From NCBI GenBank assembly GCA_026705605.1, contig JAPPAK010000001.1, forward strand, positions 124,001 to 188,000: a stretch of 64,000 nucleotides of DNA, given 5' to 3'. Shown in pieces: positions 1 through 64,000 of this stretch (the first letter of the stretch is position 1; the number at the start of each line of letters is the position of its first letter). The notes beneath the pieces were generated by a model, which did not search any database, was not told where the DNA came from, and saw only the letters and a list, made by a program, of their open reading frames with translations. Origin of the DNA: Chloroflexota bacterium. Its GTDB lineage: Bacteria > Chloroflexota > Dehalococcoidia > Tepidiformales > Tepidiformaceae. Made by a program: the position numbers and the translations under genes.

Positions 1-663
1 AGGCTCGGCACCTCCATCGCCCTTATCCCCCAGCGCGACCCCATCCACACCGCCAAGGAAGTCGCCACCCTCGACCAGATCTCCAACGGGCGCGTGGTCC
101 TCGGCATCGGCGCCGGTTGGAACGAGGAGGAGATGGAGGCGCACGGCACCGACCCGAAGACGCGCTTCCGGGTGATGCGCGAGAAGGTCGAGGCCATCAA
201 GACCCTCTGGACGAACGAGGTGGCCGAGTACCACGGCCGCCACGTCGAGGTGCCGCCTACCTGGCAGTGGCCCAAGCCCGTGCAGGACCCCCACCCGCCC
301 ATCCTCATGGGCGGCGCCGGCCCCAACGTCCTCAACCGCGTCGTCAACTACTGCGACGGCTGGCTCCCCGCCGTCCACATGAACTTCACCGAAGACCTGC
401 GCGGGCGCTTCACCCCCGTCGAGGAGTTCCCCGACGAGGTGGCGAAGCTCCAGCGCATGGCCGAGGAGCGTGGCCGCCACCGGCCTCATGTGCAGTGCGG
501 CTCCGAGATCCTGACCCGCATCCCCCTCGGTCAGCTCGAGGAGATCGGCGTCACCCGTCTCATGGTGGGCGTCGGCGGAGGCGGTCTCGATGCCGTCGAT
601 GACGACGGCGTCCGGCCCGCCCTCGAGCAGGCCCGCGAGCGCGTCGACGCCCTGACCGGCTAG
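1..663 (+). CDS. Luciferase-like (F420/FMN-dependent) monooxygenase, 5' end cut by window
   Basis: The reading frame is open from base 1, so the N-terminal part lies outside the window; 220 codons are visible. The protein belongs to the bacterial luciferase-like TIM-barrel oxidoreductases, which use reduced FMN or F420. Family marks are the LDQISNGRVVLGIGAGW stretch early in the visible part, followed by the helix that starts RFRVMREKVEAI and the VVNYCDGW strand. It is a tandem duplicate of the gene that follows after 42 bases; the two are nearly identical at DNA level over long stretches but diverge at the C-terminus. Substrate cannot be told from sequence. Confidence 0.9.
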   Translation, partial: RLGTSIALIPQRDPIHTAKEVATLDQISNGRVVLGIGAGWNEEEMEAHGTDPKTRFRVMREKVEAIKTLWTNEVAEYHGRHVEVPPTWQWPKPVQDPHPPILMGGAGPNVLNRVVNYCDGWLPAVHMNFTEDLRGRFTPVEEFPDEVAKLQRMAEERGRHRPHVQCGSEILTRIPLGQLEEIGVTRLMVGVGGGGLDAVDDDGVRPALEQARERVDALTG

Positions 664-667
664 CCGC

Positions 668-673
668 TACCTT
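668..673 (+). promoter_or_regulatory. Possible -10 element TACCTT
   Basis: TANNNT hexamer 38 bases before the ATG at 706, in the short gap between two duplicated genes. No convincing -35 is visible. It matches a pattern seen before many plus-strand genes of this window; weak on its own. Confidence 0.3.
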
Positions 674-705
674 CCACTCCGCCACCAGACACCGGGAGGT
701 CACTC

Positions 706-1590
706 ATGGAATTCGGCCTGAACTACGCCCCCATGCACTTCAACGCGAGCATCGTCAACGTCGCCCGCGAGGCCGAGCGCGTCGGCTTCGAGTGCCTCGG
801 CGTACCCGAGCACTCGCACATGCCCCTCGCCACGGACTTCCCCCTCGCGGCGGAGACGCCCATGGGCTACAAGAGCATGTTCGACCCCTTCGTCTCCCTG
901 GCCGCGGCCGCCGCCGTCACGGAGAAGCTCAAGGTCATCACCAGCCTTGCCCTCGTTCCCCAGCGCGACACCATCCACACCGCCAAGGAAGTCGCCACCC
1001 TCGACCAGATCTCCAACGGGCGCGTCGTCTTCGGCATCGGCGCCGGCTGGAACATCGAGGAGATGGAGGCGCACGGCGTCGACCCCTCCACCCGCTTCCG
1101 CCTCATGCGCGAGAAGGTTGAGGCCATGAAGACCCTCTGGACGAACGAGGTGGCCGAGTACCACGGGCGCCTCGTCGACATTCCCCCCACCTGGCAGTGG
1201 CCCAAGCCCGTCCAGGACCCGCACCCGCCGATCATCCTCGGCGGCGCCGGCCCAACCGTCCTCAACCGCGTCGTCAACTACTGCGACGGCTGGATGCCCG
1301 CCATCCACATGCGCTTCACCGAGGACCTGCGTGGCCGCTTCACCCCGATCGAGGAGTTCGCCGACGAGGCGGCGAAGCTGCAGCGGTTGGCCGAGGAGCA
1401 GGGCAAGCCCAGGCCCCAGATCCAGTGCAGCACGGCCGTCCTCTCGCGCATGCCCCTCGGGCAGCTCGAGGAGATCGGCGTCACCCGCCTGATGATGGGC
1501 CGCGAGGACTTCCTCGGGAATCTCCAGGACGAGGACGTTCCCTCCGCCATGGAGAAGATGCGCGAGGACCTCGACAAGCTGATCGCCTAG
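706..1590 (+). CDS. Luciferase-like (F420/FMN-dependent) monooxygenase
   Basis: Complete 294-residue luciferase-like TIM-barrel oxidoreductase. The start has a GGGAGGT ribosome site 6 bases upstream. The N-terminal MEFGLNYAPM, the central LDQISNGRVVFGIGAGW segment and the VVNYCDGWMP strand are typical of the F420/FMN-dependent class. It is a tandem copy of the preceding truncated gene. Its TAG stop overlaps the stop codon of the convergent next gene within a CTAG palindrome. Likely a flavin-dependent oxygenase or reductase acting in the cytoplasm; substrate unknown. Confidence 0.92.
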   Translation: MEFGLNYAPMHFNASIVNVAREAERVGFECLGVPEHSHMPLATDFPLAAETPMGYKSMFDPFVSLAAAAAVTEKLKVITSLALVPQRDTIHTAKEVATLDQISNGRVVFGIGAGWNIEEMEAHGVDPSTRFRLMREKVEAMKTLWTNEVAEYHGRLVDIPPTWQWPKPVQDPHPPIILGGAGPTVLNRVVNYCDGWMPAIHMRFTEDLRGRFTPIEEFADEAAKLQRLAEEQGKPRPQIQCSTAVLSRMPLGQLEEIGVTRLMMGREDFLGNLQDEDVPSAMEKMREDLDKLIA

Positions 1591-2099
1591 GCCTGCGGCG
1601 CCGCGATCTCGATGCCGCCCAGCGCCTTCGCCGTCTCCTGGCAGGTCGAGACATAGGCGGCCGCCCCCACGCCGCCCTCCACCATCGCTTCGCCCACCGC
1701 CCGCATCATCGTGGCGAACACGCAGAAGCGCAGGCCCTCGCGGGCCTGCCACGCCCGCGACACCTCGTCGCGCTCGTGCATCGCCCGCAGCTCCGAGGGC
1801 AGGTAGAGCCCCGAGCCCTGCGCCAGCCGGTGCGTCGCCAGCACGGCGTGTGCCCGCGGGTCCACGTGCGAGCTGTGCGGGAACGTCTGCGCGTTCACGA
1901 TCGGGAACCGCTCGAAGGCGTCCATCATCCACGACTCCGAACGCTTCTCCGCCACCTCCGCCGCCTGCACCGCCGCGTCCGCGTCCTCCAGCTCCGTCCC
2001 CATCGCCGCCTCGTCCCCCAGCCGCTCCTCCAGGAAACCCAGCACGCCCTCGCCGCCCGACTCCTCCAGCCTCGCCTCCAGCTCCCCCAGTAGCGTCAC
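1587..2099 (-). CDS. Hypothetical protein following a luciferase-like gene
   Basis: A 170-residue protein from a GTG start. I do not recognise the family. It is largely helical, rich in Glu and Ala, and soluble, with no signal peptide or membrane segment; conserved-looking patches are FPIVNAQTFPHSSHVDPRAHA and WQAREGLRFCVFATMMRA. It lies 21 bases downstream of the luciferase-like gene 2121-3053 on the same strand and in the same frame, separated only by that gene's TAG, so the two are probably co-transcribed. An earlier start is impossible because the TAG closes the frame. Confidence 0.6.
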   Translation of the reverse strand: MTLLGELEARLEESGGEGVLGFLEERLGDEAAMGTELEDADAAVQAAEVAEKRSESWMMDAFERFPIVNAQTFPHSSHVDPRAHAVLATHRLAQGSGLYLPSELRAMHERDEVSRAWQAREGLRFCVFATMMRAVGEAMVEGGVGAAAYVSTCQETAKALGGIEIAAPQA

Positions 2100-2120
2100 C
2101 GTCTCGTACCCCGCTTCGCG

Positions 2121-3053
2121 CTACAGGTCGCGCGCTGGCCCGGCCACCTCGGAGGCGAGGTATTCGGGCACCTCGTCGGAGTCGAAATCGAACTGCTGGA
2201 ACTCGATCTCGTCCAGCCCCAGCTCCGCCAGCCGCCCAAGGGTGTCGATGACCTCGTCCGTCGTCCCCCCGACCGTCGCCGCCGGGCCGGCGGCGGCTCC
2301 GCCCAGCCCCTTGCTCGTGAGCACGGCCCCGATGTGCTGGATCGCGGCCTCGTTCGGGCCCACCAGGCCGAAGCTCATCATCGAACGCTTGATGCTGGCC
2401 GGGTCGCGCCCCACCGCCTCGCAGTGCTGCTCCAGCACCTCGCACTTGTGGCGGTAGTCATCGAGCGGCATGGCGGGCGTGTTCCACTCATCCGCGAACT
2501 CCGCCACGAGCCTCAGCGTCCGCCGCTCCCCGCTGCCCCCGATCAGGATCGGTGGGCGGCCCGACTCGGGCTTGGGCAGCGCGTTCGCATTTTCGAGCCG
2601 GTAGTGCGTCCCCTCGTACGAGGCCGCGCCCTCCGACCAGAGCGCCTTCATCACCTCGATCGCCTCCGTCAGCCGGTCGAAGCGCTCCTTCGTGGGCGGA
2701 AAGTCGAGCCCGTAGGCGGCGTGCTCGCCCACGTTCCAGCCCGCGCCGATCCCCATCACGAAGCGCCCCCCGCTGAGCAGGTCGATCTGCGCCGCCATCC
2801 GCCCCAGGTTCGATGGGTGCCGGAACGTGATCGGCGTCACCAGGGGCCCGAACCGGATGGACTGCGTCTCCGCTGCCGCCAGCGTGAACGAGAGGTACGG
2901 GTCGAGGCTGTCCTGCTGGTGCGTGGGCAGCATGAAGAAGTGGTCCGAGCGGAACACCGTGGGGAACCCAAGCCGCTCCGCTGTCGCGAGCATGCGCCGC
3001 CAGTTCTGCCAGTTCAGGCCGTGCTGGCCCTCCACCATCAACCCGACATCCAT
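2121..3053 (-). CDS. Luciferase-like (F420/FMN-dependent) monooxygenase
   Basis: A 310-residue luciferase-like TIM-barrel oxidoreductase starting MDVGLMVEGQHGLNW. The segments IDLLSGGRFVMGIGAGWN, RPPILIGGSGERRTLRLV and VAEFADEWN match the F420-dependent LLM class in order. It differs strongly from the duplicated pair at the left edge and so is a separate subfamily. It is followed on the same strand by an uncharacterised 170-residue gene. The C-terminal tail is acidic. Substrate unknown; it may act in oxidative degradation like its neighbours. Confidence 0.92.
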   Translation of the reverse strand: MDVGLMVEGQHGLNWQNWRRMLATAERLGFPTVFRSDHFFMLPTHQQDSLDPYLSFTLAAAETQSIRFGPLVTPITFRHPSNLGRMAAQIDLLSGGRFVMGIGAGWNVGEHAAYGLDFPPTKERFDRLTEAIEVMKALWSEGAASYEGTHYRLENANALPKPESGRPPILIGGSGERRTLRLVAEFADEWNTPAMPLDDYRHKCEVLEQHCEAVGRDPASIKRSMMSFGLVGPNEAAIQHIGAVLTSKGLGGAAAGPAATVGGTTDEVIDTLGRLAELGLDEIEFQQFDFDSDEVPEYLASEVAGPARDL

Positions 3054-3129
3054 GCTCCGCCTCCCGCGCGCTCGTGCGGTTCTTCGTTCCTGCTGGCCAT
3101 CGCCGGTTCCGGCTCCGCCGGAGCCTGCG

Positions 3130-3504
3130 CTAGACGACGATCTTGCGGTGCGCGAACTTCCACTCGCCGTCGACGCGCGAGAGCTGGTCCTCGTACATCG
3201 CGGTGAAGACGGTCGCGTTCCCGTCCGTGTTGATCAGGTTCAGGTACGACTTCATGGTCGCGCTGTCGCCCTCGCCGCAAATGACGAGGTTGCTCACGTG
3301 GTGGCGTACCGTCGGCATCCCCGTGTTCACGCCCTGGGCGAACTGGAGGAGGGCGTCTCGCCCCTGCGAGGTGCCCTGCGGCGCCTCGATCGCGCCGTCC
3401 GCCGTGAACGTGTCCGCCCACGCCTCTGCATCGTGCGAGTCGGTCGCGTGGCAGTAGCGTGCGCTCAGATCCATGATCGCCAGTTGGTCGTCTGCTGAGA
3501 GCAT
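3130..3504 (-). CDS. SnoaL-like (NTF2 fold) protein
   Basis: A 124-residue protein with the NTF2/SnoaL-like alpha+beta cone fold: N-terminal helices with DLSARYCHATDSHDAEAWA, then TFTADGAIEAPQGTSQGRDA, and a terminal sheet ending WKFAHRKIVV. Families of this type act as small isomerases, dehydratases or ligand-binding proteins. The ATG was chosen over much longer in-frame readings because it matches the family length. It sits between two luciferase-like genes, suggesting a shared pathway. Confidence 0.85.
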   Translation of the reverse strand: MLSADDQLAIMDLSARYCHATDSHDAEAWADTFTADGAIEAPQGTSQGRDALLQFAQGVNTGMPTVRHHVSNLVICGEGDSATMKSYLNLINTDGNATVFTAMYEDQLSRVDGEWKFAHRKIVV

Positions 3505-3607
3505 TCCTTGCCTCTTTCTCTTGCTGTTCCGGCGTTGCGGGGCGCCCCGCCGGGGAGCGCGATGCTCGCAGGTCGCCCCCCGCCCGTCAATCGAACCGGC
3601 TGTGCTG

Positions 3608-3613
3608 TAAGGT
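3608..3613 (+). promoter_or_regulatory. Possible -10 element TAAGGT
   Basis: TANNNT hexamer 41 bases before the ATG at 3649, in the divergent gap between a SnoaL-like gene and a luciferase-like gene. No clear -35. Confidence 0.35.
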
Positions 3614-3648
3614 TCGCCGGAGCCCCATCCGGGGCTGGGAGTGGCACG

Positions 3649-4572
3649 ATGGTCAACTTCGGGGTGTTCATGTTCTGCACGGCAAACACGATGCAACCCG
3701 CGGACCTCGCGATCGCTGCCGAGGACCTCGGCTTCGAGTCCCTCTACTTCCCCGAGCACACCCACATCCCCATGCGCCGCTGGAACGGCGAGCCCCCCGA
3801 CCGCTACGGCACCGTCACCCTCAACCGCGAGGGCATCCGCCCCTACGGCCGCCCCTCCGACTCCGACACGTTCACCTTCGCCGAGGAGTACATCAGCCTC
3901 TACGACCCCTTCATCGCCATCGCCAACGCCGCCGCCGTCACCACAGAGCTCAACTTCGGCACGGCCATCTCGCTCATCAACCAGCACGACGTCATCACCT
4001 TCGCCCGCGAGCTCGCCTCCCTCGACCGCATCTCCCAGGGACGTCTCTCTATCGGCTTCGGCGGCGGCTGGTTCCCCGACGAGATGGCCGACCACGGCAT
4101 CCCCTTCGAGCACCGCTGGCAGATCGCGCGCGAGCGCATCGAGGCCATGCGCGTGCTCTGGACGAAGAAGGAGTGTGAGTACCACGGCGAGTTCGTCGAC
4201 TTCGACAAGTGCTGGATGGACATGAAGCCGATGCGACGTGGCGGCCCGCCCTTCCTCCTCGGCACGAACTCGAAACCCGCCCACCGCCGCGTCGTCGAGT
4301 ACTGCGACGGCTGGCTCGCCCCGCCGGGGACGCCCGCCATGCTCCAGGAAGGCATCGAACGCATACGCCGCATCGCCGACGAGAAGGGCCGTGCGATGGA
4401 CACCATCGACCTCAACGTGCTTGGCCCCGTCACCGACGAGGCGCACGCCGAGAGCCTTATTGAGATGGGCTTCGACCGGCTCATCATGTGGCTTCACATC
4501 GGCACGCCCACCGACGTCATCCCCCAACTCAAGAAGTACGCGCGAATCAAGGCCGCCTTCAAAGGGGCCTGA
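3649..4572 (+). CDS. Luciferase-like (F420/FMN-dependent) monooxygenase
   Basis: A 307-residue luciferase-like oxidoreductase. The ATG at 3649 (MVNFGVFMFCTANTMQPADL) was chosen because the true first beta strand begins there and an in-frame upstream extension looks non-coding. Central LDRISQGRLSIGFGGGW, the RIEAMRVLWTKKECEYHGE segment and VVEYCDGWLAPPG are family marks. It is followed after 26 bases by an enoyl-CoA hydratase on the same strand, so an operon is likely. A longer loop after TFAEEYISLYDPF is as in the two left-edge paralogs. Confidence 0.92.
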   Translation: MVNFGVFMFCTANTMQPADLAIAAEDLGFESLYFPEHTHIPMRRWNGEPPDRYGTVTLNREGIRPYGRPSDSDTFTFAEEYISLYDPFIAIANAAAVTTELNFGTAISLINQHDVITFARELASLDRISQGRLSIGFGGGWFPDEMADHGIPFEHRWQIARERIEAMRVLWTKKECEYHGEFVDFDKCWMDMKPMRRGGPPFLLGTNSKPAHRRVVEYCDGWLAPPGTPAMLQEGIERIRRIADEKGRAMDTIDLNVLGPVTDEAHAESLIEMGFDRLIMWLHIGTPTDVIPQLKKYARIKAAFKGA

Positions 4573-4598
4573 GCCCCACCTCCACCAGGAGCAGCACC

Positions 4599-5369
4599 AT
4601 GCCCATCCACGTCGACATCAAGGACCACATCGCCGTCGTGACGCTGGACAACCCCCCGGTGAACGCCCTCGCGCCCGACTGGGACGTCATGGGCATCTTC
4701 GATTCCCTCGCCGACAACCTCGACGTGCGCGTGGCTGTGCTCACGGCCACCGGCGACCGCGCCTTCTGCGCCGGCGCCGACATCAAGGCGCGCGCGAACC
4801 GCGATCCCGACGCGCCCCCGCCTCCCAGCGGCACCGGCAACCGCCGCATGCGCGAGATGCTCTACTCGATCCAGGAGTGCGCCGTGCCCGTCATCGGCGC
4901 CATCAACGGCCCCGCCCTCGGCGGCGGCCTCGCCCTCGCCGCCTCCTGCGACTACCTCATCGCCTCGGAGAAGGCCACCTTCGGCCTCCCCGAGATCGAT
5001 GTCGGACTGCTCGGCGGCGCCCGCCACTTCATGCGGCTCCTCACGAACTGGGGCCTGGTGCGCCGCCTGCACTACACCGCCGAACGCCTCAGTGCGCGCG
5101 AGGCGCTTGAGCTCGGCATGGTCGTGAAGGTGGTGCCTCACGACCAGCTCATGGAGGCCGCCATGGAGGACGCCCGCCTGATCGCGTCCAAGATGCCCCT
5201 CGGCATCCGGCTCGCCAAGGAGAGCCTCCACATGATCGAGAACATGGACGTGAAGAACGGCTACCGTTTCGAGCAGACCCGCACGGCCATCCTCACCAAG
5301 ACCGAGGATGCTGCCGAGGCTCGCAAGGCCTTCGTCGAGCGCCGCCCGCCCGAGTTCACCGGGCGCTAG
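4599..5369 (+). CDS. Enoyl-CoA hydratase/isomerase (crotonase fold)
   Basis: A 256-residue crotonase-superfamily protein. The oxyanion-hole signatures are visible: FCAGADIKARAN near residue 60 and INGPALGGGLALAASCDYLI near residue 105, followed by FGLPEIDVGLLGG. Such enzymes add water to trans-2-enoyl-CoA or perform related isomerisations in the cytoplasm. The gene has a CAGGAG site before the ATG and follows a luciferase-like gene, so it may act on a product of that enzyme. Its stop shares a CTAG palindrome with the convergent vapC. Confidence 0.93.
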   Translation: MPIHVDIKDHIAVVTLDNPPVNALAPDWDVMGIFDSLADNLDVRVAVLTATGDRAFCAGADIKARANRDPDAPPPPSGTGNRRMREMLYSIQECAVPVIGAINGPALGGGLALAASCDYLIASEKATFGLPEIDVGLLGGARHFMRLLTNWGLVRRLHYTAERLSAREALELGMVVKVVPHDQLMEAAMEDARLIASKMPLGIRLAKESLHMIENMDVKNGYRFEQTRTAILTKTEDAAEARKAFVERRPPEFTGR

Positions 5370-5758
5370 CTCCCCGTGTAGACCTCCAGTTCGGTGTGGC
5401 GGGCCAGCGCATCGAAGTCCCTGTCCTCGTGCAGGACCGGCACGCCGTTGCGTATCGCGACCGCAGCGACGAGGCAGTCCAGCATCTTGCGGACCGTTGC
5501 TCCTTCCCTGCGGCACCGCCGGTAGAGCGCAGCGGCATCGTCGTAGTCGGTCCTGTAGATCGGCAGCAGGGTGGCTCGTGCGAGCATCTCCCGGAGGCCC
5601 TGTAGGTGCTTCTCGTCTTTCGCGCCTGCGAGAACTTCCATCTGCACCGCCTCGCAGGTAGTCAGGTCGCCGTCCAACAGCTGGTCAACGAGGTCGCACA
5701 CTGGCGAGCCCGTATCCCGCAGGAACTCTATCCAGGCCGAAGTGTCAGCAAGAATCAC
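5366..5758 (-). CDS. vapC: VapC-type PIN-domain ribonuclease toxin
   Basis: A 130-residue PIN-domain protein: ILADTSAWIEFLRD at the N-terminus carries the first acidic metal ligand, CEAVQMEVLAGA the second, and LDCLVAAVAIRNGVPVLHEDRDFDAL the C-terminal acidic cluster. VapC toxins cut specific RNAs. The ATG overlaps the stop of the antitoxin gene by 4 bases (ATGA), the usual coupling for these pairs. Confidence 0.92.
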   Translation of the reverse strand: MILADTSAWIEFLRDTGSPVCDLVDQLLDGDLTTCEAVQMEVLAGAKDEKHLQGLREMLARATLLPIYRTDYDDAAALYRRCRREGATVRKMLDCLVAAVAIRNGVPVLHEDRDFDALARHTELEVYTGS

Positions 5759-5958
5759 GGAATCCGGCTGGTGCGCATCTCATCAAGGTCACCCACCCAG
5801 CCGCTGCCGCGCATGGCTCGCGCCTCTTCAAGGGAGGCCTTCTCCCCAGCCACCGAGCGCAGGGCAAAGTTGATCGCCTCGCGCTTCGTCTTGAGCCCGT
5901 AGCGCCGCATGATTTCGGCGCAGGCCTGCTCGTCGATGTCCACGTTCGTGCGTGCCAT
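5755..5958 (-). CDS. vapB: VapB-family antitoxin
   Basis: A 67-residue antitoxin of the VapB/DUF2191 type with an N-terminal ribbon-helix-helix: MARTNVDIDEQACAEIMRR then GLKTKREAINFALRSV. The C-terminal tail should wrap the VapC active site. The ATG at 5958 was preferred over a TTG six codons upstream because it matches the family's N-terminus. No ribosome site precedes it, and the -10 placement suggests a leaderless mRNA. It is the first gene of the pair and probably represses its own promoter. Confidence 0.88.
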   Translation of the reverse strand: MARTNVDIDEQACAEIMRRYGLKTKREAINFALRSVAGEKASLEEARAMRGSGWVGDLDEMRTSRIP

Positions 5959-5976
5959 ACACCAAGTATACACCAA
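5958..5976 (-). promoter_or_regulatory. vapBC promoter/operator with 11-bp direct repeats
   Basis: On the plus strand TACACCAA occurs at 5958-5965 and again at 5969-5976, spaced by 11 bases or about one helical turn, as expected for paired ribbon-helix-helix dimers. On the minus strand TATACT (5970-5965) is a good -10 whose start site would fall on the A of the vapB ATG, giving a leaderless transcript. Repressor binding would cover this -10. Confidence 0.55.
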
Positions 5977-6001
5977 AGGGACACCACTCGGACCGCTCGC
6001 C

Positions 6002-7219
6002 CTACCAGATGACCTCTTCCGCCACCAGCCGCTCGTACTCCTCCGTGCTCAGCCCCAGCAGGCCCGTGCAGACCTCCTCGCTGTGCTGCCCGAAGAGCGG
6101 CGCCGGACCGTAGTCGTACGTCTCGATGTCGCTGTAGCGTCCCGGTAGCCCTGCGATCTTGCGCAGGCCCACTTCGGGGTGGTCCATCTTGACGTACAGG
6201 TCGCGGTCGGCCATGCCCTCGTCCTCGAGCAGCTCGTGCGGGTCGAGGCAGGGCGCCGCAGCGACGCCCGCCGCCTGCAGCGTGTGCATCACCTCGTAGT
6301 GCGACCGTTCCCGCGTCCAGGCTGTGATCGCCGCGTCGATCTCGTCGTGGGCGGCCCGCCGCCCCTCCGCGCTCGCGAAGCGCTTGTCGCCGGCCCACTC
6401 CGGCTTGCCGATCGCCCCCGCCAGCCCTTGCCACGCCTCGTCACTCTCCACCTCGATCGAAGCCCACTTGTCGTCGCCCGAGCAGCGGTACACGCCCCGA
6501 GGCGCGTTCTGCGGCGAGCGGTTCCCCGGGCGCGGCGGCTCCCGACCGTTCATGGCGAACTCCATGATGCCCTCGGGGATCATTGTCGAGACGATGGCCG
6601 CCATCGAGAGGTCCACGTATTGCCCCTCGCCCGTGCGGTTGCGAGCGTGCAGCGCCGAGAGCGCCGTGAACGCCATCACCGTCCCGATCATGAAGTCCGG
6701 ATAGAGGCCGCCCAGCCCCGAGGGCGCCCCGCCCTCGTAGCCCGTCAGGTGCGGCAGCCCCGCGTACGCCTGCACGTTCGGACCCCACCCCGTGGCCGCG
6801 TGGTCAGGACCGACCTGCCCCAGCGGCGAGGTCGCGATCATGACGATTCCCGGGTTGATCGCCTTCAGTGTTTCGTACCCCAGTCCCATCTTCTCCATCA
6901 CGCCGGCCGCGTAGTTCTCCATCACGATGTCGCTCTGCCGCACGAGCTCCTTTGCCAGCTCGAGCCCGCGCGGTGTCGCCAGGTTCAGGCGCAGGCTCTT
7001 GCGGCTGAAGTTGAGCGAGTTGAATACCGCCCCCCGATTGATGCCCGGCTGCCCGTCCGCCCCCGCCCCCAGGTTCTGGCGGTGGAAGTCGAGCCGGCTC
7101 TGCGATTCGATGCGGATCACCTCCGCCCCCAGGCTCCCCAGCCAGGCCGTCGCGTACGGACCCGCCAGGATCCAGCCGAAGTCGGCCACGCGAACGCCTT
7201 CCAGCGGCCGGTTGTTCAT
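6002..7219 (-). CDS. CaiB/BaiF family CoA transferase (type III)
   Basis: A 405-residue type III CoA transferase. These enzymes move CoA between carboxylic acids through an enzyme-bound aspartyl anhydride. Family signatures are VADFGWILAGPYATAWLGSLGAEVIRIE at the start (N-terminal Rossmann-like part, quoted as two adjacent strands), then LKAINPGIVMIATSP and the GGLYPDFMIGTVMAF segment containing the likely catalytic Asp. It overlaps the upstream CoA transferase gene by 4 bases (ATGA), so the two are translationally coupled and may form a heteromer or act in sequence. Confidence 0.92.
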   Translation of the reverse strand: MNNRPLEGVRVADFGWILAGPYATAWLGSLGAEVIRIESQSRLDFHRQNLGAGADGQPGINRGAVFNSLNFSRKSLRLNLATPRGLELAKELVRQSDIVMENYAAGVMEKMGLGYETLKAINPGIVMIATSPLGQVGPDHAATGWGPNVQAYAGLPHLTGYEGGAPSGLGGLYPDFMIGTVMAFTALSALHARNRTGEGQYVDLSMAAIVSTMIPEGIMEFAMNGREPPRPGNRSPQNAPRGVYRCSGDDKWASIEVESDEAWQGLAGAIGKPEWAGDKRFASAEGRRAAHDEIDAAITAWTRERSHYEVMHTLQAAGVAAAPCLDPHELLEDEGMADRDLYVKMDHPEVGLRKIAGLPGRYSDIETYDYGPAPLFGQHSEEVCTGLLGLSTEEYERLVAEEVIW

Positions 7220-8463
7220 CGCGACGCCTCCCCCGTGGCCCCCGACGCCGCCAGCGCCGACAGCTCCTCCTCCGACCGCCCCATCTCCCCGCAGACCACC
7301 TCCCGCGTGTGCTCCCCGAGCAGCGGCGCGGGCCGCCGCACGGCCCAGGGCGTGCTTGAGTAGATGCCCGCCGCGCCCGGCTGCCGCTGCGTCCCCGCCT
7401 CCGGGTGGTCTACGTCGACGAAGAAGTCTCGCGCCGCGTACTGCCGCGAGTTCAGTACCTCCTCCATCGTATTCACGGGGAAGCAGGCCACGTTCCGGGC
7501 CAGCGCCATCTCGTAGATCTCCTGCTTCGTGTGCTCCATCAGCCACTCGACCGTCAGCGGCTCGACCACGTCCGCGTTCTGCACGCGCCCCATCGTCGTC
7601 GCGAACGCTTCGCTCACCGCCCAGTCGGGGCTGCCCATCATGTCGACCACCGCGCGCCACCAGTGGTCCATCAGGAACGGCGCGAACGAGACGTGCCCGT
7701 CCTTGCACGGCATCACCCAGGGGAAGTTCGCCTTCTCCCGCGAGATCTTCGGCTCGTGTCCGTAGCCGATGCTCGCGATGGGCATGCGCGTCATCGCCGC
7801 CACCGACTCCATCGCCGAGACGTCGAGCAGCTGTCCCGCGCCGTACGTGCTCCGGTGGAACACCGCTATCAGCGCCATGATCGCCGCCGTCCAGCCCGTC
7901 AGGTAGTCGCCCTGGTCACCGCCGTCGACGAGTGGCGGGAACGCCTCCGAATCCGTGATCTCGTTGTACGGCGTCTCCCGCCCCATGCCCCCGATGTGGA
8001 AGGCCGTGAAGGCCGACCCCTGGTAGTTGCGGTACGGCCCCGTGAGCCCGAACGGGCTCGAGCAGACCATGATCAGGCCCGAGTTCCGCGCGCTCAGCGT
8101 CTCGTAGTCGAGCCCCAGCTCGCCGTAGGCAGTGGGGGGCAGGTCGGCGATGAAGATGTCGGCGCCCGCCGCCAGCTCGCGCAGCACCTCGCGCCCCGCC
8201 TCGTCCTCGATGTCGAGGGCGACGCCGCGCTTGTTCGTGTTCAGGTAGAGGAAGCGCCCGCTCTTCTCCGGATGCGGCTCGTCGTTCGGGAAGGGACCGT
8301 GCGTCCGGCTCCGGTCGCCCCCAGGGGGCTCGACCTTCACGACGTCCGCGCCAAGGTCGGCGAACGCCTTCCCGCAGAACGGCCCCGTCACTCCCTGCGC
8401 GTACTCGACGACGCGCAGGTCGCTCAGTGCCCCGTCAGCCGTGTCGCCTTCTCCGGTCGCCAC
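7216..8463 (-). CDS. CaiB/BaiF family CoA transferase (type III)
   Basis: A 415-residue type III CoA transferase: LRVVEYAQGVTGPFCGKAF and GADVVKVEPPGGDRSR at the N-terminus, LSARNSGLIMVCSSPFG, and GGDQGDYLTGWTAAIMALIA with the likely catalytic Asp. Only moderately similar to the coupled downstream paralog. It is preceded by a DUF5343-like gene 9 bases upstream on the same strand. Probably activates or exchanges CoA on a catabolic acid. Confidence 0.92.
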   Translation of the reverse strand: MATGEGDTADGALSDLRVVEYAQGVTGPFCGKAFADLGADVVKVEPPGGDRSRTHGPFPNDEPHPEKSGRFLYLNTNKRGVALDIEDEAGREVLRELAAGADIFIADLPPTAYGELGLDYETLSARNSGLIMVCSSPFGLTGPYRNYQGSAFTAFHIGGMGRETPYNEITDSEAFPPLVDGGDQGDYLTGWTAAIMALIAVFHRSTYGAGQLLDVSAMESVAAMTRMPIASIGYGHEPKISREKANFPWVMPCKDGHVSFAPFLMDHWWRAVVDMMGSPDWAVSEAFATTMGRVQNADVVEPLTVEWLMEHTKQEIYEMALARNVACFPVNTMEEVLNSRQYAARDFFVDVDHPEAGTQRQPGAAGIYSSTPWAVRRPAPLLGEHTREVVCGEMGRSEEELSALAASGATGEASR

Positions 8464-8472
8464 CGCCTGCGA

Positions 8473-8991
8473 CTACGATTCCGACTTCTGGTATTGCTGC
8501 ATCACCTGCCGGTTGCGCGAGGACGTCCCCAGGATCGGTGGGATCAACCCCGAAGCCTGGTCGATCATGCCTGCCTCGGCGCAGAGCGCCCGGAACAGGG
8601 CGATCATGCGGTCACGCTCCTCCGGCGGCTCGTACTCGCGGAAGACCGAGCGCATCTTGATGTCGCTCGCCTTTGAGACGTCGGGCACCATCTCGAAGAC
8701 CGGCTCGTAGATGTCCCGCAGCAGCTCCTCGAGCGCCGCGTGGTACTCCTCCTCCGACTCGCAGTCCTGGATCTTCTGGAATCGCTCGGTCGGCGTCTCG
8801 TTGGGCGTCAGGAGGTCCAGCAGCTTCAGGGCGTGCATCGTGCGATCCACGTCGATGAAGGGAATCCCCACGTGGTGCAGGTCGTCCGGGCTGAACCGCC
8901 GCGGGAAGTCCCGCAGCCGGTAGCGCCGGATCACGCTGAGGATGTTGACCATGCCGGCGGCCGGAGCCGTCGCGTCCGTTGGATGTGCCAT
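8473..8991 (-). CDS. DUF5343-like protein
   Basis: A 172-residue soluble helical protein. The pattern ALKLLDLLTPNETPTERFQ, followed by a helical region with LEELLRDIYEPVFEMVPD and a final helix LFRALCAEAGM, resembles DUF5343, a family of unknown function that looks like a winged-helix DNA-binding module. It lies between a Rieske oxygenase gene and two CoA transferase genes on the same strand, so a role tied to that operon (for example regulation) is possible but unproven. Confidence 0.65.
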   Translation of the reverse strand: MAHPTDATAPAAGMVNILSVIRRYRLRDFPRRFSPDDLHHVGIPFIDVDRTMHALKLLDLLTPNETPTERFQKIQDCESEEEYHAALEELLRDIYEPVFEMVPDVSKASDIKMRSVFREYEPPEERDRMIALFRALCAEAGMIDQASGLIPPILGTSSRNRQVMQQYQKSES

Positions 8992-9032
8992 CTGCCCTCG
9001 TCTCCTTTGGTGGTTGACCGCCCCGGGGCCGC

Positions 9033-10358
9033 CTAGCGGTCGGGACCGTAGAGGTAGTTATCGAGGGCGTAGTGCATCGCGCGGATGCGCCGCTCCTCGC
9101 TGTTCAGCAGGATGCCGCTGAACCCCTTGGAGTGGTACGACTCCTGCACGATCTGCGCCTGCGCCATGTCCTGCTCCAGCGCCTCGAACAGCTCCGGATG
9201 GTTCCGCGCCGTTCCGTACACCGTCGCGGGGCGGCGGGGCGGCGGCGCCCCGTCCGGCACGCGCGCGTACACCTGGTAGTCCCAGTAGCACTTGTTCGGG
9301 TCCGTCGGATGCGGCCGCGGCCGGAAGAACAGGAACGACCCGTAGGTGAAGTTGAACGTGAGGTTCGGGAAGATCATGTAGTGGAAGTTGTCCACCAGCT
9401 GCTCATCGACCAGCAGGTCCATGTCCATGCCGATGCGCTTTCCCCACTCGCGGCGCGCCTGTGCCAGGAACGGCGGCAAATCCCGCGACTTGCCCTCGAA
9501 CGTGTCCGGGTCGACCCCGCAGTCCTCCAGGTTCTGGCGCTGCTGGCGGGTCAGCTCGTCCTGGTTCTCGTAGCCGAAGCGCTGCGCCAGGTCGTCCGTC
9601 CAGCTCGGGTCGGGGAGGCCCATGCGGATCAGCTGGCGGCTGTGCTTGCCCTCGTCGTACACGTCCAGTGGCGTCGCCAGGTGGTCGAAGTACTCCAGCA
9701 GCTGCGGGTGCAGCGCCGGCAGGTGGTAGATCTCGGCGAACTGGTCCACCGCGAACTTCCAGTTGCACGACCACTCCAGCACGTAGTCGTCCACCACGTG
9801 GTACTGGTCCAGCCGGTACGGGTCGAGGTGCGAGGGCATCACGCCCAGGTACTCGTGCAGCGACTCCGCCTCGTCGTCCATGTTGAACCAGACCCAGCCC
9901 GCCCATGTCTCTACGCGAACCTCGGTCAGGTGCTGCTTGTCCTCGGGAATGCCGTTCACGAAGTGCTGCCGGTCGGGAACCGTGTTCAGCTGACCCTCGA
10001 TGTCGAAGGTCCAGAGGTGGAAGGGGCACTGCAGCTGCTCCGCGTGGCCCATGCCCACGCTCGGGCGAATGCGGCTGCCGCGGTGCGGGCAGATGTTGTA
10101 GTAGCCCTTCACCTCGTCCTCGGACGTGCGGATGAAGATGAACGACTCGCGCCCGATTTCGTGGACGAAGTTGTCGCCCACCTCGGGAATGTCGGCCAGC
10201 GGTCCCGCGTTCAGCCAGACCTTCGTCCACATCCGCTCCCATTCGAGCTTCGCGAATTCGGGGGATGTATACCGTTCCGTGTCGATAAGGCCCGTCCCCA
10301 TGTCGGGCTCTTCGGTTCGCCCCGTTGGCGTCGGGGCGGGGCGGTTCTCGAGCACCAT
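9033..10358 (-). CDS. Rieske non-heme iron oxygenase, alpha subunit
   Basis: A 441-residue ring-hydroxylating oxygenase large subunit. The Rieske [2Fe-2S] ligands are C90-x-H92 and C111-x2-H114 (NICPHRGS and QCPFHLW). The mononuclear iron histidines lie in FAEIYHLPALHPQ (H212, H217). The start at 10358 has a GGGAGGG site; an upstream in-frame ATG pair lacks one. It is a close paralog of the gene at 16662-17990, especially in the last 60 residues. No ferredoxin or reductase gene lies beside it, so electrons must come from elsewhere. Confidence 0.95.
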   Translation of the reverse strand: MVLENRPAPTPTGRTEEPDMGTGLIDTERYTSPEFAKLEWERMWTKVWLNAGPLADIPEVGDNFVHEIGRESFIFIRTSEDEVKGYYNICPHRGSRIRPSVGMGHAEQLQCPFHLWTFDIEGQLNTVPDRQHFVNGIPEDKQHLTEVRVETWAGWVWFNMDDEAESLHEYLGVMPSHLDPYRLDQYHVVDDYVLEWSCNWKFAVDQFAEIYHLPALHPQLLEYFDHLATPLDVYDEGKHSRQLIRMGLPDPSWTDDLAQRFGYENQDELTRQQRQNLEDCGVDPDTFEGKSRDLPPFLAQARREWGKRIGMDMDLLVDEQLVDNFHYMIFPNLTFNFTYGSFLFFRPRPHPTDPNKCYWDYQVYARVPDGAPPPRRPATVYGTARNHPELFEALEQDMAQAQIVQESYHSKGFSGILLNSEERRIRAMHYALDNYLYGPDR

Positions 10359-10462
10359 CGAGCAGCCCTCCCTGCAAGGAAAATGCCCGCGCATCATGGC
10401 GCTTTGCGAGACGATCGGTCAACGTGTAGCAGGGGCGCCCGACGCCCCATTTTGCGCCGACG

Positions 10463-10491
10463 TTGACAGGCCGCGTGCGGCAGTGAAGCAT
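10463..10491 (+). promoter_or_regulatory. Possible promoter, TTGACA -35
   Basis: TTGACA at 10463-10468 followed after 17 bases by a poor -10 (AAGCAT), in the divergent gap between the Rieske gene and a SnoaL-like gene. The sequence TTGACAGGCCG also occurs at the strong promoter near 38231. On the opposite strand a TTGACC lies near 10425, so this gap may hold two divergent promoters. Confidence 0.4.
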
Positions 10492-10550
10492 GCGCCTTCC
10501 ACCAGCATCACCGGCGGGCGAAGCCGCCCCTGCAGCCCACGGAGGACTAG

Positions 10551-11051
10551 ATGGCTACGATCGAAGAGCTCGAAGCGCGAGTCGAATACCTGGAGGCCGT
10601 CGAGGGCGTTCGCCGCACCGTGTACGAGTACCTCCTGCTGCACGACATCCCCAACGTTGTCGAGACGCTCATCTCGCTCTTCACGGAGGACGCCATCCTC
10701 GACATCAGCGGCTACGGCGAGTCGCTCGAGGGCAGGCTCGTCGGGCGCGAGCAGATCGGCGGGCTCTACCGCCGCCTGGAAGAAGGCGGGATCTTCTCCG
10801 GCAAGCACAGCACCACCAACGTCCACATCGAGATCGACGGCGACGAGGCCACGGTCATCAGCTACCTCGAGGTCGGCACGGGACCGAAGCCCGGCGTCGC
10901 CCCCGGCGGCGGCATCTACCAGGAGCGCCTCCGCCGCGAGGACGACGGCCGCTGGCGCTTCGTCCACAAGCGCATCATCGGCACGGGCGAGCAGACCGTG
11001 CACGACGCCATCGACCACAGCTTCCCCGGCACCGGGGCCTGGCGCGACTAG
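10551..11051 (+). CDS. SnoaL-like (NTF2 fold) protein
   Basis: A 166-residue SnoaL-like protein. A short N-terminal coiled helix (IEELEARVEYLEAVEGV) precedes the cone-fold segment with FTEDAILDISGYGESLEGR, the ISYLEVGTG strand and RWRFVHKRIIGTG. A GGAGG ribosome site lies 6 bases before the ATG. Neighbouring acyl-CoA dehydrogenases on the same strand suggest an operon. Function may be hydration, isomerisation or ligand binding; not determinable here. Confidence 0.85.
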   Translation: MATIEELEARVEYLEAVEGVRRTVYEYLLLHDIPNVVETLISLFTEDAILDISGYGESLEGRLVGREQIGGLYRRLEEGGIFSGKHSTTNVHIEIDGDEATVISYLEVGTGPKPGVAPGGGIYQERLRREDDGRWRFVHKRIIGTGEQTVHDAIDHSFPGTGAWRD

Positions 11052-11071
11052 CGCCCGGCGAGAGGACCAGC

Positions 11072-12241
11072 ATGGAGTTCGGCTGGAACGAGGAGCTCGA
11101 AGCCTTCCGCGACGAGGTGCGCGCGTTTCTCCAGGAGTTCGATACCCCCGCCCTCCGCAAGGAGCTCGCCAACCGCGGCGAGGCCGCCCAGCTCGGCCCC
11201 GAGCAGACTCGCCTCCGCGAGGCCCTGGAGGACCGCGGCTGGGTGCGCATGTGCTGGCCCGAGGAGCTCGGCGGCGAGGGCAAGTCCCAGTGGTTCCAGT
11301 TCGTCATGACCGAGGAGTTCGCCAAGCGCGAGGTCCCCTACGGCTCCGGCTTCGGCACCATGGTCGGCCCCGCCATCCATCGCTTCGGCACCGAGGCGCA
11401 GCGCGAGAAGTACCTGCCCGGCATCTGGGCGAACGACATCACCCTCTGCCTCGGCTATTCCGAGCCCAACGCCGGCACCGACCTCGCCGCCCTCGAGACC
11501 CTCGCCGTAAAGGACGGCGACGACTGGCTCATCAACGGCCAGAAACTCTGGACGAGCGCCGCCGACACCGCCTCCCACGTCTGGCTCGCCTGCCGCACCG
11601 ACCCCGACGCCCCCAAGCACCGCGGCATCTCCACCTTCATCGTCCCCATGGACACGCCAGGCATCTCCGTGCGCCCGATCATGACGATGTCGGGCGGGCG
11701 CACGAACGAGGTTTTCTTCGAAGACGTGCGCGTCCCCAGCGACGCCCTTATCGGCGAGGTCAACCAGGGCTGGTACATCATCGCCAACGCCCTCGACCAC
11801 GAGCGCGTCTGGATCGGCGCCGGCGGCGGCCTGCGCCATATCTTCGACCGCCTCATGGCCCATATCCGCGAGAAGCGCCCCGAGCTCCTCGAGGACGACG
11901 TCGTCCGGCGCCGCCTCGTCGAGCTGGAGCTCGACCTCGACGTCATGGAGGGCCTCGTCCTCACGAATGCCTCCATCGTGGCCTCCGGCGACACCCCCAC
12001 CATGGAAGCCTCCATGTCGAAGATCTGGACCTCGGAGCTGCGCTACCACATCAGCAACGTCGCCATGGACCTGCTCGGCCACGAGGGCGCCCTCACCGAG
12101 GAAGCCGACGGCTTCGCCCCCCTCGGGGGAGAGCTCGAACGCACCTACCGCGCCTCCCCCATCCAGCGCTTCGGCGGCGGCGCCAACGAGGTCCAGCGCG
12201 ACATCATCGCCCGGCGCGGCCTCGGCCTCCCCCGTCACTGA
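11072..12241 (+). CDS. Acyl-CoA dehydrogenase
   Basis: A 389-residue flavoprotein of the acyl-CoA dehydrogenase family: FAD/substrate segment CLGYSEPNAGTDLAAL, then INGQKLWTSAADTASHVWLA, and the C-terminal helical domain with FGGGANEVQRDIIARRGLG. It precedes a second, more divergent dehydrogenase by 7 bases. Such adjacent pairs often form alpha2beta2 heteromers (as in steroid side-chain FadE pairs), so these two may be subunits of one enzyme. Confidence 0.93.
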   Translation: MEFGWNEELEAFRDEVRAFLQEFDTPALRKELANRGEAAQLGPEQTRLREALEDRGWVRMCWPEELGGEGKSQWFQFVMTEEFAKREVPYGSGFGTMVGPAIHRFGTEAQREKYLPGIWANDITLCLGYSEPNAGTDLAALETLAVKDGDDWLINGQKLWTSAADTASHVWLACRTDPDAPKHRGISTFIVPMDTPGISVRPIMTMSGGRTNEVFFEDVRVPSDALIGEVNQGWYIIANALDHERVWIGAGGGLRHIFDRLMAHIREKRPELLEDDVVRRRLVELELDLDVMEGLVLTNASIVASGDTPTMEASMSKIWTSELRYHISNVAMDLLGHEGALTEEADGFAPLGGELERTYRASPIQRFGGGANEVQRDIIARRGLGLPRH

Positions 12242-12248
12242 GCACGAC

Positions 12249-13331
12249 ATGGACACCACCCTCAGCGAAACCCAGCGACTTCTCCGCGAGTCCCTCCGCG
12301 ACTACCTCGGCAACGAGGTGCCCTTCGACCGCATCCGCGAGCTCGAACGCGAAGGCGGCGCCGACCAGGCCCTCTGGGAGTACCTCGCGGGCGCCGGCTT
12401 CCTCGCCCTGCCTTTCGCCGAAGCCCACGGCGGCGAGGGCGGTGAGCTCACCGACACCGCCGTCGTCCTGGAGGAGCTGACCCGCCGCGCCTGCATCATC
12501 CCCTTCCTCGAGACGACCGCCTCCGCCCTGGCCATCGCGCGCCACGGCGACGGGGCGCTCGCCGACGAGGTGGTCCGCGGCGTCATCGGCGGCGCCATCA
12601 CGATCGCGCCCGCGCTCCAGGGCTCCACCCCCGCCAACGGCGCCTCCCCCCGCGTCGTCGACGGAGCCCTCAGCGGCGAGCGCCGCTTCGTCGATTACGG
12701 CGCCGAGGTCACCCACCACCTCGTCGAGGCGACCGAGAACGGCGAGCCCGGCCTCTACCTCGTCGAGACCGCCGCCGACGGCGTCGCGACCGAGTCGCTC
12801 AGCACGATCGCCCGCACGCCCCTCGCCCACTGCACCTACGAGGGCGCCCCCGCGCGGCGCGCCGGCGGCGCCGAGGCGCTCCAGTTTTTGCGCCGCGCCG
12901 GGCGCGCGCTCTGCGCCGTCCAGTGCCTGGGCAATGCCCAGCAAGCCCTGGACATGACCGTCGAGTACGTCGGCATGCGCGTCCAGTTCGGACGGCCAAT
13001 CGGCTCCTTCCAGGCCGTGCAGCACCACTGCGCGAACATGGCCACGCAGACCCTCTCCGCACGCTTCCTCACCTACAGGGCCGTCTGGTGCGTCGACCAG
13101 GGCATCGCCACCGATCGCGAGATCGCCAAGGCCAAGGCGCTCGCCTCCCGCGCCGGTACCGAGGTCACCATGCAGGCCCACATCCTCTTCGGCGGCATCG
13201 GCTACACCGAGGAGTACGACCTCCACTTCTTCAGCCGCCACGGCAAGGAGCGCGCCCTCGCCTGGGGCAGCGCCGAAGAGTGCCTGCGCGTCGCTGCCGA
13301 CACGCTCGACGAGGTGCAGCCCTGGCAGTAG
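12249..13331 (+). CDS. Acyl-CoA dehydrogenase-like protein (probable heteromeric partner)
   Basis: A 360-residue acyl-CoA dehydrogenase homolog with a divergent middle domain. The C-terminal helical domain is clear: VEYVGMRVQFGRPIGSFQAV and AHILFGGIGYTEEYDL. It is encoded 7 bases after the previous dehydrogenase. Divergence of the FAD-side loops fits the idea that it is the partner subunit in a FadE-type heteromer. A YHS-domain gene begins just past its stop. Confidence 0.9.
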   Translation: MDTTLSETQRLLRESLRDYLGNEVPFDRIRELEREGGADQALWEYLAGAGFLALPFAEAHGGEGGELTDTAVVLEELTRRACIIPFLETTASALAIARHGDGALADEVVRGVIGGAITIAPALQGSTPANGASPRVVDGALSGERRFVDYGAEVTHHLVEATENGEPGLYLVETAADGVATESLSTIARTPLAHCTYEGAPARRAGGAEALQFLRRAGRALCAVQCLGNAQQALDMTVEYVGMRVQFGRPIGSFQAVQHHCANMATQTLSARFLTYRAVWCVDQGIATDREIAKAKALASRAGTEVTMQAHILFGGIGYTEEYDLHFFSRHGKERALAWGSAEECLRVAADTLDEVQPWQ

Positions 13332-13336
13332 ACCTC

Positions 13337-13537
13337 GTGTGCGGCCGCGAGGTTGCCGAGGGCGACGTCGACGCCATCACCGGCCACGTCCCCGGCGGTG
13401 CTCCCGAGCGCGCCAGCGGTACGGGCGCCAAGCGCTTCTACAAGGGCCGTTGGTACTACTTCTGCTCGCTCGAGTGCCGCCTCACGTTCATGGCCACGCC
13501 GGACGAGTTCATCGAAGGAACTGCCCCCGCCCCCTGA
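13337..13537 (+). CDS. Small YHS-domain protein
   Basis: A 66-residue YHS domain: VCGREV at the N-terminus and KGRWYYFCSLECRLTFMATPDEFI at the C-terminus (given here as one domain end) carry the conserved cysteines thought to bind metal. YHS domains occur in copper-handling proteins and toluene monooxygenase subunits. Between them is an unusual Gly/Ala-rich insert of about 25 residues. The GTG at 13337 is the best start, but no ribosome site is clear and translation may be coupled to the dehydrogenase stop 5 bases upstream. Confidence 0.65.
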   Translation: MCGREVAEGDVDAITGHVPGGAPERASGTGAKRFYKGRWYYFCSLECRLTFMATPDEFIEGTAPAP

Positions 13538-13563
13538 CCCCGCAGGCCCGCCCTCTGGTCGTG

Positions 13564-13569
13564 TACCCT
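13564..13569 (+). promoter_or_regulatory. Possible -10 element TACCCT
   Basis: TANNNT hexamer 33 bases before the ATG at 13597. No clear -35. Confidence 0.3.
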
Positions 13570-13596
13570 CCCCTCGTTCCGTAAAGGGGGACTGCC

Positions 13597-15348
13597 ATGC
13601 CCGAGATGTTTGGAATGGATGTGACCGTCGAAGAGAACGTCATGATCCCGATGCGCGACGGTGTGCAGCTGCAGTGCGACATCTTCCGCCCCGCCGGACC
13701 CGGCCCCTTCCCCACCCTCCTGACGCGTTCCCCCTACGGGCGAACCACCGGCCGCGAAGGTACCGGCATCGATTTCTGGCTGCCCCTCGGCTACGCCTAC
13801 GTCACCCAGGACTGCCGCGGGCGCTTCGGCTCCGAGGGCGACTACACCCCGCACCTGTACGAGGGCCCTGACGGCTATGACACCGTCGAGTGGCTCGCCG
13901 AGCAGTCCTGGTGCGATGGCCAGATCGGCACCATTGGCCAGTCCTACCTTGGCGCCGACCAGTACCAGCTCGCCCCCCACTCCCCGCCCCACCTGAAGGC
14001 GATGGCGCCCGTCTCCGGCACCGCCGACCACCGCCAGAGCTGGACTCGTCACGCCGGCGGCGCCCTCGAGCACGGCTGGATGGTGCCCTACTCCCTCCTC
14101 AAGGGTCGCAACACCCTCGAGCGCAAGGGCCTCACGGGCGAGGAGATGGACACCCTTGAGGGCTACCTCGATCCGCCCGAGGAGCACGGTTTCTTCGCCC
14201 AGCCCCTCACCCCCGAGGGCTACGCGCACGTCCCCCTCACCGACTGGATCGAGCGCATGAAGGACAGCGCTCCCTACTTCGCCGGCTACCTCGAAAACCC
14301 CGACGACGGCCCCTACTGGCACGAGATCAACTGCCGCCGCGGCTTCCACACCGTCGATATGCCCATGCTCCACTTCGGCTCCTGGTACGACATCTTCCTG
14401 GAGGGCACCCTCTCCGGCTTCGAGGGCATCAACGCACTCGGCGGCCCCAACGCACGGGGCAAGCAGCGCCTCCTCGTCGGCCCCTGGGGCCACATCGGCT
14501 ACTCCCTTCCCGAGAGCGGCGGAACCGGGGACCTCAACTTCGGCCCCGAGGCCGAGATCGACTTCATGGAGTGGCAGAAGCGCTGGTTCGGTCACTGGCT
14601 CAAGGGTGAGGACACCGGGATCATGGACGAGCCCCCCGTCCGCATCTTCGTCATGGGCGAGAACCGCTGGCGCGACGAGCAGGAATGGCCCCTCGCCCGC
14701 ACCGAGTACACCCCCTGGTACCTCCATAGCGGCGGCTCCGCCAACAGCCTCAACGGCGACGGCGTCCTCAGCCCCGAGGCGCCCGGCATCGAGCCCCCCG
14801 ACCGCTACGTCTACGACCCCAACGACCCCGTCCCCAGCCTGGGCGGCAACAACCTCATCATCGCCCGCGGCGCCTTCGACCAGCGCCCCGCCGAGGTCCG
14901 CGACGATGTCCTCGTCTACACGAGCGAGGTCCTCGCCGAGGACCTCGAGGTCACCGGGCCCCTGCGCGTCACCCTCTGGGCGACCACCTCCGCCGTCGAC
15001 ACCGACTTCACCGCCAAGCTCGTCGATGTCTACCCCGACGGCTATGCCCAGAACCTGCAGGACGGCATGATCCGCGCCCGCTACCGGGATTCAGCCAGCA
15101 ACCCCACACTGCTGACCCCGGGCCAGGCCTACCGCTACGAGATCGACCTGTGGGCCACAAGCCACGTGTTCCTCGCCGGCCACCAGATCCGCGTCGAGAT
15201 CAGCTCGTCCTGCTTCCCGCGCTTCGATCGCAACCCCAACACCGGCACCCCCGTGGAGAGCGAGAGCAACCTCGTGCCCGCCGCCCAGGCCGTCCTCCAC
15301 GACGCCCAGCACCCCTCCCACATCACCCTCCCCGTCATTCCTCGTTGA
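13597..15348 (+). CDS. CocE/NonD-family alpha/beta hydrolase (X-Pro dipeptidyl-peptidase type)
   Basis: A 583-residue serine hydrolase of the CocE/NonD family (peptidase S15-like catalytic domain plus C-terminal jelly-roll). The N-terminus MIPMRDGVQLQCDIFRPAG and DCRGRFGSEGDY are typical; the nucleophile elbow is GTIGQSYLG with the active Ser. The C-terminal part with VTGPLRVTLWATTS and PGQAYRYEIDLWATSH is the beta-sandwich domain. No signal peptide is seen. Likely an esterase or amidase. The gene end overlaps the convergent ATPase gene by 14 bases. Confidence 0.93.
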   Translation: MPEMFGMDVTVEENVMIPMRDGVQLQCDIFRPAGPGPFPTLLTRSPYGRTTGREGTGIDFWLPLGYAYVTQDCRGRFGSEGDYTPHLYEGPDGYDTVEWLAEQSWCDGQIGTIGQSYLGADQYQLAPHSPPHLKAMAPVSGTADHRQSWTRHAGGALEHGWMVPYSLLKGRNTLERKGLTGEEMDTLEGYLDPPEEHGFFAQPLTPEGYAHVPLTDWIERMKDSAPYFAGYLENPDDGPYWHEINCRRGFHTVDMPMLHFGSWYDIFLEGTLSGFEGINALGGPNARGKQRLLVGPWGHIGYSLPESGGTGDLNFGPEAEIDFMEWQKRWFGHWLKGEDTGIMDEPPVRIFVMGENRWRDEQEWPLARTEYTPWYLHSGGSANSLNGDGVLSPEAPGIEPPDRYVYDPNDPVPSLGGNNLIIARGAFDQRPAEVRDDVLVYTSEVLAEDLEVTGPLRVTLWATTSAVDTDFTAKLVDVYPDGYAQNLQDGMIRARYRDSASNPTLLTPGQAYRYEIDLWATSHVFLAGHQIRVEISSSCFPRFDRNPNTGTPVESESNLVPAAQAVLHDAQHPSHITLPVIPR

Positions 15349-16537
15349 GGAGGCGACCCTGAAGCGATTGGCGTGTGCCTTGTGTGCGTAGCATGAAGTC
15401 GTCGAATAGCGGCACGGTAAACGCCGTGTCCCCATGGGCGGGACTGTAGACCATCCCCTTCCTGATGAGGGTGGATCGACGGGGGGCCACACTCTCAACC
15501 TTTACGCCAAGCCTCTGGGCGATGTCCCCGCTTCGATGAGGGCCAGGGCCTAGCGTCGCCATGGCATACAGGTACTCCCGCTCTTTGGGTGTGAGCCGGT
15601 CAAGGCGGACTCGAAAGAAGCTCTCGTCAAGTGCTTGCCTGACGGCAGGGCGTGCGGCTGTCACGTCGTCTATTCCTATGGGAGTCCGCGGTGCTGCATT
15701 CCAGGCTGCTGATCCCCACTCCTGGAGGAAATATGGATATCCGCGTGACGCTCGGACCATTTCCGTGACGGCGTCGGCCGCAATGTCGATGTCTGCCTCC
15801 GCTGCTGGAACGGTGAGTACTTGGGCTGCCTCATCGAAAGCGAGTTCACCAACGCTCAGGAAGTCGAACAGCCTCTCTGCGTAGGACTTGGCGGCGCCGG
15901 CGAGCCCGGGAACTTGGGGGAGCCCCGCCCCTGACAGGACAACCGGAAGATTCCGTTGTGTCGTCCGGTGAATGGCGACGATCAGGCCGGCGAACTCTTC
16001 GTCAGCGAGGTATTGAAGTTCGTCTACAGCGATGAGTATTCCTGTGTCCCTGGCGCGTGCTGCCTCTCCTGCCGCGACTAGGAGATCCGTCAGGTCTTCG
16101 GATAGGACCCCGGAGTCAGCCTTACCGACTGACGCATCAGCAGAGAGTTGGATGCTGGTGCCGTCTGGCAGTGTTAGTACAAAGCTCTTCAGGACTCCAA
16201 GCGCCGCAGAGACCACTGCGGAGACAGGCCCGGCTTGATCCAGCTCCAAGAGAATCTGGCGAAGACGGATTGCTAGGTGGGTCCGGAATTCACCAGTTTC
16301 GGGAGCCTCGACAAAGCCGACCTTGAACCCTTCCTGTGTGGCGATGTCGGAGAAGCGATTCAACAAGACGGTTTTTCCGACTCCCCGCAGGCCCAGCGCT
16401 ACGACGCTCTTGCCTGGCATTCCGGCGGCGGCTCTCCGCAGCGCGACTTCGAAGTCGCCGATGATGTCGTCGCGACCGATAAGCGCTGGGGGCTGTGTCC
16501 CCGCACCGGGGCGGTAGGGATTGAGCAGGCGTTCCAT
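15335..16537 (-). CDS. AAA family ATPase with C-terminal winged helix
   Basis: A 400-residue AAA ATPase of the Orc1/Cdc6-like, STAND-related AAA_16 type. Walker A is GLRGVGKTVL, Walker B is ILIAVDELQYL, a sensor-like VVLSGAGLP follows, and the C-terminus (LTPKEREYLYAMATLG to RRSTLIRKGMVYSP) looks like a winged helix. The DNA is visibly less GC-rich than its neighbours and no partner gene is adjacent, suggesting separate origin. Possible role in defence, mobile-element biology or regulation; not established. Confidence 0.85.
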   Translation of the reverse strand: MERLLNPYRPGAGTQPPALIGRDDIIGDFEVALRRAAAGMPGKSVVALGLRGVGKTVLLNRFSDIATQEGFKVGFVEAPETGEFRTHLAIRLRQILLELDQAGPVSAVVSAALGVLKSFVLTLPDGTSIQLSADASVGKADSGVLSEDLTDLLVAAGEAARARDTGILIAVDELQYLADEEFAGLIVAIHRTTQRNLPVVLSGAGLPQVPGLAGAAKSYAERLFDFLSVGELAFDEAAQVLTVPAAEADIDIAADAVTEMVRASRGYPYFLQEWGSAAWNAAPRTPIGIDDVTAARPAVRQALDESFFRVRLDRLTPKEREYLYAMATLGPGPHRSGDIAQRLGVKVESVAPRRSTLIRKGMVYSPAHGDTAFTVPLFDDFMLRTQGTRQSLQGRLLNEE

Positions 16538-16615
16538 CCTGACAGACCTTACCTCATCTTATGGACCTTATCTACAAACTGAGTAAGAAGTGCCAAGGTG
16601 TAGCTACGCAAAGGA

Positions 16616-16634
16616 GGCGGCCCACTGGGCCGCC
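16616..16634 (-). terminator. Hairpin terminator after Rieske gene
   Basis: A perfect 8-bp stem GGCGGCCC/GGGCCGCC with a 3-base loop lies 27 bases after the stop of the minus-strand Rieske gene. On the minus strand it is followed by TCCTTTG, a weak U-tract, so an intrinsic terminator is likely. Confidence 0.65.
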
Positions 16635-16661
16635 CCCTGATGTGCCTGCCAGCCCCGAACC

Positions 16662-17990
16662 CTAGCGGTCCGGGCCGAAGAGGTACTGCTCCAGCGCGTA
16701 GTGCATCGCCCGGACGCGGCGCTCCTCGCTGTTCAGGAGGATGCCGCTGAACCCCTTGGAGTGATACGACTCCTGCACGATCTGCGCCTGGGCCATGTCC
16801 TGCCCCAGCGCCTCGAACACCTCGACGTCGTGTGCCGTCCCCCGCACCGTCGCCGGACGCGGCGGGATGGGCGTGCCCTCCGGCAGCCGCACGTACGTCT
16901 GGTAGTCCCAGAGGCACTGGTCCGGGTTCGTCGGGTGCGGACGCGCCCGGAAGTACGTCAGCGACGTGCCCCCGATGTTCAGCGTGATGTTCGGGAAGAT
17001 CATGTAGTGGTAGTCGTCGATCAGCTGCTCGCCGTGGAGCGCCGAGACGTCCACGCCCATCGCCTCGTACAGCTCGCGGCGCGCCTCGATGATCGCGGGG
17101 CGGACGTCGTTCACGCCGCCCTCGAACTCGTCCTGCTCGATCCCGACCGCGGCAAGCTGCTGCCACTGCGAGTCGGTAATCATCTCTTTGTCCGTGTAGC
17201 CGTGGCGGCGAGCCATGTCGTCCGTCCAGGCGCCCCCGTCCGGGTACCCCTGGCGGATGAGCTGGCGGCTGTGCCGGCCTCCGTCGTACACGTCCAGCGG
17301 CGTGCCAGCCGTGTCCCACCACTCGATCAGCTGCGGGTGCAGCGCCGGCAGGTGGTAGATCTCCGCGAACTGGTCGACCGCGAACTTCCAGTTGCAGTCC
17401 CAGATCAGCTGGTAGTCCTGCACCAGGTGGTATTCCTCGAAGTGATACGGGTCGAGGTGCGAGGGAATCACCCCCAGGAAGTCTGTCAGCGACTCAGCCT
17501 CGTCGTCCATGTTGAAGAACACGAACGGGCCCCACGTGTCGACCCGAACCTCAGCAAGCTGCTGCTTGTCCTCGGGAATGCCGTTCACGAAGTGCTGCCG
17601 GTCGGGCACCGTGTGCAGTTCGCCCTCGATGTTGAACGTCCAGAGGTGGAAGGGGCACTGCAGCTGCTCCGCGTGGCCCAGGCCAACACTCGGCCGCAGG
17701 CGGCTGCCGCGGTGCGGGCAGATGTTGTAGTAGCCCTTGATCTCGTCCTCACCCGTGCGGATGAAGATGAACGACTCCCGCCCCAGCGTGTGCGTGAAGT
17801 AGTCCCCGACCTCGGGGATGTCGCAGATCCCCCCGGCGATGTTCCAGGTCTTCGTCCACATCCGCTCCCATTCGAGCTTCGCGAACTCGGGGTCGGTGTA
17901 GCGCGTCTGGTCGATGAGGCCCGTGCCCATGTCGGGCTCGTCCACCCGCTCCAGCGGGGTCATCGGCATTTCCTGGTTCTGGGTGACCAT
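16662..17990 (-). CDS. Rieske non-heme iron oxygenase, alpha subunit
   Basis: A 442-residue Rieske oxygenase large subunit and close paralog of 9033-10358. Rieske ligands are in NICPHRGSRLRPS and QCPFHLWTF; the iron histidines are in FAEIYHLPALHPQ. The two proteins share the MGTGLID N-terminal motif and an almost identical C-terminus, but differ in the middle, so they probably attack different substrates. It stands alone between a terminator hairpin and a divergent monooxygenase-like gene. Confidence 0.95.
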   Translation of the reverse strand: MVTQNQEMPMTPLERVDEPDMGTGLIDQTRYTDPEFAKLEWERMWTKTWNIAGGICDIPEVGDYFTHTLGRESFIFIRTGEDEIKGYYNICPHRGSRLRPSVGLGHAEQLQCPFHLWTFNIEGELHTVPDRQHFVNGIPEDKQQLAEVRVDTWGPFVFFNMDDEAESLTDFLGVIPSHLDPYHFEEYHLVQDYQLIWDCNWKFAVDQFAEIYHLPALHPQLIEWWDTAGTPLDVYDGGRHSRQLIRQGYPDGGAWTDDMARRHGYTDKEMITDSQWQQLAAVGIEQDEFEGGVNDVRPAIIEARRELYEAMGVDVSALHGEQLIDDYHYMIFPNITLNIGGTSLTYFRARPHPTNPDQCLWDYQTYVRLPEGTPIPPRPATVRGTAHDVEVFEALGQDMAQAQIVQESYHSKGFSGILLNSEERRVRAMHYALEQYLFGPDR

Positions 17991-18105
17991 GCAGCCCCCT
18001 CCCTCGTGCTCTCGATAGCAGGGATATTCCGTGCCGCGATGGTGGCACCGCCCCGCGCGCTCGTCAATGCCGCACAGGCAGGTGCGTTTCCCCGCCCCCG
18101 TCCTC

Positions 18106-18111
18106 TACGAT
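18106..18111 (+). promoter_or_regulatory. Possible -10 element TACGAT
   Basis: TANNNT hexamer 39 bases before the ATG at 18145, in a divergent gap; no clear -35. Confidence 0.35.
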
Positions 18112-18144
18112 GCGCCCGCCGAAACCACGCGCAGGAGGTGCCCC

Positions 18145-18438
18145 ATGCCCACCGTCGGAGTCGTTGCCCGCTTCACCATCCAGGCCGATAAGACCGATGA
18201 GTTCGCCCGTGTCGCGAATGAGTTCGTCGTCGCCCCCAGCCAGCAGGAGCAGGGCTGCATCCGCTACGAGCTCTGGCAGGACAACGGGGACCCCACCGTT
18301 TTCGCGATGGTCGAGGAGTGGGAGAGCGACGAGGACCTGAACGCCCACCTCGCCAACGCCAGCAGCCGCGGTGGCCCCAGCCTGGGCGACTACATGGCCG
18401 GCCCTCCGGACATGCGCCGCTTCAGCAAGACAGGTTAG
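18145..18438 (+). CDS. ABM-type (antibiotic biosynthesis monooxygenase fold) protein
   Basis: A 97-residue dimeric alpha/beta barrel protein of the ABM family: VGVVARFTIQADKTDEFA, then QQEQGCIRYELWQDNGDP and FAMVEEWESDEDLNAHL in order. A strong AGGAGGT site precedes the ATG. Members oxidise quinone-like substrates or act as small heme/ligand-handling proteins. Its TAG stop forms the first three bases of a heptamer repeat array. Confidence 0.88.
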   Translation: MPTVGVVARFTIQADKTDEFARVANEFVVAPSQQEQGCIRYELWQDNGDPTVFAMVEEWESDEDLNAHLANASSRGGPSLGDYMAGPPDMRRFSKTG

Positions 18439-18516
18439 TGACTGGTGACTCGTGAATAGTGACTAGTACTTGGTGGTCGGCTATCGACACCACCAGTCAC
18501 AATTCACTAATCACTA
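18436..18516. repeat. Convergent heptamer (TRGTGRY) repeat arrays between two stop codons
   Basis: From the stop at 18436 the plus strand reads TAGTGAC, TGGTGAC, TCGTGAA, TAGTGAC, TAGTACT, TGGTGGT. From the stop of the opposing gene at 18516 the minus strand reads TAGTGAT, TAGTGAA, TTGTGAC, TGGTGGT. The two arrays face each other and can pair into an imperfect stem, so the element may also end transcription from both sides. In both cases the stop codon itself is the start of the first unit. Confidence 0.8.
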
Positions 18517-19404
18517 GCCACTCTTCATCGGATTCATCACCTCTTCCACGAAGCGCAGCACCGGCTCCGTCGAGGTCGGGTGCCCGAAGTCGCAGGTGAA
18601 GTGACGCACGCCCAACTCGCGGAAGCGCTCCAGCACCTCGCGCCATGCCTCCGACTCCTGGCTGTTGTTCGGCAGCCCCACCTCGCGGGTCACGCTGATC
18701 GTGATGTCGGAGGGGTCGCGCCCCGCTTCCTCGGCCGACTTGAGGACGATGTCGCGCTTCCGCGTCCAGTTCTCCTCCCACTCATCCGTCGGCCACCAGA
18801 ACGTGTTCCACCCGTCGGCCTGGCGTCCCACCATCGGCAGCGAGAGCTGCTCGCCCTGCGCCCCCACCATGATCGGGATCATCGGGTCCGGCCGCGGCGG
18901 CGCCTTCGCGTCCTTGATCGTGTAGTAGCGCCCCTCGAAGCTCGGCGACTCCTCCGTCCACATCAGCCGGCAGATCTGGATCGTCTCCTCCAGCTGCCGG
19001 ATGCGCGTCGCCGTCGATGGGAACTCGTACCCGTAGCGCTCGAACTCCTCTCCGCGCCAGCCCGCCCCGATACCGAGGATGAAGCGCCCGCCCGAGAGCG
19101 TCTGCAGGGTCGCCGCCATCTTCGCCGTCAGCGCCGGATTGCGGTACCCCTGGCCCATCACGTGGTGGCACAGCTTCACCGTCGGGAACTTCGCCGCCAG
19201 CCACGTCATCGTCGTCCACGACTCCAGGAACGGGTCGTTCTCGTTCGCGAAGCCGTAGAAGTGGTCCGCGAGCCACACGCAGTCAAAGTGCTGGAACGCC
19301 GTCGGCAGGATGTTTCGCTCCTGGTACATCACGATCGGCTCGTTGTCGCTGTCCGGCAGGCCGATCACGGGGGATACCCACCCGAAGGTCAGTTCGTCTG
19401 TCAC
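18514..19404 (-). CDS. Luciferase-like (F420/FMN-dependent) monooxygenase
   Basis: A 296-residue luciferase-like oxidoreductase. The GTG at 19404 was chosen because AGAGGAGA lies just upstream and VTDELTFGWVSPVIG fits the first beta strand. Other marks are LQTLSGGRFILGIGAGWRGEE across strand 4, DPMIPIMVGAQGEQLSLP and VGRQADGWN. The last residues (KSG) and the stop lie in a heptamer repeat array, which may have eroded the original C-terminus. Substrate unknown. Confidence 0.92.
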   Translation of the reverse strand: MTDELTFGWVSPVIGLPDSDNEPIVMYQERNILPTAFQHFDCVWLADHFYGFANENDPFLESWTTMTWLAAKFPTVKLCHHVMGQGYRNPALTAKMAATLQTLSGGRFILGIGAGWRGEEFERYGYEFPSTATRIRQLEETIQICRLMWTEESPSFEGRYYTIKDAKAPPRPDPMIPIMVGAQGEQLSLPMVGRQADGWNTFWWPTDEWEENWTRKRDIVLKSAEEAGRDPSDITISVTREVGLPNNSQESEAWREVLERFRELGVRHFTCDFGHPTSTEPVLRFVEEVMNPMKSG

Positions 19405-19526
19405 GCTATTGTCTCCTCTTGACCCGCGTTCGCCGCGATCTGCGGCCTCATGGGGGCGCGGGGCAGGATACACGAGCAGCCCCCCGATCGCCGTTCACGG
19501 GCGCTCCCAGGCCCCGCCCAAAGGGG

Positions 19527-19532
19527 TAAGGT
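19527..19532 (+). promoter_or_regulatory. Possible -10 element TAAGGT
   Basis: TANNNT hexamer 50 bases before the ATG at 19577, in the divergent gap after the luciferase-like gene. No clear -35. Confidence 0.3.
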
Positions 19533-19576
19533 TGCGCGACACCGTTCCGCGCCCCGACGGCGCCGGGAGGACTGCC

Positions 19577-20608
19577 ATGCGAGCCCTCGTCTACCGCGGC
19601 CACAAGCGCGTCGAGATCGAGAACGTGCCGGACGCCCAGGTTCCCGCCCCCGACGGCGCCCTCGTCCGTACCACCAACTTCGCCATCTGCGGCTCCGACC
19701 TCCACGGCTACCACGGACCCGTCAACGAAGAGCGCATCGGCAACACCATGGGCCACGAGGCCATCGGCGAGGTGGTCGAGGTCGGCCCCGAGGTGCGCCG
19801 CATCCGCCCAGGCGACCACGTCGCCGTCTCCGCCGTCGTCGGCTGCGGCCGCTGCGAGCAATGCCAGAGCCTCATCACCGCCCGCTGCGCCAACAGCGAG
19901 ACCCGCGTCCTCAACCTGGGCCAGGCCGAGGCCATCGCCGTCCCCGCCGCCGACTCCTCCCTCCTCCAGATCCCCGATGGCGTCAGCGACGAGCAGGCCG
20001 TCCTCCTCACCGACATCCTCCCAACCGGCTACAAGGGCGTCCGCGGCGCCGATATCCAGCCCGGCGGCACCGTCGCCGTCGTCGGCGCCGGCCCTGTGGG
20101 CCAGATGGCCCTCGAGACCGCCTTCCTCTTCGGTCCCTCGAAGGTGTTCGCCATCGACCAGGTGCCTTACCGCCTCGAGGAGGCCGAACGCCTCGGCGCC
20201 ATCCCCATCGACGCCAGCCAGGTCGACCCCGTCGAGGCCGTGCTCGACCAGACCGGCGGCAAGGGCTGCCAGCACGTCATCGAGGCCGCCGGCCCCCAGG
20301 CGACCGTGCGCATCGCCTTCGGCGTGCTCGCCCACGGCGGCACCCTCTCCCAGGTGGGCGCCACCACCGACCCCGAGATGACGATCAACCTCATGGCCCT
20401 TTTCTCGAAGGACCTCACCTACCGCGTCGGGCTGGTCTCGCCGCAATACGCCTGGCCCGAGCTCGTCCCCCTCCTGCAGGAGGGCAAGATCCACCCCGAG
20501 CGCATCTTCACCCACCACCTGCCCATGTCCGATGGTCCCCGCGGCTACGAGATGTTCGACAACCGCGAAGACGGCGTGATCAAGGTCATGCTCGACCCGA
20601 CCCGCTAG
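19577..20608 (+). CDS. Zinc-dependent alcohol dehydrogenase (MDR family)
   Basis: A 343-residue medium-chain dehydrogenase/reductase. Catalytic zinc ligands are in AICGSDLHGYHG and GHEAIGEV; the structural-zinc lobe is VGCGRCEQCQSLITARC. The NAD(P) Rossmann motif is VAVVGAGPVGQMA, followed by FAIDQVPYRLEEAERLGA. It probably oxidises an alcohol or polyol to the carbonyl. A GGGAGG site precedes the ATG. The stop overlaps that of the convergent membrane gene within CTAG. Confidence 0.92.
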   Translation: MRALVYRGHKRVEIENVPDAQVPAPDGALVRTTNFAICGSDLHGYHGPVNEERIGNTMGHEAIGEVVEVGPEVRRIRPGDHVAVSAVVGCGRCEQCQSLITARCANSETRVLNLGQAEAIAVPAADSSLLQIPDGVSDEQAVLLTDILPTGYKGVRGADIQPGGTVAVVGAGPVGQMALETAFLFGPSKVFAIDQVPYRLEEAERLGAIPIDASQVDPVEAVLDQTGGKGCQHVIEAAGPQATVRIAFGVLAHGGTLSQVGATTDPEMTINLMALFSKDLTYRVGLVSPQYAWPELVPLLQEGKIHPERIFTHHLPMSDGPRGYEMFDNREDGVIKVMLDPTR

Positions 20609-21273
20609 CGCCGCTCGAGGAAGCTCCCCCAGGCCCTCGGTTCCCCGGGCTTCCGCTTCTGGGGCGGCTTGAGGTGTGGCAGGAAGCGGTCCATCACGAG
20701 GTTCCACAGCGGCCAGAGCGCCAGGGATGCCGCCCACGTGTAGGCGCCGTACAGCCACAACGTCAGCAGCATGCGCATCTTGGCGAACCCGGGCGTGTGT
20801 TCCCCTACGCTCGCCAGAAAGCCCTTCGCCTCCAGTGCGATGCGCATCAGCAGCTCTCCGTCGTGGGAGATCACGTTCGTCTGCGAGGTGGCGAAGAACA
20901 CCAGCAGCACGACGAAGGTCCGAAGCAGCGCCACCACGAGCGCCGCCCCCGCCGCCACCCGCACGTAGCCGCTGCGGTGCAGGAACCACAGGGCTACCAG
21001 CAGGTTGGGCAGGCCCGCGATCGTCAGCAGCAGCCAGGTCGGCCAGAAGTCGTAGTAGTAGAGGGTCGCCTGCAGGTTCGCTTCCATCCTCGTGGTGGGA
21101 AGGCCCAGCGAGCCTGCGTCCAACTCCTCGGCGAACCCGTAGATGAGTGCGAGGCTCAAGGGCGCGGTCAGGAGAGGCGTCAGGACGAGCCACAGAAACG
21201 GCGACCGCCTGCCCAGCCCACCACGCAGCTTCCTCAGCGCTCCCGCCGGTTCCGATGCTTCCTGGCCGTGCAC
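20605..21273 (-). CDS. Four-TM membrane protein, tandem paralog A (last gene of five-gene operon)
   Basis: A 222-residue integral membrane protein of no recognised family. Four hydrophobic segments are visible, near residues 26-47, 76-98, 104-126 and 163-190. Shared with the three upstream paralogs are YYYDFWPTWLLL in TM2, LHRSGYVRVAAG between TM2 and TM3, and a cytoplasmic-looking tail PHLKPP...PRAWGSFLERR. It ends the series of four tandem copies that follow the propeller-protein gene. Confidence 0.85.
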   Translation of the reverse strand: MHGQEASEPAGALRKLRGGLGRRSPFLWLVLTPLLTAPLSLALIYGFAEELDAGSLGLPTTRMEANLQATLYYYDFWPTWLLLTIAGLPNLLVALWFLHRSGYVRVAAGAALVVALLRTFVVLLVFFATSQTNVISHDGELLMRIALEAKGFLASVGEHTPGFAKMRMLLTLWLYGAYTWAASLALWPLWNLVMDRFLPHLKPPQKRKPGEPRAWGSFLERR

Positions 21274-21304
21274 GACAGGATTCTAGCCCTGCGAAATGGC
21301 CCGC

Positions 21305-22012
21305 CTAGGCCGCATCCGAGGAGCGCTGGCGCCGCTCGAAGAAGCCGCCCCAACCTCGGGGCGTCCCGGCCTGCCGCCCTTGCGGGGGCTTCAGGTGGGG
21401 CAGGAAGCGTTCCATCCCGAGGTTGAACAACCCCCAGGCCAGGACGCTCGGTCCCCACGCGAACGCGCCGAACAACCACATCATCAGCGGCAGGCGAACC
21501 AGCGCCTCCCGTGTCGATGCTCGAGGCTCAAGCGCCAGGAAACCCGTTCGCTCCACCTCGATGCGCATCAGCAATTGCCCGTCGTGGATGATCAGGTCGG
21601 ACTGCGCGATCGCGAAGAACAGGAACAGGACCCCCACGGTTCGCACGAGCGCCAGCACGAGGGCAAGCGCCGCCGCCACACGCAGGTACCCGTTGCGCTG
21701 GAAGAACCACAACACGACCAGCAGATTGAGGACCAACCCCGGCCCGATCAGCAGCAGCGCGGTCAGCCAGAAATCGAAGTAGTGGAGCGTGGCCGGGATC
21801 AGCTCGTTTCGCCAGACGGGCAGCCCCAGCTCCCTCGCGCTGAGCTCCTGCGCGAAGCCGAACACGAGCACGGCGGTCAGGGGCGCCGTCACCGCCGGCG
21901 TCACCACCAGCCATGCCAGGGGCGAGTAGCTCCCCATCCGGCGCCACGCCCTCCCGATCACGCCGAAGGCGCCTGCGTCTGCTGGAGCAATGCGAGAGGA
22001 CGTCGTTTCCAT
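21305..22012 (-). CDS. Four-TM membrane protein, tandem paralog B
   Basis: A 235-residue membrane protein homologous to the genes on either side. The core LHYFDFWLTALLL, FFQRNGYLRVAAAL and the tail PHLKPPQGRQAGTPRGWGGF repeat the family pattern, with four hydrophobic segments. The second extracytoplasmic loop (SDLIIHDGQLLMRIEVE) aligns with that of paralog A. The copies are far apart in sequence, so the duplication is old and the copies are likely to have distinct jobs or to form a hetero-oligomer. Confidence 0.85.
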   Translation of the reverse strand: METTSSRIAPADAGAFGVIGRAWRRMGSYSPLAWLVVTPAVTAPLTAVLVFGFAQELSARELGLPVWRNELIPATLHYFDFWLTALLLIGPGLVLNLLVVLWFFQRNGYLRVAAALALVLALVRTVGVLFLFFAIAQSDLIIHDGQLLMRIEVERTGFLALEPRASTREALVRLPLMMWLFGAFAWGPSVLAWGLFNLGMERFLPHLKPPQGRQAGTPRGWGGFFERRQRSSDAA

Positions 22013-22033
22013 GTGGCCAGTCTAGCGGGGTGG

Positions 22034-22076
22034 AGGACCGACCACCGATCACCGACCACTGGTCACCAGTCCCCTA
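22034..22076 (-). repeat. Heptamer (YRGTGRY) repeat array beginning in a stop codon
   Basis: Reading the minus strand from the stop at 22076: TAGGGGAC, TGGTGAC, CAGTGGT, CGGTGAT, CGGTGGT, CGGTCCT. The period is 7 after the first unit. It fills most of the gap between paralogs C and B. Confidence 0.7.
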
Positions 22077-22724
22077 CTGCCTCTGGAAGAAGCCGCCCCA
22101 GCGCCCGGGTTCCCCCTGGGAGCGTTCGCGGGGCGGCGCCAGGTGCGGGACGAAGCGCGACATGAGCGGCTCGTACGCCTGCCAGATCACGAGCGTGAGC
22201 ACCCACATCCCCAGCCCGCCCATCCACGCCGTCATCAGGATGCTCAGCGTCGCGAACGACGGCGAGGGGGCCGAGGATGCGCCCGCCTCCCCGATGGGGA
22301 TGCGGAGGATGAGCCCGTCCTCGCGCATCACATCGCCCGTCAGCCAGAGAACCGAGGCCATCGGCACGACGAACGTGCGCAGCAGGGCGAGCGTCAGCGC
22401 CAACCCCGCCGCAATCCGCACGTAGGTCAGCTCGTGCCGCAGCCACCAGGCCACGGGCAGGTTCACCACGCCCGGCACGGTGAGTACCGCCCAGATGACC
22501 CAGAAGTCGAAGTAGAAATAGTGCGTCCGATCGAGCTGGCGGTTCTCCCGCGTCCACTCCACCTCGACCAGCCCGAGGGCCTGAGCATCGAGGGTGCCGC
22601 CGACGGTGAAGATCAACAGCGCGCTCAGCGGCAGGGTCACCGCCGGCGTTAACTGGAGCCACTCGAACGGGGATCGCGTCCCCAGCCGGCTCCGGAGGCT
22701 CCCGATCACCGCTGCATCGCCCAC
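22074..22724 (-). CDS. Four-TM membrane protein, tandem paralog C
   Basis: A 216-residue member of the four-paralog group: THYFYFDFWVIWAVL in TM2, RHELTYVRIAAGLALTLALL, and the tail PHLAPPRERSQGEPGRWGGF. The loop between TM3 and TM4 holds REDGLILRIPIGEAG, matching the D-G-x-L-x-R-I/V core of the other copies. The stop codon is the first part of a heptamer repeat array. Function unknown. Confidence 0.85.
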   Translation of the reverse strand: MGDAAVIGSLRSRLGTRSPFEWLQLTPAVTLPLSALLIFTVGGTLDAQALGLVEVEWTRENRQLDRTHYFYFDFWVIWAVLTVPGVVNLPVAWWLRHELTYVRIAAGLALTLALLRTFVVPMASVLWLTGDVMREDGLILRIPIGEAGASSAPSPSFATLSILMTAWMGGLGMWVLTLVIWQAYEPLMSRFVPHLAPPRERSQGEPGRWGGFFQRQ

Positions 22725-22745
22725 CTCGTGCTCGCCCGGAGCCCG

Positions 22746-23411
22746 CTAGCGCCGCGTCAGGAAGCCGGTCCAGCGCTTCGGTGCGTCGAGGCGGGGCCCT
22801 CCGGGCGGGTCGAGGTTGCGCCAGTAGCGCGCCATCAGCGGCTCGTACGCCCGCCACACCAATACCGTGATCCCCCAGAAGATGGCGCCGCCGACCCAGG
22901 CCGCCACGAGGATCCTCCGGATCGCCGTCCCCTCCGTGGGCGACGTGATGTCGGTCACGACGCCCGTCGCTCCCACCTCGACCCGCAGGAACCAGCCGCC
23001 GTCGCTCACGAACGCAATCTGGGAGAGGGCGATGGTCGCCACCGGCACGATGAGCGTCCGTACCAGCGCCAGCGCGAGCGCCACGACCGCGGCCACCCGC
23101 ACGTAGCCGTTACGGTTGAGGAACCAGAGCAGGACCAGCAGGTTCAGGGCGCCCGGCGCCGCTATCAGGAGCCACGTCCGCCAGAAGTCGAAGTAGTAGA
23201 AGCACTTCTGGGCGATGAACCCGTCGAACTTACAGAGGTCGTTCTCCGGCAGGCCCAGCGCTTCTGCGCTGTGCTCGCCGCCCGCCGTGAACAGCAGCAG
23301 GGCTGCCAGCGGGGCCGTCGCCAGCGGCGTCACGGTGATCAGCAGGAAGGGCAGGCGTCGCTTCAACCAGCTCCACGCGCGGCGAGGGCCGGTCGGTTGG
23401 TCGTTACGCAT
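22746..23411 (-). CDS. Four-TM membrane protein, tandem paralog D
   Basis: A 221-residue member of the four-paralog group: CFYYFDFWRTWLLI, LNRNGYVRVAAVVALALALVR (as two adjoining parts) and the tail NLDPPGGPRLDAPKRWTGF. The ATG at 23411 overlaps the end of the upstream propeller gene by 8 bases, so the two are translationally coupled. A loop with CKFDGFIAQKC carries two cysteines that could form a disulfide if it faces outward. Function unknown. Confidence 0.85.
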   Translation of the reverse strand: MRNDQPTGPRRAWSWLKRRLPFLLITVTPLATAPLAALLLFTAGGEHSAEALGLPENDLCKFDGFIAQKCFYYFDFWRTWLLIAAPGALNLLVLLWFLNRNGYVRVAAVVALALALVRTLIVPVATIALSQIAFVSDGGWFLRVEVGATGVVTDITSPTEGTAIRRILVAAWVGGAIFWGITVLVWRAYEPLMARYWRNLDPPGGPRLDAPKRWTGFLTRR

Positions 23412-25212
23412 CGTCACCTTCCGAGGGAAGGTTGTGTTCGATGCGGGTCTCGTCAAGGTCCGCCAGCAGGGGGAGCATGCGGTGGGGCTGGTGCGGAAGG
23501 GCCAGCACCACCTCGTTGCTCCCGTCGCCGCCCCATGGCCCAACGTGCGCCGGAGCCGCCTCCGTTGGGTTCATGCCCATCCAGTGGCCGGATGCGCGGT
23601 CGTACACGTCCGTCCGTCCGAACGCGATCAGCGACGGGTCGTCGGGCGCTGGCGCGGCGCCCCGCATGTTCGGGTGCTGGAACCACTCGCCCGAAGGCCC
23701 CGGTGGCTCGGGCAGCGGCTCCAGCTGCGATCCGTCTCTGCTCACGAAGCTGTACCCCACCCTTCCCCCGATCTTCGTCTGCATCACAAGCCCCGATGAG
23801 TCCGCGAGCCAGCGAGCGCCGCCGAGCTCGTCGCCGTAGTTGAGTCTGGCCGACCGGACACGGAAGAGGTTCCGTCCCGTCGTTCCGTCGATCACAAGCA
23901 CCGTACTCGTCTCCTCGAAGAGGGGTGGTTCGGTTCCCGGAACCGCCAGGACGCGTTCGCCCGCCGCCAGCGACCCGTCCGGCGAGACGAACGCGCGGTC
24001 CACCCGCACGCGTGTCATCCCCAGATGATCGCCGTCCCAGCCGAGACGCGCCACAAAGGTCGCGAAGATCCCGTACCCCAGCGTGAGCGGAGGCCGCGTG
24101 GGCCAGTAGGAGAACGGTAGCAGGAACGACTCCCCGTCGGTCGCCGGCGTTGTCGCGTGAAACAGGATCCGCTGGAGGGTCGACTGCCGCTGGGGCGAGA
24201 ACACGTTTGTCGCCCATCCCGTGGCCCCGTCCAGGAGGAACAACGAGGGGTACTCCTGTGGCTGCTGGAGCGCCAGGAACACGCGCCGCCCGCTGGGGTC
24301 GAAGAACGGTGGGATGGAGGGGAGGAGCGTCCCCGTCAGCTCGAACTCCGCCCGTTCCTCTAGTTGTCCGTTCGTGAGCACGTACCGCGCCCGCTTGATC
24401 AGGTGCGGCCCCAGCTCCTCTTCCACCACCTCGAAGAGCGCTCCGTAATCGGAGAAGCCGAGCAGCCTCAGGCGATCCTCGGGCCACGTCCACGATCGCC
24501 CCGTTGTCCGCTCGTGGAGCGCGTTCGTCGTCGCGATGAACCGCCTGCCCGCGCCCGCCTGGTAGACGGGCGGGTCGTTGCCCGGCTCGGCGACCTGCCA
24601 GCCCGTCATGCTCCCCGCCCCCTCGCCCCGCGTCCGCAGGAAGAAGATGCCGTGGTCCTCGGTCAGCGGCTGCCCCGGCTCGAGGGCTAGCTCCTTGAAG
24701 ATGCCCGTCGCCGGCTGCAGCGCCGCGAGCGCTGGCGGCACTGGCGTGAGTGTGGGGGGTACCGGGACGGGTCGCGGCGGACGCACGACCGTGTCCTCTT
24801 CCTCCGTCTCCCGCGTAACCAGAAATGCCCCTCCCGCCGCCAGCCCCGCGACTCCCGCCGCCAGCCCCAGGAACGCTCGCCGAGAGATTCCCCGCCGGGG
24901 CTCCGGGGCGCTCGGACGCCTCGGCGCCGGTCCACCACCACCCCCTCCGGGAGTTCGAAGAGGAGGTCCCTCGCCGCTCCCCGCCGGTTCCGCTCGCCCG
25001 AGGCTCGGGGGCAGGGGCGGCCCGCCCTCCTCCAACTCCCGCCCCGGCGGGACGCCCCTGATGCGCGCGTGTGCATCGGGAACGCTGATACCGAGACGCA
25101 CCGCGATCTCCGCGACCGGCTTCCCCTCCGCCAGCAACTCCTCGAGCAGCCGTGAGGTCGCGTCCGCGCCCTCCGTCGGGCGGAGATCCCTGGGTTGCTC
25201 CCCGTCGGCCAT
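23404..25212 (-). CDS. Helix-turn-helix / Tat-like anchor / beta-propeller-like protein
   Basis: A 602-residue protein of unusual layout. Residues 20-52 (LLAEGKPVAEIAVRLGIS and on) look like a helix-turn-helix. Residues 55-108 are a Pro/Gly linker. Then GISRRAFLGLAAG (110-122) begins a Tat-like twin-arginine signal or anchor. The remaining ~460 residues contain repeated strand blocks with FFDPSGRRVFLAL, AFVSPDGSLAAGERVL and ARWLADSSGLVM, like TolB/WD-type propellers. This would put the HTH in the cytoplasm and the propeller outside. It heads the operon of four membrane paralogs and overlaps the first. Confidence 0.75.
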   Translation of the reverse strand: MADGEQPRDLRPTEGADATSRLLEELLAEGKPVAEIAVRLGISVPDAHARIRGVPPGRELEEGGPPLPPSLGRAEPAGSGEGPPLRTPGGGGGGPAPRRPSAPEPRRGISRRAFLGLAAGVAGLAAGGAFLVTRETEEEDTVVRPPRPVPVPPTLTPVPPALAALQPATGIFKELALEPGQPLTEDHGIFFLRTRGEGAGSMTGWQVAEPGNDPPVYQAGAGRRFIATTNALHERTTGRSWTWPEDRLRLLGFSDYGALFEVVEEELGPHLIKRARYVLTNGQLEERAEFELTGTLLPSIPPFFDPSGRRVFLALQQPQEYPSLFLLDGATGWATNVFSPQRQSTLQRILFHATTPATDGESFLLPFSYWPTRPPLTLGYGIFATFVARLGWDGDHLGMTRVRVDRAFVSPDGSLAAGERVLAVPGTEPPLFEETSTVLVIDGTTGRNLFRVRSARLNYGDELGGARWLADSSGLVMQTKIGGRVGYSFVSRDGSQLEPLPEPPGPSGEWFQHPNMRGAAPAPDDPSLIAFGRTDVYDRASGHWMGMNPTEAAPAHVGPWGGDGSNEVVLALPHQPHRMLPLLADLDETRIEHNLPSEGDDA

Positions 25213-25251
25213 GGGATCGATTCTAGGCGAGCCAGGGGCCGCCCGGCCCGG

Positions 25252-25686
25252 TCACATCGAGAGCTTGCCCCAGTCTCCGCTCAGGTCCGCCGGGCCGCGG
25301 TACAGCGCCTCCAGGCGCCGCGTCTGGATGTACCACTGCCCGTCGATGCGCGTGTACGTATCGAAGTAGCAGAGCGAGTTCATCGTGCGGCCCGCCTCGC
25401 GGTTCAGGAACTCGCCCATGTACCAGCGCCCCGTGGCCGTGTCCCCCGTCACGTCGTCGATGACGCCCGAGTACACGTGCATGTAGACGTTCGGGATGCT
25501 CGCCATGATCCGCGTCCAGTCCGCCACCACCTCCTCGCGCCCCGTGCGCGTCGTGCTCGTGATCCACTGCCCGTCCGGCGCCCAGGTCGAGCCCCAGGCC
25601 TCCGGGTCGAAGCGGTTGACCGCGTCCACGTAGCGCTCCGCCACCTGTCGCAGGGCGGTGTAGTCCTCAACCGTCGGTGCTCCCAT
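25252..25686 (-). CDS. SnoaL-like (NTF2 fold) protein
   Basis: A 144-residue SnoaL-like protein: LRQVAERYVDAVNRFDPEAW, WAPDGQWITSTTRTGREEV, then the strands GDTATGRWYMGEFLNRE and the end TRIDGQWYIQTRRLEALY. It is close to SnoaL_4/ring-hydroxylating-beta-like small proteins. It lies 39 bases upstream of the propeller gene on the same strand and divergent from a dienelactone hydrolase, so it may be the first gene of either a separate unit or the membrane-paralog operon. Confidence 0.87.
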   Translation of the reverse strand: MGAPTVEDYTALRQVAERYVDAVNRFDPEAWGSTWAPDGQWITSTTRTGREEVVADWTRIMASIPNVYMHVYSGVIDDVTGDTATGRWYMGEFLNREAGRTMNSLCYFDTYTRIDGQWYIQTRRLEALYRGPADLSGDWGKLSM

Positions 25687-25763
25687 GTCGTCCTCCTCGC
25701 TGGCTCGCGCAGCCTACCCGAAACAGACCCCGCCGCGCGCTCCCCACGCGACTCGCCGCGCCG

Positions 25764-25769
25764 TAGGAT
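25764..25769 (+). promoter_or_regulatory. Possible -10 element TAGGAT
   Basis: TANNNT hexamer 34 bases before the ATG at 25798, in a divergent gap. No convincing -35. Confidence 0.4.
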
Positions 25770-25797
25770 TCGCCCCACCACTGCAGGAGGCACCCCC

Positions 25798-26559
25798 ATG
25801 ACCGACACCCGCGCCTACGAAGGCCTCATCGCCGAGACCATCACCGTCCAGGGAGATGGCGGCGACTCCATCTACGCCTACTTCGCCCGCCCCCTCGGCG
25901 AGGGGCCGTTCCCCGCGATGCTGCTCCTCCACCACATCCCCGGCTGGGACGAGTGGTACCGGGAGACCGCCCGCCGCTACGCCCACCACGGCTACGTCAC
26001 CATCTGCCCCGACCTCTACTACCGCGACGGCAGTGGAGAGCCCGAGGATGTCGCCGCCAAGGTCCGCGCCGAGGGCGGCGCCCCCGACGACCGCGTCGTC
26101 GGCGATGCCGACGGCTGCATCGCGTACCTCCGCTCCCTCCCCTACGTGACCGGCAAGGTCGGCGTCATGGGCACCTGCTCCGGCGGACGCCACTCCTTCC
26201 TCGTCGGCTGCCGCTCGAGCGAGGGCGTCGACGCCGTCGTCGACTGCTGGGGCGGAAACGTCGTCATGCCCCCCGAGAATCTCTCGGAGCGCCAGCCCGT
26301 CGCTCCCATCGACTACACCGCCGACCTGGCCGCCCCACTCCTCGGCCTCTTCGGGGAAAACGACTTCAGCCCCACGCCCGATCAGGTCGCCGAGCACGAG
26401 GCCGCCCTCCAGCGCGAGGGAAAGGACTACGAGTTCCACATGTACCCCAACGCCGGGCACGGCTTCTTCTACTACAACTACCCCCAGGCCTACGCCGCCG
26501 AGGCCGCCGTCGACGGCTGGGAGAAGATCTGGGACTTCCTCGAGCGGAAACTGGGCTAG
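25798..26559 (+). CDS. Dienelactone hydrolase family protein
   Basis: A 253-residue alpha/beta hydrolase of the dienelactone hydrolase family. The nucleophile elbow is GTCSGG, with Cys in the place of the family Cys nucleophile; the acid is likely the Asp in GENDFSPTP and the base the His in NAGHGFFYYN. These enzymes open dienelactones in aromatic-ring degradation, or hydrolyse related esters. A GCAGGAGG site precedes the ATG. The next gene starts 12 bases after the stop. Confidence 0.92.
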   Translation: MTDTRAYEGLIAETITVQGDGGDSIYAYFARPLGEGPFPAMLLLHHIPGWDEWYRETARRYAHHGYVTICPDLYYRDGSGEPEDVAAKVRAEGGAPDDRVVGDADGCIAYLRSLPYVTGKVGVMGTCSGGRHSFLVGCRSSEGVDAVVDCWGGNVVMPPENLSERQPVAPIDYTADLAAPLLGLFGENDFSPTPDQVAEHEAALQREGKDYEFHMYPNAGHGFFYYNYPQAYAAEAAVDGWEKIWDFLERKLG

Positions 26560-26571
26560 GGAGGGAACGCC

Positions 26572-26841
26572 ATGTGCACCATGATCGCCGAGAAGGTCCA
26601 GATCGCCGGCAGCGGCAAGTCGCGGGACCGCTGGTTCCCCATCGCCCAGACCTACGTCTCCTTCGACCACCCCTTCCACCTCCAGCGCGAGCACGCCCTC
26701 AATCTCGACTTCGTGAACGAGGAGCTCGGCACCGGCGCGCGCGTCGCTGTCGAGCTCACCCCCGAAGACGCGCGCGAGCTCGCCACCACCATCCTGCGCC
26801 TCCTTGATGAAGGCGCCGAAGTCGAGGCCGGCTCAGCGTGA
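26572..26841 (+). CDS. DUF6295-like small protein
   Basis: An 89-residue protein beginning MCTMIAEKVQIAGSGKSRD, with FDHPFHLQREHALNLDFVN and a C-terminal helix LTPEDARELATTILRLLDE. This matches the small uncharacterised family I know as DUF6295, whose members often sit beside dienelactone hydrolases, as here. The stop overlaps the next gene's start by 4 bases (GTGA). Function unknown. Confidence 0.7.
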   Translation: MCTMIAEKVQIAGSGKSRDRWFPIAQTYVSFDHPFHLQREHALNLDFVNEELGTGARVAVELTPEDARELATTILRLLDEGAEVEAGSA

Positions 26842-28016
26842 GCGACCGCATCTACGTCCGTACGGACGGGAAGATGGAGGTGTTGCAGGCCAAGTCCTTC
26901 GACGACGAGCAAGAGGATGTGCTTCAGAAGCTAATCGCGGAACACCCTGACCTCGTGAGTGGCGGTCAGATTCGCCCCGAGAACCCGCTCCGCTGGATCC
27001 TGATCACCCGCGAACAAGGCATCGCCGAGGAGTTGGGCGTCGGAAACCGCTGGGCGGTGGACCACCTGCTGATTGACCAGGACGCCCGTCCCACGCTGGT
27101 TGAGGTGAAGCGGCGCAAGAACCCCGAGGTGAGGCGCGCGGTCGTCGGTCAGTTGCTTGAGTACGCTGCTCACGCTCGCCGCAGCTGGGACATTGACGAC
27201 CTGCGTCGCACCTTCGAAGCGCGCGACGACTGGGAGAACGAACTTCGTGGACTGCTGGATGCCAACGATGCGTTGGATGCTGACGAACTAGGGCCGAAGG
27301 CCGACGAGTTCTGGGAAGAAGTAGGCACGAACCTCCGTGCTTCGAACTTGCGCCTCCTGATCGTGTCGGACGAAATCCCCGACTCGCTCGCTCGGGTCGT
27401 CGAGTTCCTGAACGAGCAGATGCGCGATGTGGATGTACTTGCAGTCGAGGTCAAGCGTTATATGGGTGGGCGTCGCGAGACGTTCGTACCGCGGGTCATT
27501 GGTCGCTCGGCGAAACCTAGCGCCACTCCGGGAGGTGGAGGCGGCATTCTGACGATGGATGAGATCGTCGATCGGTTTCCTAACGGCCCGATCCGTGAAG
27601 CGGTCCAACAACTCATCAAACGTGCTCGCGACGCGGGCGCCACGTTCGAACCTGGATCACGCGGATTCAGTATCCGCATGAAATGCTCGGTCTGGCCTCA
27701 ACCGGTCACCGTGGCTTGGATGTATCCGCCTTCCGTGACGAGCGGCTGGATGAAGACCAGACACTTCTCCTTCGGCGCGGCCATCTTCGACTACGACCCA
27801 CCGCCACCGGCAGGGTTGCGTGATGTGCTGATTCAGTACGCAAGTGAGTTCGAGGGCGACTCGTATACGCATGACGCGTCTAGCAAGGGCGTTGTCGCCT
27901 CTTACGCCGAACCGGAAGATGCCGCACGGCACATTGACACGCTGGTCGCAAGACTCACGCGGGTGCTCACCGACATCAAGGCGTTGGAGCCCGTAGAGGG
28001 AGCGGGGCGGCCTTGA
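26838..28016 (+). CDS. NucS/DUF91-like PD-(D/E)XK nuclease-domain protein
   Basis: A 392-residue protein from a GTG start that overlaps the previous stop. Residues 60-115 hold a restriction-like fold: WAVDHLLIDQDARPTLVEVKRRKN has the D...E-x-K signature, and VVGQLLEYAAHARR provides the following helix, as in the C-terminal nuclease domain of NucS (EndoMS). The N-terminal NucS dimerisation domain is absent and an extra C-terminal domain of ~150 residues is present. The DNA is less GC-rich than its neighbours. Possible role in repair or defence. Confidence 0.78.
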   Translation: MSDRIYVRTDGKMEVLQAKSFDDEQEDVLQKLIAEHPDLVSGGQIRPENPLRWILITREQGIAEELGVGNRWAVDHLLIDQDARPTLVEVKRRKNPEVRRAVVGQLLEYAAHARRSWDIDDLRRTFEARDDWENELRGLLDANDALDADELGPKADEFWEEVGTNLRASNLRLLIVSDEIPDSLARVVEFLNEQMRDVDVLAVEVKRYMGGRRETFVPRVIGRSAKPSATPGGGGGILTMDEIVDRFPNGPIREAVQQLIKRARDAGATFEPGSRGFSIRMKCSVWPQPVTVAWMYPPSVTSGWMKTRHFSFGAAIFDYDPPPPAGLRDVLIQYASEFEGDSYTHDASSKGVVASYAEPEDAARHIDTLVARLTRVLTDIKALEPVEGAGRP

Positions 28017-28062
28017 TCGCACGGGGCGGTCGGCGCCACGCGGCCCCGGGGAGTTCTGAAGC

Positions 28063-29325
28063 CTGACGCAGCCGCCCACGGACCAGGTCGAGATCGAGGA
28101 CGAGGGGCCTCTGAGCCTGCGGCCCTGGGCCGCCTTCACCTTCCGCGACTACCGCTACCTCTGGGCGGCCGGCCTCGCCACGGTCGTCTCCCGCTGGATG
28201 CGCATCCTCGTCACCGCCCAGTGGCTCTTCGAGACGACCGGCTCCCCCGCCCAGCTCGGCCTCATCGGCGCCGTCCAGCTCGTCGTCCAGATTCCCGCCC
28301 TCCTCTGGGGCGGCGCCCTCGCCGACTACATGAACCGCAAGCACCTCGTGGCGGCCGCCCACGCCGTCACGTTCGGCGTGCTGCTCGCGCTGGGGTTCCT
28401 CGCCGCCGCCGGCACGCTCACGGTCTGGCAGGTGTACATCGCCATCGGCGTCACCGCCGCGACCCAGGTCATCTCCCAACCCGCCGCTGCCGCCCTCACC
28501 CCCACCGTCGTCCCCCGGCGCCACCTCATGCTCGCGATCACGGGCGAGACCGCCACCATGAACGCCGGCTCCATCCTCGCGCCCCTCCTCTTCGCCGGCG
28601 TCGCCGAGGGCGTCGGACTCACCGCCGCCTTCTTCGTCGCCGCCGGCACGACTGCCCCCGCCGCCCTCCTGCCCCTCCTCATCCGCGCCCGCGGCCAGGT
28701 CGAGCAGGTCGCCGAGGGTTCGACCGTCCGCCGAGTCTGGGAAGGCTTCCTCTTCGTCATCCGCCACCCCATCCTCCCCGGGCTCTTCCTCCTCGATATC
28801 GGCATCACCGTCGTCTCCTTCTACCGCGAGATCCTGCCCGTCATCGCGAAGGGGCTCTTCAAGGGCGGCGCCGGGGCCGTCGGCGTCCTCGGCTCGGCGA
28901 ACAGCGCCGGGGCGGTCGCCGGCTCCTTCGGCGCCCTCTTCTTCGCGGGCTACCGGTCCAAGGGGATGCTCGTCATCTACGCCTCCCTCGGCTACGCCGT
29001 CGTCCTCCTCCTCTTCTCGAACGTGACCGCCCTCTGGGCCGGCGCCATCACCATCGCCCTGCTCGGACTCGCCGACGCCGTCACCGTCGCGGTCCGCCAG
29101 ACGACCGTGCAGCTCACGACGCCCGACGACATGCGCGGGCGCGCTTCCGCCTTCCTCGTGCTCGCGGCCGTCACCGCGAACAACATCGGCACCCTCTGGG
29201 TCGGCCTCTGGTCCGCATGGATCGGCGAGCGCGCCACCATGATGCTTGGCGCCTTCCTCGCGTTCGGCGCCACGCTGCTTATCTGGAGGCTCTGGCGGCC
29301 CCTCCGCGAGTATCGCTACCCCTGA
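28063..29325 (+). CDS. MFS transporter (MFS_3/enterobactin-exporter-like), apparent CTG start
   Basis: A major-facilitator permease. The first ATG in frame (28198) would cut off half of TM1, but the frame continues upstream through LRPWAAFTFRDYRYLWAAGL, the standard N-terminus of this family, to a TGA at 28057. Within that stretch the only start-like codon in a suitable place is CTG at 28063, preceded by GGGGAG about 9 bases upstream, giving 420 residues. Cytoplasmic loop ADYMNRKHLV is the MFS motif A region. Exports or imports a small solute; which one is unknown. Confidence 0.82.
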   Translation: MTQPPTDQVEIEDEGPLSLRPWAAFTFRDYRYLWAAGLATVVSRWMRILVTAQWLFETTGSPAQLGLIGAVQLVVQIPALLWGGALADYMNRKHLVAAAHAVTFGVLLALGFLAAAGTLTVWQVYIAIGVTAATQVISQPAAAALTPTVVPRRHLMLAITGETATMNAGSILAPLLFAGVAEGVGLTAAFFVAAGTTAPAALLPLLIRARGQVEQVAEGSTVRRVWEGFLFVIRHPILPGLFLLDIGITVVSFYREILPVIAKGLFKGGAGAVGVLGSANSAGAVAGSFGALFFAGYRSKGMLVIYASLGYAVVLLLFSNVTALWAGAITIALLGLADAVTVAVRQTTVQLTTPDDMRGRASAFLVLAAVTANNIGTLWVGLWSAWIGERATMMLGAFLAFGATLLIWRLWRPLREYRYP

Positions 29326-29333
29326 GTGCCCGC

Positions 29334-30047
29334 CTACCGGTAGGGGATGATCTGGGCGTAGTCGACCGCGCTCTCGATCACCCGCGAGTAGGCGTAATCG
29401 ACAACCAGCACGTCCTTCATGATCGGCCCCAGCATCGGGCCCACCACCTCCGTGTGGTACGGGTGCCGCGCGTACTCCTCCATCGCCTCGATGGAGTCGA
29501 CCTCCGCGATGAACACCAGGTCGAACCGGTCCGTCGCCGAGCCGTAGTACGGCCCCGGCTTCCCCAGGATCCAGCGGCGGATGAACGGCTTCTGTCGCGG
29601 GAAGCGGTCCAGCGCGAGGGTGAACTCCTCGATGTCCTCCTCGCTCGCGTCGTCCTTGAACGCCAGGCAGGTCACGTGCGCGATCGCGACGTTGTCGTCG
29701 CCCTCGCGCGGCGCCTTGTAGGCGACCGCACTCTGTTGGACGGCCGTGAACTCGAAGTCCACCACCAGCACGTCCTCGATGATCGGCCCCATCAGCGCCG
29801 CCGCGTCCATGTGAAACGGGTGGCGCGCGTAGTCGACCATCGCCGCCGGCGAGTCCACCTCCACCGAGAAGGCGAGGTCGTAGTCTTCGCTCGAGATCGG
29901 GTAGTAGTTTCCCGGCTTCCCCGAGATCCAGCGGCGTAGCCCCGGTTTCTGCGACGGGAACTCGTCGAGCTTGTCCCAGAACTCCTGGATGAGGGCCTCG
30001 TCGGCGCCCTCCTTGAAGCTCATGAAAACGGTGTGGGAGACGCCCAT
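29334..30047 (-). CDS. Protein with two stress-responsive A/B barrel (Dabb) domains
   Basis: A 237-residue protein made of two homologous halves: VFMSFKEGADEALIQEFWD and VTCLAFKDDASEEDIEEF begin each half, LRRWISGKPGNYY and IRRWILGKPGPYY mark the middle, and YARHPFHMDAAALMGPIIED and YARHPYHTEVVGPMLGPI end them. This is an internal duplication of the dimeric alpha/beta barrel (Dabb) fold, so the polypeptide probably forms its own pseudo-dimer. Function unknown; Dabb proteins include small cyclases and hydratases. Divergent from a luciferase-like gene. Confidence 0.85.
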   Translation of the reverse strand: MGVSHTVFMSFKEGADEALIQEFWDKLDEFPSQKPGLRRWISGKPGNYYPISSEDYDLAFSVEVDSPAAMVDYARHPFHMDAAALMGPIIEDVLVVDFEFTAVQQSAVAYKAPREGDDNVAIAHVTCLAFKDDASEEDIEEFTLALDRFPRQKPFIRRWILGKPGPYYGSATDRFDLVFIAEVDSIEAMEEYARHPYHTEVVGPMLGPIMKDVLVVDYAYSRVIESAVDYAQIIPYR

Positions 30048-30127
30048 GGCGGTCCTCCTTGCGGCGGATCGCGGCGCGCCCCGGCCCGCCCGTGATGGCC
30101 GCGAGCATACGCCCCTCGGACCCCCTG

Positions 30128-30133
30128 TAGACT
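30128..30133 (+). promoter_or_regulatory. Possible -10 element TAGACT
   Basis: TANNNT hexamer 29 bases before the ATG at 30157, followed by a CAGGAG ribosome site. No clear -35. Confidence 0.4.
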
Positions 30134-30156
30134 CGCGCCACTCACAGGAGAACGAC

Positions 30157-31083
30157 ATGCAGATCGGCGCCCAGCTCCACAACAACTCGACCAGCTGGCA
30201 GGACATCACCGCCGTCGCCCGAACGATGGATGCGGGCCGCTGGTCCAGCCTCTGGGTCTACGACCACTTCTTCCCGCCCGTCCCCAACCTCGGCAACGAG
30301 ATCCCCACCTTCGAGGCCTACGCCCTCCTCGCCGGCCTCGCCGCCACCACCGAGCGTGTCCGCCTCGGCACGCTCGTCACCGGCAACACCTACCGCAACC
30401 CCGCCCTCGTCGCGAAGATGATCGCGACCATGGACGACATGAGCGGCGGCCGCATGAACGTCGGCATCGGCGCCGCCTGGTTCGAGCGCGAGCACACCGC
30501 CTTCGGCTGGCAGTTCCCCTCCCTCAAGGAGCGTCTCGATCGGCTCGAAGAGGCCGTTCAGGTCATCCGCCTCCTCTTCGACACCGAGGGCCCCGTCACC
30601 TTCGAGGGGGAGTACTACAGCCTCGACGACACGCCCTTCGAGCCCAAGTGCATCCAGCAGCCCCACGCCCCCATCATGGTTGGCGGCGGCGGCGAGAAGC
30701 GCACCCTCCGCACCTGCGCCCGCTACGGCGACATCATGAACGTCGACGGCCCGCCCGACTTCGTCCGCCGCAAGATCGAGGTGCTGGAGCAGCACTGCGC
30801 CGACATCGGCCGCGACCCCGCCGAGATCAAGAAGAGCATCCAGCTCACCTGCGTCCTCCAGGACGACCCCGAGAAGGCCGCCATGTGGCGCGAGCGCTAC
30901 GGCGGCCACCTCACCCCCGAGGAGCGCGAGCGCGACCTCGCCATCGGCCCCGCCGAGCGCATCGTCGAGGTGCTCCGGCGCTACGAGGAGGTCGGCGTCG
31001 AGGAGGCCATCTTCGCCCGCATGCCCAACAACCCCCGCCTCTACCAGCGCCTCGACGACGAGGTCCTCAGCGCCTTCGCCTGA
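30157..31083 (+). CDS. Luciferase-like (F420/FMN-dependent) monooxygenase
   Basis: A 308-residue luciferase-like oxidoreductase: MQIGAQLHNNSTSWQDIT at the N-terminus, MDDMSGGRMNVGIGAAWF in the middle, PHAPIMVGGGGEKRTLRT and CARYGDIMNVDG afterwards. It begins a plus-strand block (P450, Rieske oxygenase, thiolase, ligase), so it may belong to the same degradative pathway, although a -10-like element before the P450 suggests separate transcription is possible. Confidence 0.92.
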   Translation: MQIGAQLHNNSTSWQDITAVARTMDAGRWSSLWVYDHFFPPVPNLGNEIPTFEAYALLAGLAATTERVRLGTLVTGNTYRNPALVAKMIATMDDMSGGRMNVGIGAAWFEREHTAFGWQFPSLKERLDRLEEAVQVIRLLFDTEGPVTFEGEYYSLDDTPFEPKCIQQPHAPIMVGGGGEKRTLRTCARYGDIMNVDGPPDFVRRKIEVLEQHCADIGRDPAEIKKSIQLTCVLQDDPEKAAMWRERYGGHLTPEERERDLAIGPAERIVEVLRRYEEVGVEEAIFARMPNNPRLYQRLDDEVLSAFA

Positions 31084-31108
31084 CGCCCGCCACCCCTCCC
31101 CGAAGGCG

Positions 31109-31114
31109 TATCCT
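31109..31114 (+). promoter_or_regulatory. Possible -10 element TATCCT
   Basis: TANNNT hexamer 47 bases before the ATG of the P450 gene. No clear -35. Confidence 0.35.
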
Positions 31115-31155
31115 GATCGCTCACAGCGAGCCGTGCGCTCGACGGGAGCCGAACC

Positions 31156-32481
31156 ATGAGGGCAGGAGAGAAGGCGGCTGAACGCCTCAAGACCGAGATC
31201 GACCCGCGCGAGTTCGATTCCCCCGAATATCGCAAGGACCCCTTCCCCGTCTACAAGCGCCTGCGCGACCACCGCCCCCTCTTTCGCGACGGGTTCCACG
31301 GACGCTGGGTGCTGAGCCGCTACGACGACATCGTCGGCGTCTTCCAGGACAACGAGCACTACGACCGCGCCACCTACAACCCCGACGGCCCCTACAAGTT
31401 CGGCGAGCGCTCGGTGTTCGGCCCCAACATCCTCGAGTACGGCAACAGCCAGCGGCACCGCTGGATGCGCAACATCGTCGCCGACCAGTTCGTCGGCAAC
31501 CGCCTCGGGGCCTTCATCCCCTACATCGAGATGATCGCCCGCGAGCTCCTCGACAAAATCGCCGAGAAGGCCGCCGACGACATCGCGAAGGGCTTTTCCG
31601 ACACGGGCGAGGTCGAGCTGGTCAGCCAGTTCACGAACCAGTTCCCCGTGCGCGTCATCTCCAACATGCTCGGCCTCCCCCGCCACGACGAGGACACCTT
31701 CGTCAGCTGGTACCAACGCCTCATCTCGGGCATGGGCTCCGGCCAGTACTACGTCGACGGCATCCACGCCCGCGACGAGATCTGGGACTACCTCGAACCC
31801 ATCATCGAAGAGCGCATGAAGAATCCCGGCGAGGACCTAGTATCCCGCATCGTCACCGCCGAGCTGCAGGGCAAGCGCATGAACGTCGAGGAGGTCAAGG
31901 GATTCGTCGCCCTTCTCCTCGCCGCCGGCGGCGACACCACCGACAAGGCCATCGCCAACATGTGGTACCACATGCTCTACACCCGCCCCGACCAGTTCGA
32001 GGAGGTCCAGAGCGACCACTCCCTCTGGACCAACGTCTTCACCGAGATGATGCGCTACGACCCCGTCGTACACGGCCAGGGCCGCCGCACCACCTGCGAG
32101 ATCGAGATGTACGGCGAAGTCATCCCCGAGCGCGCCTCCGTCTCCCTCCTGCTCGGGGCTGGCAACCGCGATGAGCGTGTGTTCAAGGACCCGGACACCT
32201 ACGATGTCTTCCGGGACGACCTGCACATGGGCCGCGAACTGCGCTCCGGACGCTACCCCGATGGCCGCGCCGGCCACCTCGGCTTCGGCATGGGCCAGCA
32301 CTTCTGCATGGGCTACGCCATGGCCCGCCAGGAGGCGATCATCGCCAGCACCCGCCTCTGCGAGGCCATGAAGAACCCCCGTCCCAAGTTCCCTACCCAC
32401 GAGGGCATCACCGGACCCAACATCAACGAGGGCGGCTTCCGCGCCCCTCGCGAGCTCTGGGTCCAGTTCGACGTCGCCTAG
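31156..32481 (+). CDS. Cytochrome P450
   Basis: A 441-residue soluble bacterial P450. The heme-thiolate loop is FGMGQHFCMG with the axial Cys at 384; the I-helix oxygen-binding motif is AAGGDTT (256-262); the K-helix ExxR is E297-M-M-R300. Such enzymes insert one oxygen atom using electrons from a ferredoxin. A [2Fe-2S] ferredoxin-like gene lies at 37220. The gene precedes a Rieske oxygenase by 30 bases, so both may act on the same substrate. Likely hydroxylates a terpenoid, steroid or fatty-acid-like compound. Confidence 0.95.
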   Translation: MRAGEKAAERLKTEIDPREFDSPEYRKDPFPVYKRLRDHRPLFRDGFHGRWVLSRYDDIVGVFQDNEHYDRATYNPDGPYKFGERSVFGPNILEYGNSQRHRWMRNIVADQFVGNRLGAFIPYIEMIARELLDKIAEKAADDIAKGFSDTGEVELVSQFTNQFPVRVISNMLGLPRHDEDTFVSWYQRLISGMGSGQYYVDGIHARDEIWDYLEPIIEERMKNPGEDLVSRIVTAELQGKRMNVEEVKGFVALLLAAGGDTTDKAIANMWYHMLYTRPDQFEEVQSDHSLWTNVFTEMMRYDPVVHGQGRRTTCEIEMYGEVIPERASVSLLLGAGNRDERVFKDPDTYDVFRDDLHMGRELRSGRYPDGRAGHLGFGMGQHFCMGYAMARQEAIIASTRLCEAMKNPRPKFPTHEGITGPNINEGGFRAPRELWVQFDVA

Positions 32482-32511
32482 GCGCGAAGCAGCACGACAT
32501 CAGGAGAAGCC

Positions 32512-34152
32512 ATGAAGTCCGAAGTCCATCCCCTTAGCGGCGCCACCTACACCGAGCTCGGCGACGGCAGGGTCCGCGTCGAGAAGGCGAAGAAGTACGG
32601 CATCTTCCAGTGGGACGGCCGCCACCTCGAGGGTGACCTGAAGTACGCCGACCCCCATCTCCTCCAGTGGGTTGGCGGCCCAGAGCTTCCCCCCGAGTTC
32701 GTTGAGAACGACCCCCGCCGCTCCTCCCGCATGCTCGCGAATCGCGATGCCGCCGCCGCCGAAGCGCAGTACACCGGCGGCACCGCCCTCGCCGGCGAGA
32801 TCGACGACACCTTCACCCGCTACACCGGCGACCCCGGTCGCGACACCCCCGCCGGCCGCCGCTCCTCCGGCATCTCCTTCATGGAGCTCCTCGACGGCGA
32901 CCAGTACCCCGAGCGTATCCCCGAGACGCTGCGCATGGAGAACTCCCTCGAGGGCGGCGTCCGCAGGGTGCCGACCGAGCGCTACACCCAGAAGAAGTGG
33001 CACGACCTCGAGGTCGAGCGCCTCTGGAAGCGCGTCTGGCAGATGGCCTGCCACGTCGACGACATCCCCGAGATCGGCGACTACATCGTCTACGACGTCG
33101 CCCACCTCTCATGGATCGTCGTCCGCACCGGGGAGAACGAGTTCAAGGCCTACAACAACGCCTGCCTCCACCGCGGCCGCCAGTTGCGCGAGTTCGACGG
33201 CAAGAAGGCGACCGAGTTCCGCTGCCCCTTCCACGGCTGGTGCTGGGAGATCGACGGGTCGCTGCGCGAGATCCCCTCGGAGTGGGACTTCCCCGAGGTT
33301 CGCGAGGACGCCAGCCACCTGCGCGAGGCGAAGATCGGCACCTGGGGCGGCTTCGTCTTCATCAACCCCGACCCCGAAAGTGAGTCATTCGAGGACTACC
33401 TCGGCGACCTGCCCAGGCACTACGAGAAGTACGACTACGAGAAGAAGTACAAGCAGATGCACGTGGCGAAGATCGTGCGCGCCAACTGGAAGGCCAACCA
33501 GGAAGCATTCATGGAGGGCTACCACATCATCGCCACCCACCCGCAGCTCATGATCTACGGCGGCGATGGCGCCAACCATCAGTACGACTCGTTCGGCAAC
33601 TGGTCCCGCGCCGTCACGGTGGCCGCCCGCACGAGCGCCCACCGCAACATCCACCCCGACCGCGACGAGATTTTCGCCACGCGTCACCGGATGGCCGACA
33701 TGATGCGCGAGACCCTGCGCGAGACCATCGGCGACCGCGTCGATACCTACTGCGACGCCGAGCTCATCGACGGCCAGTACAACAACCTCTTCCCCAACTT
33801 CCACCCCTGGGGCTCGTTCAGCCGCATCGTCTACCGCTTCCGCCCCTACGGCGACAACCCCGACATGAGCATCATGGAGGTCATCTACCTCGCCCCCTGG
33901 CCCGAGGGCAAGCCCAAGCCCCCCGCCGCCCAGATCCATTGGCTCGGGCCGGACGAGCACTGGACCGAGGCGCCCGAGATGGGCGGCCTCGCCCGCGTCC
34001 TCAACCAGGACAGCTACAACCTCCCCAAGGTTCAGAAGGGCCTCAAGACCAAGCAGGACCCGTACATCTACCTGGCCGCCTACGAGGAGGGGAAGGTCCG
34101 CCACTTCCATCACCTCTACGACCAGTGGGTCGCCTACGACGACGGCGAGTAG
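32512..34152 (+). CDS. Rieske non-heme iron oxygenase alpha subunit with extended N-terminus
   Basis: A 546-residue Rieske oxygenase. Residues 1-145 form an N-terminal extension absent from the other two copies in the window. The Rieske ligands are C218-x-H220 and C238-x2-H241 (NACLHRGRQ and RCPFHGW); the iron histidines lie in EGYHIIATHPQ (H338, H343). The extension shows no obvious domain but has regularly spaced aromatic residues. It follows the P450 gene by 30 bases and has an AGGAG site. Confidence 0.94.
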   Translation: MKSEVHPLSGATYTELGDGRVRVEKAKKYGIFQWDGRHLEGDLKYADPHLLQWVGGPELPPEFVENDPRRSSRMLANRDAAAAEAQYTGGTALAGEIDDTFTRYTGDPGRDTPAGRRSSGISFMELLDGDQYPERIPETLRMENSLEGGVRRVPTERYTQKKWHDLEVERLWKRVWQMACHVDDIPEIGDYIVYDVAHLSWIVVRTGENEFKAYNNACLHRGRQLREFDGKKATEFRCPFHGWCWEIDGSLREIPSEWDFPEVREDASHLREAKIGTWGGFVFINPDPESESFEDYLGDLPRHYEKYDYEKKYKQMHVAKIVRANWKANQEAFMEGYHIIATHPQLMIYGGDGANHQYDSFGNWSRAVTVAARTSAHRNIHPDRDEIFATRHRMADMMRETLRETIGDRVDTYCDAELIDGQYNNLFPNFHPWGSFSRIVYRFRPYGDNPDMSIMEVIYLAPWPEGKPKPPAAQIHWLGPDEHWTEAPEMGGLARVLNQDSYNLPKVQKGLKTKQDPYIYLAAYEEGKVRHFHHLYDQWVAYDDGE

Positions 34153-34174
34153 GGCCTGAGGCAAGCCGGCACCC

Positions 34175-34369
34175 GTGCCCCTGCGGCGCTGCAAGTTCTG
34201 CCCCCAGCCTCCCCTGGAGGAGGTCGCCGTCTCCATGTGGACGGATGACCCCTCCGACGTGCGCCGCGACACCATCAAGCTCTGCCGCAAGCACCTGGTC
34301 CGCCTGCGGAAGGCGGGCGACACCGGCCACGAGCACCGCGGCGTTCGCTACCGCCCCGGCTTCTGGTAG
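34175..34369 (+). CDS. Small Cys/His-containing protein (zinc-ribbon-like)
   Basis: A 64-residue basic protein from a GTG start, with CKFC near the N-terminus and LCRKHLVRLRK near the middle, a Cys2-Cys/His arrangement that could bind zinc. It lies 22 bases after the Rieske gene and 54 bases before the thiolase. I do not recognise a family; length and position in an operon support a real gene. Confidence 0.6.
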   Translation: MPLRRCKFCPQPPLEEVAVSMWTDDPSDVRRDTIKLCRKHLVRLRKAGDTGHEHRGVRYRPGFW

Positions 34370-34423
34370 GCTCGCCTCGCTGCGGACGAGCCCGTAACGG
34401 CCGTCCTCCGGAGGTCCACCGCC

Positions 34424-35608
34424 ATGCGTGAAGCCGTCATCGTTTCCACCGCCCGCACCGCCATTGGCAAGGCCTACCGAGGCGCTTTCAACGACACCCC
34501 CGCCCCCACCATGGCCGCCCCCGCCATGGAGGCCGTTGTCGCCCGCGCCGGCATCGACCCGGCCGAGGTCGATGATGTCATCGTCGGCTCCGCCCTCCAG
34601 CAGGGAACGCAGGGCTTCAACGTCGGCCGCCAGGTCGCCATGGCCGCCGGCCTCCCCGTGAGCGTCTCCGGCCAGTCCATCGACCGCCAGTGCTCCTCCG
34701 GGCTTATGGCCGTCTCCGCCGCCGCCAAGCAGATCATGATCGACGGCATGGAGACCGTTATCGCCGGCGGCATCGAGTCCATCAGCCTCGTCCAGAACAA
34801 GAATCAGAACTCCTTCCGCGCCCAGGACCCCAACGTCCTCGAGGCCACGCCCGACATGTACATGCCCATGATCACGACCGCCGAGGTCGTCTCGAAGCGC
34901 TACGACATCTCCCGCGAGGCCCAGGACGAGTACTCCCTCCAGAGCCAGCGCCGCACCGCCGCCGCCCAGGACGCCGGCCTCTTCGCCGACGAGATCGTCC
35001 CCAGCAACGTCACCAAGATCGTCGTCGACCGCGAGAGTGGCGAGACGAGCAAGCAGGACGTCACCATCGACATGGACGAGTGCAACCGACCCTCGACCAA
35101 CGCCGAAGGCCTCGCCAAGCTCCCGCCCGTCATGGGCGAGGACGGGTACATCACCGCCGGCAACGCCAGCCAGCTCTCCGACGGCTTCGCCGCCTGCGCC
35201 CTCATGGAGGCCTCCGCCGCCGAGAAGCGCGGCCTCCAGCCGCTCGGCTACTACCGCGGCATGGCCGTTGCCGGTTGCGAGCCCGACGAGATGGGCATCG
35301 GGCCCATCTACGCCGTGCCCAGGCTGCTCGAGCGCACCGGCCTCTCCATGGACGACATCGACCTCTGGGAGCTGAACGAAGCCTTCGCCTGCCAGGTCGT
35401 CTACTGCCGCGATCAGCTCGGCATCCCCGACGAGAACCTCAACGTGAACGGCGGCGCCATCTCCATCGGCCACCCCTACGGCATGAGCGGCACGCGCATG
35501 GTCGGCCACGCCCTCATGGAGGGGAAGCGCCGCGGCGCTCGCTACGCGGTCATCACCATGTGCGTCGGAGGCGGCATGGGCGCCGCGGGTCTGTTTGAGG
35601 TCGCCTGA
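34424..35608 (+). CDS. Acetyl-CoA acetyltransferase (thiolase)
   Basis: A 394-residue thiolase. The acylated Cys is C90 in [16 protein letters not shown]; the C-terminal motifs [17 protein letters not shown] (His) and [13 protein letters not shown] (second Cys) complete the active site. Catalyses thiolytic cleavage of 3-ketoacyl-CoA or the reverse condensation. A GGAGG site lies before the ATG. The following ligase starts 1 base after its stop, so the two are tightly coupled. Confidence 0.95.
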
Positions 35609-35609
35609 C

Positions 35610-37181
35610 ATGGGCCAGTGGCTCGTCGGCGATATTCTCGAACGCAGCGTCCTCCTCTACGGCGACCGCCCCGCCGTCATCGACGGCGATGTGCGCCGCA
35701 CCTACGCCGAGACCAGCGAGCGCATCCGCTCGCTGGCCGCGGGCATCCTCTCGCTCGGAGTCGAGCCGGGCGACCACATCGGCATCCTCGCCAATAACTC
35801 CCACCGCTACTTCGAGACGTATTTCGCCGCCCACTACGCGGGCACGACCCTCGCGCCCCTGAACATCCGCCTCTCCGGCCCCGAGCTTGAGTTCATCATC
35901 AACGACGGAGAGCTGCGCGCCCTGCTCGTCGGACCCGAGTACCTCGAGCTCCTCGCCTCGTTCCGCGACCGCCTCCCGAAGCTTGAGCACGTCGTCGTCC
36001 TCGCCGACAGCGCTGGCGAGGGGATGCACGCCTACGAGGACCTCGTCGCCGGGAACGAACCCCTCGCCGCCGCCGCCCGCGACTGGCACGAGAACGACAT
36101 GATCAACCTCTGCTACACCGGCGGCACTACCGGCCTCCCGAAGGGGGTCATGCTCTCCCAGCGCAACGTCGTCTCCAACTCCCAGCACATCCAGATGACC
36201 TTTGCCTTCGAGGAACCCGACGTGTGGCTCCACGCCGCCCCCATGTTCCACCTCGCCGACGCCTGGGCCTGCTATTCCGTCACCGCCGCCGGCGGCGCCC
36301 ACGCCTTCATCCCCGGCTTCGCTCCCGACGCCTTCCTCCAGGTCGTCCAGGACTCCCGCGTAACTGCCACCATCCTCGTGCCGACCATGATCAACTTCGT
36401 CGTGAACCACCCCACCGTGGGCGACTACGACCTCTCCTCGCTGCGGGCGCTCCTCTTCGGCGCCTCCCCCATGCCCACCGACCGCATCCTCGCCGCCCGC
36501 GAGATCTTCGGCCCCATCCTCGCCCAGGCCTACGGCATGACCGAGACGGCCCCGCTACTCTGCGCCCAGCGCCTCGAGTGGCTCGACTACGACACCCCCG
36601 AGGGCATCGACCGCCTCGCCTCCTGCGGGCGCCAGGTCCAGGGCGTCGCCGTCCACGTCGTCGACGACAACGACGTGCCCGTCCCCACCGGCGGCACCGG
36701 CGAGATCGTCGCCCGCGGGCCGAACGTCATGCTCGGCTACTGGAACCGCCCCGAGGAGACCGCTGCCGTCCTGCAAGACGGCTGGATGCACACCGGCGAT
36801 GTCGCCCGCATCGACGAGCAGGGCTTCATCTACATCGTCGACCGCTCCAAGGACATGATCGTGAGTGGCGGTGAGAACGTGTACACGACCGAGACCGAAG
36901 GGGCGCTGTACGAGCACCCCGCCGTCCTCGAGGCCGCCGTCTTCGGCATTCCCGATGACCGCTGGGGCGAGGCCGTCCACGCCGCCGTGGTCCTGCGCGA
37001 AGGCGCCAGTGCGAGCGAGGCCGACCTCATCGAGCACTGCCACACGCTGATCGCCGGCTACAAGTCCCCCAAGAGCATCGAGTTCCATGAGACGCCGCTC
37101 CCCAAGTCGGGCGCCGGCAAGATCCTCAAGACGAACCTGCGCGCCCCCTGGTGGGAGGGCTACGAGCGAGGCGTCAACTAG
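35610..37181 (+). CDS. Acyl-CoA synthetase (AMP-forming)
   Basis: A 523-residue ANL-superfamily acid-CoA ligase. The AMP-binding motif is CYTGGTTGLPKGVMLS, then QAYGMTETAP, HTGDVARIDEQGFIYIVDR and the C-terminal catalytic Lys in PKSGAGKILK. It activates a carboxylic acid for CoA-dependent breakdown. The ATG at 35610 is 1 base after the thiolase stop (TGACATG). The stop codon abuts a heptamer repeat array that runs to the stop of the opposing ferredoxin gene. Confidence 0.94.
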   Translation: MGQWLVGDILERSVLLYGDRPAVIDGDVRRTYAETSERIRSLAAGILSLGVEPGDHIGILANNSHRYFETYFAAHYAGTTLAPLNIRLSGPELEFIINDGELRALLVGPEYLELLASFRDRLPKLEHVVVLADSAGEGMHAYEDLVAGNEPLAAAARDWHENDMINLCYTGGTTGLPKGVMLSQRNVVSNSQHIQMTFAFEEPDVWLHAAPMFHLADAWACYSVTAAGGAHAFIPGFAPDAFLQVVQDSRVTATILVPTMINFVVNHPTVGDYDLSSLRALLFGASPMPTDRILAAREIFGPILAQAYGMTETAPLLCAQRLEWLDYDTPEGIDRLASCGRQVQGVAVHVVDDNDVPVPTGGTGEIVARGPNVMLGYWNRPEETAAVLQDGWMHTGDVARIDEQGFIYIVDRSKDMIVSGGENVYTTETEGALYEHPAVLEAAVFGIPDDRWGEAVHAAVVLREGASASEADLIEHCHTLIAGYKSPKSIEFHETPLPKSGAGKILKTNLRAPWWEGYERGVN

Positions 37182-37222
37182 CTACTAACCACCAGTCACT
37201 AGCCCCTAACCACCAGCCACTA
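37179..37222 (-). repeat. Heptamer repeat array joining two convergent stop codons
   Basis: Read on the minus strand from the stop at 37222: TAGTGGC, TGGTGGT, TAGGGGC, TAGTGAC, TGGTGGT, TAGTAGC. The six units fill the gap up to the TAG of the ligase gene. The unit matches the arrays at 18436, 22034 and 59386. Confidence 0.8.
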
Positions 37223-37597
37223 CGTCGACAGCGGGTTCTCCCCGATCAGGTAGTCGTCCACCGGCCGACCCTCTCCTAGGTCCTCCGCGATCACCCGATC
37301 CAGCGCCTCCCGCTGCATCCCCGCGTACCACCGCCCCTCCGGGTAGACCACAGCCGTCGGCCCGCTCTCGCAGATGCGCAGGCATCCGACCTTCGTCCGG
37401 TAGATGGGTGTGGCCCCCTCGCGCTTGTTCAGATCGCCCACCCCACTCTTGAGCCGCGTCCAGGCGGCCATGCCCTCCTCGGGCGTGATGCAGTCCGGAC
37501 CCGTGCAGATGAAGACGTGGCGGCCGTAGCCGCCCACGCCCCGCCGCTCCGCCTCCGCGCGCGCTCCGTCCAGATCGCTGTTCTGCTCGTCTGTCAT
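37220..37597 (-). CDS. Thioredoxin-like [2Fe-2S] ferredoxin
   Basis: A 125-residue thioredoxin-fold ferredoxin of the (2Fe-2S) NuoE/sucrose-operon type. Cluster ligands are in VFICTGPDC (Cys-x4-Cys) and VGCLRICESGPTAVVYP (Cys-x3-Cys). It may carry electrons to the nearby P450 or Rieske enzymes, which lack their own ferredoxin genes, though this is inference. The stop lies at the start of a heptamer repeat array. Confidence 0.88.
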   Translation of the reverse strand: MTDEQNSDLDGARAEAERRGVGGYGRHVFICTGPDCITPEEGMAAWTRLKSGVGDLNKREGATPIYRTKVGCLRICESGPTAVVYPEGRWYAGMQREALDRVIAEDLGEGRPVDDYLIGENPLST

Positions 37598-37706
37598 GCC
37601 GCTGTCCCCGTGAGGATAGGGGAATCCGTCGCGATGGTCCCGTTCGGACCCTCCGCGAGGCACGGAAATGCCCGTCCCGGTCCTGGCCGGCGACGGGCAT
37701 GAGAAA

Positions 37707-37725
37707 CCCCCGCACGGGGCGGGGG
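37707..37725 (-). terminator. Intrinsic terminator for the riboswitch-controlled gene
   Basis: CCCCCGC/GCGGGGG stem (7 bp) with a 5-base loop, followed on the minus strand by TTTCTC. It lies 28 bases after the stop of the zinc-ribbon gene, so that gene is probably transcribed alone. Confidence 0.75.
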
Positions 37726-37753
37726 CTTCAGGTCCAGAACGTGTGGCGAGCGA

Positions 37754-37972
37754 TTACAGGCGCAGCTTGCCGTGCGACGGCTGGCGCCGGCGCTGGCGCT
37801 GCGGCAGAGCCGCTTCCTCGGCAGCCAGATCGATCGGCGGGCGCGTCAGCACTTCGTGTACGTAGCCGCACATGATGCAGCTGCCGTAGGTGCCGTGCCA
37901 GTCGCGCTCCACGATGATGGAGCCGCCGCATTTTGGGCACGTCTGGGGCGGGGCCTCTTGCAAGGCAGGCAT
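37754..37972 (-). CDS. Small zinc-ribbon protein under c-di-AMP riboswitch control
   Basis: A 72-residue protein starting MPALQEAPPQTCPKCGG. Two knuckles, CPKCG and CIMCGY, form a zinc ribbon in the first half; the second half is an acidic helix then a basic tail rich in Arg and Gln. An AGGAGA site precedes the ATG by 8 bases. It is the only gene between the c-di-AMP riboswitch and a terminator, so it is the likely regulated product. The tail suggests nucleic acid binding. No family recognised. Confidence 0.8.
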   Translation of the reverse strand: MPALQEAPPQTCPKCGGSIIVERDWHGTYGSCIMCGYVHEVLTRPPIDLAAEEAALPQRQRRRQPSHGKLRL

Positions 37973-38049
37973 GGGGAACTTCTCCTGGGTTCCGTGAGGC
38001 AAGAGCTTCTCGGCCTCGAAGCGAGCAGCCTGCTCGCCAGGCCTTCCTA

Positions 38050-38156
38050 GTGCATACGGGGTTAGCTGACGGGTTCGGGCGGAAGGTTGCCCTAGGGACT
38101 GGAGACGTCCCATTCACCCCTGAAGGTGGTTCCCCCGCTGCGCCACTGCGGCGCAC
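38050..38156 (-). promoter_or_regulatory. c-di-AMP riboswitch (ydaO-yuaA class)
   Basis: On the minus strand the conserved elements appear in order: CGGGGGAACC, GGGGTGAAT, a variable stem GGGACG...AGTCCC, TAGGGC, GCCCGAACCCGTCAGCTAAC, and a closing P1 pair GTGC/GCAC (38156-38153 with 38053-38050). This is the ydaO-yuaA aptamer, which binds cyclic di-AMP. Between aptamer and gene a GGCCT...AGGCC hairpin (about 38045-38010) may act as expression platform, but it lacks a U-tract. Class members usually act as OFF switches. Confidence 0.93.
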
Positions 38157-38206
38157 TCTGCAGGTTTCGGTTTTCACCGAGCGCACGCTCCTTGTGGAGC
38201 CCCTCG

Positions 38207-38236
38207 AAGCTAGCAGCCCCGAGATCGGCCTGTCAA
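38207..38236 (-). promoter_or_regulatory. Strong sigma-70-type promoter of the riboswitch transcript
   Basis: Minus strand: TTGACA at 38236-38231, an 18-base spacer, and TAGCTT at 38212-38207; transcription should start near 38200. An AT-rich stretch just upstream (near 38245-38275) resembles an UP element. The leader is about 230 bases. Confidence 0.8.
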
Positions 38237-38298
38237 GGACTTTGGGAAGGAAATCACAAATAAATCCCGAAATTCGTCGATATTCGTCCCGTGGAGGC

Positions 38299-38319
38299 CC
38301 ATATCTGCCTCTGATATGG
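38299..38319 (-). terminator. Hairpin directly after the pyrophosphatase-like gene
   Basis: Perfect 7-bp stem CCATATC/GATATGG with a 7-base loop, starting on the base after the stop codon of the minus-strand gene. There is no U-tract directly behind it, so it may be a weak terminator or an mRNA 3'-end stabiliser. Confidence 0.4.
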
Positions 38320-40374
38320 CTACGCGGCCACCAGCGCGGGCGCGATCGCCGCCCCCGCCGCTGCCAGCCACACCGCCAGGGACAGCCCCGTTTCAGCCGC
38401 CACGCCCTGCTTTCCGCCTCCCCTCGCTGCCAGCGCCAGCCCCGCGATCAGCCCCGCCAGGGCCGCCCCCGCCGCCAACTCCCAGCCCGCATTCCCCCCG
38501 ACGGCCGCCCTCACGATCAGCGCCCCTGCCACCGGAACCGCCGCCGCCGCCAGTATCGCCCCCAGCGCCCGAGCCGCCGCTGCCCGCCTCCCGGCCGCCG
38601 CCAGCCCGATCGCGGCCAGCAACCCGGTCAGCGCGACCAGCGCCCCGACTCCCACCAGGCGGTCGAGCCGCAGCGGCGGGAGCGAGGGGAACGGCAACGG
38701 TCCGCCCGCGATCGCCTTGATACCCTCGTCGAGCCGCCCCTGTGCCGCGCGAAGGTCCAGCAAGCGCCGTGTCTCCGCCTCCCCCGCGAGCATGAGCTGC
38801 GGCGCGTCTGCCGCGTGAATGTCGTGCCGGTCGAGCAGGTCGCGGTAGGAGGCCAGGTCGTAGGCCGTCTGCGCCTCGATGTCCTCGAAGTCGGGCACCA
38901 CCCCGAGCTCCGCCGCCATCTGCACGTAGCGAGGCACGTCGCTCGCGGCCACGTTCCCGAGCTCCGCCCGCACGGCCAGCAGCAGCGCCCCCACCAGAAC
39001 TGCCCCCACGAGCGCCGTCCAGCCGATTCCGTGGCACCACGCCGGCGCCAGCGCTCGCTGGGCGGTCGCAGTCAACGGGCCGAGCGGCATCGGCGCCGGA
39101 ACCGCCTCCTCGCCCTCGGCTGGCTCAGCGGCCTCGCGGGCGCGCTCCGCCAGGGCGACCGCGTTCGCCGCCCCCGACCCGAACCCGCGGATCGCGACCG
39201 CCGCCGGGGCCAGCGCCAGCGCCCCCGCCGCCGCCATCGCTACCCCGTACAGCGCGGTCGCCGTCGAGCTGACTCCCTCGATCTCGACCTGCCACCCGAA
39301 CGCGAACGCGGCCACGAGGCCGGCGCCTGTCAGCAGCGTGAAGGCCGCTCCCGTCCCCCGGTAGCCCGACCCGTCTCCGATGATCGCCCGGCCGACCAGG
39401 AACAGCAGTGCGCTCAACCCCGCCCCCAGCAGTCCGGCGCAAGAGAACCACCACCGTCCCTCCTCCAGCATCGCGACGGGCGCGAGGAACGCCAGCGCCC
39501 CGCCCACGACTGCCGCGATCGCGTACCCCGCCACCACCGAACGCCCCGCGTTCCGCATGGCCCGCGTCCAGAACGGGAGCGTGATCCCCGCGATGGTCGC
39601 CGCGGCCAACCCCAGCGCCATCACGACCAGCGGGGTCACGATCCAGACCAGGTCGTCGCCGAGTTGCGCCATCGGCGCCCCCAGCACGAGTCCCGCGCCC
39701 CCGCCCGCCGCCATCAGCGCCACCGCGTCCGCCCCGCCTGCCGCGCCCCCCGCCGCCTCGACCGTCTCCGCTTCCGGCCCATCCTCCTCGTCCGCGTCGT
39801 CGCTGGCCGCGAGCAGCCGCGCCGCCAGCGACGTCAGCGCCGCTCCCGCCCCGGCCCCCAGCACGAGGAATCCCGCCTCGCCGCTCGGGATGTCCGCGAA
39901 GCGCGTCGCGATGCCGTAGAGCCCCGCGACCCCCGCCACCGCCAGCGCCCCGCCCGCCAGTGCTGGCGCCGTGCCCGCCCACAACGCGATGGCGAGCGCC
40001 TGCCGAAGAGTCCGGTCCGCGGCCGTCGCCGCCCGTTCGCTTGCGCGCTCACCCAGCGCCAGTCCCGCCGCCGCCGTCGCTGCCGCCCCCAGCGCCCCCG
40101 CCAGCACCGCCAGCCCCGCGACCGCCCCCGATTCGACGCCGTCGCGATACGCCCCCACCGCCGCGCCGAGCCCTGCGCCGCCCGCCAGCCCCAGCGTCAC
40201 GCTGAGCACCACGTACCGCCAGATGTACGAGCTACCCAGTTCCCGCGTGCGCTCCGCGGCCGCGAACACACCCTCGCCGGGGCGCGTCCGCAGAAGGATG
40301 TCGAGGGCGAACCAGGTGGCGAAGACCATCGCCACCACCGCTGCGAGCGGAATCGCGAGCTGCGCCACGATCAC
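38320..40374 (-). CDS. Divergent, catalytically degenerate membrane-pyrophosphatase paralog
   Basis: A 684-residue polytopic membrane protein, very rich in Ala, Gly and Leu, lying 50 bases after hppA. It aligns with hppA in order: the N-terminal AVVAMVFATWFALDILLR, the block LYGVAMAAAGALALAP against FYGIALAAVGMLAPLG, FGSGAANAVALAERA against YGPVADNAGGIAEQA, and PLGPLTATAQRALAP against QLGNTTAATGKGFAI. The catalytic DVGADLVGKVE and DNVGDNVGD regions are absent and the aspartates of the DNAGG region are replaced by Gly/Ser/Ala. About 100 hydrophilic residues are inserted near residues 440-540. It cannot hydrolyse pyrophosphate as known pumps do; a regulatory or structural partner role is inferred. 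Confidence 0.75.
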   Translation of the reverse strand: MIVAQLAIPLAAVVAMVFATWFALDILLRTRPGEGVFAAAERTRELGSSYIWRYVVLSVTLGLAGGAGLGAAVGAYRDGVESGAVAGLAVLAGALGAAATAAAGLALGERASERAATAADRTLRQALAIALWAGTAPALAGGALAVAGVAGLYGIATRFADIPSGEAGFLVLGAGAGAALTSLAARLLAASDDADEEDGPEAETVEAAGGAAGGADAVALMAAGGGAGLVLGAPMAQLGDDLVWIVTPLVVMALGLAAATIAGITLPFWTRAMRNAGRSVVAGYAIAAVVGGALAFLAPVAMLEEGRWWFSCAGLLGAGLSALLFLVGRAIIGDGSGYRGTGAAFTLLTGAGLVAAFAFGWQVEIEGVSSTATALYGVAMAAAGALALAPAAVAIRGFGSGAANAVALAERAREAAEPAEGEEAVPAPMPLGPLTATAQRALAPAWCHGIGWTALVGAVLVGALLLAVRAELGNVAASDVPRYVQMAAELGVVPDFEDIEAQTAYDLASYRDLLDRHDIHAADAPQLMLAGEAETRRLLDLRAAQGRLDEGIKAIAGGPLPFPSLPPLRLDRLVGVGALVALTGLLAAIGLAAAGRRAAAARALGAILAAAAVPVAGALIVRAAVGGNAGWELAAGAALAGLIAGLALAARGGGKQGVAAETGLSLAVWLAAAGAAIAPALVAA

Positions 40375-40424
40375 CGCTCGCCTCCTCTCGGCCCGCCCCG
40401 GAGGGCCGCGGGCCGGCGGCTACG

Positions 40425-42530
<2,106 letters not shown>

Positions 42531-42680
42531 GGTTCCCCCAGAGGTAGATGCTGCGCGCCCTCGCGCCCCCTCGGGGAGCCCCCAACGGAAGGCGGTCGCG
42601 GCAGGATATGGGCCGCAGGCACTCTAGCGTCCCGCCCCCCTGCGTTCAATGTGAACCCTGTGTTTCGCGTGCGGGAGGGC

Positions 42681-43319
42681 TCAGCCCTCGGGCGTCGCCC
42701 GCCGCTGCACGATCGCCATCGTCAGGTCGCCGCGCGTCCGCTCCAGGATGCCCCGTGTCTGGTCCGTCGTGCGCCGCAGCCCGCCCGTCATCGCGTCGGG
42801 GAAATCGATCGTGACCAGTACGGCGTAGATGTCGTCCATCGCCTCGAGCAGCGCCTCGCACCCGTCGAAGTCGCCTTGCCGCAGCCGGTCCAGGATGACC
42901 CGCCGCAGCTCCCCCGCTGCCTCCGCGATGCCGTTCAGCCAGGCCGCCGCGTTCACCCCCACTTCCTCCGGCGATGGCAGCGGGGCCCCCGAGACCAGCG
43001 CCAGCGTCGCCCGCGCTTCCGCGTACTCCTTTTCCGCGTCGTGCACGAATCCCGCGTGCTCGATGTCCGGGTGGCCCCCCAGCCCCTCGAACCCCTCGTC
43101 CGCCGCCGCCCGCGCCGCATCCAGCCGCGCCTTCGCCTCCGCCATCTCCCCCCGATGCACCTGTCGGATGCTGCGCGCGCTCGCCTGGATCAGCGCCCGC
43201 GAGGCCCGCAGCGCCTTCTCGCGAGCGGCGTGCTTCTCCTCCAGGTGCGCAACGACGCGCGGTGCAATTTCCCCGAGCGGCGATGTGTCGGGCCGGGGTG
43301 CGTCTCCGCCCCTGCTCAC
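42681..43319 (-). CDS. Translin family protein
   Basis: A 212-residue all-helical protein. REKALRASRALIQASARSI and IRQVHRGEMAEAKARLDAA, then AAWLNGIAEAAGELRRVILD and LLEAMDDIYAVLVTIDFPDA, match the translin/TRAX fold in order. Translins bind nucleic acids and some form RNases. The GTG at 43319 overlaps the preceding stop by 4 bases (GTGA), as in the other joins of this operon. It is the last gene of the operon running from 45911. Confidence 0.85.
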   Translation of the reverse strand: MSRGGDAPRPDTSPLGEIAPRVVAHLEEKHAAREKALRASRALIQASARSIRQVHRGEMAEAKARLDAARAAADEGFEGLGGHPDIEHAGFVHDAEKEYAEARATLALVSGAPLPSPEEVGVNAAAWLNGIAEAAGELRRVILDRLRQGDFDGCEALLEAMDDIYAVLVTIDFPDAMTGGLRRTTDQTRGILERTRGDLTMAIVQRRATPEG

Positions 43320-43657
43320 AGGTTCTTGACCGGGTCCGGCAGGTCGCCCTCGCGCGCCGCGTCGATCATCTCCCGCGCGCTCTCCGGCATGTCGACGCCG
43401 TACTCGTCGAACCGCTTCTCCACCCATGAGCCAATCTGGCGGGGATCCTTCAGGTCCGCCTTGTCGTCGGTTGCCGGGTCGCCGTAGCGCTCCAGCACGT
43501 CCTCACGCGAGTAGGTCCTCGCGAAGCTCGAGACGAGCCGTTGGGTCGACTCGCTCCCGCAGTGCTCGCAGGCAACCTTGAGGTTCGGGTCCGGCTTGCG
43601 CGAGAAATGATTCGTGATCTCTCGGCAGTCGTCGCAGCGGAACTCGTAGATGGGCAT
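43316..43657 (-). CDS. FmdB-type zinc-ribbon protein
   Basis: A 113-residue protein with the FmdB zinc ribbon at residues 1-45: MPIYEFRCDDC and VACEHCGSES, the expected two CxxC knuckles. The C-terminal half is longer than in most FmdB proteins and ends in a helical segment MPESAREMIDAAREGDLP. FmdB proteins are thought to be regulatory. Coupled to the translin-family gene by a GTGA overlap. Confidence 0.87.
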   Translation of the reverse strand: MPIYEFRCDDCREITNHFSRKPDPNLKVACEHCGSESTQRLVSSFARTYSREDVLERYGDPATDDKADLKDPRQIGSWVEKRFDEYGVDMPESAREMIDAAREGDLPDPVKNL

Positions 43658-43687
43658 AACGTGGCGATCCTAGCACGCCCCGGCGCG

Positions 43688-44056
43688 CTACTCGTCCGGA
43701 ATCTCGAGCCCGCGGAAGTGCTCGATGTGCGCCACCGAGTCGCGCGCCCCGATGTCGAGGCTGACCAGGTCGATGCGCACGCACTCCGGGTCGAGTCCCT
43801 GTTCCTCGCAGTACTCCATCGCGCAGCGCCACATCCGCTGCAGCTTGCGCGTGTCCAGCGACTCCGCCGCCGTGCCCCGCTCCGCCCGCCGCGTCCGCAC
43901 CTCCACGAATGCCACGTCGTCGCCGTCGCGCGCGACCAGGTCGATCTCGCCGCTGGGCGTGCGCGCGTTGCGATCCACGATCGTGAGCCCCGCCGCCTCC
44001 AGCCGGTGCGCCGCCACGCGTTCCCCGAAGGCTCCCAGCTCCTTGCGGCGGTTCAC
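43688..44056 (-). CDS. YraN/UPF0102 family endonuclease-like protein
   Basis: A 122-residue protein with a restriction-endonuclease-like fold: GAFGERVAAHRLEAAGLTIV, then SGEIDLVARDGDDVAFVEVR, which contains the E...D...E-x-K-type core (here E-V-R). The final residue of the core is Arg rather than Lys, a variant seen in the family. YraN is usually encoded next to RNase HII, as here (GTGA overlap with rnhB). Role unknown, perhaps recombination or repair. Confidence 0.88.
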   Translation of the reverse strand: MNRRKELGAFGERVAAHRLEAAGLTIVDRNARTPSGEIDLVARDGDDVAFVEVRTRRAERGTAAESLDTRKLQRMWRCAMEYCEEQGLDPECVRIDLVSLDIGARDSVAHIEHFRGLEIPDE

Positions 44057-44715
44057 AGGTCGAGCTTGCCCTGCGCGAACGGCGCCCAGCTCACGCGGTG
44101 CGCCTCGCACGGACCCCGCCGGTCGATCGCGGCCCGGTGGCTTTCCGTGTAGTAGCCCTTGTTCTTGCAGAAGCCGTATCCGGGGAACCGCCCACACAGC
44201 TCCGTCATCCAGCGGTCGCGAGCGACCTTCGCCACGATCGAGGCGGCCGCCACCGAGACACTGCGGGCGTCCGCCTTCGGCTCTACCCGCACATGCGGCA
44301 GGGGCAAGGGCAGCGCGTCGGAGATGACCAGGTCGGGCTCGCAGGGAAGCGCCTCGATCGCGCGCAGCACCGAGAGCCGCCGCGCCTCGACGATGCCGCA
44401 GCTGTCCACCTCCGCGCTCGTCGCCCACCCGATGCCGTACGGGATCGACGCCTCGATCTCGGCCGCCAGCTCCTCGCGCGCCGCCGCCGTCAGCACCTTC
44501 GAGTCGCGTACGCGCCGGAACCACGGTCGTTTGTCGCCCGGCGCGAGCAGCACCGCCGCCGCCGTCACCGGACCGGCGAGCGGCCCCACCCCTACCTCGT
44601 CCACCCCCGCGACCGTAGCTGCGCCCTCGCGCCATGCCTCGCGCTCCCACCGCAGGGAGGGGATGCGGGACCGGGGTTGCTTCTTTCGGGGTTTCGCGCC
44701 GTTCCCGCGCGCCAC
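44053..44715 (-). CDS. rnhB: Ribonuclease HII with variant GRG motif
   Basis: A 220-residue type 2 RNase H, which cuts RNA in RNA-DNA hybrids and removes misincorporated ribonucleotides. Catalytic acids are in AGVDEVGVGPLAGPV (Asp-Glu), VISDALPLPLP and VARDRWM. In the first motif the usual Gly-Arg-Gly reads Gly-Val-Gly (codons GGG GTG GGG), so the Arg that helps recognise the RNA-DNA junction is missing. The GTG start at 44715 is 2 bases past the upstream stop; longer readings run into the upstream gene. Confidence 0.92.
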   Translation of the reverse strand: MARGNGAKPRKKQPRSRIPSLRWEREAWREGAATVAGVDEVGVGPLAGPVTAAAVLLAPGDKRPWFRRVRDSKVLTAAAREELAAEIEASIPYGIGWATSAEVDSCGIVEARRLSVLRAIEALPCEPDLVISDALPLPLPHVRVEPKADARSVSVAAASIVAKVARDRWMTELCGRFPGYGFCKNKGYYTESHRAAIDRRGPCEAHRVSWAPFAQGKLDL

Positions 44716-44717
44716 GG

Positions 44718-45587
44718 CTAGCGAGCCACCCCGGCGCGCTCGGCGAGCAGCGCCGCCAGCGCCTCCTCCAGCGCGGGCGGCTCGGGGACGTCCTTGAACT
44801 CGCTCCAACGGCGGAAGATCTCCGCTGCCGCCCGGTGGAACCCGTCCGGCAGACCGGCCCCCGCGAACGTGTCCGCAATCTCCTCCATCTCCCCCGCGAA
44901 GCGCCACGCCTTCGCCGCGCTCCCCAGCGCGCGCTCCTCACCGCTCGACGCCAGCTCCGCCTGCGAGATCGCCCACTCGTCGCGCAGCGCCTCCGCCACG
45001 CCCTCCCGCTCCGCCAGCGCGAGGATGCCCGCGAGCAGCGCCGACGTACCCTTCGTGTAGGCGGCGTACGCCATCTTGAGCGCGGAGGCCGCCCCGGGCT
45101 CCGTTCCGATTGCGACCGCCTCCAGCGGACTGCCTTCGAAGAGCGCTACCACGCCCTCCGCCTCGGCCCCCGAGAGGTACAGCCGCGTGATGCCCGGCTT
45201 CCACGCCGGTGGCCCGATGATGCCGCCGTCCACGAACTCCCGCGCCCCGCCCGCCAGCACCGCCTCCCCGATGGCCCGTCCCCGCGCCGGCGACACCGCG
45301 TTCGCATCGACGTACACGCCCGCAAACCCCGTGCCCGCCACCTGTCCGGCCAGCGCCAGGGCCGCGTCCGGCGGGCACACGCTGATCAGCGTCCCGCACG
45401 ACTCCGTCAGTCGATCGATGCCGCCCGCGTCCTCGAGGCCTGCGCCTCCCGCCCGCTCGCGCGTCGACGCGCTACGGCCCTCGCTCGCCCAGAGCACGCG
45501 GTGACCCCGGCCCACCAGCGCCGCCCCCACCGAAGCGCCCATCGCCCCCGGATGCAGGAGGCCGATGGCGCCGGAGGAATCTGCCAC
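44718..45587 (-). CDS. NAD(P)-binding 3-hydroxyacid dehydrogenase-like protein (DUF1932 type)
   Basis: A 289-residue protein of the 6-phosphogluconate/3-hydroxyisobutyrate dehydrogenase superfamily. The Rossmann motif is IGLLHPGAMGASVGAAL; a second segment is LISVCPPDAALALAGQV, and FVDGGIIGPPAWKPG matches the substrate loop. The catalytic Lys is probably the one in ALKMAYAAYTKG. The C-terminus matches DUF1932. Substrate unknown. It stands 3 bases after the coiled-coil gene and 2 bases before rnhB. Confidence 0.87.
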   Translation of the reverse strand: MADSSGAIGLLHPGAMGASVGAALVGRGHRVLWASEGRSASTRERAGGAGLEDAGGIDRLTESCGTLISVCPPDAALALAGQVAGTGFAGVYVDANAVSPARGRAIGEAVLAGGAREFVDGGIIGPPAWKPGITRLYLSGAEAEGVVALFEGSPLEAVAIGTEPGAASALKMAYAAYTKGTSALLAGILALAEREGVAEALRDEWAISQAELASSGEERALGSAAKAWRFAGEMEEIADTFAGAGLPDGFHRAAAEIFRRWSEFKDVPEPPALEEALAALLAERAGVAR

Positions 45588-45590
45588 GCG

Positions 45591-45911
45591 CTAGCTCCCG
45601 CTCTGGGGCGGCTGGCCCGGAGGCGCCGCGAGCAGCGCATCGAGCTCAGCCGCGTTCTCCGCGAGCTGCTCGTTCAGCGTCTCGATGCGCGTGAGCGCCG
45701 TCTGCACCTCGGCCAGGTCGCTCTCCATCTCGCCGGAGGCCAGTAGCGGGTAGAGCGCCTCCCCGATCGAGGTCTTCTCGCGCCTTACGCGCGCTTCCAG
45801 CCGGCTCTCGCGCATTTCCAGCTGCGCCCGGCGGGCCTGTTTCTTGGTGGCCTCGGTCGCTGCCGTCGCGGTCTCCCGCACGGTCTCTCTCACTCGGTCG
45901 AAGAAGCTCAT
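45591..45911 (-). CDS. Small coiled-coil protein
   Basis: A 106-residue soluble helical protein starting MSFFDRVRETVRETATAATE, with heptad-like patterns through LEMRESRLEARVRREKTS and VQTALTRIETLNEQLAENAA, and a short Pro/Gln-rich tail. It resembles small cytoplasmic coiled-coil proteins with a YtxH/phage-shock-like character, but no family is certain. First gene of the operon ending with translin. Confidence 0.75.
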   Translation of the reverse strand: MSFFDRVRETVRETATAATEATKKQARRAQLEMRESRLEARVRREKTSIGEALYPLLASGEMESDLAEVQTALTRIETLNEQLAENAAELDALLAAPPGQPPQSGS

Positions 45912-45954
45912 TTCGCGGCCAAGTATAGGCCCACGCCCTTCCGTGCGGGATCCA

Positions 45955-46599
45955 TCAGGCGCCGGCCAGCGACTCCTCGTACACCTGCGCCATTCCCTCC
46001 AGCACCGTGTCCGCCAGCCCCAGGATGCTCTCCATCGCCTCTACCGCCTCGTCCGTCCCCTGCTGCGCTTCCGAGGCGAGCTGCGCCGCCGTTTCCTCGA
46101 GCGAGTGCCGCAGCGCATTGAACGTCATCACCGCGTCCGTGAGCGTCACCCCCGCCCCCACCAGCGTTCGCCCGTACTCCCCGCCGATCCCGCGCGCGTC
46201 GTCGATGAACCGGTCTGGGCGCGTCCGCGACGAGACGAACCGCGCGAACAGGTCCACCAGCTGCCGCCCAATGAAGCGCAACCGCTCGCGGGTCGGGCGG
46301 TCGAGCCCGGCGAACGCGTCCATGTCGTGGGTCTGGCGCCGGCGGTTCAGCCGGCGCTTCACACGCCCCACGGCCAGCTCGCTGATGCGGTCCGTGTCGA
46401 CCGCGCCCGCCGCCTGGCTGCTCTGCGCCATGAACTGGCGCACGTCCTCTTCGAGGATGCGCCGGTGACCGCCGCTCGTGCGGTACGAGCGAATCTCCCC
46501 CGCGTCCGCCCAGCGCCGCACCGTCGAGTGGCTCACCCCGAGCAATCTGCTCGCGCGCCCCAGCGACAACCACGCCTGCGCCTGAGACTCGTCCGTCAC
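45955..46599 (-). CDS. MerR/BldC-type helix-turn-helix regulator with C-terminal helical domain
   Basis: A 214-residue regulator. Residues 8-60 are a MerR/excisionase-type winged HTH: LSLGRASRLLGVSHSTVRRW and YRTSGGHRRILEEDVRQFM. Residues 90-210 are helical (RERLRFIGRQLVDLFARF, VTLTDAVMTFNALRHSLEE), similar to the histidine-kinase-like N-terminal RsbRD domain of bacterial sensors. GTG start with GGGAGGT site. It lies 49 bases downstream of dinB. Possibly a stress regulator; ligand unknown. Confidence 0.82.
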   Translation of the reverse strand: MTDESQAQAWLSLGRASRLLGVSHSTVRRWADAGEIRSYRTSGGHRRILEEDVRQFMAQSSQAAGAVDTDRISELAVGRVKRRLNRRRQTHDMDAFAGLDRPTRERLRFIGRQLVDLFARFVSSRTRPDRFIDDARGIGGEYGRTLVGAGVTLTDAVMTFNALRHSLEETAAQLASEAQQGTDEAVEAMESILGLADTVLEGMAQVYEESLAGA

Positions 46600-46622
46600 G
46601 AAACCTCCCAAACCTCGCCACA

Positions 46623-46628
46623 AGCATA
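46623..46628 (-). promoter_or_regulatory. Possible -10 element TATGCT
   Basis: Minus-strand TATGCT 24 bases before the GTG of the MerR-type regulator, inside the 49-base gap after dinB. It would allow transcription independent of dinB. Confidence 0.4.
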
Positions 46629-46648
46629 GGCGAGCCGTCCCCGCCCCG

Positions 46649-47830
46649 CTACTCCCCTCCCTTACCCCGATCCGGCGCGATCTCCGTCGCCCGCCGCACC
46701 GAGTCCTCACCGAAGCGGTCTCGCAGGGTGTTGACGGTGTCCGCCAGCCGGTCCGCCTCGAACGTCTCCCCCAGCTTCAACTGCCGCGCCGGCTGGCCGA
46801 TGTTCATCACCCCCAGCCCGATCAAGCGCACCGGCCGCTCCCCCTCCTCGCGCCAGGCCCGCTCGAACAGCTCCGCCCCTGCCTCGAAGATCTCGTCTGC
46901 GAGCGCTACCTGCCCCACCCCGGTCCACGACCGCGTGAGCGTCTCGAACGGCGGGAAGCGCAGCTTCAGCACCACCGTGCGCGCCGCCAGCCCGCTCCGG
47001 GCCAGGTCCCGCGCGACGCGCTCGGCCTGCGTCCGCAGGATCGCCCGCAGCCGCCCGCGGTCGCCCACGTCCGTCCCGAACGTCGCCTCGCGGCTCACCG
47101 ACTTCGCCGCTCCCCGGTGCTCCAGTACCGGCGCCTCGAACCGCCCCTGCGATCGCGCGTGCAACTCCTCTCCCATGCGCCCGAAGCGCTCCCGCAGCGC
47201 GGCGGCGGGATAGCGTGCCACGTCCCCGATCGTGCGCAGGCCCAGCTGCGCCAGCCGCTCCTCCAGCTTCGCGCCAACCATCGGCAGCTCGCGCACGGGC
47301 CGCGGCGCCAGGAACGCCGCCTCCTCTCCCGTGGCGACCACGCAGACCCCGTCCGGCTTTGCCGCGTCGCTCGCGACTTTCGCGACCAGCTTGTTCGTCG
47401 CCACCCCCACCGACGCCGTGATCCCGATCTCCGACCGCACGCGTTCCCGGATCATCCCCGCGATCGCTTCCCCGTCCCCGAACAGCCGCCCGGATCCCGC
47501 CACGTCGAGGTACGCCTCGTCCGTGCCGGCCGCCTCACACACGGGTGTGAATTCCCGAAGGATGGCGTGGAAGCGCTCCGAGGCCGGCGCGTAGTAGGAG
47601 AAGTCGACAGGCAGGTAGGTCGCCTGCGGGCAGCGACGCTTCGCCTGCGCCGTCGGCAGCGCCGAGTGCACCCCGAAGGCGCGTGCCTCGTAACTCGCCG
47701 TGCTCACGACACCCCGCGGCCCGTCGAACCCGACGACAACGGGCGTCCCCGCCAGCTCCGGCCGCCGCAACAGCTCCATCGCCACGAAGAATGCGTCGAG
47801 ATCGACATGCAGCACGCTCGGCGAACTCAT
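46649..47830 (-). CDS. dinB: DNA polymerase IV (Y-family)
   Basis: A 393-residue Y-family translesion polymerase. HVDLDAFFVAME carries the first catalytic Asp; GTDEAYLDV carries the Asp-Glu pair (most family members read S-x-DEAYLD); ASVGVATNKLVAKVASD follows. The little-finger domain ends near LKLGETFEADRLADTVN. It has no obvious beta-clamp motif at the extreme C-terminus. Divergent from higBA across an 84-base gap; no LexA box was recognised there. Confidence 0.94.
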   Translation of the reverse strand: MSSPSVLHVDLDAFFVAMELLRRPELAGTPVVVGFDGPRGVVSTASYEARAFGVHSALPTAQAKRRCPQATYLPVDFSYYAPASERFHAILREFTPVCEAAGTDEAYLDVAGSGRLFGDGEAIAGMIRERVRSEIGITASVGVATNKLVAKVASDAAKPDGVCVVATGEEAAFLAPRPVRELPMVGAKLEERLAQLGLRTIGDVARYPAAALRERFGRMGEELHARSQGRFEAPVLEHRGAAKSVSREATFGTDVGDRGRLRAILRTQAERVARDLARSGLAARTVVLKLRFPPFETLTRSWTGVGQVALADEIFEAGAELFERAWREEGERPVRLIGLGVMNIGQPARQLKLGETFEADRLADTVNTLRDRFGEDSVRRATEIAPDRGKGGE

Positions 47831-47914
47831 CCGAACACCCGTTCGCTATCCTGCGCGTTTCCGAGACGAAATGCCACCGGGTCCCCGTCCCTGGCGGTTG
47901 CCGGTTGTTAACGG

Positions 47915-48214
47915 ATGGCGATAGTATTGAACCGCGTGAACCGATTCCGCGATCGCGACGCTGAGCGGCTCTTCAACGGGCAGCCAGTCCGCCGCCTTCC
48001 GGGGGACATCCAGCGCAGGGGGCGAATGCGGCTCCAACGCGTGGTTGCGGCCACCGTGCTGTCCGATCTTCGCGTCCCGCCCTCTCATCGCTTGCAAGCC
48101 CTGCGAGGAGACCGGAGAGGCCAGCACAGTGTCCGCATCAATGATCAGTGGCGCATCTGCTTTCGCTGGACGGAGCAGGGCGCTACCGAGATCGAGATTG
48201 TGGACTACCACTGA
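47915..48214 (+). CDS. higB: HigB/RelE-family toxin
   Basis: A 99-residue RelE-superfamily mRNA interferase. RDRDAERLFNGQPVRRLP is the HigB N-terminal pattern; LRVPPSHRLQALRGDRRGQH and SVRINDQWRICFRW form the terminal sheet with the basic catalytic residues. The order toxin then antitoxin is typical for higBA. The antitoxin begins 12 bases after the stop. Confidence 0.9.
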   Translation: MAIVLNRVNRFRDRDAERLFNGQPVRRLPGDIQRRGRMRLQRVVAATVLSDLRVPPSHRLQALRGDRRGQHSVRINDQWRICFRWTEQGATEIEIVDYH

Positions 48215-48226
48215 GGAGATGGATCT

Positions 48227-48514
48227 ATGACTGTCCTCACCCCCATCCATCCGGGAGAGCACCTCGCGGAGATCCTGGAGGAACTCGGCATCAGCCAGTA
48301 CCGGCTCGCGAAGGCGATTGGAGTCCCCCCCATCCGCATCAGCGAAATCGTGCGCCAGCGCCGGTCGATCACCGCTGACACCGCCCTTCGCGTGGGAACC
48401 GCTCTCGGCATGACCCCTGAGTTCTGGCTCAACCTACAGAAGATGTACGACCTGGAGATTGCCCGTACCTCGACCGACACCAGCCGGATAGAGCCCCTCG
48501 TCAGGACCGCCTAG
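48227..48514 (+). CDS. higA: HigA-family antitoxin
   Basis: A 95-residue Xre-type HTH antitoxin: HPGEHLAEILEELGISQYRL, IGVPPIRISEIVRQRRSITA, then ALRVGTALGMTPEFWLNLQK, the standard HigA sequence order. It binds HigB and represses the operon. GAGGAG-like site upstream of the ATG. Confidence 0.93.
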   Translation: MTVLTPIHPGEHLAEILEELGISQYRLAKAIGVPPIRISEIVRQRRSITADTALRVGTALGMTPEFWLNLQKMYDLEIARTSTDTSRIEPLVRTA

Positions 48515-48548
48515 CTCCCGAGAATACGGCCTGGCCGTCCAGCCTCGG

Positions 48549-49421
48549 CTAATCGTCCTCAGAATTCCCGCGCAGGAACTCCTCGATGTCCCCGACGAGG
48601 TCCGTCGCCTCCGGGAGGGGGTCGCTCGCCGCCTCCTCTTCCTCCACCTCCGCCAGGGCGCTCTCGAGACGTTCCAGGTACGAGCGCATCTGCGGGTCGC
48701 CCGCGATCGTCGTGTCGAGCTGGTCCCGGAAGCGGTCCGAGGCCGTCTCCAGCTCCCCGAGGTTGAAGCTCGTCCCGAGCAGGCGTTCCAGGCGCTGCAG
48801 GACCGCCAGCGTCGCCGGCGGGCACTGCTCACCCGTGATGTAGTGCGGCACCGTCGCCCAGAGGCTCGCCGAGGGCCGGCTCGCCTCCTGCAGGGCGTAG
48901 TGAAGGATGCCGACGATGCCCGTGGGCCCCTCGTACCGCGACCGTTGCAGGTCGAGCTGGGCCGCCAGCTCCGGGTTGGCGGCGCTCCCGGTCACCCCGA
49001 TCGGGCGCCGATGCGACGCCTCCCCGATGAGCGCCCCCAGCGACACCACCATCGACACGTCCAGCGTGTCGAACAGCTCCATGAACTCCTGCGAGAACGT
49101 GCGCCAGCGCAGGTTCGGCTCGGCGCCAATGCCGATGACGTAGTCCGGCGAGTCGCCCTCCGTGCGCGCGTAGTAGAACTCGTTCCCCGGCCACGTGAGC
49201 TGCCGTTCTCCGCTCGAGTCCAGCCGCACCGAGGGACGGGTCTCTGTGAACGCATAGAACGGCTCCGCCTCCATGGAGGCGAACCGCCGCGCCCCCAGCC
49301 GCCGCACCACGAAGCGGGCTGCGTTACTCGCGGCGTTGGCGGCATCGTTCCAGCCCGTGAAGGCCAGCACCGCCACCGGCGATTGCAGATCCGGTGTCCG
49401 CTCCATTGTCAGGTACCGCAT
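48549..49421 (-). CDS. PAC2 family protein (proteasome assembly chaperone-like)
   Basis: A 290-residue protein of the PAC2 family: VAVLAFTGWNDAANAASNAA at the N-terminus, YVIGIGAEPNLRWRTFSQEF, MVVSLGALIGEASHRRPIGV, and GPTGIVGILHYALQEASRPS. The C-terminal third is acidic and helical. Such proteins are common in actinobacteria and Chloroflexota; they have been linked to proteasome assembly, but no proteasome gene is in this window. Confidence 0.88.
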   Translation of the reverse strand: MRYLTMERTPDLQSPVAVLAFTGWNDAANAASNAARFVVRRLGARRFASMEAEPFYAFTETRPSVRLDSSGERQLTWPGNEFYYARTEGDSPDYVIGIGAEPNLRWRTFSQEFMELFDTLDVSMVVSLGALIGEASHRRPIGVTGSAANPELAAQLDLQRSRYEGPTGIVGILHYALQEASRPSASLWATVPHYITGEQCPPATLAVLQRLERLLGTSFNLGELETASDRFRDQLDTTIAGDPQMRSYLERLESALAEVEEEEAASDPLPEATDLVGDIEEFLRGNSEDD

Positions 49422-49509
49422 CCGGCTCCCTTCGGGGCGTAGCCCCGCGCGAGGATTCTAGGCCCATCGGCACCGGCTCGCGCTGCAACCGCCCCGACGC
49501 CCGTCCCGC

Positions 49510-49638
49510 TCATGCCAGTCCCCTGGAGGCCATCGCCTCGTGGAACGCCCGCCGGTCGATGGGCTCGCAGTCCTGGCCGCGCTCGTCGCGGAACTCGTAC
49601 GCCTCGCCCTCCCGCGCCAAGCCCTCAGGGTCAGTCAT
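49510..49638 (-). CDS. Possible very small protein
   Basis: A 42-residue reading frame MTDPEGLAREGEAYEFRDER...ASRGLA in the gap between the flavin reductase-like and PAC2 genes. Composition is that of a real soluble acidic peptide and no other gene fills this 310-base gap, but the ribosome site (GGAG, 12 bases away) is poor and no family is known. Confidence 0.4.
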   Translation of the reverse strand: MTDPEGLAREGEAYEFRDERGQDCEPIDRRAFHEAMASRGLA

Positions 49639-49732
49639 CCCGTCCGCGTCTCCAGGGTCACCGCCAGCGCCAACATCCACCCCTCGCGGCGCCAACCGGA
49701 GGACCGGCAACACGCTGCTCCGATCCAGAGAA

Positions 49733-50311
49733 TCAACCGGCGTATTCCCAGCCGAGTTCCTTTTCGGTGAGGATGTCGCCGCTGCGGGTCACGTCGCCGT
49801 CGAGGACGCGGCCGATGACGAGCGTGTGGTCGCCCGTCTCGAAAAACTGCTCGACCGTGCAGTAGTACCAGCCGAGCGCCTCCTCGAGGATGGGCGCGCC
49901 CTCGGGCGTGAGGAAGTGCGCGAGTCCGTCGAGCTTGTCGTGGACCGCCGCGGCTGCCTCTTCCGAGCGCCCCCGGATCTTCTTCCCCTCCGACGGCATC
50001 ACCACCTTGCGCGCGATCTCGTGCCCGTCGCGTTCGTGCAGCAGGTTCACCGTGAACGCGTTCGTTTCGCGCACGAACCGCAGCGTGCGCGCATCGTTCT
50101 CGATCGACGCGGCCACCAGCCGCGGCTTGAACGACACCTGCATCACCCAGTCCGCGATCATCAGGTTTCGCTCACCCGCCGAATTGACCGACCCGATGAC
50201 GTGGACGCCATAGCACATCTTCAGGAGCGCCTTCTCGATCGGTTCGAGGTTGAGCGGCTCGCCGGGGATGGTGGGGAACTCCGATCCGGGGAAGGGTTGC
50301 TGCTGTGTCAC
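49733..50311 (-). CDS. Flavin reductase-like (FMN-binding split barrel) protein
   Basis: A 192-residue flavin reductase-like protein: GVHVIGSVNSAGERNLMIAD, VMQVSFKPRLVAASIENDA and FVRETNAFTVNLLHERD follow the FMN-binding split-barrel pattern, and GDHTLVIGRVLDGDV is the conserved C-terminal strand. It could supply reduced FMN to the luciferase-like monooxygenases, though it is not adjacent to any. GTG start with a GGGAG site. Confidence 0.9.
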   Translation of the reverse strand: MTQQQPFPGSEFPTIPGEPLNLEPIEKALLKMCYGVHVIGSVNSAGERNLMIADWVMQVSFKPRLVAASIENDARTLRFVRETNAFTVNLLHERDGHEIARKVVMPSEGKKIRGRSEEAAAAVHDKLDGLAHFLTPEGAPILEEALGWYYCTVEQFFETGDHTLVIGRVLDGDVTRSGDILTEKELGWEYAG

Positions 50312-50468
50312 TGCTCCCGTCCGTTCATGGCCCCCGCGACGGCCGGACCCGCCTCGGGCCGGGCTTCCGCCGTGGTTCGCCGCACGAACACTGTAGCCCA
50401 ACCGAAGGGAAAGCGAGCGTTTGGCCCGGAGAAGGATGGCACCCGGAAACCGGCCGTTGTGCGGGTGG

Positions 50469-50497
50469 TTGCCGCTTGCCGGCCCGAACCCTACTAT
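50469..50497 (+). promoter_or_regulatory. Promoter TTGCCG-17-TACTAT upstream of importer operon
   Basis: TTGCCG at 50469-50474 and TACTAT at 50492-50497 with a 17-base spacer, 43 bases before the ATG of the binding-protein gene. The leader is short and no metal-repressor box was recognised. Confidence 0.6.
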
Positions 50498-50539
50498 TGG
50501 CCGGCAAACCTCCCACACGTAGGACCAGAAACAACCGTA

Positions 50540-51673
50540 ATGACAGTTTTGCTACCTTTCGCGAGAAGGTCTCGCCTGTTCATCTCCCTGTCGCTCATTG
50601 CGCTCCTGAGCGTGGCTCTGCTCGTTGCCTGTGGCGACGACGACGCTCCTCCCGCGCCCACCCCCGCTCCCACCGAGGCGGCTACCGAGGCGCCTACGGA
50701 AGCCGCGACGGAGGCTGCCACTCCTGCACCTACTGAGGCGCCCACGGAGGCCGCTACGGCAGCCCCGACCGAGGCTGCTACCCCCGAGCCCACGGAGGCA
50801 GCAACCGAGGCCCCGCCCGCTCCCGGCTACCCCCGCGATGTCGTCGATCTCTTCGGGCGCACTGTCACCATCCCCGACCTTCCGAAGGCCATCGTCGCCA
50901 TCAGCCCCACCGCTACCGAACTCGTGTACGCCGTTGGCGGCACGGTCATCGGTCGCACACGCACCGTGAACTACCCGCCCGAGGCCCTTGAGGCGACCGA
51001 CATCGGCAGCGCCTATCAGCCCAACCCCGAGGCGATCCTCGCCCTGGAACCGGACCTTGTTGTGGCCGACTCCACCATTCACATCGCCCCCGACATCCGC
51101 GAGACCCTGGAAGGGCTCGGGGTGCCCGTCATCTTCGCCGGCGCCGCCAGCGTCGATGAGGTGCTGACCGGTCTCACCCTTCTTGGCGAGGTGCTCGACA
51201 ACCCCGATGGCGCTGCCGAAGCCGTCGCCGCCATTGAGGCCGCCCGTGACGCTGCCCGTGAGGCGCTGGCCGGGCAGGAGCTCTCTGCCGTCATCCTCAT
51301 CGGCGACCGCGACCGCAACCTCTATGCCGCCAAGTCCAGCAGCTACGGCGGCTCTATCCTCGACGCGCTTGGCATCGCCAATCCGGCCGACGTGCAGCCC
51401 GACTCCGGTCCCTTCCCCGGCTTCACCCGTGTCTCTCCGGAGGCCCTGCTGCAGTTTGACCCCGTCTACATCTTCACGGTGACGCCGGCTCCGCCCCCGG
51501 CTCCGCGCCTCAGCGGCATGCTCGGCCTCTTCCCGGGCATGAGCGGCCTGCAGGCCATGGCGAACGGGCGCGTTATCGAGATCGAAGTCGAACTCCTGGT
51601 GCAGGCCCCCGGCCCGCGCGTCATCGAAGCCTTTGCCGCCATCGTCGAGGCGGTCGCCGGCAGCGGGCAGTAG
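50540..51673 (+). CDS. ABC importer substrate-binding lipoprotein (siderophore/cobalamin type)
   Basis: A 377-residue lipoprotein: signal peptide with lipobox LLVAC (C31), a ~55-residue low-complexity linker of Pro-Thr-Glu-Ala repeats, then a class III periplasmic-binding-protein domain (VDLFGRTVTIPDLPKAIVAI, PTATELVYAVGGTVIGRT, LALEPDLVVADSTI). This domain is typical of BtuF/FhuD/FepB proteins for Fe-siderophores, heme or cobalamin. The linker resembles that of the first selenoprotein lipoprotein at 55397. Permease and ATPase follow. Confidence 0.92.
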   Translation: MTVLLPFARRSRLFISLSLIALLSVALLVACGDDDAPPAPTPAPTEAATEAPTEAATEAATPAPTEAPTEAATAAPTEAATPEPTEAATEAPPAPGYPRDVVDLFGRTVTIPDLPKAIVAISPTATELVYAVGGTVIGRTRTVNYPPEALEATDIGSAYQPNPEAILALEPDLVVADSTIHIAPDIRETLEGLGVPVIFAGAASVDEVLTGLTLLGEVLDNPDGAAEAVAAIEAARDAAREALAGQELSAVILIGDRDRNLYAAKSSSYGGSILDALGIANPADVQPDSGPFPGFTRVSPEALLQFDPVYIFTVTPAPPPAPRLSGMLGLFPGMSGLQAMANGRVIEIEVELLVQAPGPRVIEAFAAIVEAVAGSGQ

Positions 51674-51688
51674 CCCGGGAGCAAAGCG

Positions 51689-52723
51689 ATGGCGGGGGCC
51701 ACGGTCGGGGCGCGTTCGGGAATGTCCTTCCTGGTGCCCCGTGGCCGGTCCCGGAGGCACTTCGTTCTGGCCTGCGCGGGTGTGCTCGTCCTCGCCGTCA
51801 TCGGCCTCCTCACCATGATGCTCGGCGCGGTGAACCTCTCCGCAGGCGAGGCCCTGAGCGGCCTTGCAGCCAGCTCCGACTCCCTCTCAGGGCTCGTCGT
51901 CGGGCAGATTCGCCTGCCCCGCTTCCTCGACGCCATCCTCGTCGGCGCCTCCCTTGGCGTCGCCGGGGCGCTGCTGCAGGGCGTCACCCGCAACCCGCTC
52001 GGCGACCCGACCATCTTCGGGCTCACCGCCGCCGCCGGCCTCGCCACCGCCACCGCCATCTCCATCAACCCCCAGATTCCCCAGTGGGGGATCGTCCTCG
52101 CGGCTATGGTCGGAGGCCTTGGTGGCGCCGGCATCCTCTTCGTCATCGCCTACCGCGGCGCCGTTTCGCCCGTGCGCCTCGCCCTTGCGGGCGTCGCTCT
52201 CTCCGCGCTCTTCGGGGCCATCACCGTCGGCCTCATCGCGAGCGTGCGCACCTTCATCCAGACCACGCTCGGATTCCTCGCCGGCGGCCTCTACGGCTCC
52301 GACTGGACCGACTTCCGCTCCATCCTCCCCTACGCCATCCCCGCACTCGCCGCCGCCCTCGTGTTCGCCGGCCGTCTCAACGTGCTCTCCCTCGGCGACG
52401 AGGTTGCCACCGGCCTCGGCGTCCTCGCCGACCGCACCCGCCTCGCCATCCTCGTCATCGCCGGCGTGCTCACGGCCTCCGCCGTGGCGATCGCCGGGCT
52501 CGTCGGGTTCGTGGGGCTCCTCAGCCCGCACGTCGCCCGCTACGTCGCCGGCTCCGACAACCGCTACCTCATCCCCGCCTCCGCGCTGGTCGGGGCAATC
52601 ATCGTGACCGGCGCCGACCTCATCGCGAAGCTCGTCATCACCCCCTCCGAGATTCCCATGGGCATCATCACCGCCGCTGTGGGCGCTCCCTTCCTCCTCT
52701 ACCTCGTGCGGTTCAAGGTGTAG
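51689..52723 (+). CDS. FecCD/BtuC-family ABC permease
   Basis: A 344-residue polytopic permease of the FecCD family with about ten hydrophobic segments: RLPRFLDAILVGASLGVAGA, LLQGVTRNPLGDPTIFGLTA, and LVGFVGLLSPHVARYVAG near the end. These include the coupling regions that contact the ATPase. Ribosome site CCGGGAG. It pairs with the binding protein 15 bases upstream and the ATPase 2 bases downstream. Confidence 0.94.
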   Translation: MAGATVGARSGMSFLVPRGRSRRHFVLACAGVLVLAVIGLLTMMLGAVNLSAGEALSGLAASSDSLSGLVVGQIRLPRFLDAILVGASLGVAGALLQGVTRNPLGDPTIFGLTAAAGLATATAISINPQIPQWGIVLAAMVGGLGGAGILFVIAYRGAVSPVRLALAGVALSALFGAITVGLIASVRTFIQTTLGFLAGGLYGSDWTDFRSILPYAIPALAAALVFAGRLNVLSLGDEVATGLGVLADRTRLAILVIAGVLTASAVAIAGLVGFVGLLSPHVARYVAGSDNRYLIPASALVGAIIVTGADLIAKLVITPSEIPMGIITAAVGAPFLLYLVRFKV

Positions 52724-52725
52724 CG

Positions 52726-53523
52726 ATGCGGTTGTCCACCGAGCGCCTCAGCCTGAGCTACAACGGCCGCGACGCCGTCCACGAGGTCACCCTCGACCTC
52801 GAGAGCGGCGAACTCATCGCCATCGTCGGACCCAACGGCAGCGGCAAGACCACGCTCCTGCGCGGCCTCTCCCGCCTGCTCCGCCCCGTTGCCGGGCACG
52901 TGCTCCTCGACGGCGACGACATTCGCGCCATGAGCTCCCGGAGTGTCGCCCGCCGTCTCGCCGTCCTCCCCCAGGAGCACCCGGAGGGCGTCGACATCAC
53001 CGTGAACGAGCTCGTCTGGCGCGGGCGAGCCCCCCACCAGGGCATCCTCCAGCGCGCCACCCCCGCCGACCACGAGGCCGTCGACTGGGCGCTCGAGGCC
53101 GCCGACGTCCACCACATCGCCAGCCGCCCCCTCGGCAGCCTGTCGGGAGGGGAGCGCCAGCGCGCCTGGATCGCGCTCGCTCTCGCCCAGCAGCCCCGCG
53201 TCCTCCTCCTCGACGAGCCGACCAGCTTCCTCGACGTGCAGCATCAGGTTGAGGTGATGGCCCTCCTTACCCGCCTCAACGCCGAGGGCATGACCATCAT
53301 CGTCGTCGTCCACGACCTCGCCCTCGCGGGCCGCTTCATGCAGCGCGTCATCGGCATGCGCGATGGCCGCATCGCCTTCGATGGTCCCTCGCGGGAAGTG
53401 CTTCGCCCCGAGCCCCTCGAGGAGGTCTTCGGCGTGCCCATGCTCGTCCTGGAAGATCCCGAAAGCGGCCTGCCCGTTCCTCTGCCCCGCCACCCGGAGG
53501 GCGCCGCCGGCCCGCAGACCTAG
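52726..53523 (+). CDS. FecE/BtuD-type ABC ATPase
   Basis: A 265-residue ABC ATPase: Walker A GPNGSGKTT, Q-loop LPQEHPEG, signature LSGGERQR, Walker B VLLLDEPTSFLD, switch His in VVHDLALAG. Completes a siderophore/heme/cobalamin-type importer; the sequence does not say which. Starts 2 bases after the permease stop. Its stop shares CTAG with the convergent secreted-protein gene. Confidence 0.95.
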   Translation: MRLSTERLSLSYNGRDAVHEVTLDLESGELIAIVGPNGSGKTTLLRGLSRLLRPVAGHVLLDGDDIRAMSSRSVARRLAVLPQEHPEGVDITVNELVWRGRAPHQGILQRATPADHEAVDWALEAADVHHIASRPLGSLSGGERQRAWIALALAQQPRVLLLDEPTSFLDVQHQVEVMALLTRLNAEGMTIIVVVHDLALAGRFMQRVIGMRDGRIAFDGPSREVLRPEPLEEVFGVPMLVLEDPESGLPVPLPRHPEGAAGPQT

Positions 53524-55148
53524 GGGAAGGCGTTGTAGAGAGCGTCGTTGTCGCCGGCCTGCAGGTCCGAGGTGACCCCTCCAATGGCGGCGATCGGCTT
53601 GTTACTCCTGATCACCATGCCGCCCATCATGCAGGTCGGCAGGGCCCCCAGGCCGGTCTTGTCCTTGTCGTCGGCGCCCTGGTCGAACACGAACGACCCC
53701 TCGATCGTGATCGTCGTCTGGAAGAGCGCCAGCCCCTCGCACCCCTTGATCGCCTCGGCGGGGTTGTTCACGGCCACGATCTCGAGCTCCGCCTTCCCCC
53801 CGTCCGCGACCGCTATCCCGATCCAGCTATTGGTGCCTTCCTGGTCTTGCCAGCCGTGAACGTTGCGGAAGACCAGCGGGAACTTCGCGCTCTTTGTCGT
53901 TCGCCCCTTGGGAACGCCGTTCGCCGCGGCAAAGGAATCCGTGTCATCCGTGCTCACTCGTAGCAGCAGGGCGGCAACCGGCCGGTCCGCGTAGACCATC
54001 GCCCACCCCTCGAAGCCCTCCGGAAGCTCGTCGCTGTCGTACACGCTGTGCGTAATGCCGCCTCCCGCGGGCAGTTCGATCTCGACCGTCACGAGCACAT
54101 CCCGTCCCGGGTCGCCGTCGATGGTGCCCTGGTAGACGATGCTGCCGCTGATGGCCTCTGCCCACGGGTTGGCGATGGCGAACTCGGTCCAGTAGCCGCC
54201 AACCGACTTCTGCGCGAGCGGCATCACCACTCGCCTCGAGATGTCGTCTTCGGTCGTGCCGGGCCTGTCTTTGTCCACGATGAACCCGTTGTACGAGGCC
54301 AGCCGGGCGCTGCCGGTGCCCCCGCCGTAGATGTCGACCGCCACCGTCACGGGCTGCGTTGAGTCGACCATGACGCTCATCAGGGCATTCACGGTGCCTG
54401 AGGGCATAGCGGTGGCCAGGGTTCCCTGCTCGGGCGCGAGCGTCATCTGCCCCGCTGCTGGTATCGCCCAGCCTCCGTCGGGACAGCTCTCGCTGGCGAC
54501 GTCGCTGGAGACGAGCGTCGTGCCCCCGTTCGACGATGCCGATCCCCTGCCCGGAACGAGCTCGTAGGTGAGGGTGACGCACGCCACATCGAGTCCCGCG
54601 TTCGCGATCGAGAAGCGAGTGTTCGTGACCGTTCCGTCCTCATCGAGCTGGTTGGCGACGTAGGGAAGCGCCACGCGCGTGCCGCTGTCTGCATACGCGT
54701 TGTGAACCGCGTACGACCTCGCATTCCCCGTCCCCACGGCCTCCCGCATGAGCAGAGCGTTGAGCGGCCGGTCGCTCGAAAGCACCCCCACGCCCCGGAA
54801 GCCCGGCAGCAGCCCCTGGTTCAGGGCCTGGCTGAAGGTGCGCGTGCTCCATGCCGGCACCTCCGGGTGGATCTCGCTCGCGAGCGGAATGAGCACGCCA
54901 CCGGGCGTGTAGAAGTCCATCACGATCGTCGCCGCTTGCCGGCTGTTGTTCTGGACGAGTATGGCCGTGTGTTCCTTGCTCCCGGGCGAGAGCGAGGCGT
55001 TGACCTGGAAGGGAAGCCGGGGCCCGCGCGTGGATTCGCTCGCCCCAACCGACGCGCTCGTGCTGCCCGCCGCCAGCGCCAGGAGCGCCAGCAACCCGAT
55101 CAGCAGGGCCAGGGGGTGGGGGCGAACGCGTCGACCCAGACCTGTCAT
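53520..55148 (-). CDS. Large secreted protein of unknown function
   Basis: A 542-residue exported protein. Residues 10-33 form a signal peptide (ALLIGLLALLALAAGSTSAS). The mature part is beta-rich with recurring blocks such as AILVQNNSRQAATIVMDFYT, ALMSVMVDSTQPVTVAVDIY and AISGSIVYQGTIDGDPGRDV, suggesting repeated immunoglobulin-like domains. No catalytic motif was seen. Possibly a cell-surface or S-layer-associated protein. Confidence 0.75.
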   Translation of the reverse strand: MTGLGRRVRPHPLALLIGLLALLALAAGSTSASVGASESTRGPRLPFQVNASLSPGSKEHTAILVQNNSRQAATIVMDFYTPGGVLIPLASEIHPEVPAWSTRTFSQALNQGLLPGFRGVGVLSSDRPLNALLMREAVGTGNARSYAVHNAYADSGTRVALPYVANQLDEDGTVTNTRFSIANAGLDVACVTLTYELVPGRGSASSNGGTTLVSSDVASESCPDGGWAIPAAGQMTLAPEQGTLATAMPSGTVNALMSVMVDSTQPVTVAVDIYGGGTGSARLASYNGFIVDKDRPGTTEDDISRRVVMPLAQKSVGGYWTEFAIANPWAEAISGSIVYQGTIDGDPGRDVLVTVEIELPAGGGITHSVYDSDELPEGFEGWAMVYADRPVAALLLRVSTDDTDSFAAANGVPKGRTTKSAKFPLVFRNVHGWQDQEGTNSWIGIAVADGGKAELEIVAVNNPAEAIKGCEGLALFQTTITIEGSFVFDQGADDKDKTGLGALPTCMMGGMVIRSNKPIAAIGGVTSDLQAGDNDALYNAFP

Positions 55149-55208
55149 GGGGCCTCCGCTGTTCGAGTGTCGGGGCGGTTGCGGCTGCCGTCAATGCGGG
55201 GCCGGGGT

Positions 55209-55295
55209 CTACTCCAGCGAGCTCAGCACCTGGAACACGAGCACGAAGCAGGCCGCGCCCACCACCATGATCAGGACCAGGCGTCCGCCCCGCAT
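55209..55295 (-). CDS. Possible single-TM microprotein
   Basis: A 28-residue frame MRGGRLVLIMVVGAACFVLV then FQVLSSLE: a basic start, one hydrophobic segment and a short tail, like known membrane microproteins. It lies between two divergent genes in an otherwise empty 248-base gap. The ribosome site (CAGG) is weak, so this is tentative. Confidence 0.35.
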   Translation of the reverse strand: MRGGRLVLIMVVGAACFVLVFQVLSSLE

Positions 55296-55396
55296 CCTGT
55301 CATTGTGGGGCGAACCGCCGCTTGCTGCTCGCCGGCTTGTCGCCGCCTTTCCCGTGGCTCTCGCACAACCCTTCTACTTCCGTCACGATAGTGGCG

Positions 55397-56245
55397 ATGC
55401 GCTCGCTCTCCCTGCTCGCGGCCGTCTTGCTCGTCGTGGTTGTCGTCGCGTGCGGCGGTGGTGACTCCGCACCGGCTGCCTCCACTCCTACCGAGGCCCC
55501 TCGCGCCACCGAGCAGACCCCAGCGACCGAAGCGCCCACCTCCACCCCTGAGGCAGCCGCAACCGCCGCCGCCACCGCAGAACCCGAGGCGACGCGCCAG
55601 GCCACCCCCACCGAGGCGGCGACGGAGGGCGCCACCGCTGCCCCGACCGAAGCGTCTACGCCCGCTCCAACGGAAGAGCCCGAGGCCACCCAACCGGCAG
55701 CCGCCACAGACGCACCGGAGCCAACACCAGACCCCACCCCCGAGCCTGCCTCGGAAGACCCGGAACCTACCGAGGGGCCACCGGAGCCGGAGGAACGAGC
55801 CACCGAAGAGCCCGACGCCGGGGATGATCCCGAGCCCACTCAGGAAACCGCCCCTGAGGACGAGTCCACCCCGACCCCCACCGCCGCTCAGCCCGACCCT
55901 GAGCCCGAGACCACCCCCGCCGACACCGCCGCCGATGTCCCCGAGGAGGCGGTCGTTGTCGCCCTCCCGAAGGTCTACTTCGTCCACACCGAGTGGTGAC
56001 CGACCTGCAACAAACTCCGCCCCGTGTGGGAGGACTTGCAACAGGAGTACGAGGGCCGGATCGAGTTCATCGTCGTCGACCGCGAGAGCGAAGATGGCAG
56101 CGAGTTCGCTCGCAGGCATAACATCTTCTACCAGCCCGTTTTCATCATCTACGAAGGCGACACGCTCGTCCGTCAGGACGCAACCGTCGCCAGGGAGCGC
56201 GACCTGCGCGCATTCGTCGCCTCGGCCCTTGAGGAGGGAAGCTGA
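55397..56245 (+). CDS. Thioredoxin-fold selenoprotein lipoprotein 1 (UPTC active site; in-frame TGA at 55997)
   Basis: Read through the TGA at 55997-55999 this is a 282-residue protein. Residues 1-19 are a lipoprotein signal (VVAC19). Residues 24-190 are a Pro/Thr/Glu/Ala linker. Residues 193-282 are a thioredoxin domain: VYFVHTEW-Sec201-P-T-C204, so the first active-site residue is selenocysteine; the cis-Pro loop is FYQPVF. The frame after the TGA stays coding to 56245. A hairpin follows 17 bases after the TGA. No ribosome site precedes the ATG, and GATAGT 4 bases before it may be the -10 of a leaderless mRNA. Probably a membrane-anchored extracytoplasmic thiol/selenol oxidoreductase. The neighbours 2 and 3 are homologs. 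Confidence 0.85.
56017..56033 (+). promoter_or_regulatory. Candidate bacterial SECIS hairpin 1
   Basis: CCGCCC / GGGAGG with loop CGTGT, 17 bases after TGA 55997-55999. One G-A mismatch interrupts the 6-bp stem; an alternative CTCC/GGAG pairing (56015-56018 with 56029-56032) is also possible. Loop contains the GU expected for SelB binding. Confidence 0.55.
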
Positions 56246-56685
56246 TGCGCCTCATAGCCCTTGCCGCCACCACCGCCCTCGTAGCAGTTGTGCTCCTGGC
56301 CTGTGGCGGGAGCGACCCCGCCCCCACCGCCGCGCCCGCCCAGCCCGAGGCCACCCAGCAGGCGCAGGCCGCCGATGCCCCCGAGGAATCCGCGGTCTCA
56401 GCCACGCCAAGGGTCTACTTCATCCACACCGAGTGGTGACCGACCTGCAATGCGCTCCGCCCCGTGTGGGCGGACCTGGAGGAAGAGTACGGTGACCAGG
56501 TCGAGTTCTTCTCGATTGACCGCGAAACCCAGGAAGGCCGCGAGTTCATCCGCGAACACGGCCTTCCCATCGGCCAGCCCGGCTTCGTCGTCTACGACGC
56601 TTCCGGCGAGGTGACCTACGCCGCCCTCGGCCCCACCCGGCCCGACGGCGTGCGCGAGCTCGTCGAGTCGGTCGTTCCCCAGTAG
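56245..56685 (+). CDS. Thioredoxin-fold selenoprotein lipoprotein 2 (UPTC active site; in-frame TGA at 56437)
   Basis: 146 residues when TGA 56437-56439 is read as Sec65. Lipoprotein signal ends at LLAC20; a short linker (21-50) leads into VYFIHTEW-Sec65-P-T-C68, NALRPVWADLEEEYGD, and a cis-Pro loop IGQPGFVVYD. The start overlaps the stop of selenoprotein 1 by one base (TGATG) with a GGAGG site, so translation is coupled and the cell must treat one TGA as stop and another as Sec within one mRNA. It resembles protein 1 without the long linker. Confidence 0.87.
56457..56473 (+). promoter_or_regulatory. Candidate bacterial SECIS hairpin 2
   Basis: Perfect 6-bp stem CCGCCC/GGGCGG closing the 5-base loop CGTGT, beginning 17 bases after TGA 56437-56439. 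The loop starts 23 bases after the TGA, within the 16-37 base range known for bacterial SECIS elements, and has G as its second base. Confidence 0.7.
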
Positions 56686-56691
56686 CGAGCC

Positions 56692-57078
56692 ATGCGCTCC
56701 CTCGCCCTCGCCGCTGCCGCCACCTTCGTGATCTCGGCGCTCGCCTGCGGCGGTGGCGAGACGGCGCCCGACCCGACCGCTGCCCCCGCCGCCATCTCCG
56801 GCCCCCAGGTCTTCTTCGTCCAGATCGACACCTGAGGACCGTGAAACCGCCTCCGCCCCGTGTGGGCGGCGCTGCAGGCCGAGTACGCGGACCAGATCGA
56901 ATTCACCATGGTGGACGCGAACACCCGCGCCGGTGCCGACTTCTCCGACCTGTATGGCATCCGCGGGCACCCGGGGTTCGTCGCCATCGATGCCAACGGT
57001 GAGGTGATCCACGCCGCCCTCGGGCCCTTCGACGAAGAGGGGTTACGCGATCTCGTCGCCTCGCTTGTGCCCCAGTAG
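56692..57078 (+). CDS. Thioredoxin-fold selenoprotein lipoprotein 3 (UGPU, two in-frame TGAs)
   Basis: 128 residues when both TGA codons (56833-56835 and 56842-56844) are read as selenocysteine. Lipobox ALAC19, short linker, then VFFVQIDT-Sec48-G-P-Sec51, NRLRPVWAALQAEYAD, and a cis-Pro loop RGHPGFVAID. Both cysteines of the classic CGPC site are thus replaced, giving a possible diselenide. The frame is coding on both sides and between the TGAs. Six bases separate it from selenoprotein 2. A UxxU thioredoxin-like family (SelL) is known from aquatic organisms including some bacteria; relation to this protein is untested. Confidence 0.85.
56853..56869 (+). promoter_or_regulatory. Candidate bacterial SECIS hairpin 3
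   Basis: Perfect CCGCCC/GGGCGG stem with loop CGTGT, identical to hairpin 2. It begins 17 bases after the first TGA (as in the other two genes) and 8 bases after the second. One element may serve both codons. Confidence 0.65.
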
Positions 57079-57081
57079 TCG

Positions 57082-58125
57082 CTAACCCCCGGCCGCCGCC
57101 ATCAGCCGCTGGGCCCGGTCGATCAGCACCGGCACGAACCACTCGAAACGCGCGCTGTCCGGGTTCGCCGCGGTCTCCTGAAGGTGCTGCATGTACAGCC
57201 CCTCCAGGATGATCGCGAGCTTGAACACCGCGAACACGTGATAGAAGGCCACGTGCTGCATCGAGCGGCCGCTCCCCTCCTCGTACAGCGCGATGATCTC
57301 CTCGTGATCGGGGAAGCCCTCCTGTGCCGTCAGGAGCGTTGGCGGATCCCAGCCCGGCGGCGGCGGTGGATCGCCCGGGTCGCCCCAGTACGAGAGCAGC
57401 CAGCCCACGTCCGCCAGCGGGTCGCCCACCGTCGCCATCTCCCAGTCGAAGATGGCCACGACGCGCGGCTCTTCTGCCGCGTACATCACGTTGTCGAGCC
57501 GGTAGTCGCCGTGGACGACCGTCGCCCCCGCGTCCCCCGGCATCCGTGCCTTCAGCCACTCCACGATCTCGTCGAGGCCCGGCAGGTCGCGTGTCTGCGG
57601 GCGCGTCAGCTCCCACTGGCCGATCCAGCGCCGCATCTGCCGCTCCAGGTACCCCGAGGCGCGGCCCCGCAGGCCCACGGCCTCCCAGTCGACCGCGTGC
57701 AGCTCCACCAGCGAGGCCACCAGGTCCTCGGCGATCCGCCGCCGCCCCGCTGGCGTGTCGTACCTCTCCGGAATCCCGTCCCGCATCATCGCCCCGAAGC
57801 AGCGCTCCATCAGGTAGAACGGCGCCCCGATCACCGAGTCGTCGTCGCACGCGACTACCGGCGTGGGGACGCGCGCTCGCCCCTGAAGCGCTGCCATGAA
57901 GCGGTGCTCGCGCAGAACGTCGTGCGCCGTCGGCAGGAGCGGACCCGGCGGCGGACGGCGCAGCACCCACTGCTGCGACCCCCGCGTCACGTAGTACGTC
58001 ACGTTCGAGGAGCCCACCACGTGCCGCTCGCACTCAAGCGGCGCGTCGTCGCCCGGCACCCGCTCGGCGAGGAATCGCTCGAGCGCGGGAACGTCGATCA
58101 GGCCGTCCGATTCGCCCTCCGCCAT
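57082..58125 (-). CDS. Aminoglycoside phosphotransferase-fold protein (ACAD10-like kinase)
   Basis: A 347-residue APH-superfamily kinase. VVHGDYRLDNVMY holds the catalytic loop Asp and Asn, IFDWEMATVGDPLADVGWLL the metal-binding Asp. The N-terminal lobe has VVGSSNVTYYVTRGSQQWVL. In animals ACAD10/ACAD11 join such a kinase to an acyl-CoA dehydrogenase for 4-hydroxy acid catabolism; here a dehydrogenase gene lies 15 bases upstream on the same strand, so the pair probably phosphorylates a hydroxyacyl-CoA and then removes the phosphate and introduces the double bond. Confidence 0.9.
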   Translation of the reverse strand: MAEGESDGLIDVPALERFLAERVPGDDAPLECERHVVGSSNVTYYVTRGSQQWVLRRPPPGPLLPTAHDVLREHRFMAALQGRARVPTPVVACDDDSVIGAPFYLMERCFGAMMRDGIPERYDTPAGRRRIAEDLVASLVELHAVDWEAVGLRGRASGYLERQMRRWIGQWELTRPQTRDLPGLDEIVEWLKARMPGDAGATVVHGDYRLDNVMYAAEEPRVVAIFDWEMATVGDPLADVGWLLSYWGDPGDPPPPPGWDPPTLLTAQEGFPDHEEIIALYEEGSGRSMQHVAFYHVFAVFKLAIILEGLYMQHLQETAANPDSARFEWFVPVLIDRAQRLMAAAGG

Positions 58126-58140
58126 CGACCCGTCGCCGCC

Positions 58141-59355
58141 CTAGAGCGTGGCGAAGTCCCAGCCCGCGCCTTCGCGGAAGCTGCGCAGGATGCGCCGCGA
58201 GACCACCATCCGGTGCGTCTCGTCGGGACCGTCGTAGATGCGCGCGCTGCGGGCCGCCCGGTACATCGACTCCAGCGGCGTGTCGCCGCTCACGCCGCGG
58301 GCCCCGTGCGTCTGGATCGCGCGGTCGATGACGTCGTGCAGCACTTTCGCCCCGAAGAACTTGATCGCCGAGATCTCGACCCGCGCCTCGTCGCCCGTGT
58401 CGATCTTCTCTGCCGCCCGCAGCGTCAGCAGCCGCGCCGCCTGGATCTCGACGTACGAGTCCGCGATCCAGTTCTGGATCGTCTGCTTGTCCGCCAGCGG
58501 CCCGCCGAAGACGTGCCGCTTGAGCGAGTAGTCGCACATGATCTCGAAGGCCCGCTGGCTCTGCCCCAGCCAGCGCATGCAGTGGTGGATGCGCCCTGGC
58601 CCCAGCCGCTTCTGCGCGATGCGGAAGCCGCCGCCCGCTTCGCCCAGCACGTTCGTCAGCGGGACGCGCACGTCGTTGTAGCGAATCTCGCAGTGGTGGC
58701 CCTCGGTGTCCCCCATCACGGGGACGGGCCGGATGATGTCGAACCCGGGCGTGTCCGTCGGCACGATGATCTGGCTCATGCGGCTGTGCGGCGGCTGATC
58801 AGGCTCCGTCACGCACATCACGATCGCGAACGACGCCTTGAGCCCCCCACTCGTGAACCACTTGTGCCCGTTGATCACCCACTCGTCGCCGTCGCGAACG
58901 GCTGTCGTCTGCAGGTTCGTCGGGTCCGCCCCCGAGACCTCCGGCTCCGTCATGGAGAAGCAGGAGGTGATGTCGCCCTCGACCAGCGGCTTCATCCAGC
59001 GCTCCTGCTGCTCGGGCGTGCCGAACTGCCACAGGATCTCCGCGTTCCCCGAATCCGGCGCCTGCGCCCCGAACGACTTCGGCGCGAACGGACTGCGCCC
59101 GAGAATCTCGTTCATGTAGACGTACGGCATGAAGCCGATGCCCATGCCCCCAGCCTCGGCCGGCAGGTGCGGGGCCCACATCCCCATCCCCTTCGTCCGC
59201 CCCTGCAGCTCGCGCATGAGCGAATCGGCGGCCTCGTCGTGTTCCGAGAACGTCTCCTCGTTCGGGTAGATGTGCTCGTCCATAAACGCCTTGGTCCGGT
59301 CGCGAAGCTCGTCAATCTCCGCCTGGCCCAACGCTTCTCGCGTCTCAGTTACCAC
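58141..59355 (-). CDS. Acyl-CoA dehydrogenase (ACAD11-like)
   Basis: A 404-residue acyl-CoA dehydrogenase. CFSMTEPEVSGADPTNLQTT and INGHKWFTSGGLKASFAIVM form the middle domain, LGPGRIHHCMRWLGQSQRAF and RHVFGGPLADKQTIQNWIAD the C-terminal helices, with YRAARSARIYDGPDETHRM at the end. The GTG at 59355 has a GGAGGT site 6 bases upstream; a further-upstream GTG lies inside a heptamer repeat and is rejected. Paired with the kinase downstream as in the ACAD10/11 system. Confidence 0.92.
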   Translation of the reverse strand: MVTETREALGQAEIDELRDRTKAFMDEHIYPNEETFSEHDEAADSLMRELQGRTKGMGMWAPHLPAEAGGMGIGFMPYVYMNEILGRSPFAPKSFGAQAPDSGNAEILWQFGTPEQQERWMKPLVEGDITSCFSMTEPEVSGADPTNLQTTAVRDGDEWVINGHKWFTSGGLKASFAIVMCVTEPDQPPHSRMSQIIVPTDTPGFDIIRPVPVMGDTEGHHCEIRYNDVRVPLTNVLGEAGGGFRIAQKRLGPGRIHHCMRWLGQSQRAFEIMCDYSLKRHVFGGPLADKQTIQNWIADSYVEIQAARLLTLRAAEKIDTGDEARVEISAIKFFGAKVLHDVIDRAIQTHGARGVSGDTPLESMYRAARSARIYDGPDETHRMVVSRRILRSFREGAGWDFATL

Positions 59356-59385
59356 GGCTGTACCTCCGTTGTTGGCGTTCGCGAC

Positions 59386-59406
59386 TCTACCAGCCACCAG
59401 CCCCTA
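59386..59406 (-). repeat. Short heptamer array beginning in the SDR stop codon
   Basis: Minus strand from 59406: TAGGGGC, TGGTGGC, TGGTAGA. Three units of the same family as the arrays at 18436, 22034 and 37179; the first three bases are the stop codon of the SDR gene. Confidence 0.55.
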
Positions 59407-60315
59407 GAACAGTCCATGCCGCTCGCGGTGCTCGGCGGCGCGTGCGGCCCCCGCCTCCGCCTCCGCGTCGAGCGCCGCCAGCACGCTTTCGCCGCCTTCT
59501 GACGCCACCTGTTCCCGCATCTCCAGCAGCCGGTCCGGCAGGTCCCGGTAGGTCAGGCCGTTCCTGTCGAGCAGGCCCCCATCCATCACGTTGTAGGTCC
59601 CGGTCATGTACTCCGCTTCGTCGCTGGCGAGCCAGCAGACGAGGTTGCCGATGTCCGCCGGTTGGCCCACGCGCCCGAAGGGGAGCTCCCGCTCCAGCAT
59701 CTCCCGTGCCTCCCGCCGCGCCGCCACCGCTCCCCACAGCCGCGTGTCCGTCATCCCCGGCGCGATGCTGTTCACCGTGATGCCGAACGGCGCCAGATCG
59801 AGCGCCCAGCAGCGCGTCATCATCCGCACCGCCGCCTTGCTCCCGCTGTAGGCCGAAGAACCCATGTCCGCCCGCTCCCCGCTCACGGAAGAGATGACGA
59901 TCACCCGCCCCGCGCGTCCCTCCCGCACCATCTCCCGGGCGCACGCCTGCACCGTCAGGAACACGCCCTTCGTGTTCACGTCGAACACCAGGTCGAGGTC
60001 CTCTTCCGTAAGGGTGAGCACGTTCGTCCCGCGCGCGATGCCCGCGTTCGCAAGCACGATGTCGAGCCGCCCGAGCTGCGCCGCCGTCTCCTCCACCGCT
60101 ACCTCCAGCGCCCCCAGGTCCCGCACGTCGACTGCCGCCGCCAGTGCGTTCCGCCCGAGCGCGCGAACCTGCGCTGCCGTCGCCTCGGCGCGCTCGGCGT
60201 CGAGGTCCGTGCAGGCGACGTCGGCCCCCGCCCGCGCCAGGGCGAGCGCCGATCCCTCCCCGATTCCGCTTCCGGAGCCAGTTACGAACGCCACCTTCCC
60301 TGTCAGGTCGAGCAT
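59404..60315 (-). CDS. Short-chain dehydrogenase/reductase
   Basis: A 303-residue SDR. The nucleotide-binding TGSGSGIG, LDIVLANAGIA, catalytic Ser in VIVISSVSGERADMGSS, and YSGSKAAV (Tyr-x3-Lys) are all present. After ASDEAEYMTGTYNVMDGGLL the C-terminus is about 45 residues longer than in a plain SDR, with an Ala/Glu-rich helical tail. Likely an NAD-dependent alcohol or hydroxyacyl dehydrogenase. GGGAGG site before the ATG. Confidence 0.92.
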   Translation of the reverse strand: MLDLTGKVAFVTGSGSGIGEGSALALARAGADVACTDLDAERAEATAAQVRALGRNALAAAVDVRDLGALEVAVEETAAQLGRLDIVLANAGIARGTNVLTLTEEDLDLVFDVNTKGVFLTVQACAREMVREGRAGRVIVISSVSGERADMGSSAYSGSKAAVRMMTRCWALDLAPFGITVNSIAPGMTDTRLWGAVAARREAREMLERELPFGRVGQPADIGNLVCWLASDEAEYMTGTYNVMDGGLLDRNGLTYRDLPDRLLEMREQVASEGGESVLAALDAEAEAGAARAAEHRERHGLF

Positions 60316-60437
60316 CTCGTCCTCCCGCCGCGCGACCGCCGGCGGGCGCATTATCGCGCGCCCCGCGTGCCCCCTGCGCCCCGGACCTGCGATAGTTGAA
60401 GGCAGCGCGCGGCCACCGCCGTCAGCGAGGGTATTCG

Positions 60438-61970
60438 GTGTCGATCCTCTCTCGTCTCACCTCCACGAGGCTGGCCCTTGTCCTGGGCGCCGCCCTGGCC
60501 ATCACCGCGATAGTCGTTCTCTCCTTCGTCCTGAGCGACCGCGGCGTGCCCGCTCCCACCGACGGCATCGGCGATATTCCCACCGCCCACCTCGTCCCCC
60601 ATGACGCCGCGCTGTACGTCGCTCTCTCCACCGATCTCGACTCCCCGTCCTGGGGTGACGCATTCGACGAGTCCGAAGACGTGGGCGCTGAGGACCCGCT
60701 CGCCCAGCTGCGTGAGCTACTCGCAAGCGAGCTAGGCATCGACTGGGAAGAGGAGGTCGAGCCCTTCCTGGGTGGCGCCGCTGTCTTCTTTATCTCAAGC
60801 AGCAGGGACGGAGACGAGGGGGACCCCGCGGGCGCCGTCATCTTCCGCGCGAACGATGCGAGAGCTGCCGAGGGGGTCATCCTGGACCGGCGCAGCGACG
60901 GTTTCGAGGAGCGCGTCTACCGGGATGTGCCCTTCAAGGTGATGGACGGGGGCGGCGCCCTCGTCGTCATCGGCGACCATTTCGTCTATGCCGCAGACGA
61001 ACCCACCCTTCGCGCCATCGTCGATACCAGCCTCGGCGACACACGCGCCCTCGCCGACGCCGACGACTTCCGCCGCCTCCGCAACGCCCTCGAAGGCGAC
61101 GCGCTCGCCTTCGTCTACATCCACCCCGGAAACCTGGCGGGCGTGATGGAGGAAGCCCTGGAGCCGTCCAGCGCGGAGGACGCCCCTGGGGAGGAACCGG
61201 ACATCCTCGCCATCGTCGGCCTCGACAAGCTCTTCGCCGAACCCATCGGCGTCGTCGTGAAGACCGCCGAGGATTCGTTCCGCATCCAGGCCGCGATGCT
61301 CGGCGACCCGGGCCCGCTCGTACCCCTCCTCCGCCCCCGCGACTCCCGCTTCGCCGAGCTGGTCCCCGCCCGGACCGTCGTCTTCGTCTCCGCCTACGAC
61401 ATCGCCGGTGTCGTCGACGAGGCCTTCGGCGACACCGGCCTCGCCGCCCGCCTGCGCGATGCCGTTCTCGAATCCGCCGACGAGGAGGGCGAGCTCGGCC
61501 TCGTCGAGGACATCCTCTCCCTCCTCGACGGCGAACTCGCGCTTGCCCTGTGGCCTTCCGGGGACGCGGATGACTTCGAATTCGTGATCCTCGCCGAGGT
61601 CGACAACGAGGAGTACGCCCGCGAGCTCCTCGGGGAGCTCTTCGCGGAACCCCTCGACGCAGGCGAGGTGGCCCTCTTGGTCGAGGACGGCATTGCCGCC
61701 CTCGGTCCGAGTGCCGACGCCATCGAGGCCGTGCTCGACGGCGCCGGCCCCTCCCTCGCAGCCTCCGGGCACTTCACCGCCACCGTCTCCACCCTGGACA
61801 ACGAGCTCGCGACCTTCGCCTACGTCGATATCACGGGCCTCCTCGCTTCCGCCCTCGACGAGCTCGACGGCCTCGATTGGGAGGACGACACTCTCGGCTT
61901 CATCGTGAACCTCCTCTGGGAGGACGACCGCATGCAGGTCGAAGCCGCCCTCGCGAGCGGGGGCGACTGA
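60438..61970 (+). CDS. DUF3352-like membrane-anchored protein
   Basis: A 510-residue protein with one N-terminal membrane segment (LALVLGAALAITAIVVLSFV, near residues 13-32) and a large, acidic extracytoplasmic domain: HLVPHDAALYVALSTDLDSP, then repeated strand blocks ALVVIGDHFVYAADEPTLRA and GIAALGPSADAIEAVLDGAG. This matches DUF3352, found in Chloroflexota and cyanobacteria, function unknown. GTG start with GAGGG upstream, and GATAGT at 60391 as a possible -10. Confidence 0.8.
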   Translation: MSILSRLTSTRLALVLGAALAITAIVVLSFVLSDRGVPAPTDGIGDIPTAHLVPHDAALYVALSTDLDSPSWGDAFDESEDVGAEDPLAQLRELLASELGIDWEEEVEPFLGGAAVFFISSSRDGDEGDPAGAVIFRANDARAAEGVILDRRSDGFEERVYRDVPFKVMDGGGALVVIGDHFVYAADEPTLRAIVDTSLGDTRALADADDFRRLRNALEGDALAFVYIHPGNLAGVMEEALEPSSAEDAPGEEPDILAIVGLDKLFAEPIGVVVKTAEDSFRIQAAMLGDPGPLVPLLRPRDSRFAELVPARTVVFVSAYDIAGVVDEAFGDTGLAARLRDAVLESADEEGELGLVEDILSLLDGELALALWPSGDADDFEFVILAEVDNEEYARELLGELFAEPLDAGEVALLVEDGIAALGPSADAIEAVLDGAGPSLAASGHFTATVSTLDNELATFAYVDITGLLASALDELDGLDWEDDTLGFIVNLLWEDDRMQVEAALASGGD

Positions 61971-61998
61971 GCCCGAGCGACCGCCCATCGCTGTGCGC

Positions 61999-62004
61999 TA
62001 GAAT
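61999..62004 (+). promoter_or_regulatory. Possible -10 element TAGAAT
   Basis: TANNNT hexamer 41 bases before the first of two tandem SnoaL-like genes; close to consensus. No clear -35. The second gene has no equivalent element and is probably co-transcribed. Confidence 0.45.
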
Positions 62005-62039
62005 CTCCGCCCCGCCAGACGGCGGCTGAGGAGTGCGCC

Positions 62040-62519
62040 ATGCCCGTCGGACCCAACGATCTCGAGACCGCCCGCAAGCTCTTTGAAGAGGGCGGATGGG
62101 GCAGCGGCGACCCCTATGGCCCCGACCAGTGGTTCGCCGAGGACGCGGTCATGCGCGACATCGTCGGCCATGAGGATGCGCTGCGTGGCCACGAGGAGAT
62201 CCGCCAGTTCTGGGCCAGCCAGAAGGTCGGCATCACCCTCCGCGTCCCCGTCGAGGACCTCTACGTCGCCGAGGGCCACCGCGGCGTCGCCGTCCTCTGG
62301 ATGGCCTACGTCCAGATCATGGACGAGGAGAACGAGAACTACGCCAAGTGGATCACCTTCGAGGGCATGTCCCGCCTCGAGTTCAACGACGAAGGCAAGG
62401 TCACCCTCGAAGTCGACTACCACCACGGCCCCCAGGGCGTGACCGATAGCTGGGTCGCGCACTGGAACGCGCGCCGCGCCCGCCCCTGGAAGGAGCTGGG
62501 CGAGATCACCGGCGCCTAG
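62040..62519 (+). CDS. SnoaL-like (NTF2 fold) protein, tandem copy 1
   Basis: A 159-residue SnoaL-like protein starting MPVGPNDLETARKLFEEGGW, with WFAEDAVMRDIVGHEDALRG, a core strand VAVLWMAYVQIMDEENENY and VDYHHGPQGVTDSWVAHWN. Ring-hydroxylase-linked or isomerase-like role possible. Nearly identical to the next gene in sequence and in the upstream 30 bases, so it arose by recent tandem duplication. Confidence 0.87.
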   Translation: MPVGPNDLETARKLFEEGGWGSGDPYGPDQWFAEDAVMRDIVGHEDALRGHEEIRQFWASQKVGITLRVPVEDLYVAEGHRGVAVLWMAYVQIMDEENENYAKWITFEGMSRLEFNDEGKVTLEVDYHHGPQGVTDSWVAHWNARRARPWKELGEITGA

Positions 62520-62574
62520 CTGCCCGCCAGACGCTTTCGTTCCCGCCCCGCCAGACACCACTGAGGAGTGCGCC

Positions 62575-63054
62575 ATGCCCGTCGGACCCAACGATCTTGA
62601 AACCGCCCGCAAGCTCTTTGAAGAGGGCGGCTGGAGCAGCGGCGACCCCTACGGTCCCGACCAGTGGTTCGCCGAGGACGCCGTCATGCGCGACATCGTC
62701 GGCCACGCCGAGCCCCTGCGCGGCCGCGAGGAAATTCGCGAGTTCTGGGCCAGCCGGCGCGTCGGCATCACGCTGCGCGTCCCCGTCGAGGAGCTCTACG
62801 TCGCCGAGGGCCACCGCGGCGTCGCCGTCCTCTGGATGGCCTACGGCCAGATCGTGGACGAAGACAGCGACGACTACGGCCGCTGGGCCAGCTTCGAGGG
62901 CATGTCCCGCCTCGAGTTCAACGACGACGGCGAGGTCACCCTCGAGGTCGACTACCACCACGGCGGCCAGGGCATCGTCGATAGCTGGGTCGCGCACTGG
63001 AACGCGCGCCGCGCTCGCCCCTGGAAGGAGCTCGGGGAGATCACGGGCGCCTGA
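62575..63054 (+). CDS. SnoaL-like (NTF2 fold) protein, tandem copy 2
   Basis: A 159-residue duplicate of the previous gene with identical start (MPVGPNDLETARKLFEEGGW) and end (WKELGEITGA). Differences cluster in the middle (HAEPLRGREEIREFWASRR; QIVDEDSDDYGRWASFEG). The ribosome site and the CCCCGCCAGAC...CTGAGGAGTGCGCC leader are copied too. The 55 bases between the copies contain nothing else. Confidence 0.87.
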   Translation: MPVGPNDLETARKLFEEGGWSSGDPYGPDQWFAEDAVMRDIVGHAEPLRGREEIREFWASRRVGITLRVPVEELYVAEGHRGVAVLWMAYGQIVDEDSDDYGRWASFEGMSRLEFNDDGEVTLEVDYHHGGQGIVDSWVAHWNARRARPWKELGEITGA

Positions 63055-63063
63055 CGTCACGCC

Positions 63064-64000
63064 CTAGCGCCCCGCTGCCGCCTCCACCTCCGTCGCCGCG
63101 TCCTGCTCGACTGCGGTCACGTAAACCGTGCGCACGGCCAGCGCCTGCCGCAGATCCCGCACGACATCCTCGAAGAACTGCGCGCGGTAGTCGGCGTTCG
63201 TGACGATGCTCACCGTGAAGTAGAAGGCCGAAAAGGCGGTGAGGAAGACCGCCACCTTCACGTGCGCGAGCGTCAGCACGGTCCCGGTAGCATCGTCGAT
63301 TCCGAGGAGGACCTGCGGCTCCTGGCCGATCCAGTCCCGGACGAGCGCTTCGTCCATCGCGATCACGCCGAAGGCGACGAAGAACACCCCCAGCACCGCG
63401 CTCACGAACGCCACCTGCAGCGTCAGGCTGAAGAGCACGACCAGCCCCGCATTGAGCCACTGCCGCCTGCTGAGCGGGGCATCCAGCCGAAGCGCCCGCG
63501 CGTCCATCGCCAGCTCCTCGGCGGGCGTTCCCCGCACGAGTCCCTCCACCCGTTGGGCGCTGTCGAACGTCTCCAGCTCGCCGATCTCGCCCGGCAGCCG
63601 GGACACGAGGAAGGCGCCGGTCACCACGACGAAGAGTCCGACCAGGAGCCCGAGGAGAGCATCCTCGAGCCCTCCCGCCACTCTCCACACCTCCTCGGTG
63701 ATGAAGAGGAACGTCACGAACAGGAGCAACAGCGGCAGCGCCCGTGCGAACAGGCCCGCGACGTCGCGGACGTTCCGGACGAGGAGCAAGCCCGCCCAAC
63801 CCAGGATGGGTAGCAGCCCGTAGCTCACGACGGCGAAGATCACCGCCAGAATCACCGCGTTGAAGAACATGAGCGAGAAGAGGTGTGTCCAGTTCAGGTC
63901 GAGAGTGGCTGCGAGGGCGCCCGGCAGAACCAGGTACACGGCCACCTCCACCCACCCCACCCGCTGCGGCAGCGCCAGCAGCCTCCGTCCCCGCAGGAAG
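63064..64000 (-). CDS. Multi-TM membrane protein, N-terminus outside window
   Basis: The frame runs to the window edge without a stop; at least 312 residues are visible and the true start lies beyond 64000 (a GTG at 63960 is possible but the upstream frame RRLLALPQRV looks coding). Visible features are about seven hydrophobic segments and a cytoplasmic-looking loop with LETFDSAQRVEGLVRGTPAE. No family recognised. The C-terminus is amphipathic (VRDLRQALAVRTVYVTAVEQ). Confidence 0.75.
   Translation of the reverse strand, partial: FLRGRRLLALPQRVGWVEVAVYLVLPGALAATLDLNWTHLFSLMFFNAVILAVIFAVVSYGLLPILGWAGLLLVRNVRDVAGLFARALPLLLLFVTFLFITEEVWRVAGGLEDALLGLLVGLFVVVTGAFLVSRLPGEIGELETFDSAQRVEGLVRGTPAEELAMDARALRLDAPLSRRQWLNAGLVVLFSLTLQVAFVSAVLGVFFVAFGVIAMDEALVRDWIGQEPQVLLGIDDATGTVLTLAHVKVAVFLTAFSAFYFTVSIVTNADYRAQFFEDVVRDLRQALAVRTVYVTAVEQDAATEVEAAAGR

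Follow-up and report, generated by a model that had tools for sequence, protein, structure and literature searches.

A tandem trio of predicted lipoprotein selenothioredoxins in a Chloroflexota bacterium, one with predicted selenocysteine at both active-site positions

Does in-frame TGA at the catalytic positions of three adjacent thioredoxin-like genes stand for selenocysteine (Sec), and what would such a cluster of proteins do? The question is raised by a locus in a window of 64,000 nucleotides from contig C4 of a Chloroflexota genome (G000; 2.79 Mb, 94% complete, 9 contigs), where three consecutive plus-strand genes, here g1, g2 and g3, carry TGA at thioredoxin active sites when translated with TGA as U (Table 1). 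An earlier sequence-only reading had seen three tandem genes with lipoprotein starts and TGA at catalytic positions, and the direct translation bears this out, giving the motifs UPTC, UPTC and UGPU. Cys codons occupy the second active-site position of g1 and g2; g3 is without a Trp before its first Sec and keeps the GP dipeptide. At each N-terminus a few charged residues lead into a hydrophobic segment and then a cysteine followed by glycines (VVAC in g1, LLAC in g2, ALAC in g3, read by eye), a signal with a lipobox cysteine by which, under a lipobox rule that we take to apply here, all three are predicted lipoproteins. Across genomes LLAC recurs in g2 of 6/7 and LAC in g3 of 7/7, the g2 start of G030 being garbled at a contig end. 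In g1 about 160 residues, with an abundance of Thr, Pro, Ala and Glu, link the signal to the thioredoxin domain; g2 and g3 have short linkers. With four Sec positions spread over three neighbouring genes, the locus is broken by standard ORF calling: the table-11 ORF containing g1 stops at the TGA, at 55999, and g2 and g3 leave only pieces below the 100-aa minimum of the ORF list. A codon-signature scan of the window for more read-through genes gave three candidates, one of them g1, and missed g2 and g3, and is thus insensitive. The stop TGA of g1 overlaps the ATG of g2, so that within g1 TGA serves both as Sec codon and as stop; the frame ends in the same way in G033.

Table 1. Coordinates (window positions) of the three genes, their in-frame TGA codons and the hairpins behind them
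Feature	Position	Strand	Remarks
g1	55397..56246	+	lipoprotein-type thioredoxin, UPTC (U201); stop TGA 56244-56246; orthologues in G029, G031-G034
g1 lipobox cysteine	55451..55453	+	VVAC|GGG, from translation
g1 in-frame TGA, Sec201	55997..55999	+	HTEW-TGA-PTC, first CxxC position; 6/6 orthologues extracted
g1 bSECIS-like hairpin	56016..56034	+	7 positions, one G.A mismatch; MFE -7.7
g2	56245..56685	+	lipoprotein-type thioredoxin, UPTC (U65); orthologues in 6 other genomes
g2 in-frame TGA, Sec65	56437..56439	+	HTEW-TGA-PTC; 7/7 genomes
g2 bSECIS-like hairpin	56456..56474	+	TCCGCCC-CGUGU-GGGCGGA; MFE -13.4
g3	56692..57078	+	lipoprotein-type thioredoxin, UGPU (U48, U51); orthologues in 6 other genomes; fold model
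g3 first in-frame TGA, Sec48	56833..56835	+	QIDT-TGA-GP-TGA; 7/7 genomes
g3 second in-frame TGA, Sec51	56842..56844	+	resolving position; 7/7 genomes
g3 bSECIS-like hairpin	56853..56869	+	CCGCCC-CGUGU-GGGCGG; 23 nt after UGA1, 14 nt after UGA2; MFE -11.3

The TGA codons are conserved across the genus. In six of its nine genomes (G000, G029 and G031-G034) the three active sites are all present and their TGA pattern is unchanged, the contigs of G029 and G031 lacking the start of g1. In G030, g2 and g3 lie at the end of a contig; G035 has a single UPQC gene and G028 gives no Sec-form match. The pattern is kept in all seven genomes that carry more than one of the genes, as are both TGAs of g3, with UPPU in G029. 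That the codons owe nothing to chance or error, as had been claimed, thus finds support in their recurrence at the same sites (g1 6/6, g2 7/7, g3 7/7 genomes). The frames downstream are still coding, again as had been read: codons after the TGA give dN/dS of 0-0.26 in 21 pairs (those led by G000 or G034, with g1 pairs involving G029 left out), and g3 counted from its first UGA gives 0.06-0.19 in 8 pairs, ratios that indicate purifying selection on these codons. Within the family, 15/38 genomes hold Sec-form homologues by manual count, a program tally of 25 taking in weak matches. A match in G004 (contig C17) with one TGA proved to be an ordinary Cys thioredoxin with the TGA upstream, as did one in G562, and a scan of viral contigs (query P0003) gave no relative. 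Some isolate names can be read as linking these bacteria to sponges.

The host has a full set of genes for Sec insertion. The tRNA-Sec gene (selC) lies at C7:371973-372066 (71.1 bits against a gathering score of 47) with anticodon TCA (ARAGORN), and selA (518 bits), selB (302 bits) and selD (347 bits) all exceed their cut-offs; the sequence-only reading had made its case depend on selB and selC, and had asked for all four. The selD gene (G000:C4:368824-369756, L021) itself has one in-frame TGA (GCGG-U-ASK) at what is presumably the catalytic Cys position, and SelD appears from its translation to be a selenoprotein in its own right. The 393 class and 400 phylum genomes searched, sets that partly overlap, hold more lipoprotein-like thioredoxins in Sec and Cys forms; the Cys-containing homologues whose existence had been proposed for checking were thus found, three of them in genomes where selA is below cut-off. 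Among 13 hand-chosen distant genomes, selA is over cut-off in 9/9 with the Sec form and 1/4 with the Cys form (Fisher p 0.014), the Cys-form genome G406 having selA, and among family genomes at least 90% complete the gene is carried by 10/16 with selA (counting G031, which has 6% contamination) and 0/7 without (Fisher p 0.007), tests that ignore kinship, with 5/7 of the selA-less genomes belonging to one genus. Six of the 16 fairly complete genomes have selA without the gene, and the Sec-form gene occurs in three selA-less genomes (G006, G021, G036), all only 72-81% complete.

The family assignment is that of thioredoxin. With TGA read as a residue, PF00085 is matched above its gathering cut-off of 23.5 bits by g1 (36.7 bits, E 4.4e-9), g2 (27.2 bits, E 4.1e-6) and g3 (35.0 bits, E 1.5e-8), and the TGA sites align with the redox Cys positions of thioredoxin homologues. 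The TrxA equivalog TIGR01068 (cut-off 96.8 bits) is not reached by g1 (30.8), g2 (22.7) or g3 (30.5), and no NCBIfam model is over cut-off for the trio or for the G014 UPDU and G729 genes tested, described below. An AlphaFold2 model of g3, the only gene modelled, built from 37 aligned rows with Cys placed at the Sec sites, has a thioredoxin fold with a mean pLDDT of 86.9, at 93-98 in blocks from residue 41 onward and low only in the N-terminal tail; the top PDB matches of this model in Foldseek are thioredoxins or thioredoxin designs, E. coli 2trx being seventh. Pro94 is invariant in the 37 rows and would form the cis-Pro loop. The fold that had been read from the letters is thus upheld, by PF00085 for all three proteins and by a structure model for g3.

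The neighbourhood suggests how the trio arose. The single UPQC gene of the congener G035 has the same neighbours as the trio, with a secreted protein and an ABC transporter on one side and APH-type and acyl-CoA dehydrogenase genes on the other. The tree gathers the g1, g2 and g3 sequences into one group apiece (support 93/85, 100/98 and 100/100, that of g1 being below the tree program's starred level), and the fork joining these groups with G035 and others is without resolution. The shared neighbours and the three tree groups make tandem duplication at a locus holding one UxxC gene in G035 the probable origin, with gene loss in G035 as a possible alternative. Since g1, g2 and the single-copy family rows extracted are UxxC, G014 UPDU apart, we infer that in g3 Sec has replaced the second cysteine. 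UxxC lipoprotein thioredoxins also stand in tandem pairs in G099 (L087) and G366 (L088), both of one genus in another family, so that tandem copying recurs. The secreted 542-aa protein beside the trio (window 53520-55148) has no Pfam match at E 0.001 and is kept beside the locus in L052, L055, L056 and L092 and, more distantly, in L031. Beside a Sec thioredoxin in G037 (L091 4100-4966) lie two ORF pieces resembling one selenoprotein gene broken by a stop, which we take to be of the PrdB/GrdB type.

The double-Sec motif is found beyond the genus. G014, of another genus in the same family, has a UPDU lipoprotein (G014:C337:515-781, L085), and a UIPU lipoprotein (G729:C175, 138-371; L115, L121) is encoded in G729, which belongs to a different family of the phylum. 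Its gene directly follows one for a membrane-anchored UQPC protein, which is itself preceded on the same strand by a cupredoxin lipoprotein gene; the best NCBIfam match of the UQPC protein is ResA, under cut-off. Both genomes have selA, and in the two UxxU genes the hairpin lies 26 nt from the first UGA and 17 nt from the second. UxxU may have arisen independently in G014; the UPDU branch is long (2.17), the tree flagging long-branch joins, and the G729 gene was left out of the tree. It is an evenly balanced proposition that diselenide thioredoxins (PF00085, UxxU) recur outside the Chloroflexota membrane, accompanied by UxxC partners (g1 and g2 here, the ResA-like UQPC protein in G729) and with one SECIS hairpin for two UGAs.

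The case for a hairpin behind the TGAs is stronger for some of them than for others. The bSECIS model as set out in PMC13188914 asks for a loop of 3-9 nt with G in its first two positions, a stem of 4-16 bp, a spacing of 16-37 nt and an MFE of at most -7.5. The first UGA of all three genes fits it, with a spacing of 23 nt and the loop CGUGU, the codons of the hairpin spelling LRPVW throughout, and covariation supports the stem. Two cases are weaker: the g1 stem needs a mismatch to form, and in g3 the second UGA, at 14 nt from the loop, misses the minimum of 16. These same two fail a strict 6-bp hairpin test, which finds no hairpin for the second UGA. Some such hairpin stands behind 154/1269 TGA trinucleotides of the window, and with a test so permissive here the argument is carried by position, conservation and covariation. 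Standard pairs make up 95.4% of pair cells over 28 family rows (25 distinct), namely all those extracted with UxxC or UGPU at this site, G014 UPDU and other families having their hairpins elsewhere; three compensatory, double-sided changes occur at two stem pairs (G006, G014, G015), at most 2/500 shuffles match any observed pairing measure, and sliding lowers pairing to 57% or less. The hairpin span of g3 shows synonymous variation at 0/8 degenerate codons in seven genomes, against 49/72 further down (a span extending a few codons beyond the gene end), and those of g1 and g2 at 2/8. Two family members fall under the model strength of -7.5 (G014 UPNC, -5.3; G015, -5.6), and RNAfold pairs all seven g3 rows and the G029 g1 row otherwise in 54-nt stretches, 44-nt stretches giving the same hairpin. 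Rfam gave three weak matches under gathering scores, none covering the hairpins as SECIS. One hairpin probably serves both g3 UGAs, which are two codons apart.

Other readings of these codons have to be set against decoding as Sec. If UGA were read as Cys or Trp, without selenium, a Cys at these sites would give proteins that work too, the sites being thioredoxin cysteine positions; such a reassignment is nevertheless very improbable in a genome with tRNA-Sec, SelA, SelB and SelD, where TGA also ends g1 and ordinary Cys codons encode the second active-site residue in g1 and g2, and three distant homologues carry Cys just where selA misses its cut-off. The draft state of the genome, in nine contigs, might suggest pseudogenes or sequencing error, an explanation contradicted by the same TGA sites in seven genomes and by purifying selection behind them, which leave it a negligible chance. 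The position of the second g3 UGA, so near the loop as to lie outside the 16-37 nt model, would be consistent with translation ending there in a short product; against this, the 77 codons after it are conserved at the dN/dS of the eight g3 pairs, and G014 and G729 have UxxU genes too, at a spacing of 17 nt, so that termination at this codon is very unlikely. We consider g1-g3 almost certain to be selenoproteins on this comparative evidence.

The reading that we favour as a whole, and regard as likely, is one of three membrane-anchored paralogous selenoproteins in which UGA is decoded as Sec and which act as redox thioredoxins outside the membrane. Lipidated N-termini would hold them to the cytoplasmic membrane on its outer side, read-through of UGA at the catalytic positions, to which the comparisons point, would yield thioredoxin domains with UxxC in g1 and g2 and with UxxU in g3, and SelB with one stem-loop behind the first UGA would decode each gene, the same stem-loop serving both UGAs of g3. 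A thioredoxin-type redox activity outside the cytoplasm is likely, any named substrate doubtful: the seven neighbours scanned, among them a FecCD-type (iron/cobalamin-type) ABC transporter, the secreted protein, APH, acyl-CoA dehydrogenase and a short-chain dehydrogenase, name none and include no redox partner gene. By analogy, the substrates of g1 and g2 may be extracytoplasmic proteins whose disulfides or oxidised thiols they reduce, a CcdA/DsbD-type carrier being the electron source; a membrane protein of this type (DsbD_TM) is encoded on another contig (C7:20706-21497) and could supply the trio. A selenol relay among the three, as the sequence-only reading had it, might also operate. Diselenide potentials lie below those of selenenylsulfides and disulfides, and on that count g3 could be the most reducing of the three and might pass electrons to g1 and g2; as a diselenide thioredoxin it might act as a strongly reducing partner, or else as a reductase or peroxidase that resists oxidants. 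The two selenolates of g3, three residues apart, could instead bind soft metals, making it a UxxU metal-binding lipoprotein (for mercury or copper) or a factor in copper-site maturation like TlpA/Sco. The missing Trp before the first Sec, the G729 UIPU gene following ResA-like UQPC and cupredoxin genes, and a metal-binding selenoprotein family with UxxU, NF041115, listed in PMC13188914, would suit such a role; the GP dipeptide, cis-Pro loop and thioredoxin fold kept in g3, and seven neighbours with no obvious metal-resistance gene, though with the one iron/cobalamin-type transporter, speak for a redox protein and make a metal site unlikely.

A natural UxxU thioredoxin, standing beside two UxxC paralogues in the same gene cluster, would allow tests of the diselenide redox couple in the redox fold that has been studied best, and it puts a question to translation, namely how a single hairpin 23 nt from one UGA and 14 nt from the next would direct SelB twice. 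UxxC selenothioredoxins are already known. UxxU in PF00085 looks new, with seven of seven g3 genes and the G014 and G729 lipoproteins as cases, and as far as literature and family-model searches show, so does the lipoprotein-type trio with its UxxU thioredoxin; 'UGPU' as a whole word led to no selenium paper by title.

Compared with known systems, the trio shares with TlpA, ResA and StoA a predicted membrane-anchored, outside-facing thioredoxin domain, perhaps fed by a CcdA-type protein, but is far under the NCBIfam cut-offs, and none of the neighbours scanned is a cytochrome-c or spore gene. With SaoT (NF040730) and HUIPC (NF047660) it has in common a small thioredoxin-like protein with UxxC, although g2 and g3 score 12-14 bits against cut-offs of 65 and 105 (g1 not being listed). 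The selenocysteine thioredoxin in the table of PMC13188914 is a PF00085 protein with UxxC and one Sec, the same Pfam family as the trio and with Sec at the first active-site position as in g1 and g2; in comparison with that entry, the trio is lipoprotein-type and tandem, and in g3 Sec takes the second position as well. SelL and the Prx-like UxxU proteins, as they appear in the PF00578 row of PMC13188914 and under Prx-like 2 in PMC2398784, share UxxU in a thioredoxin-like fold, but they are peroxiredoxin-like, whereas g3 matches PF00085 and canonical thioredoxins.
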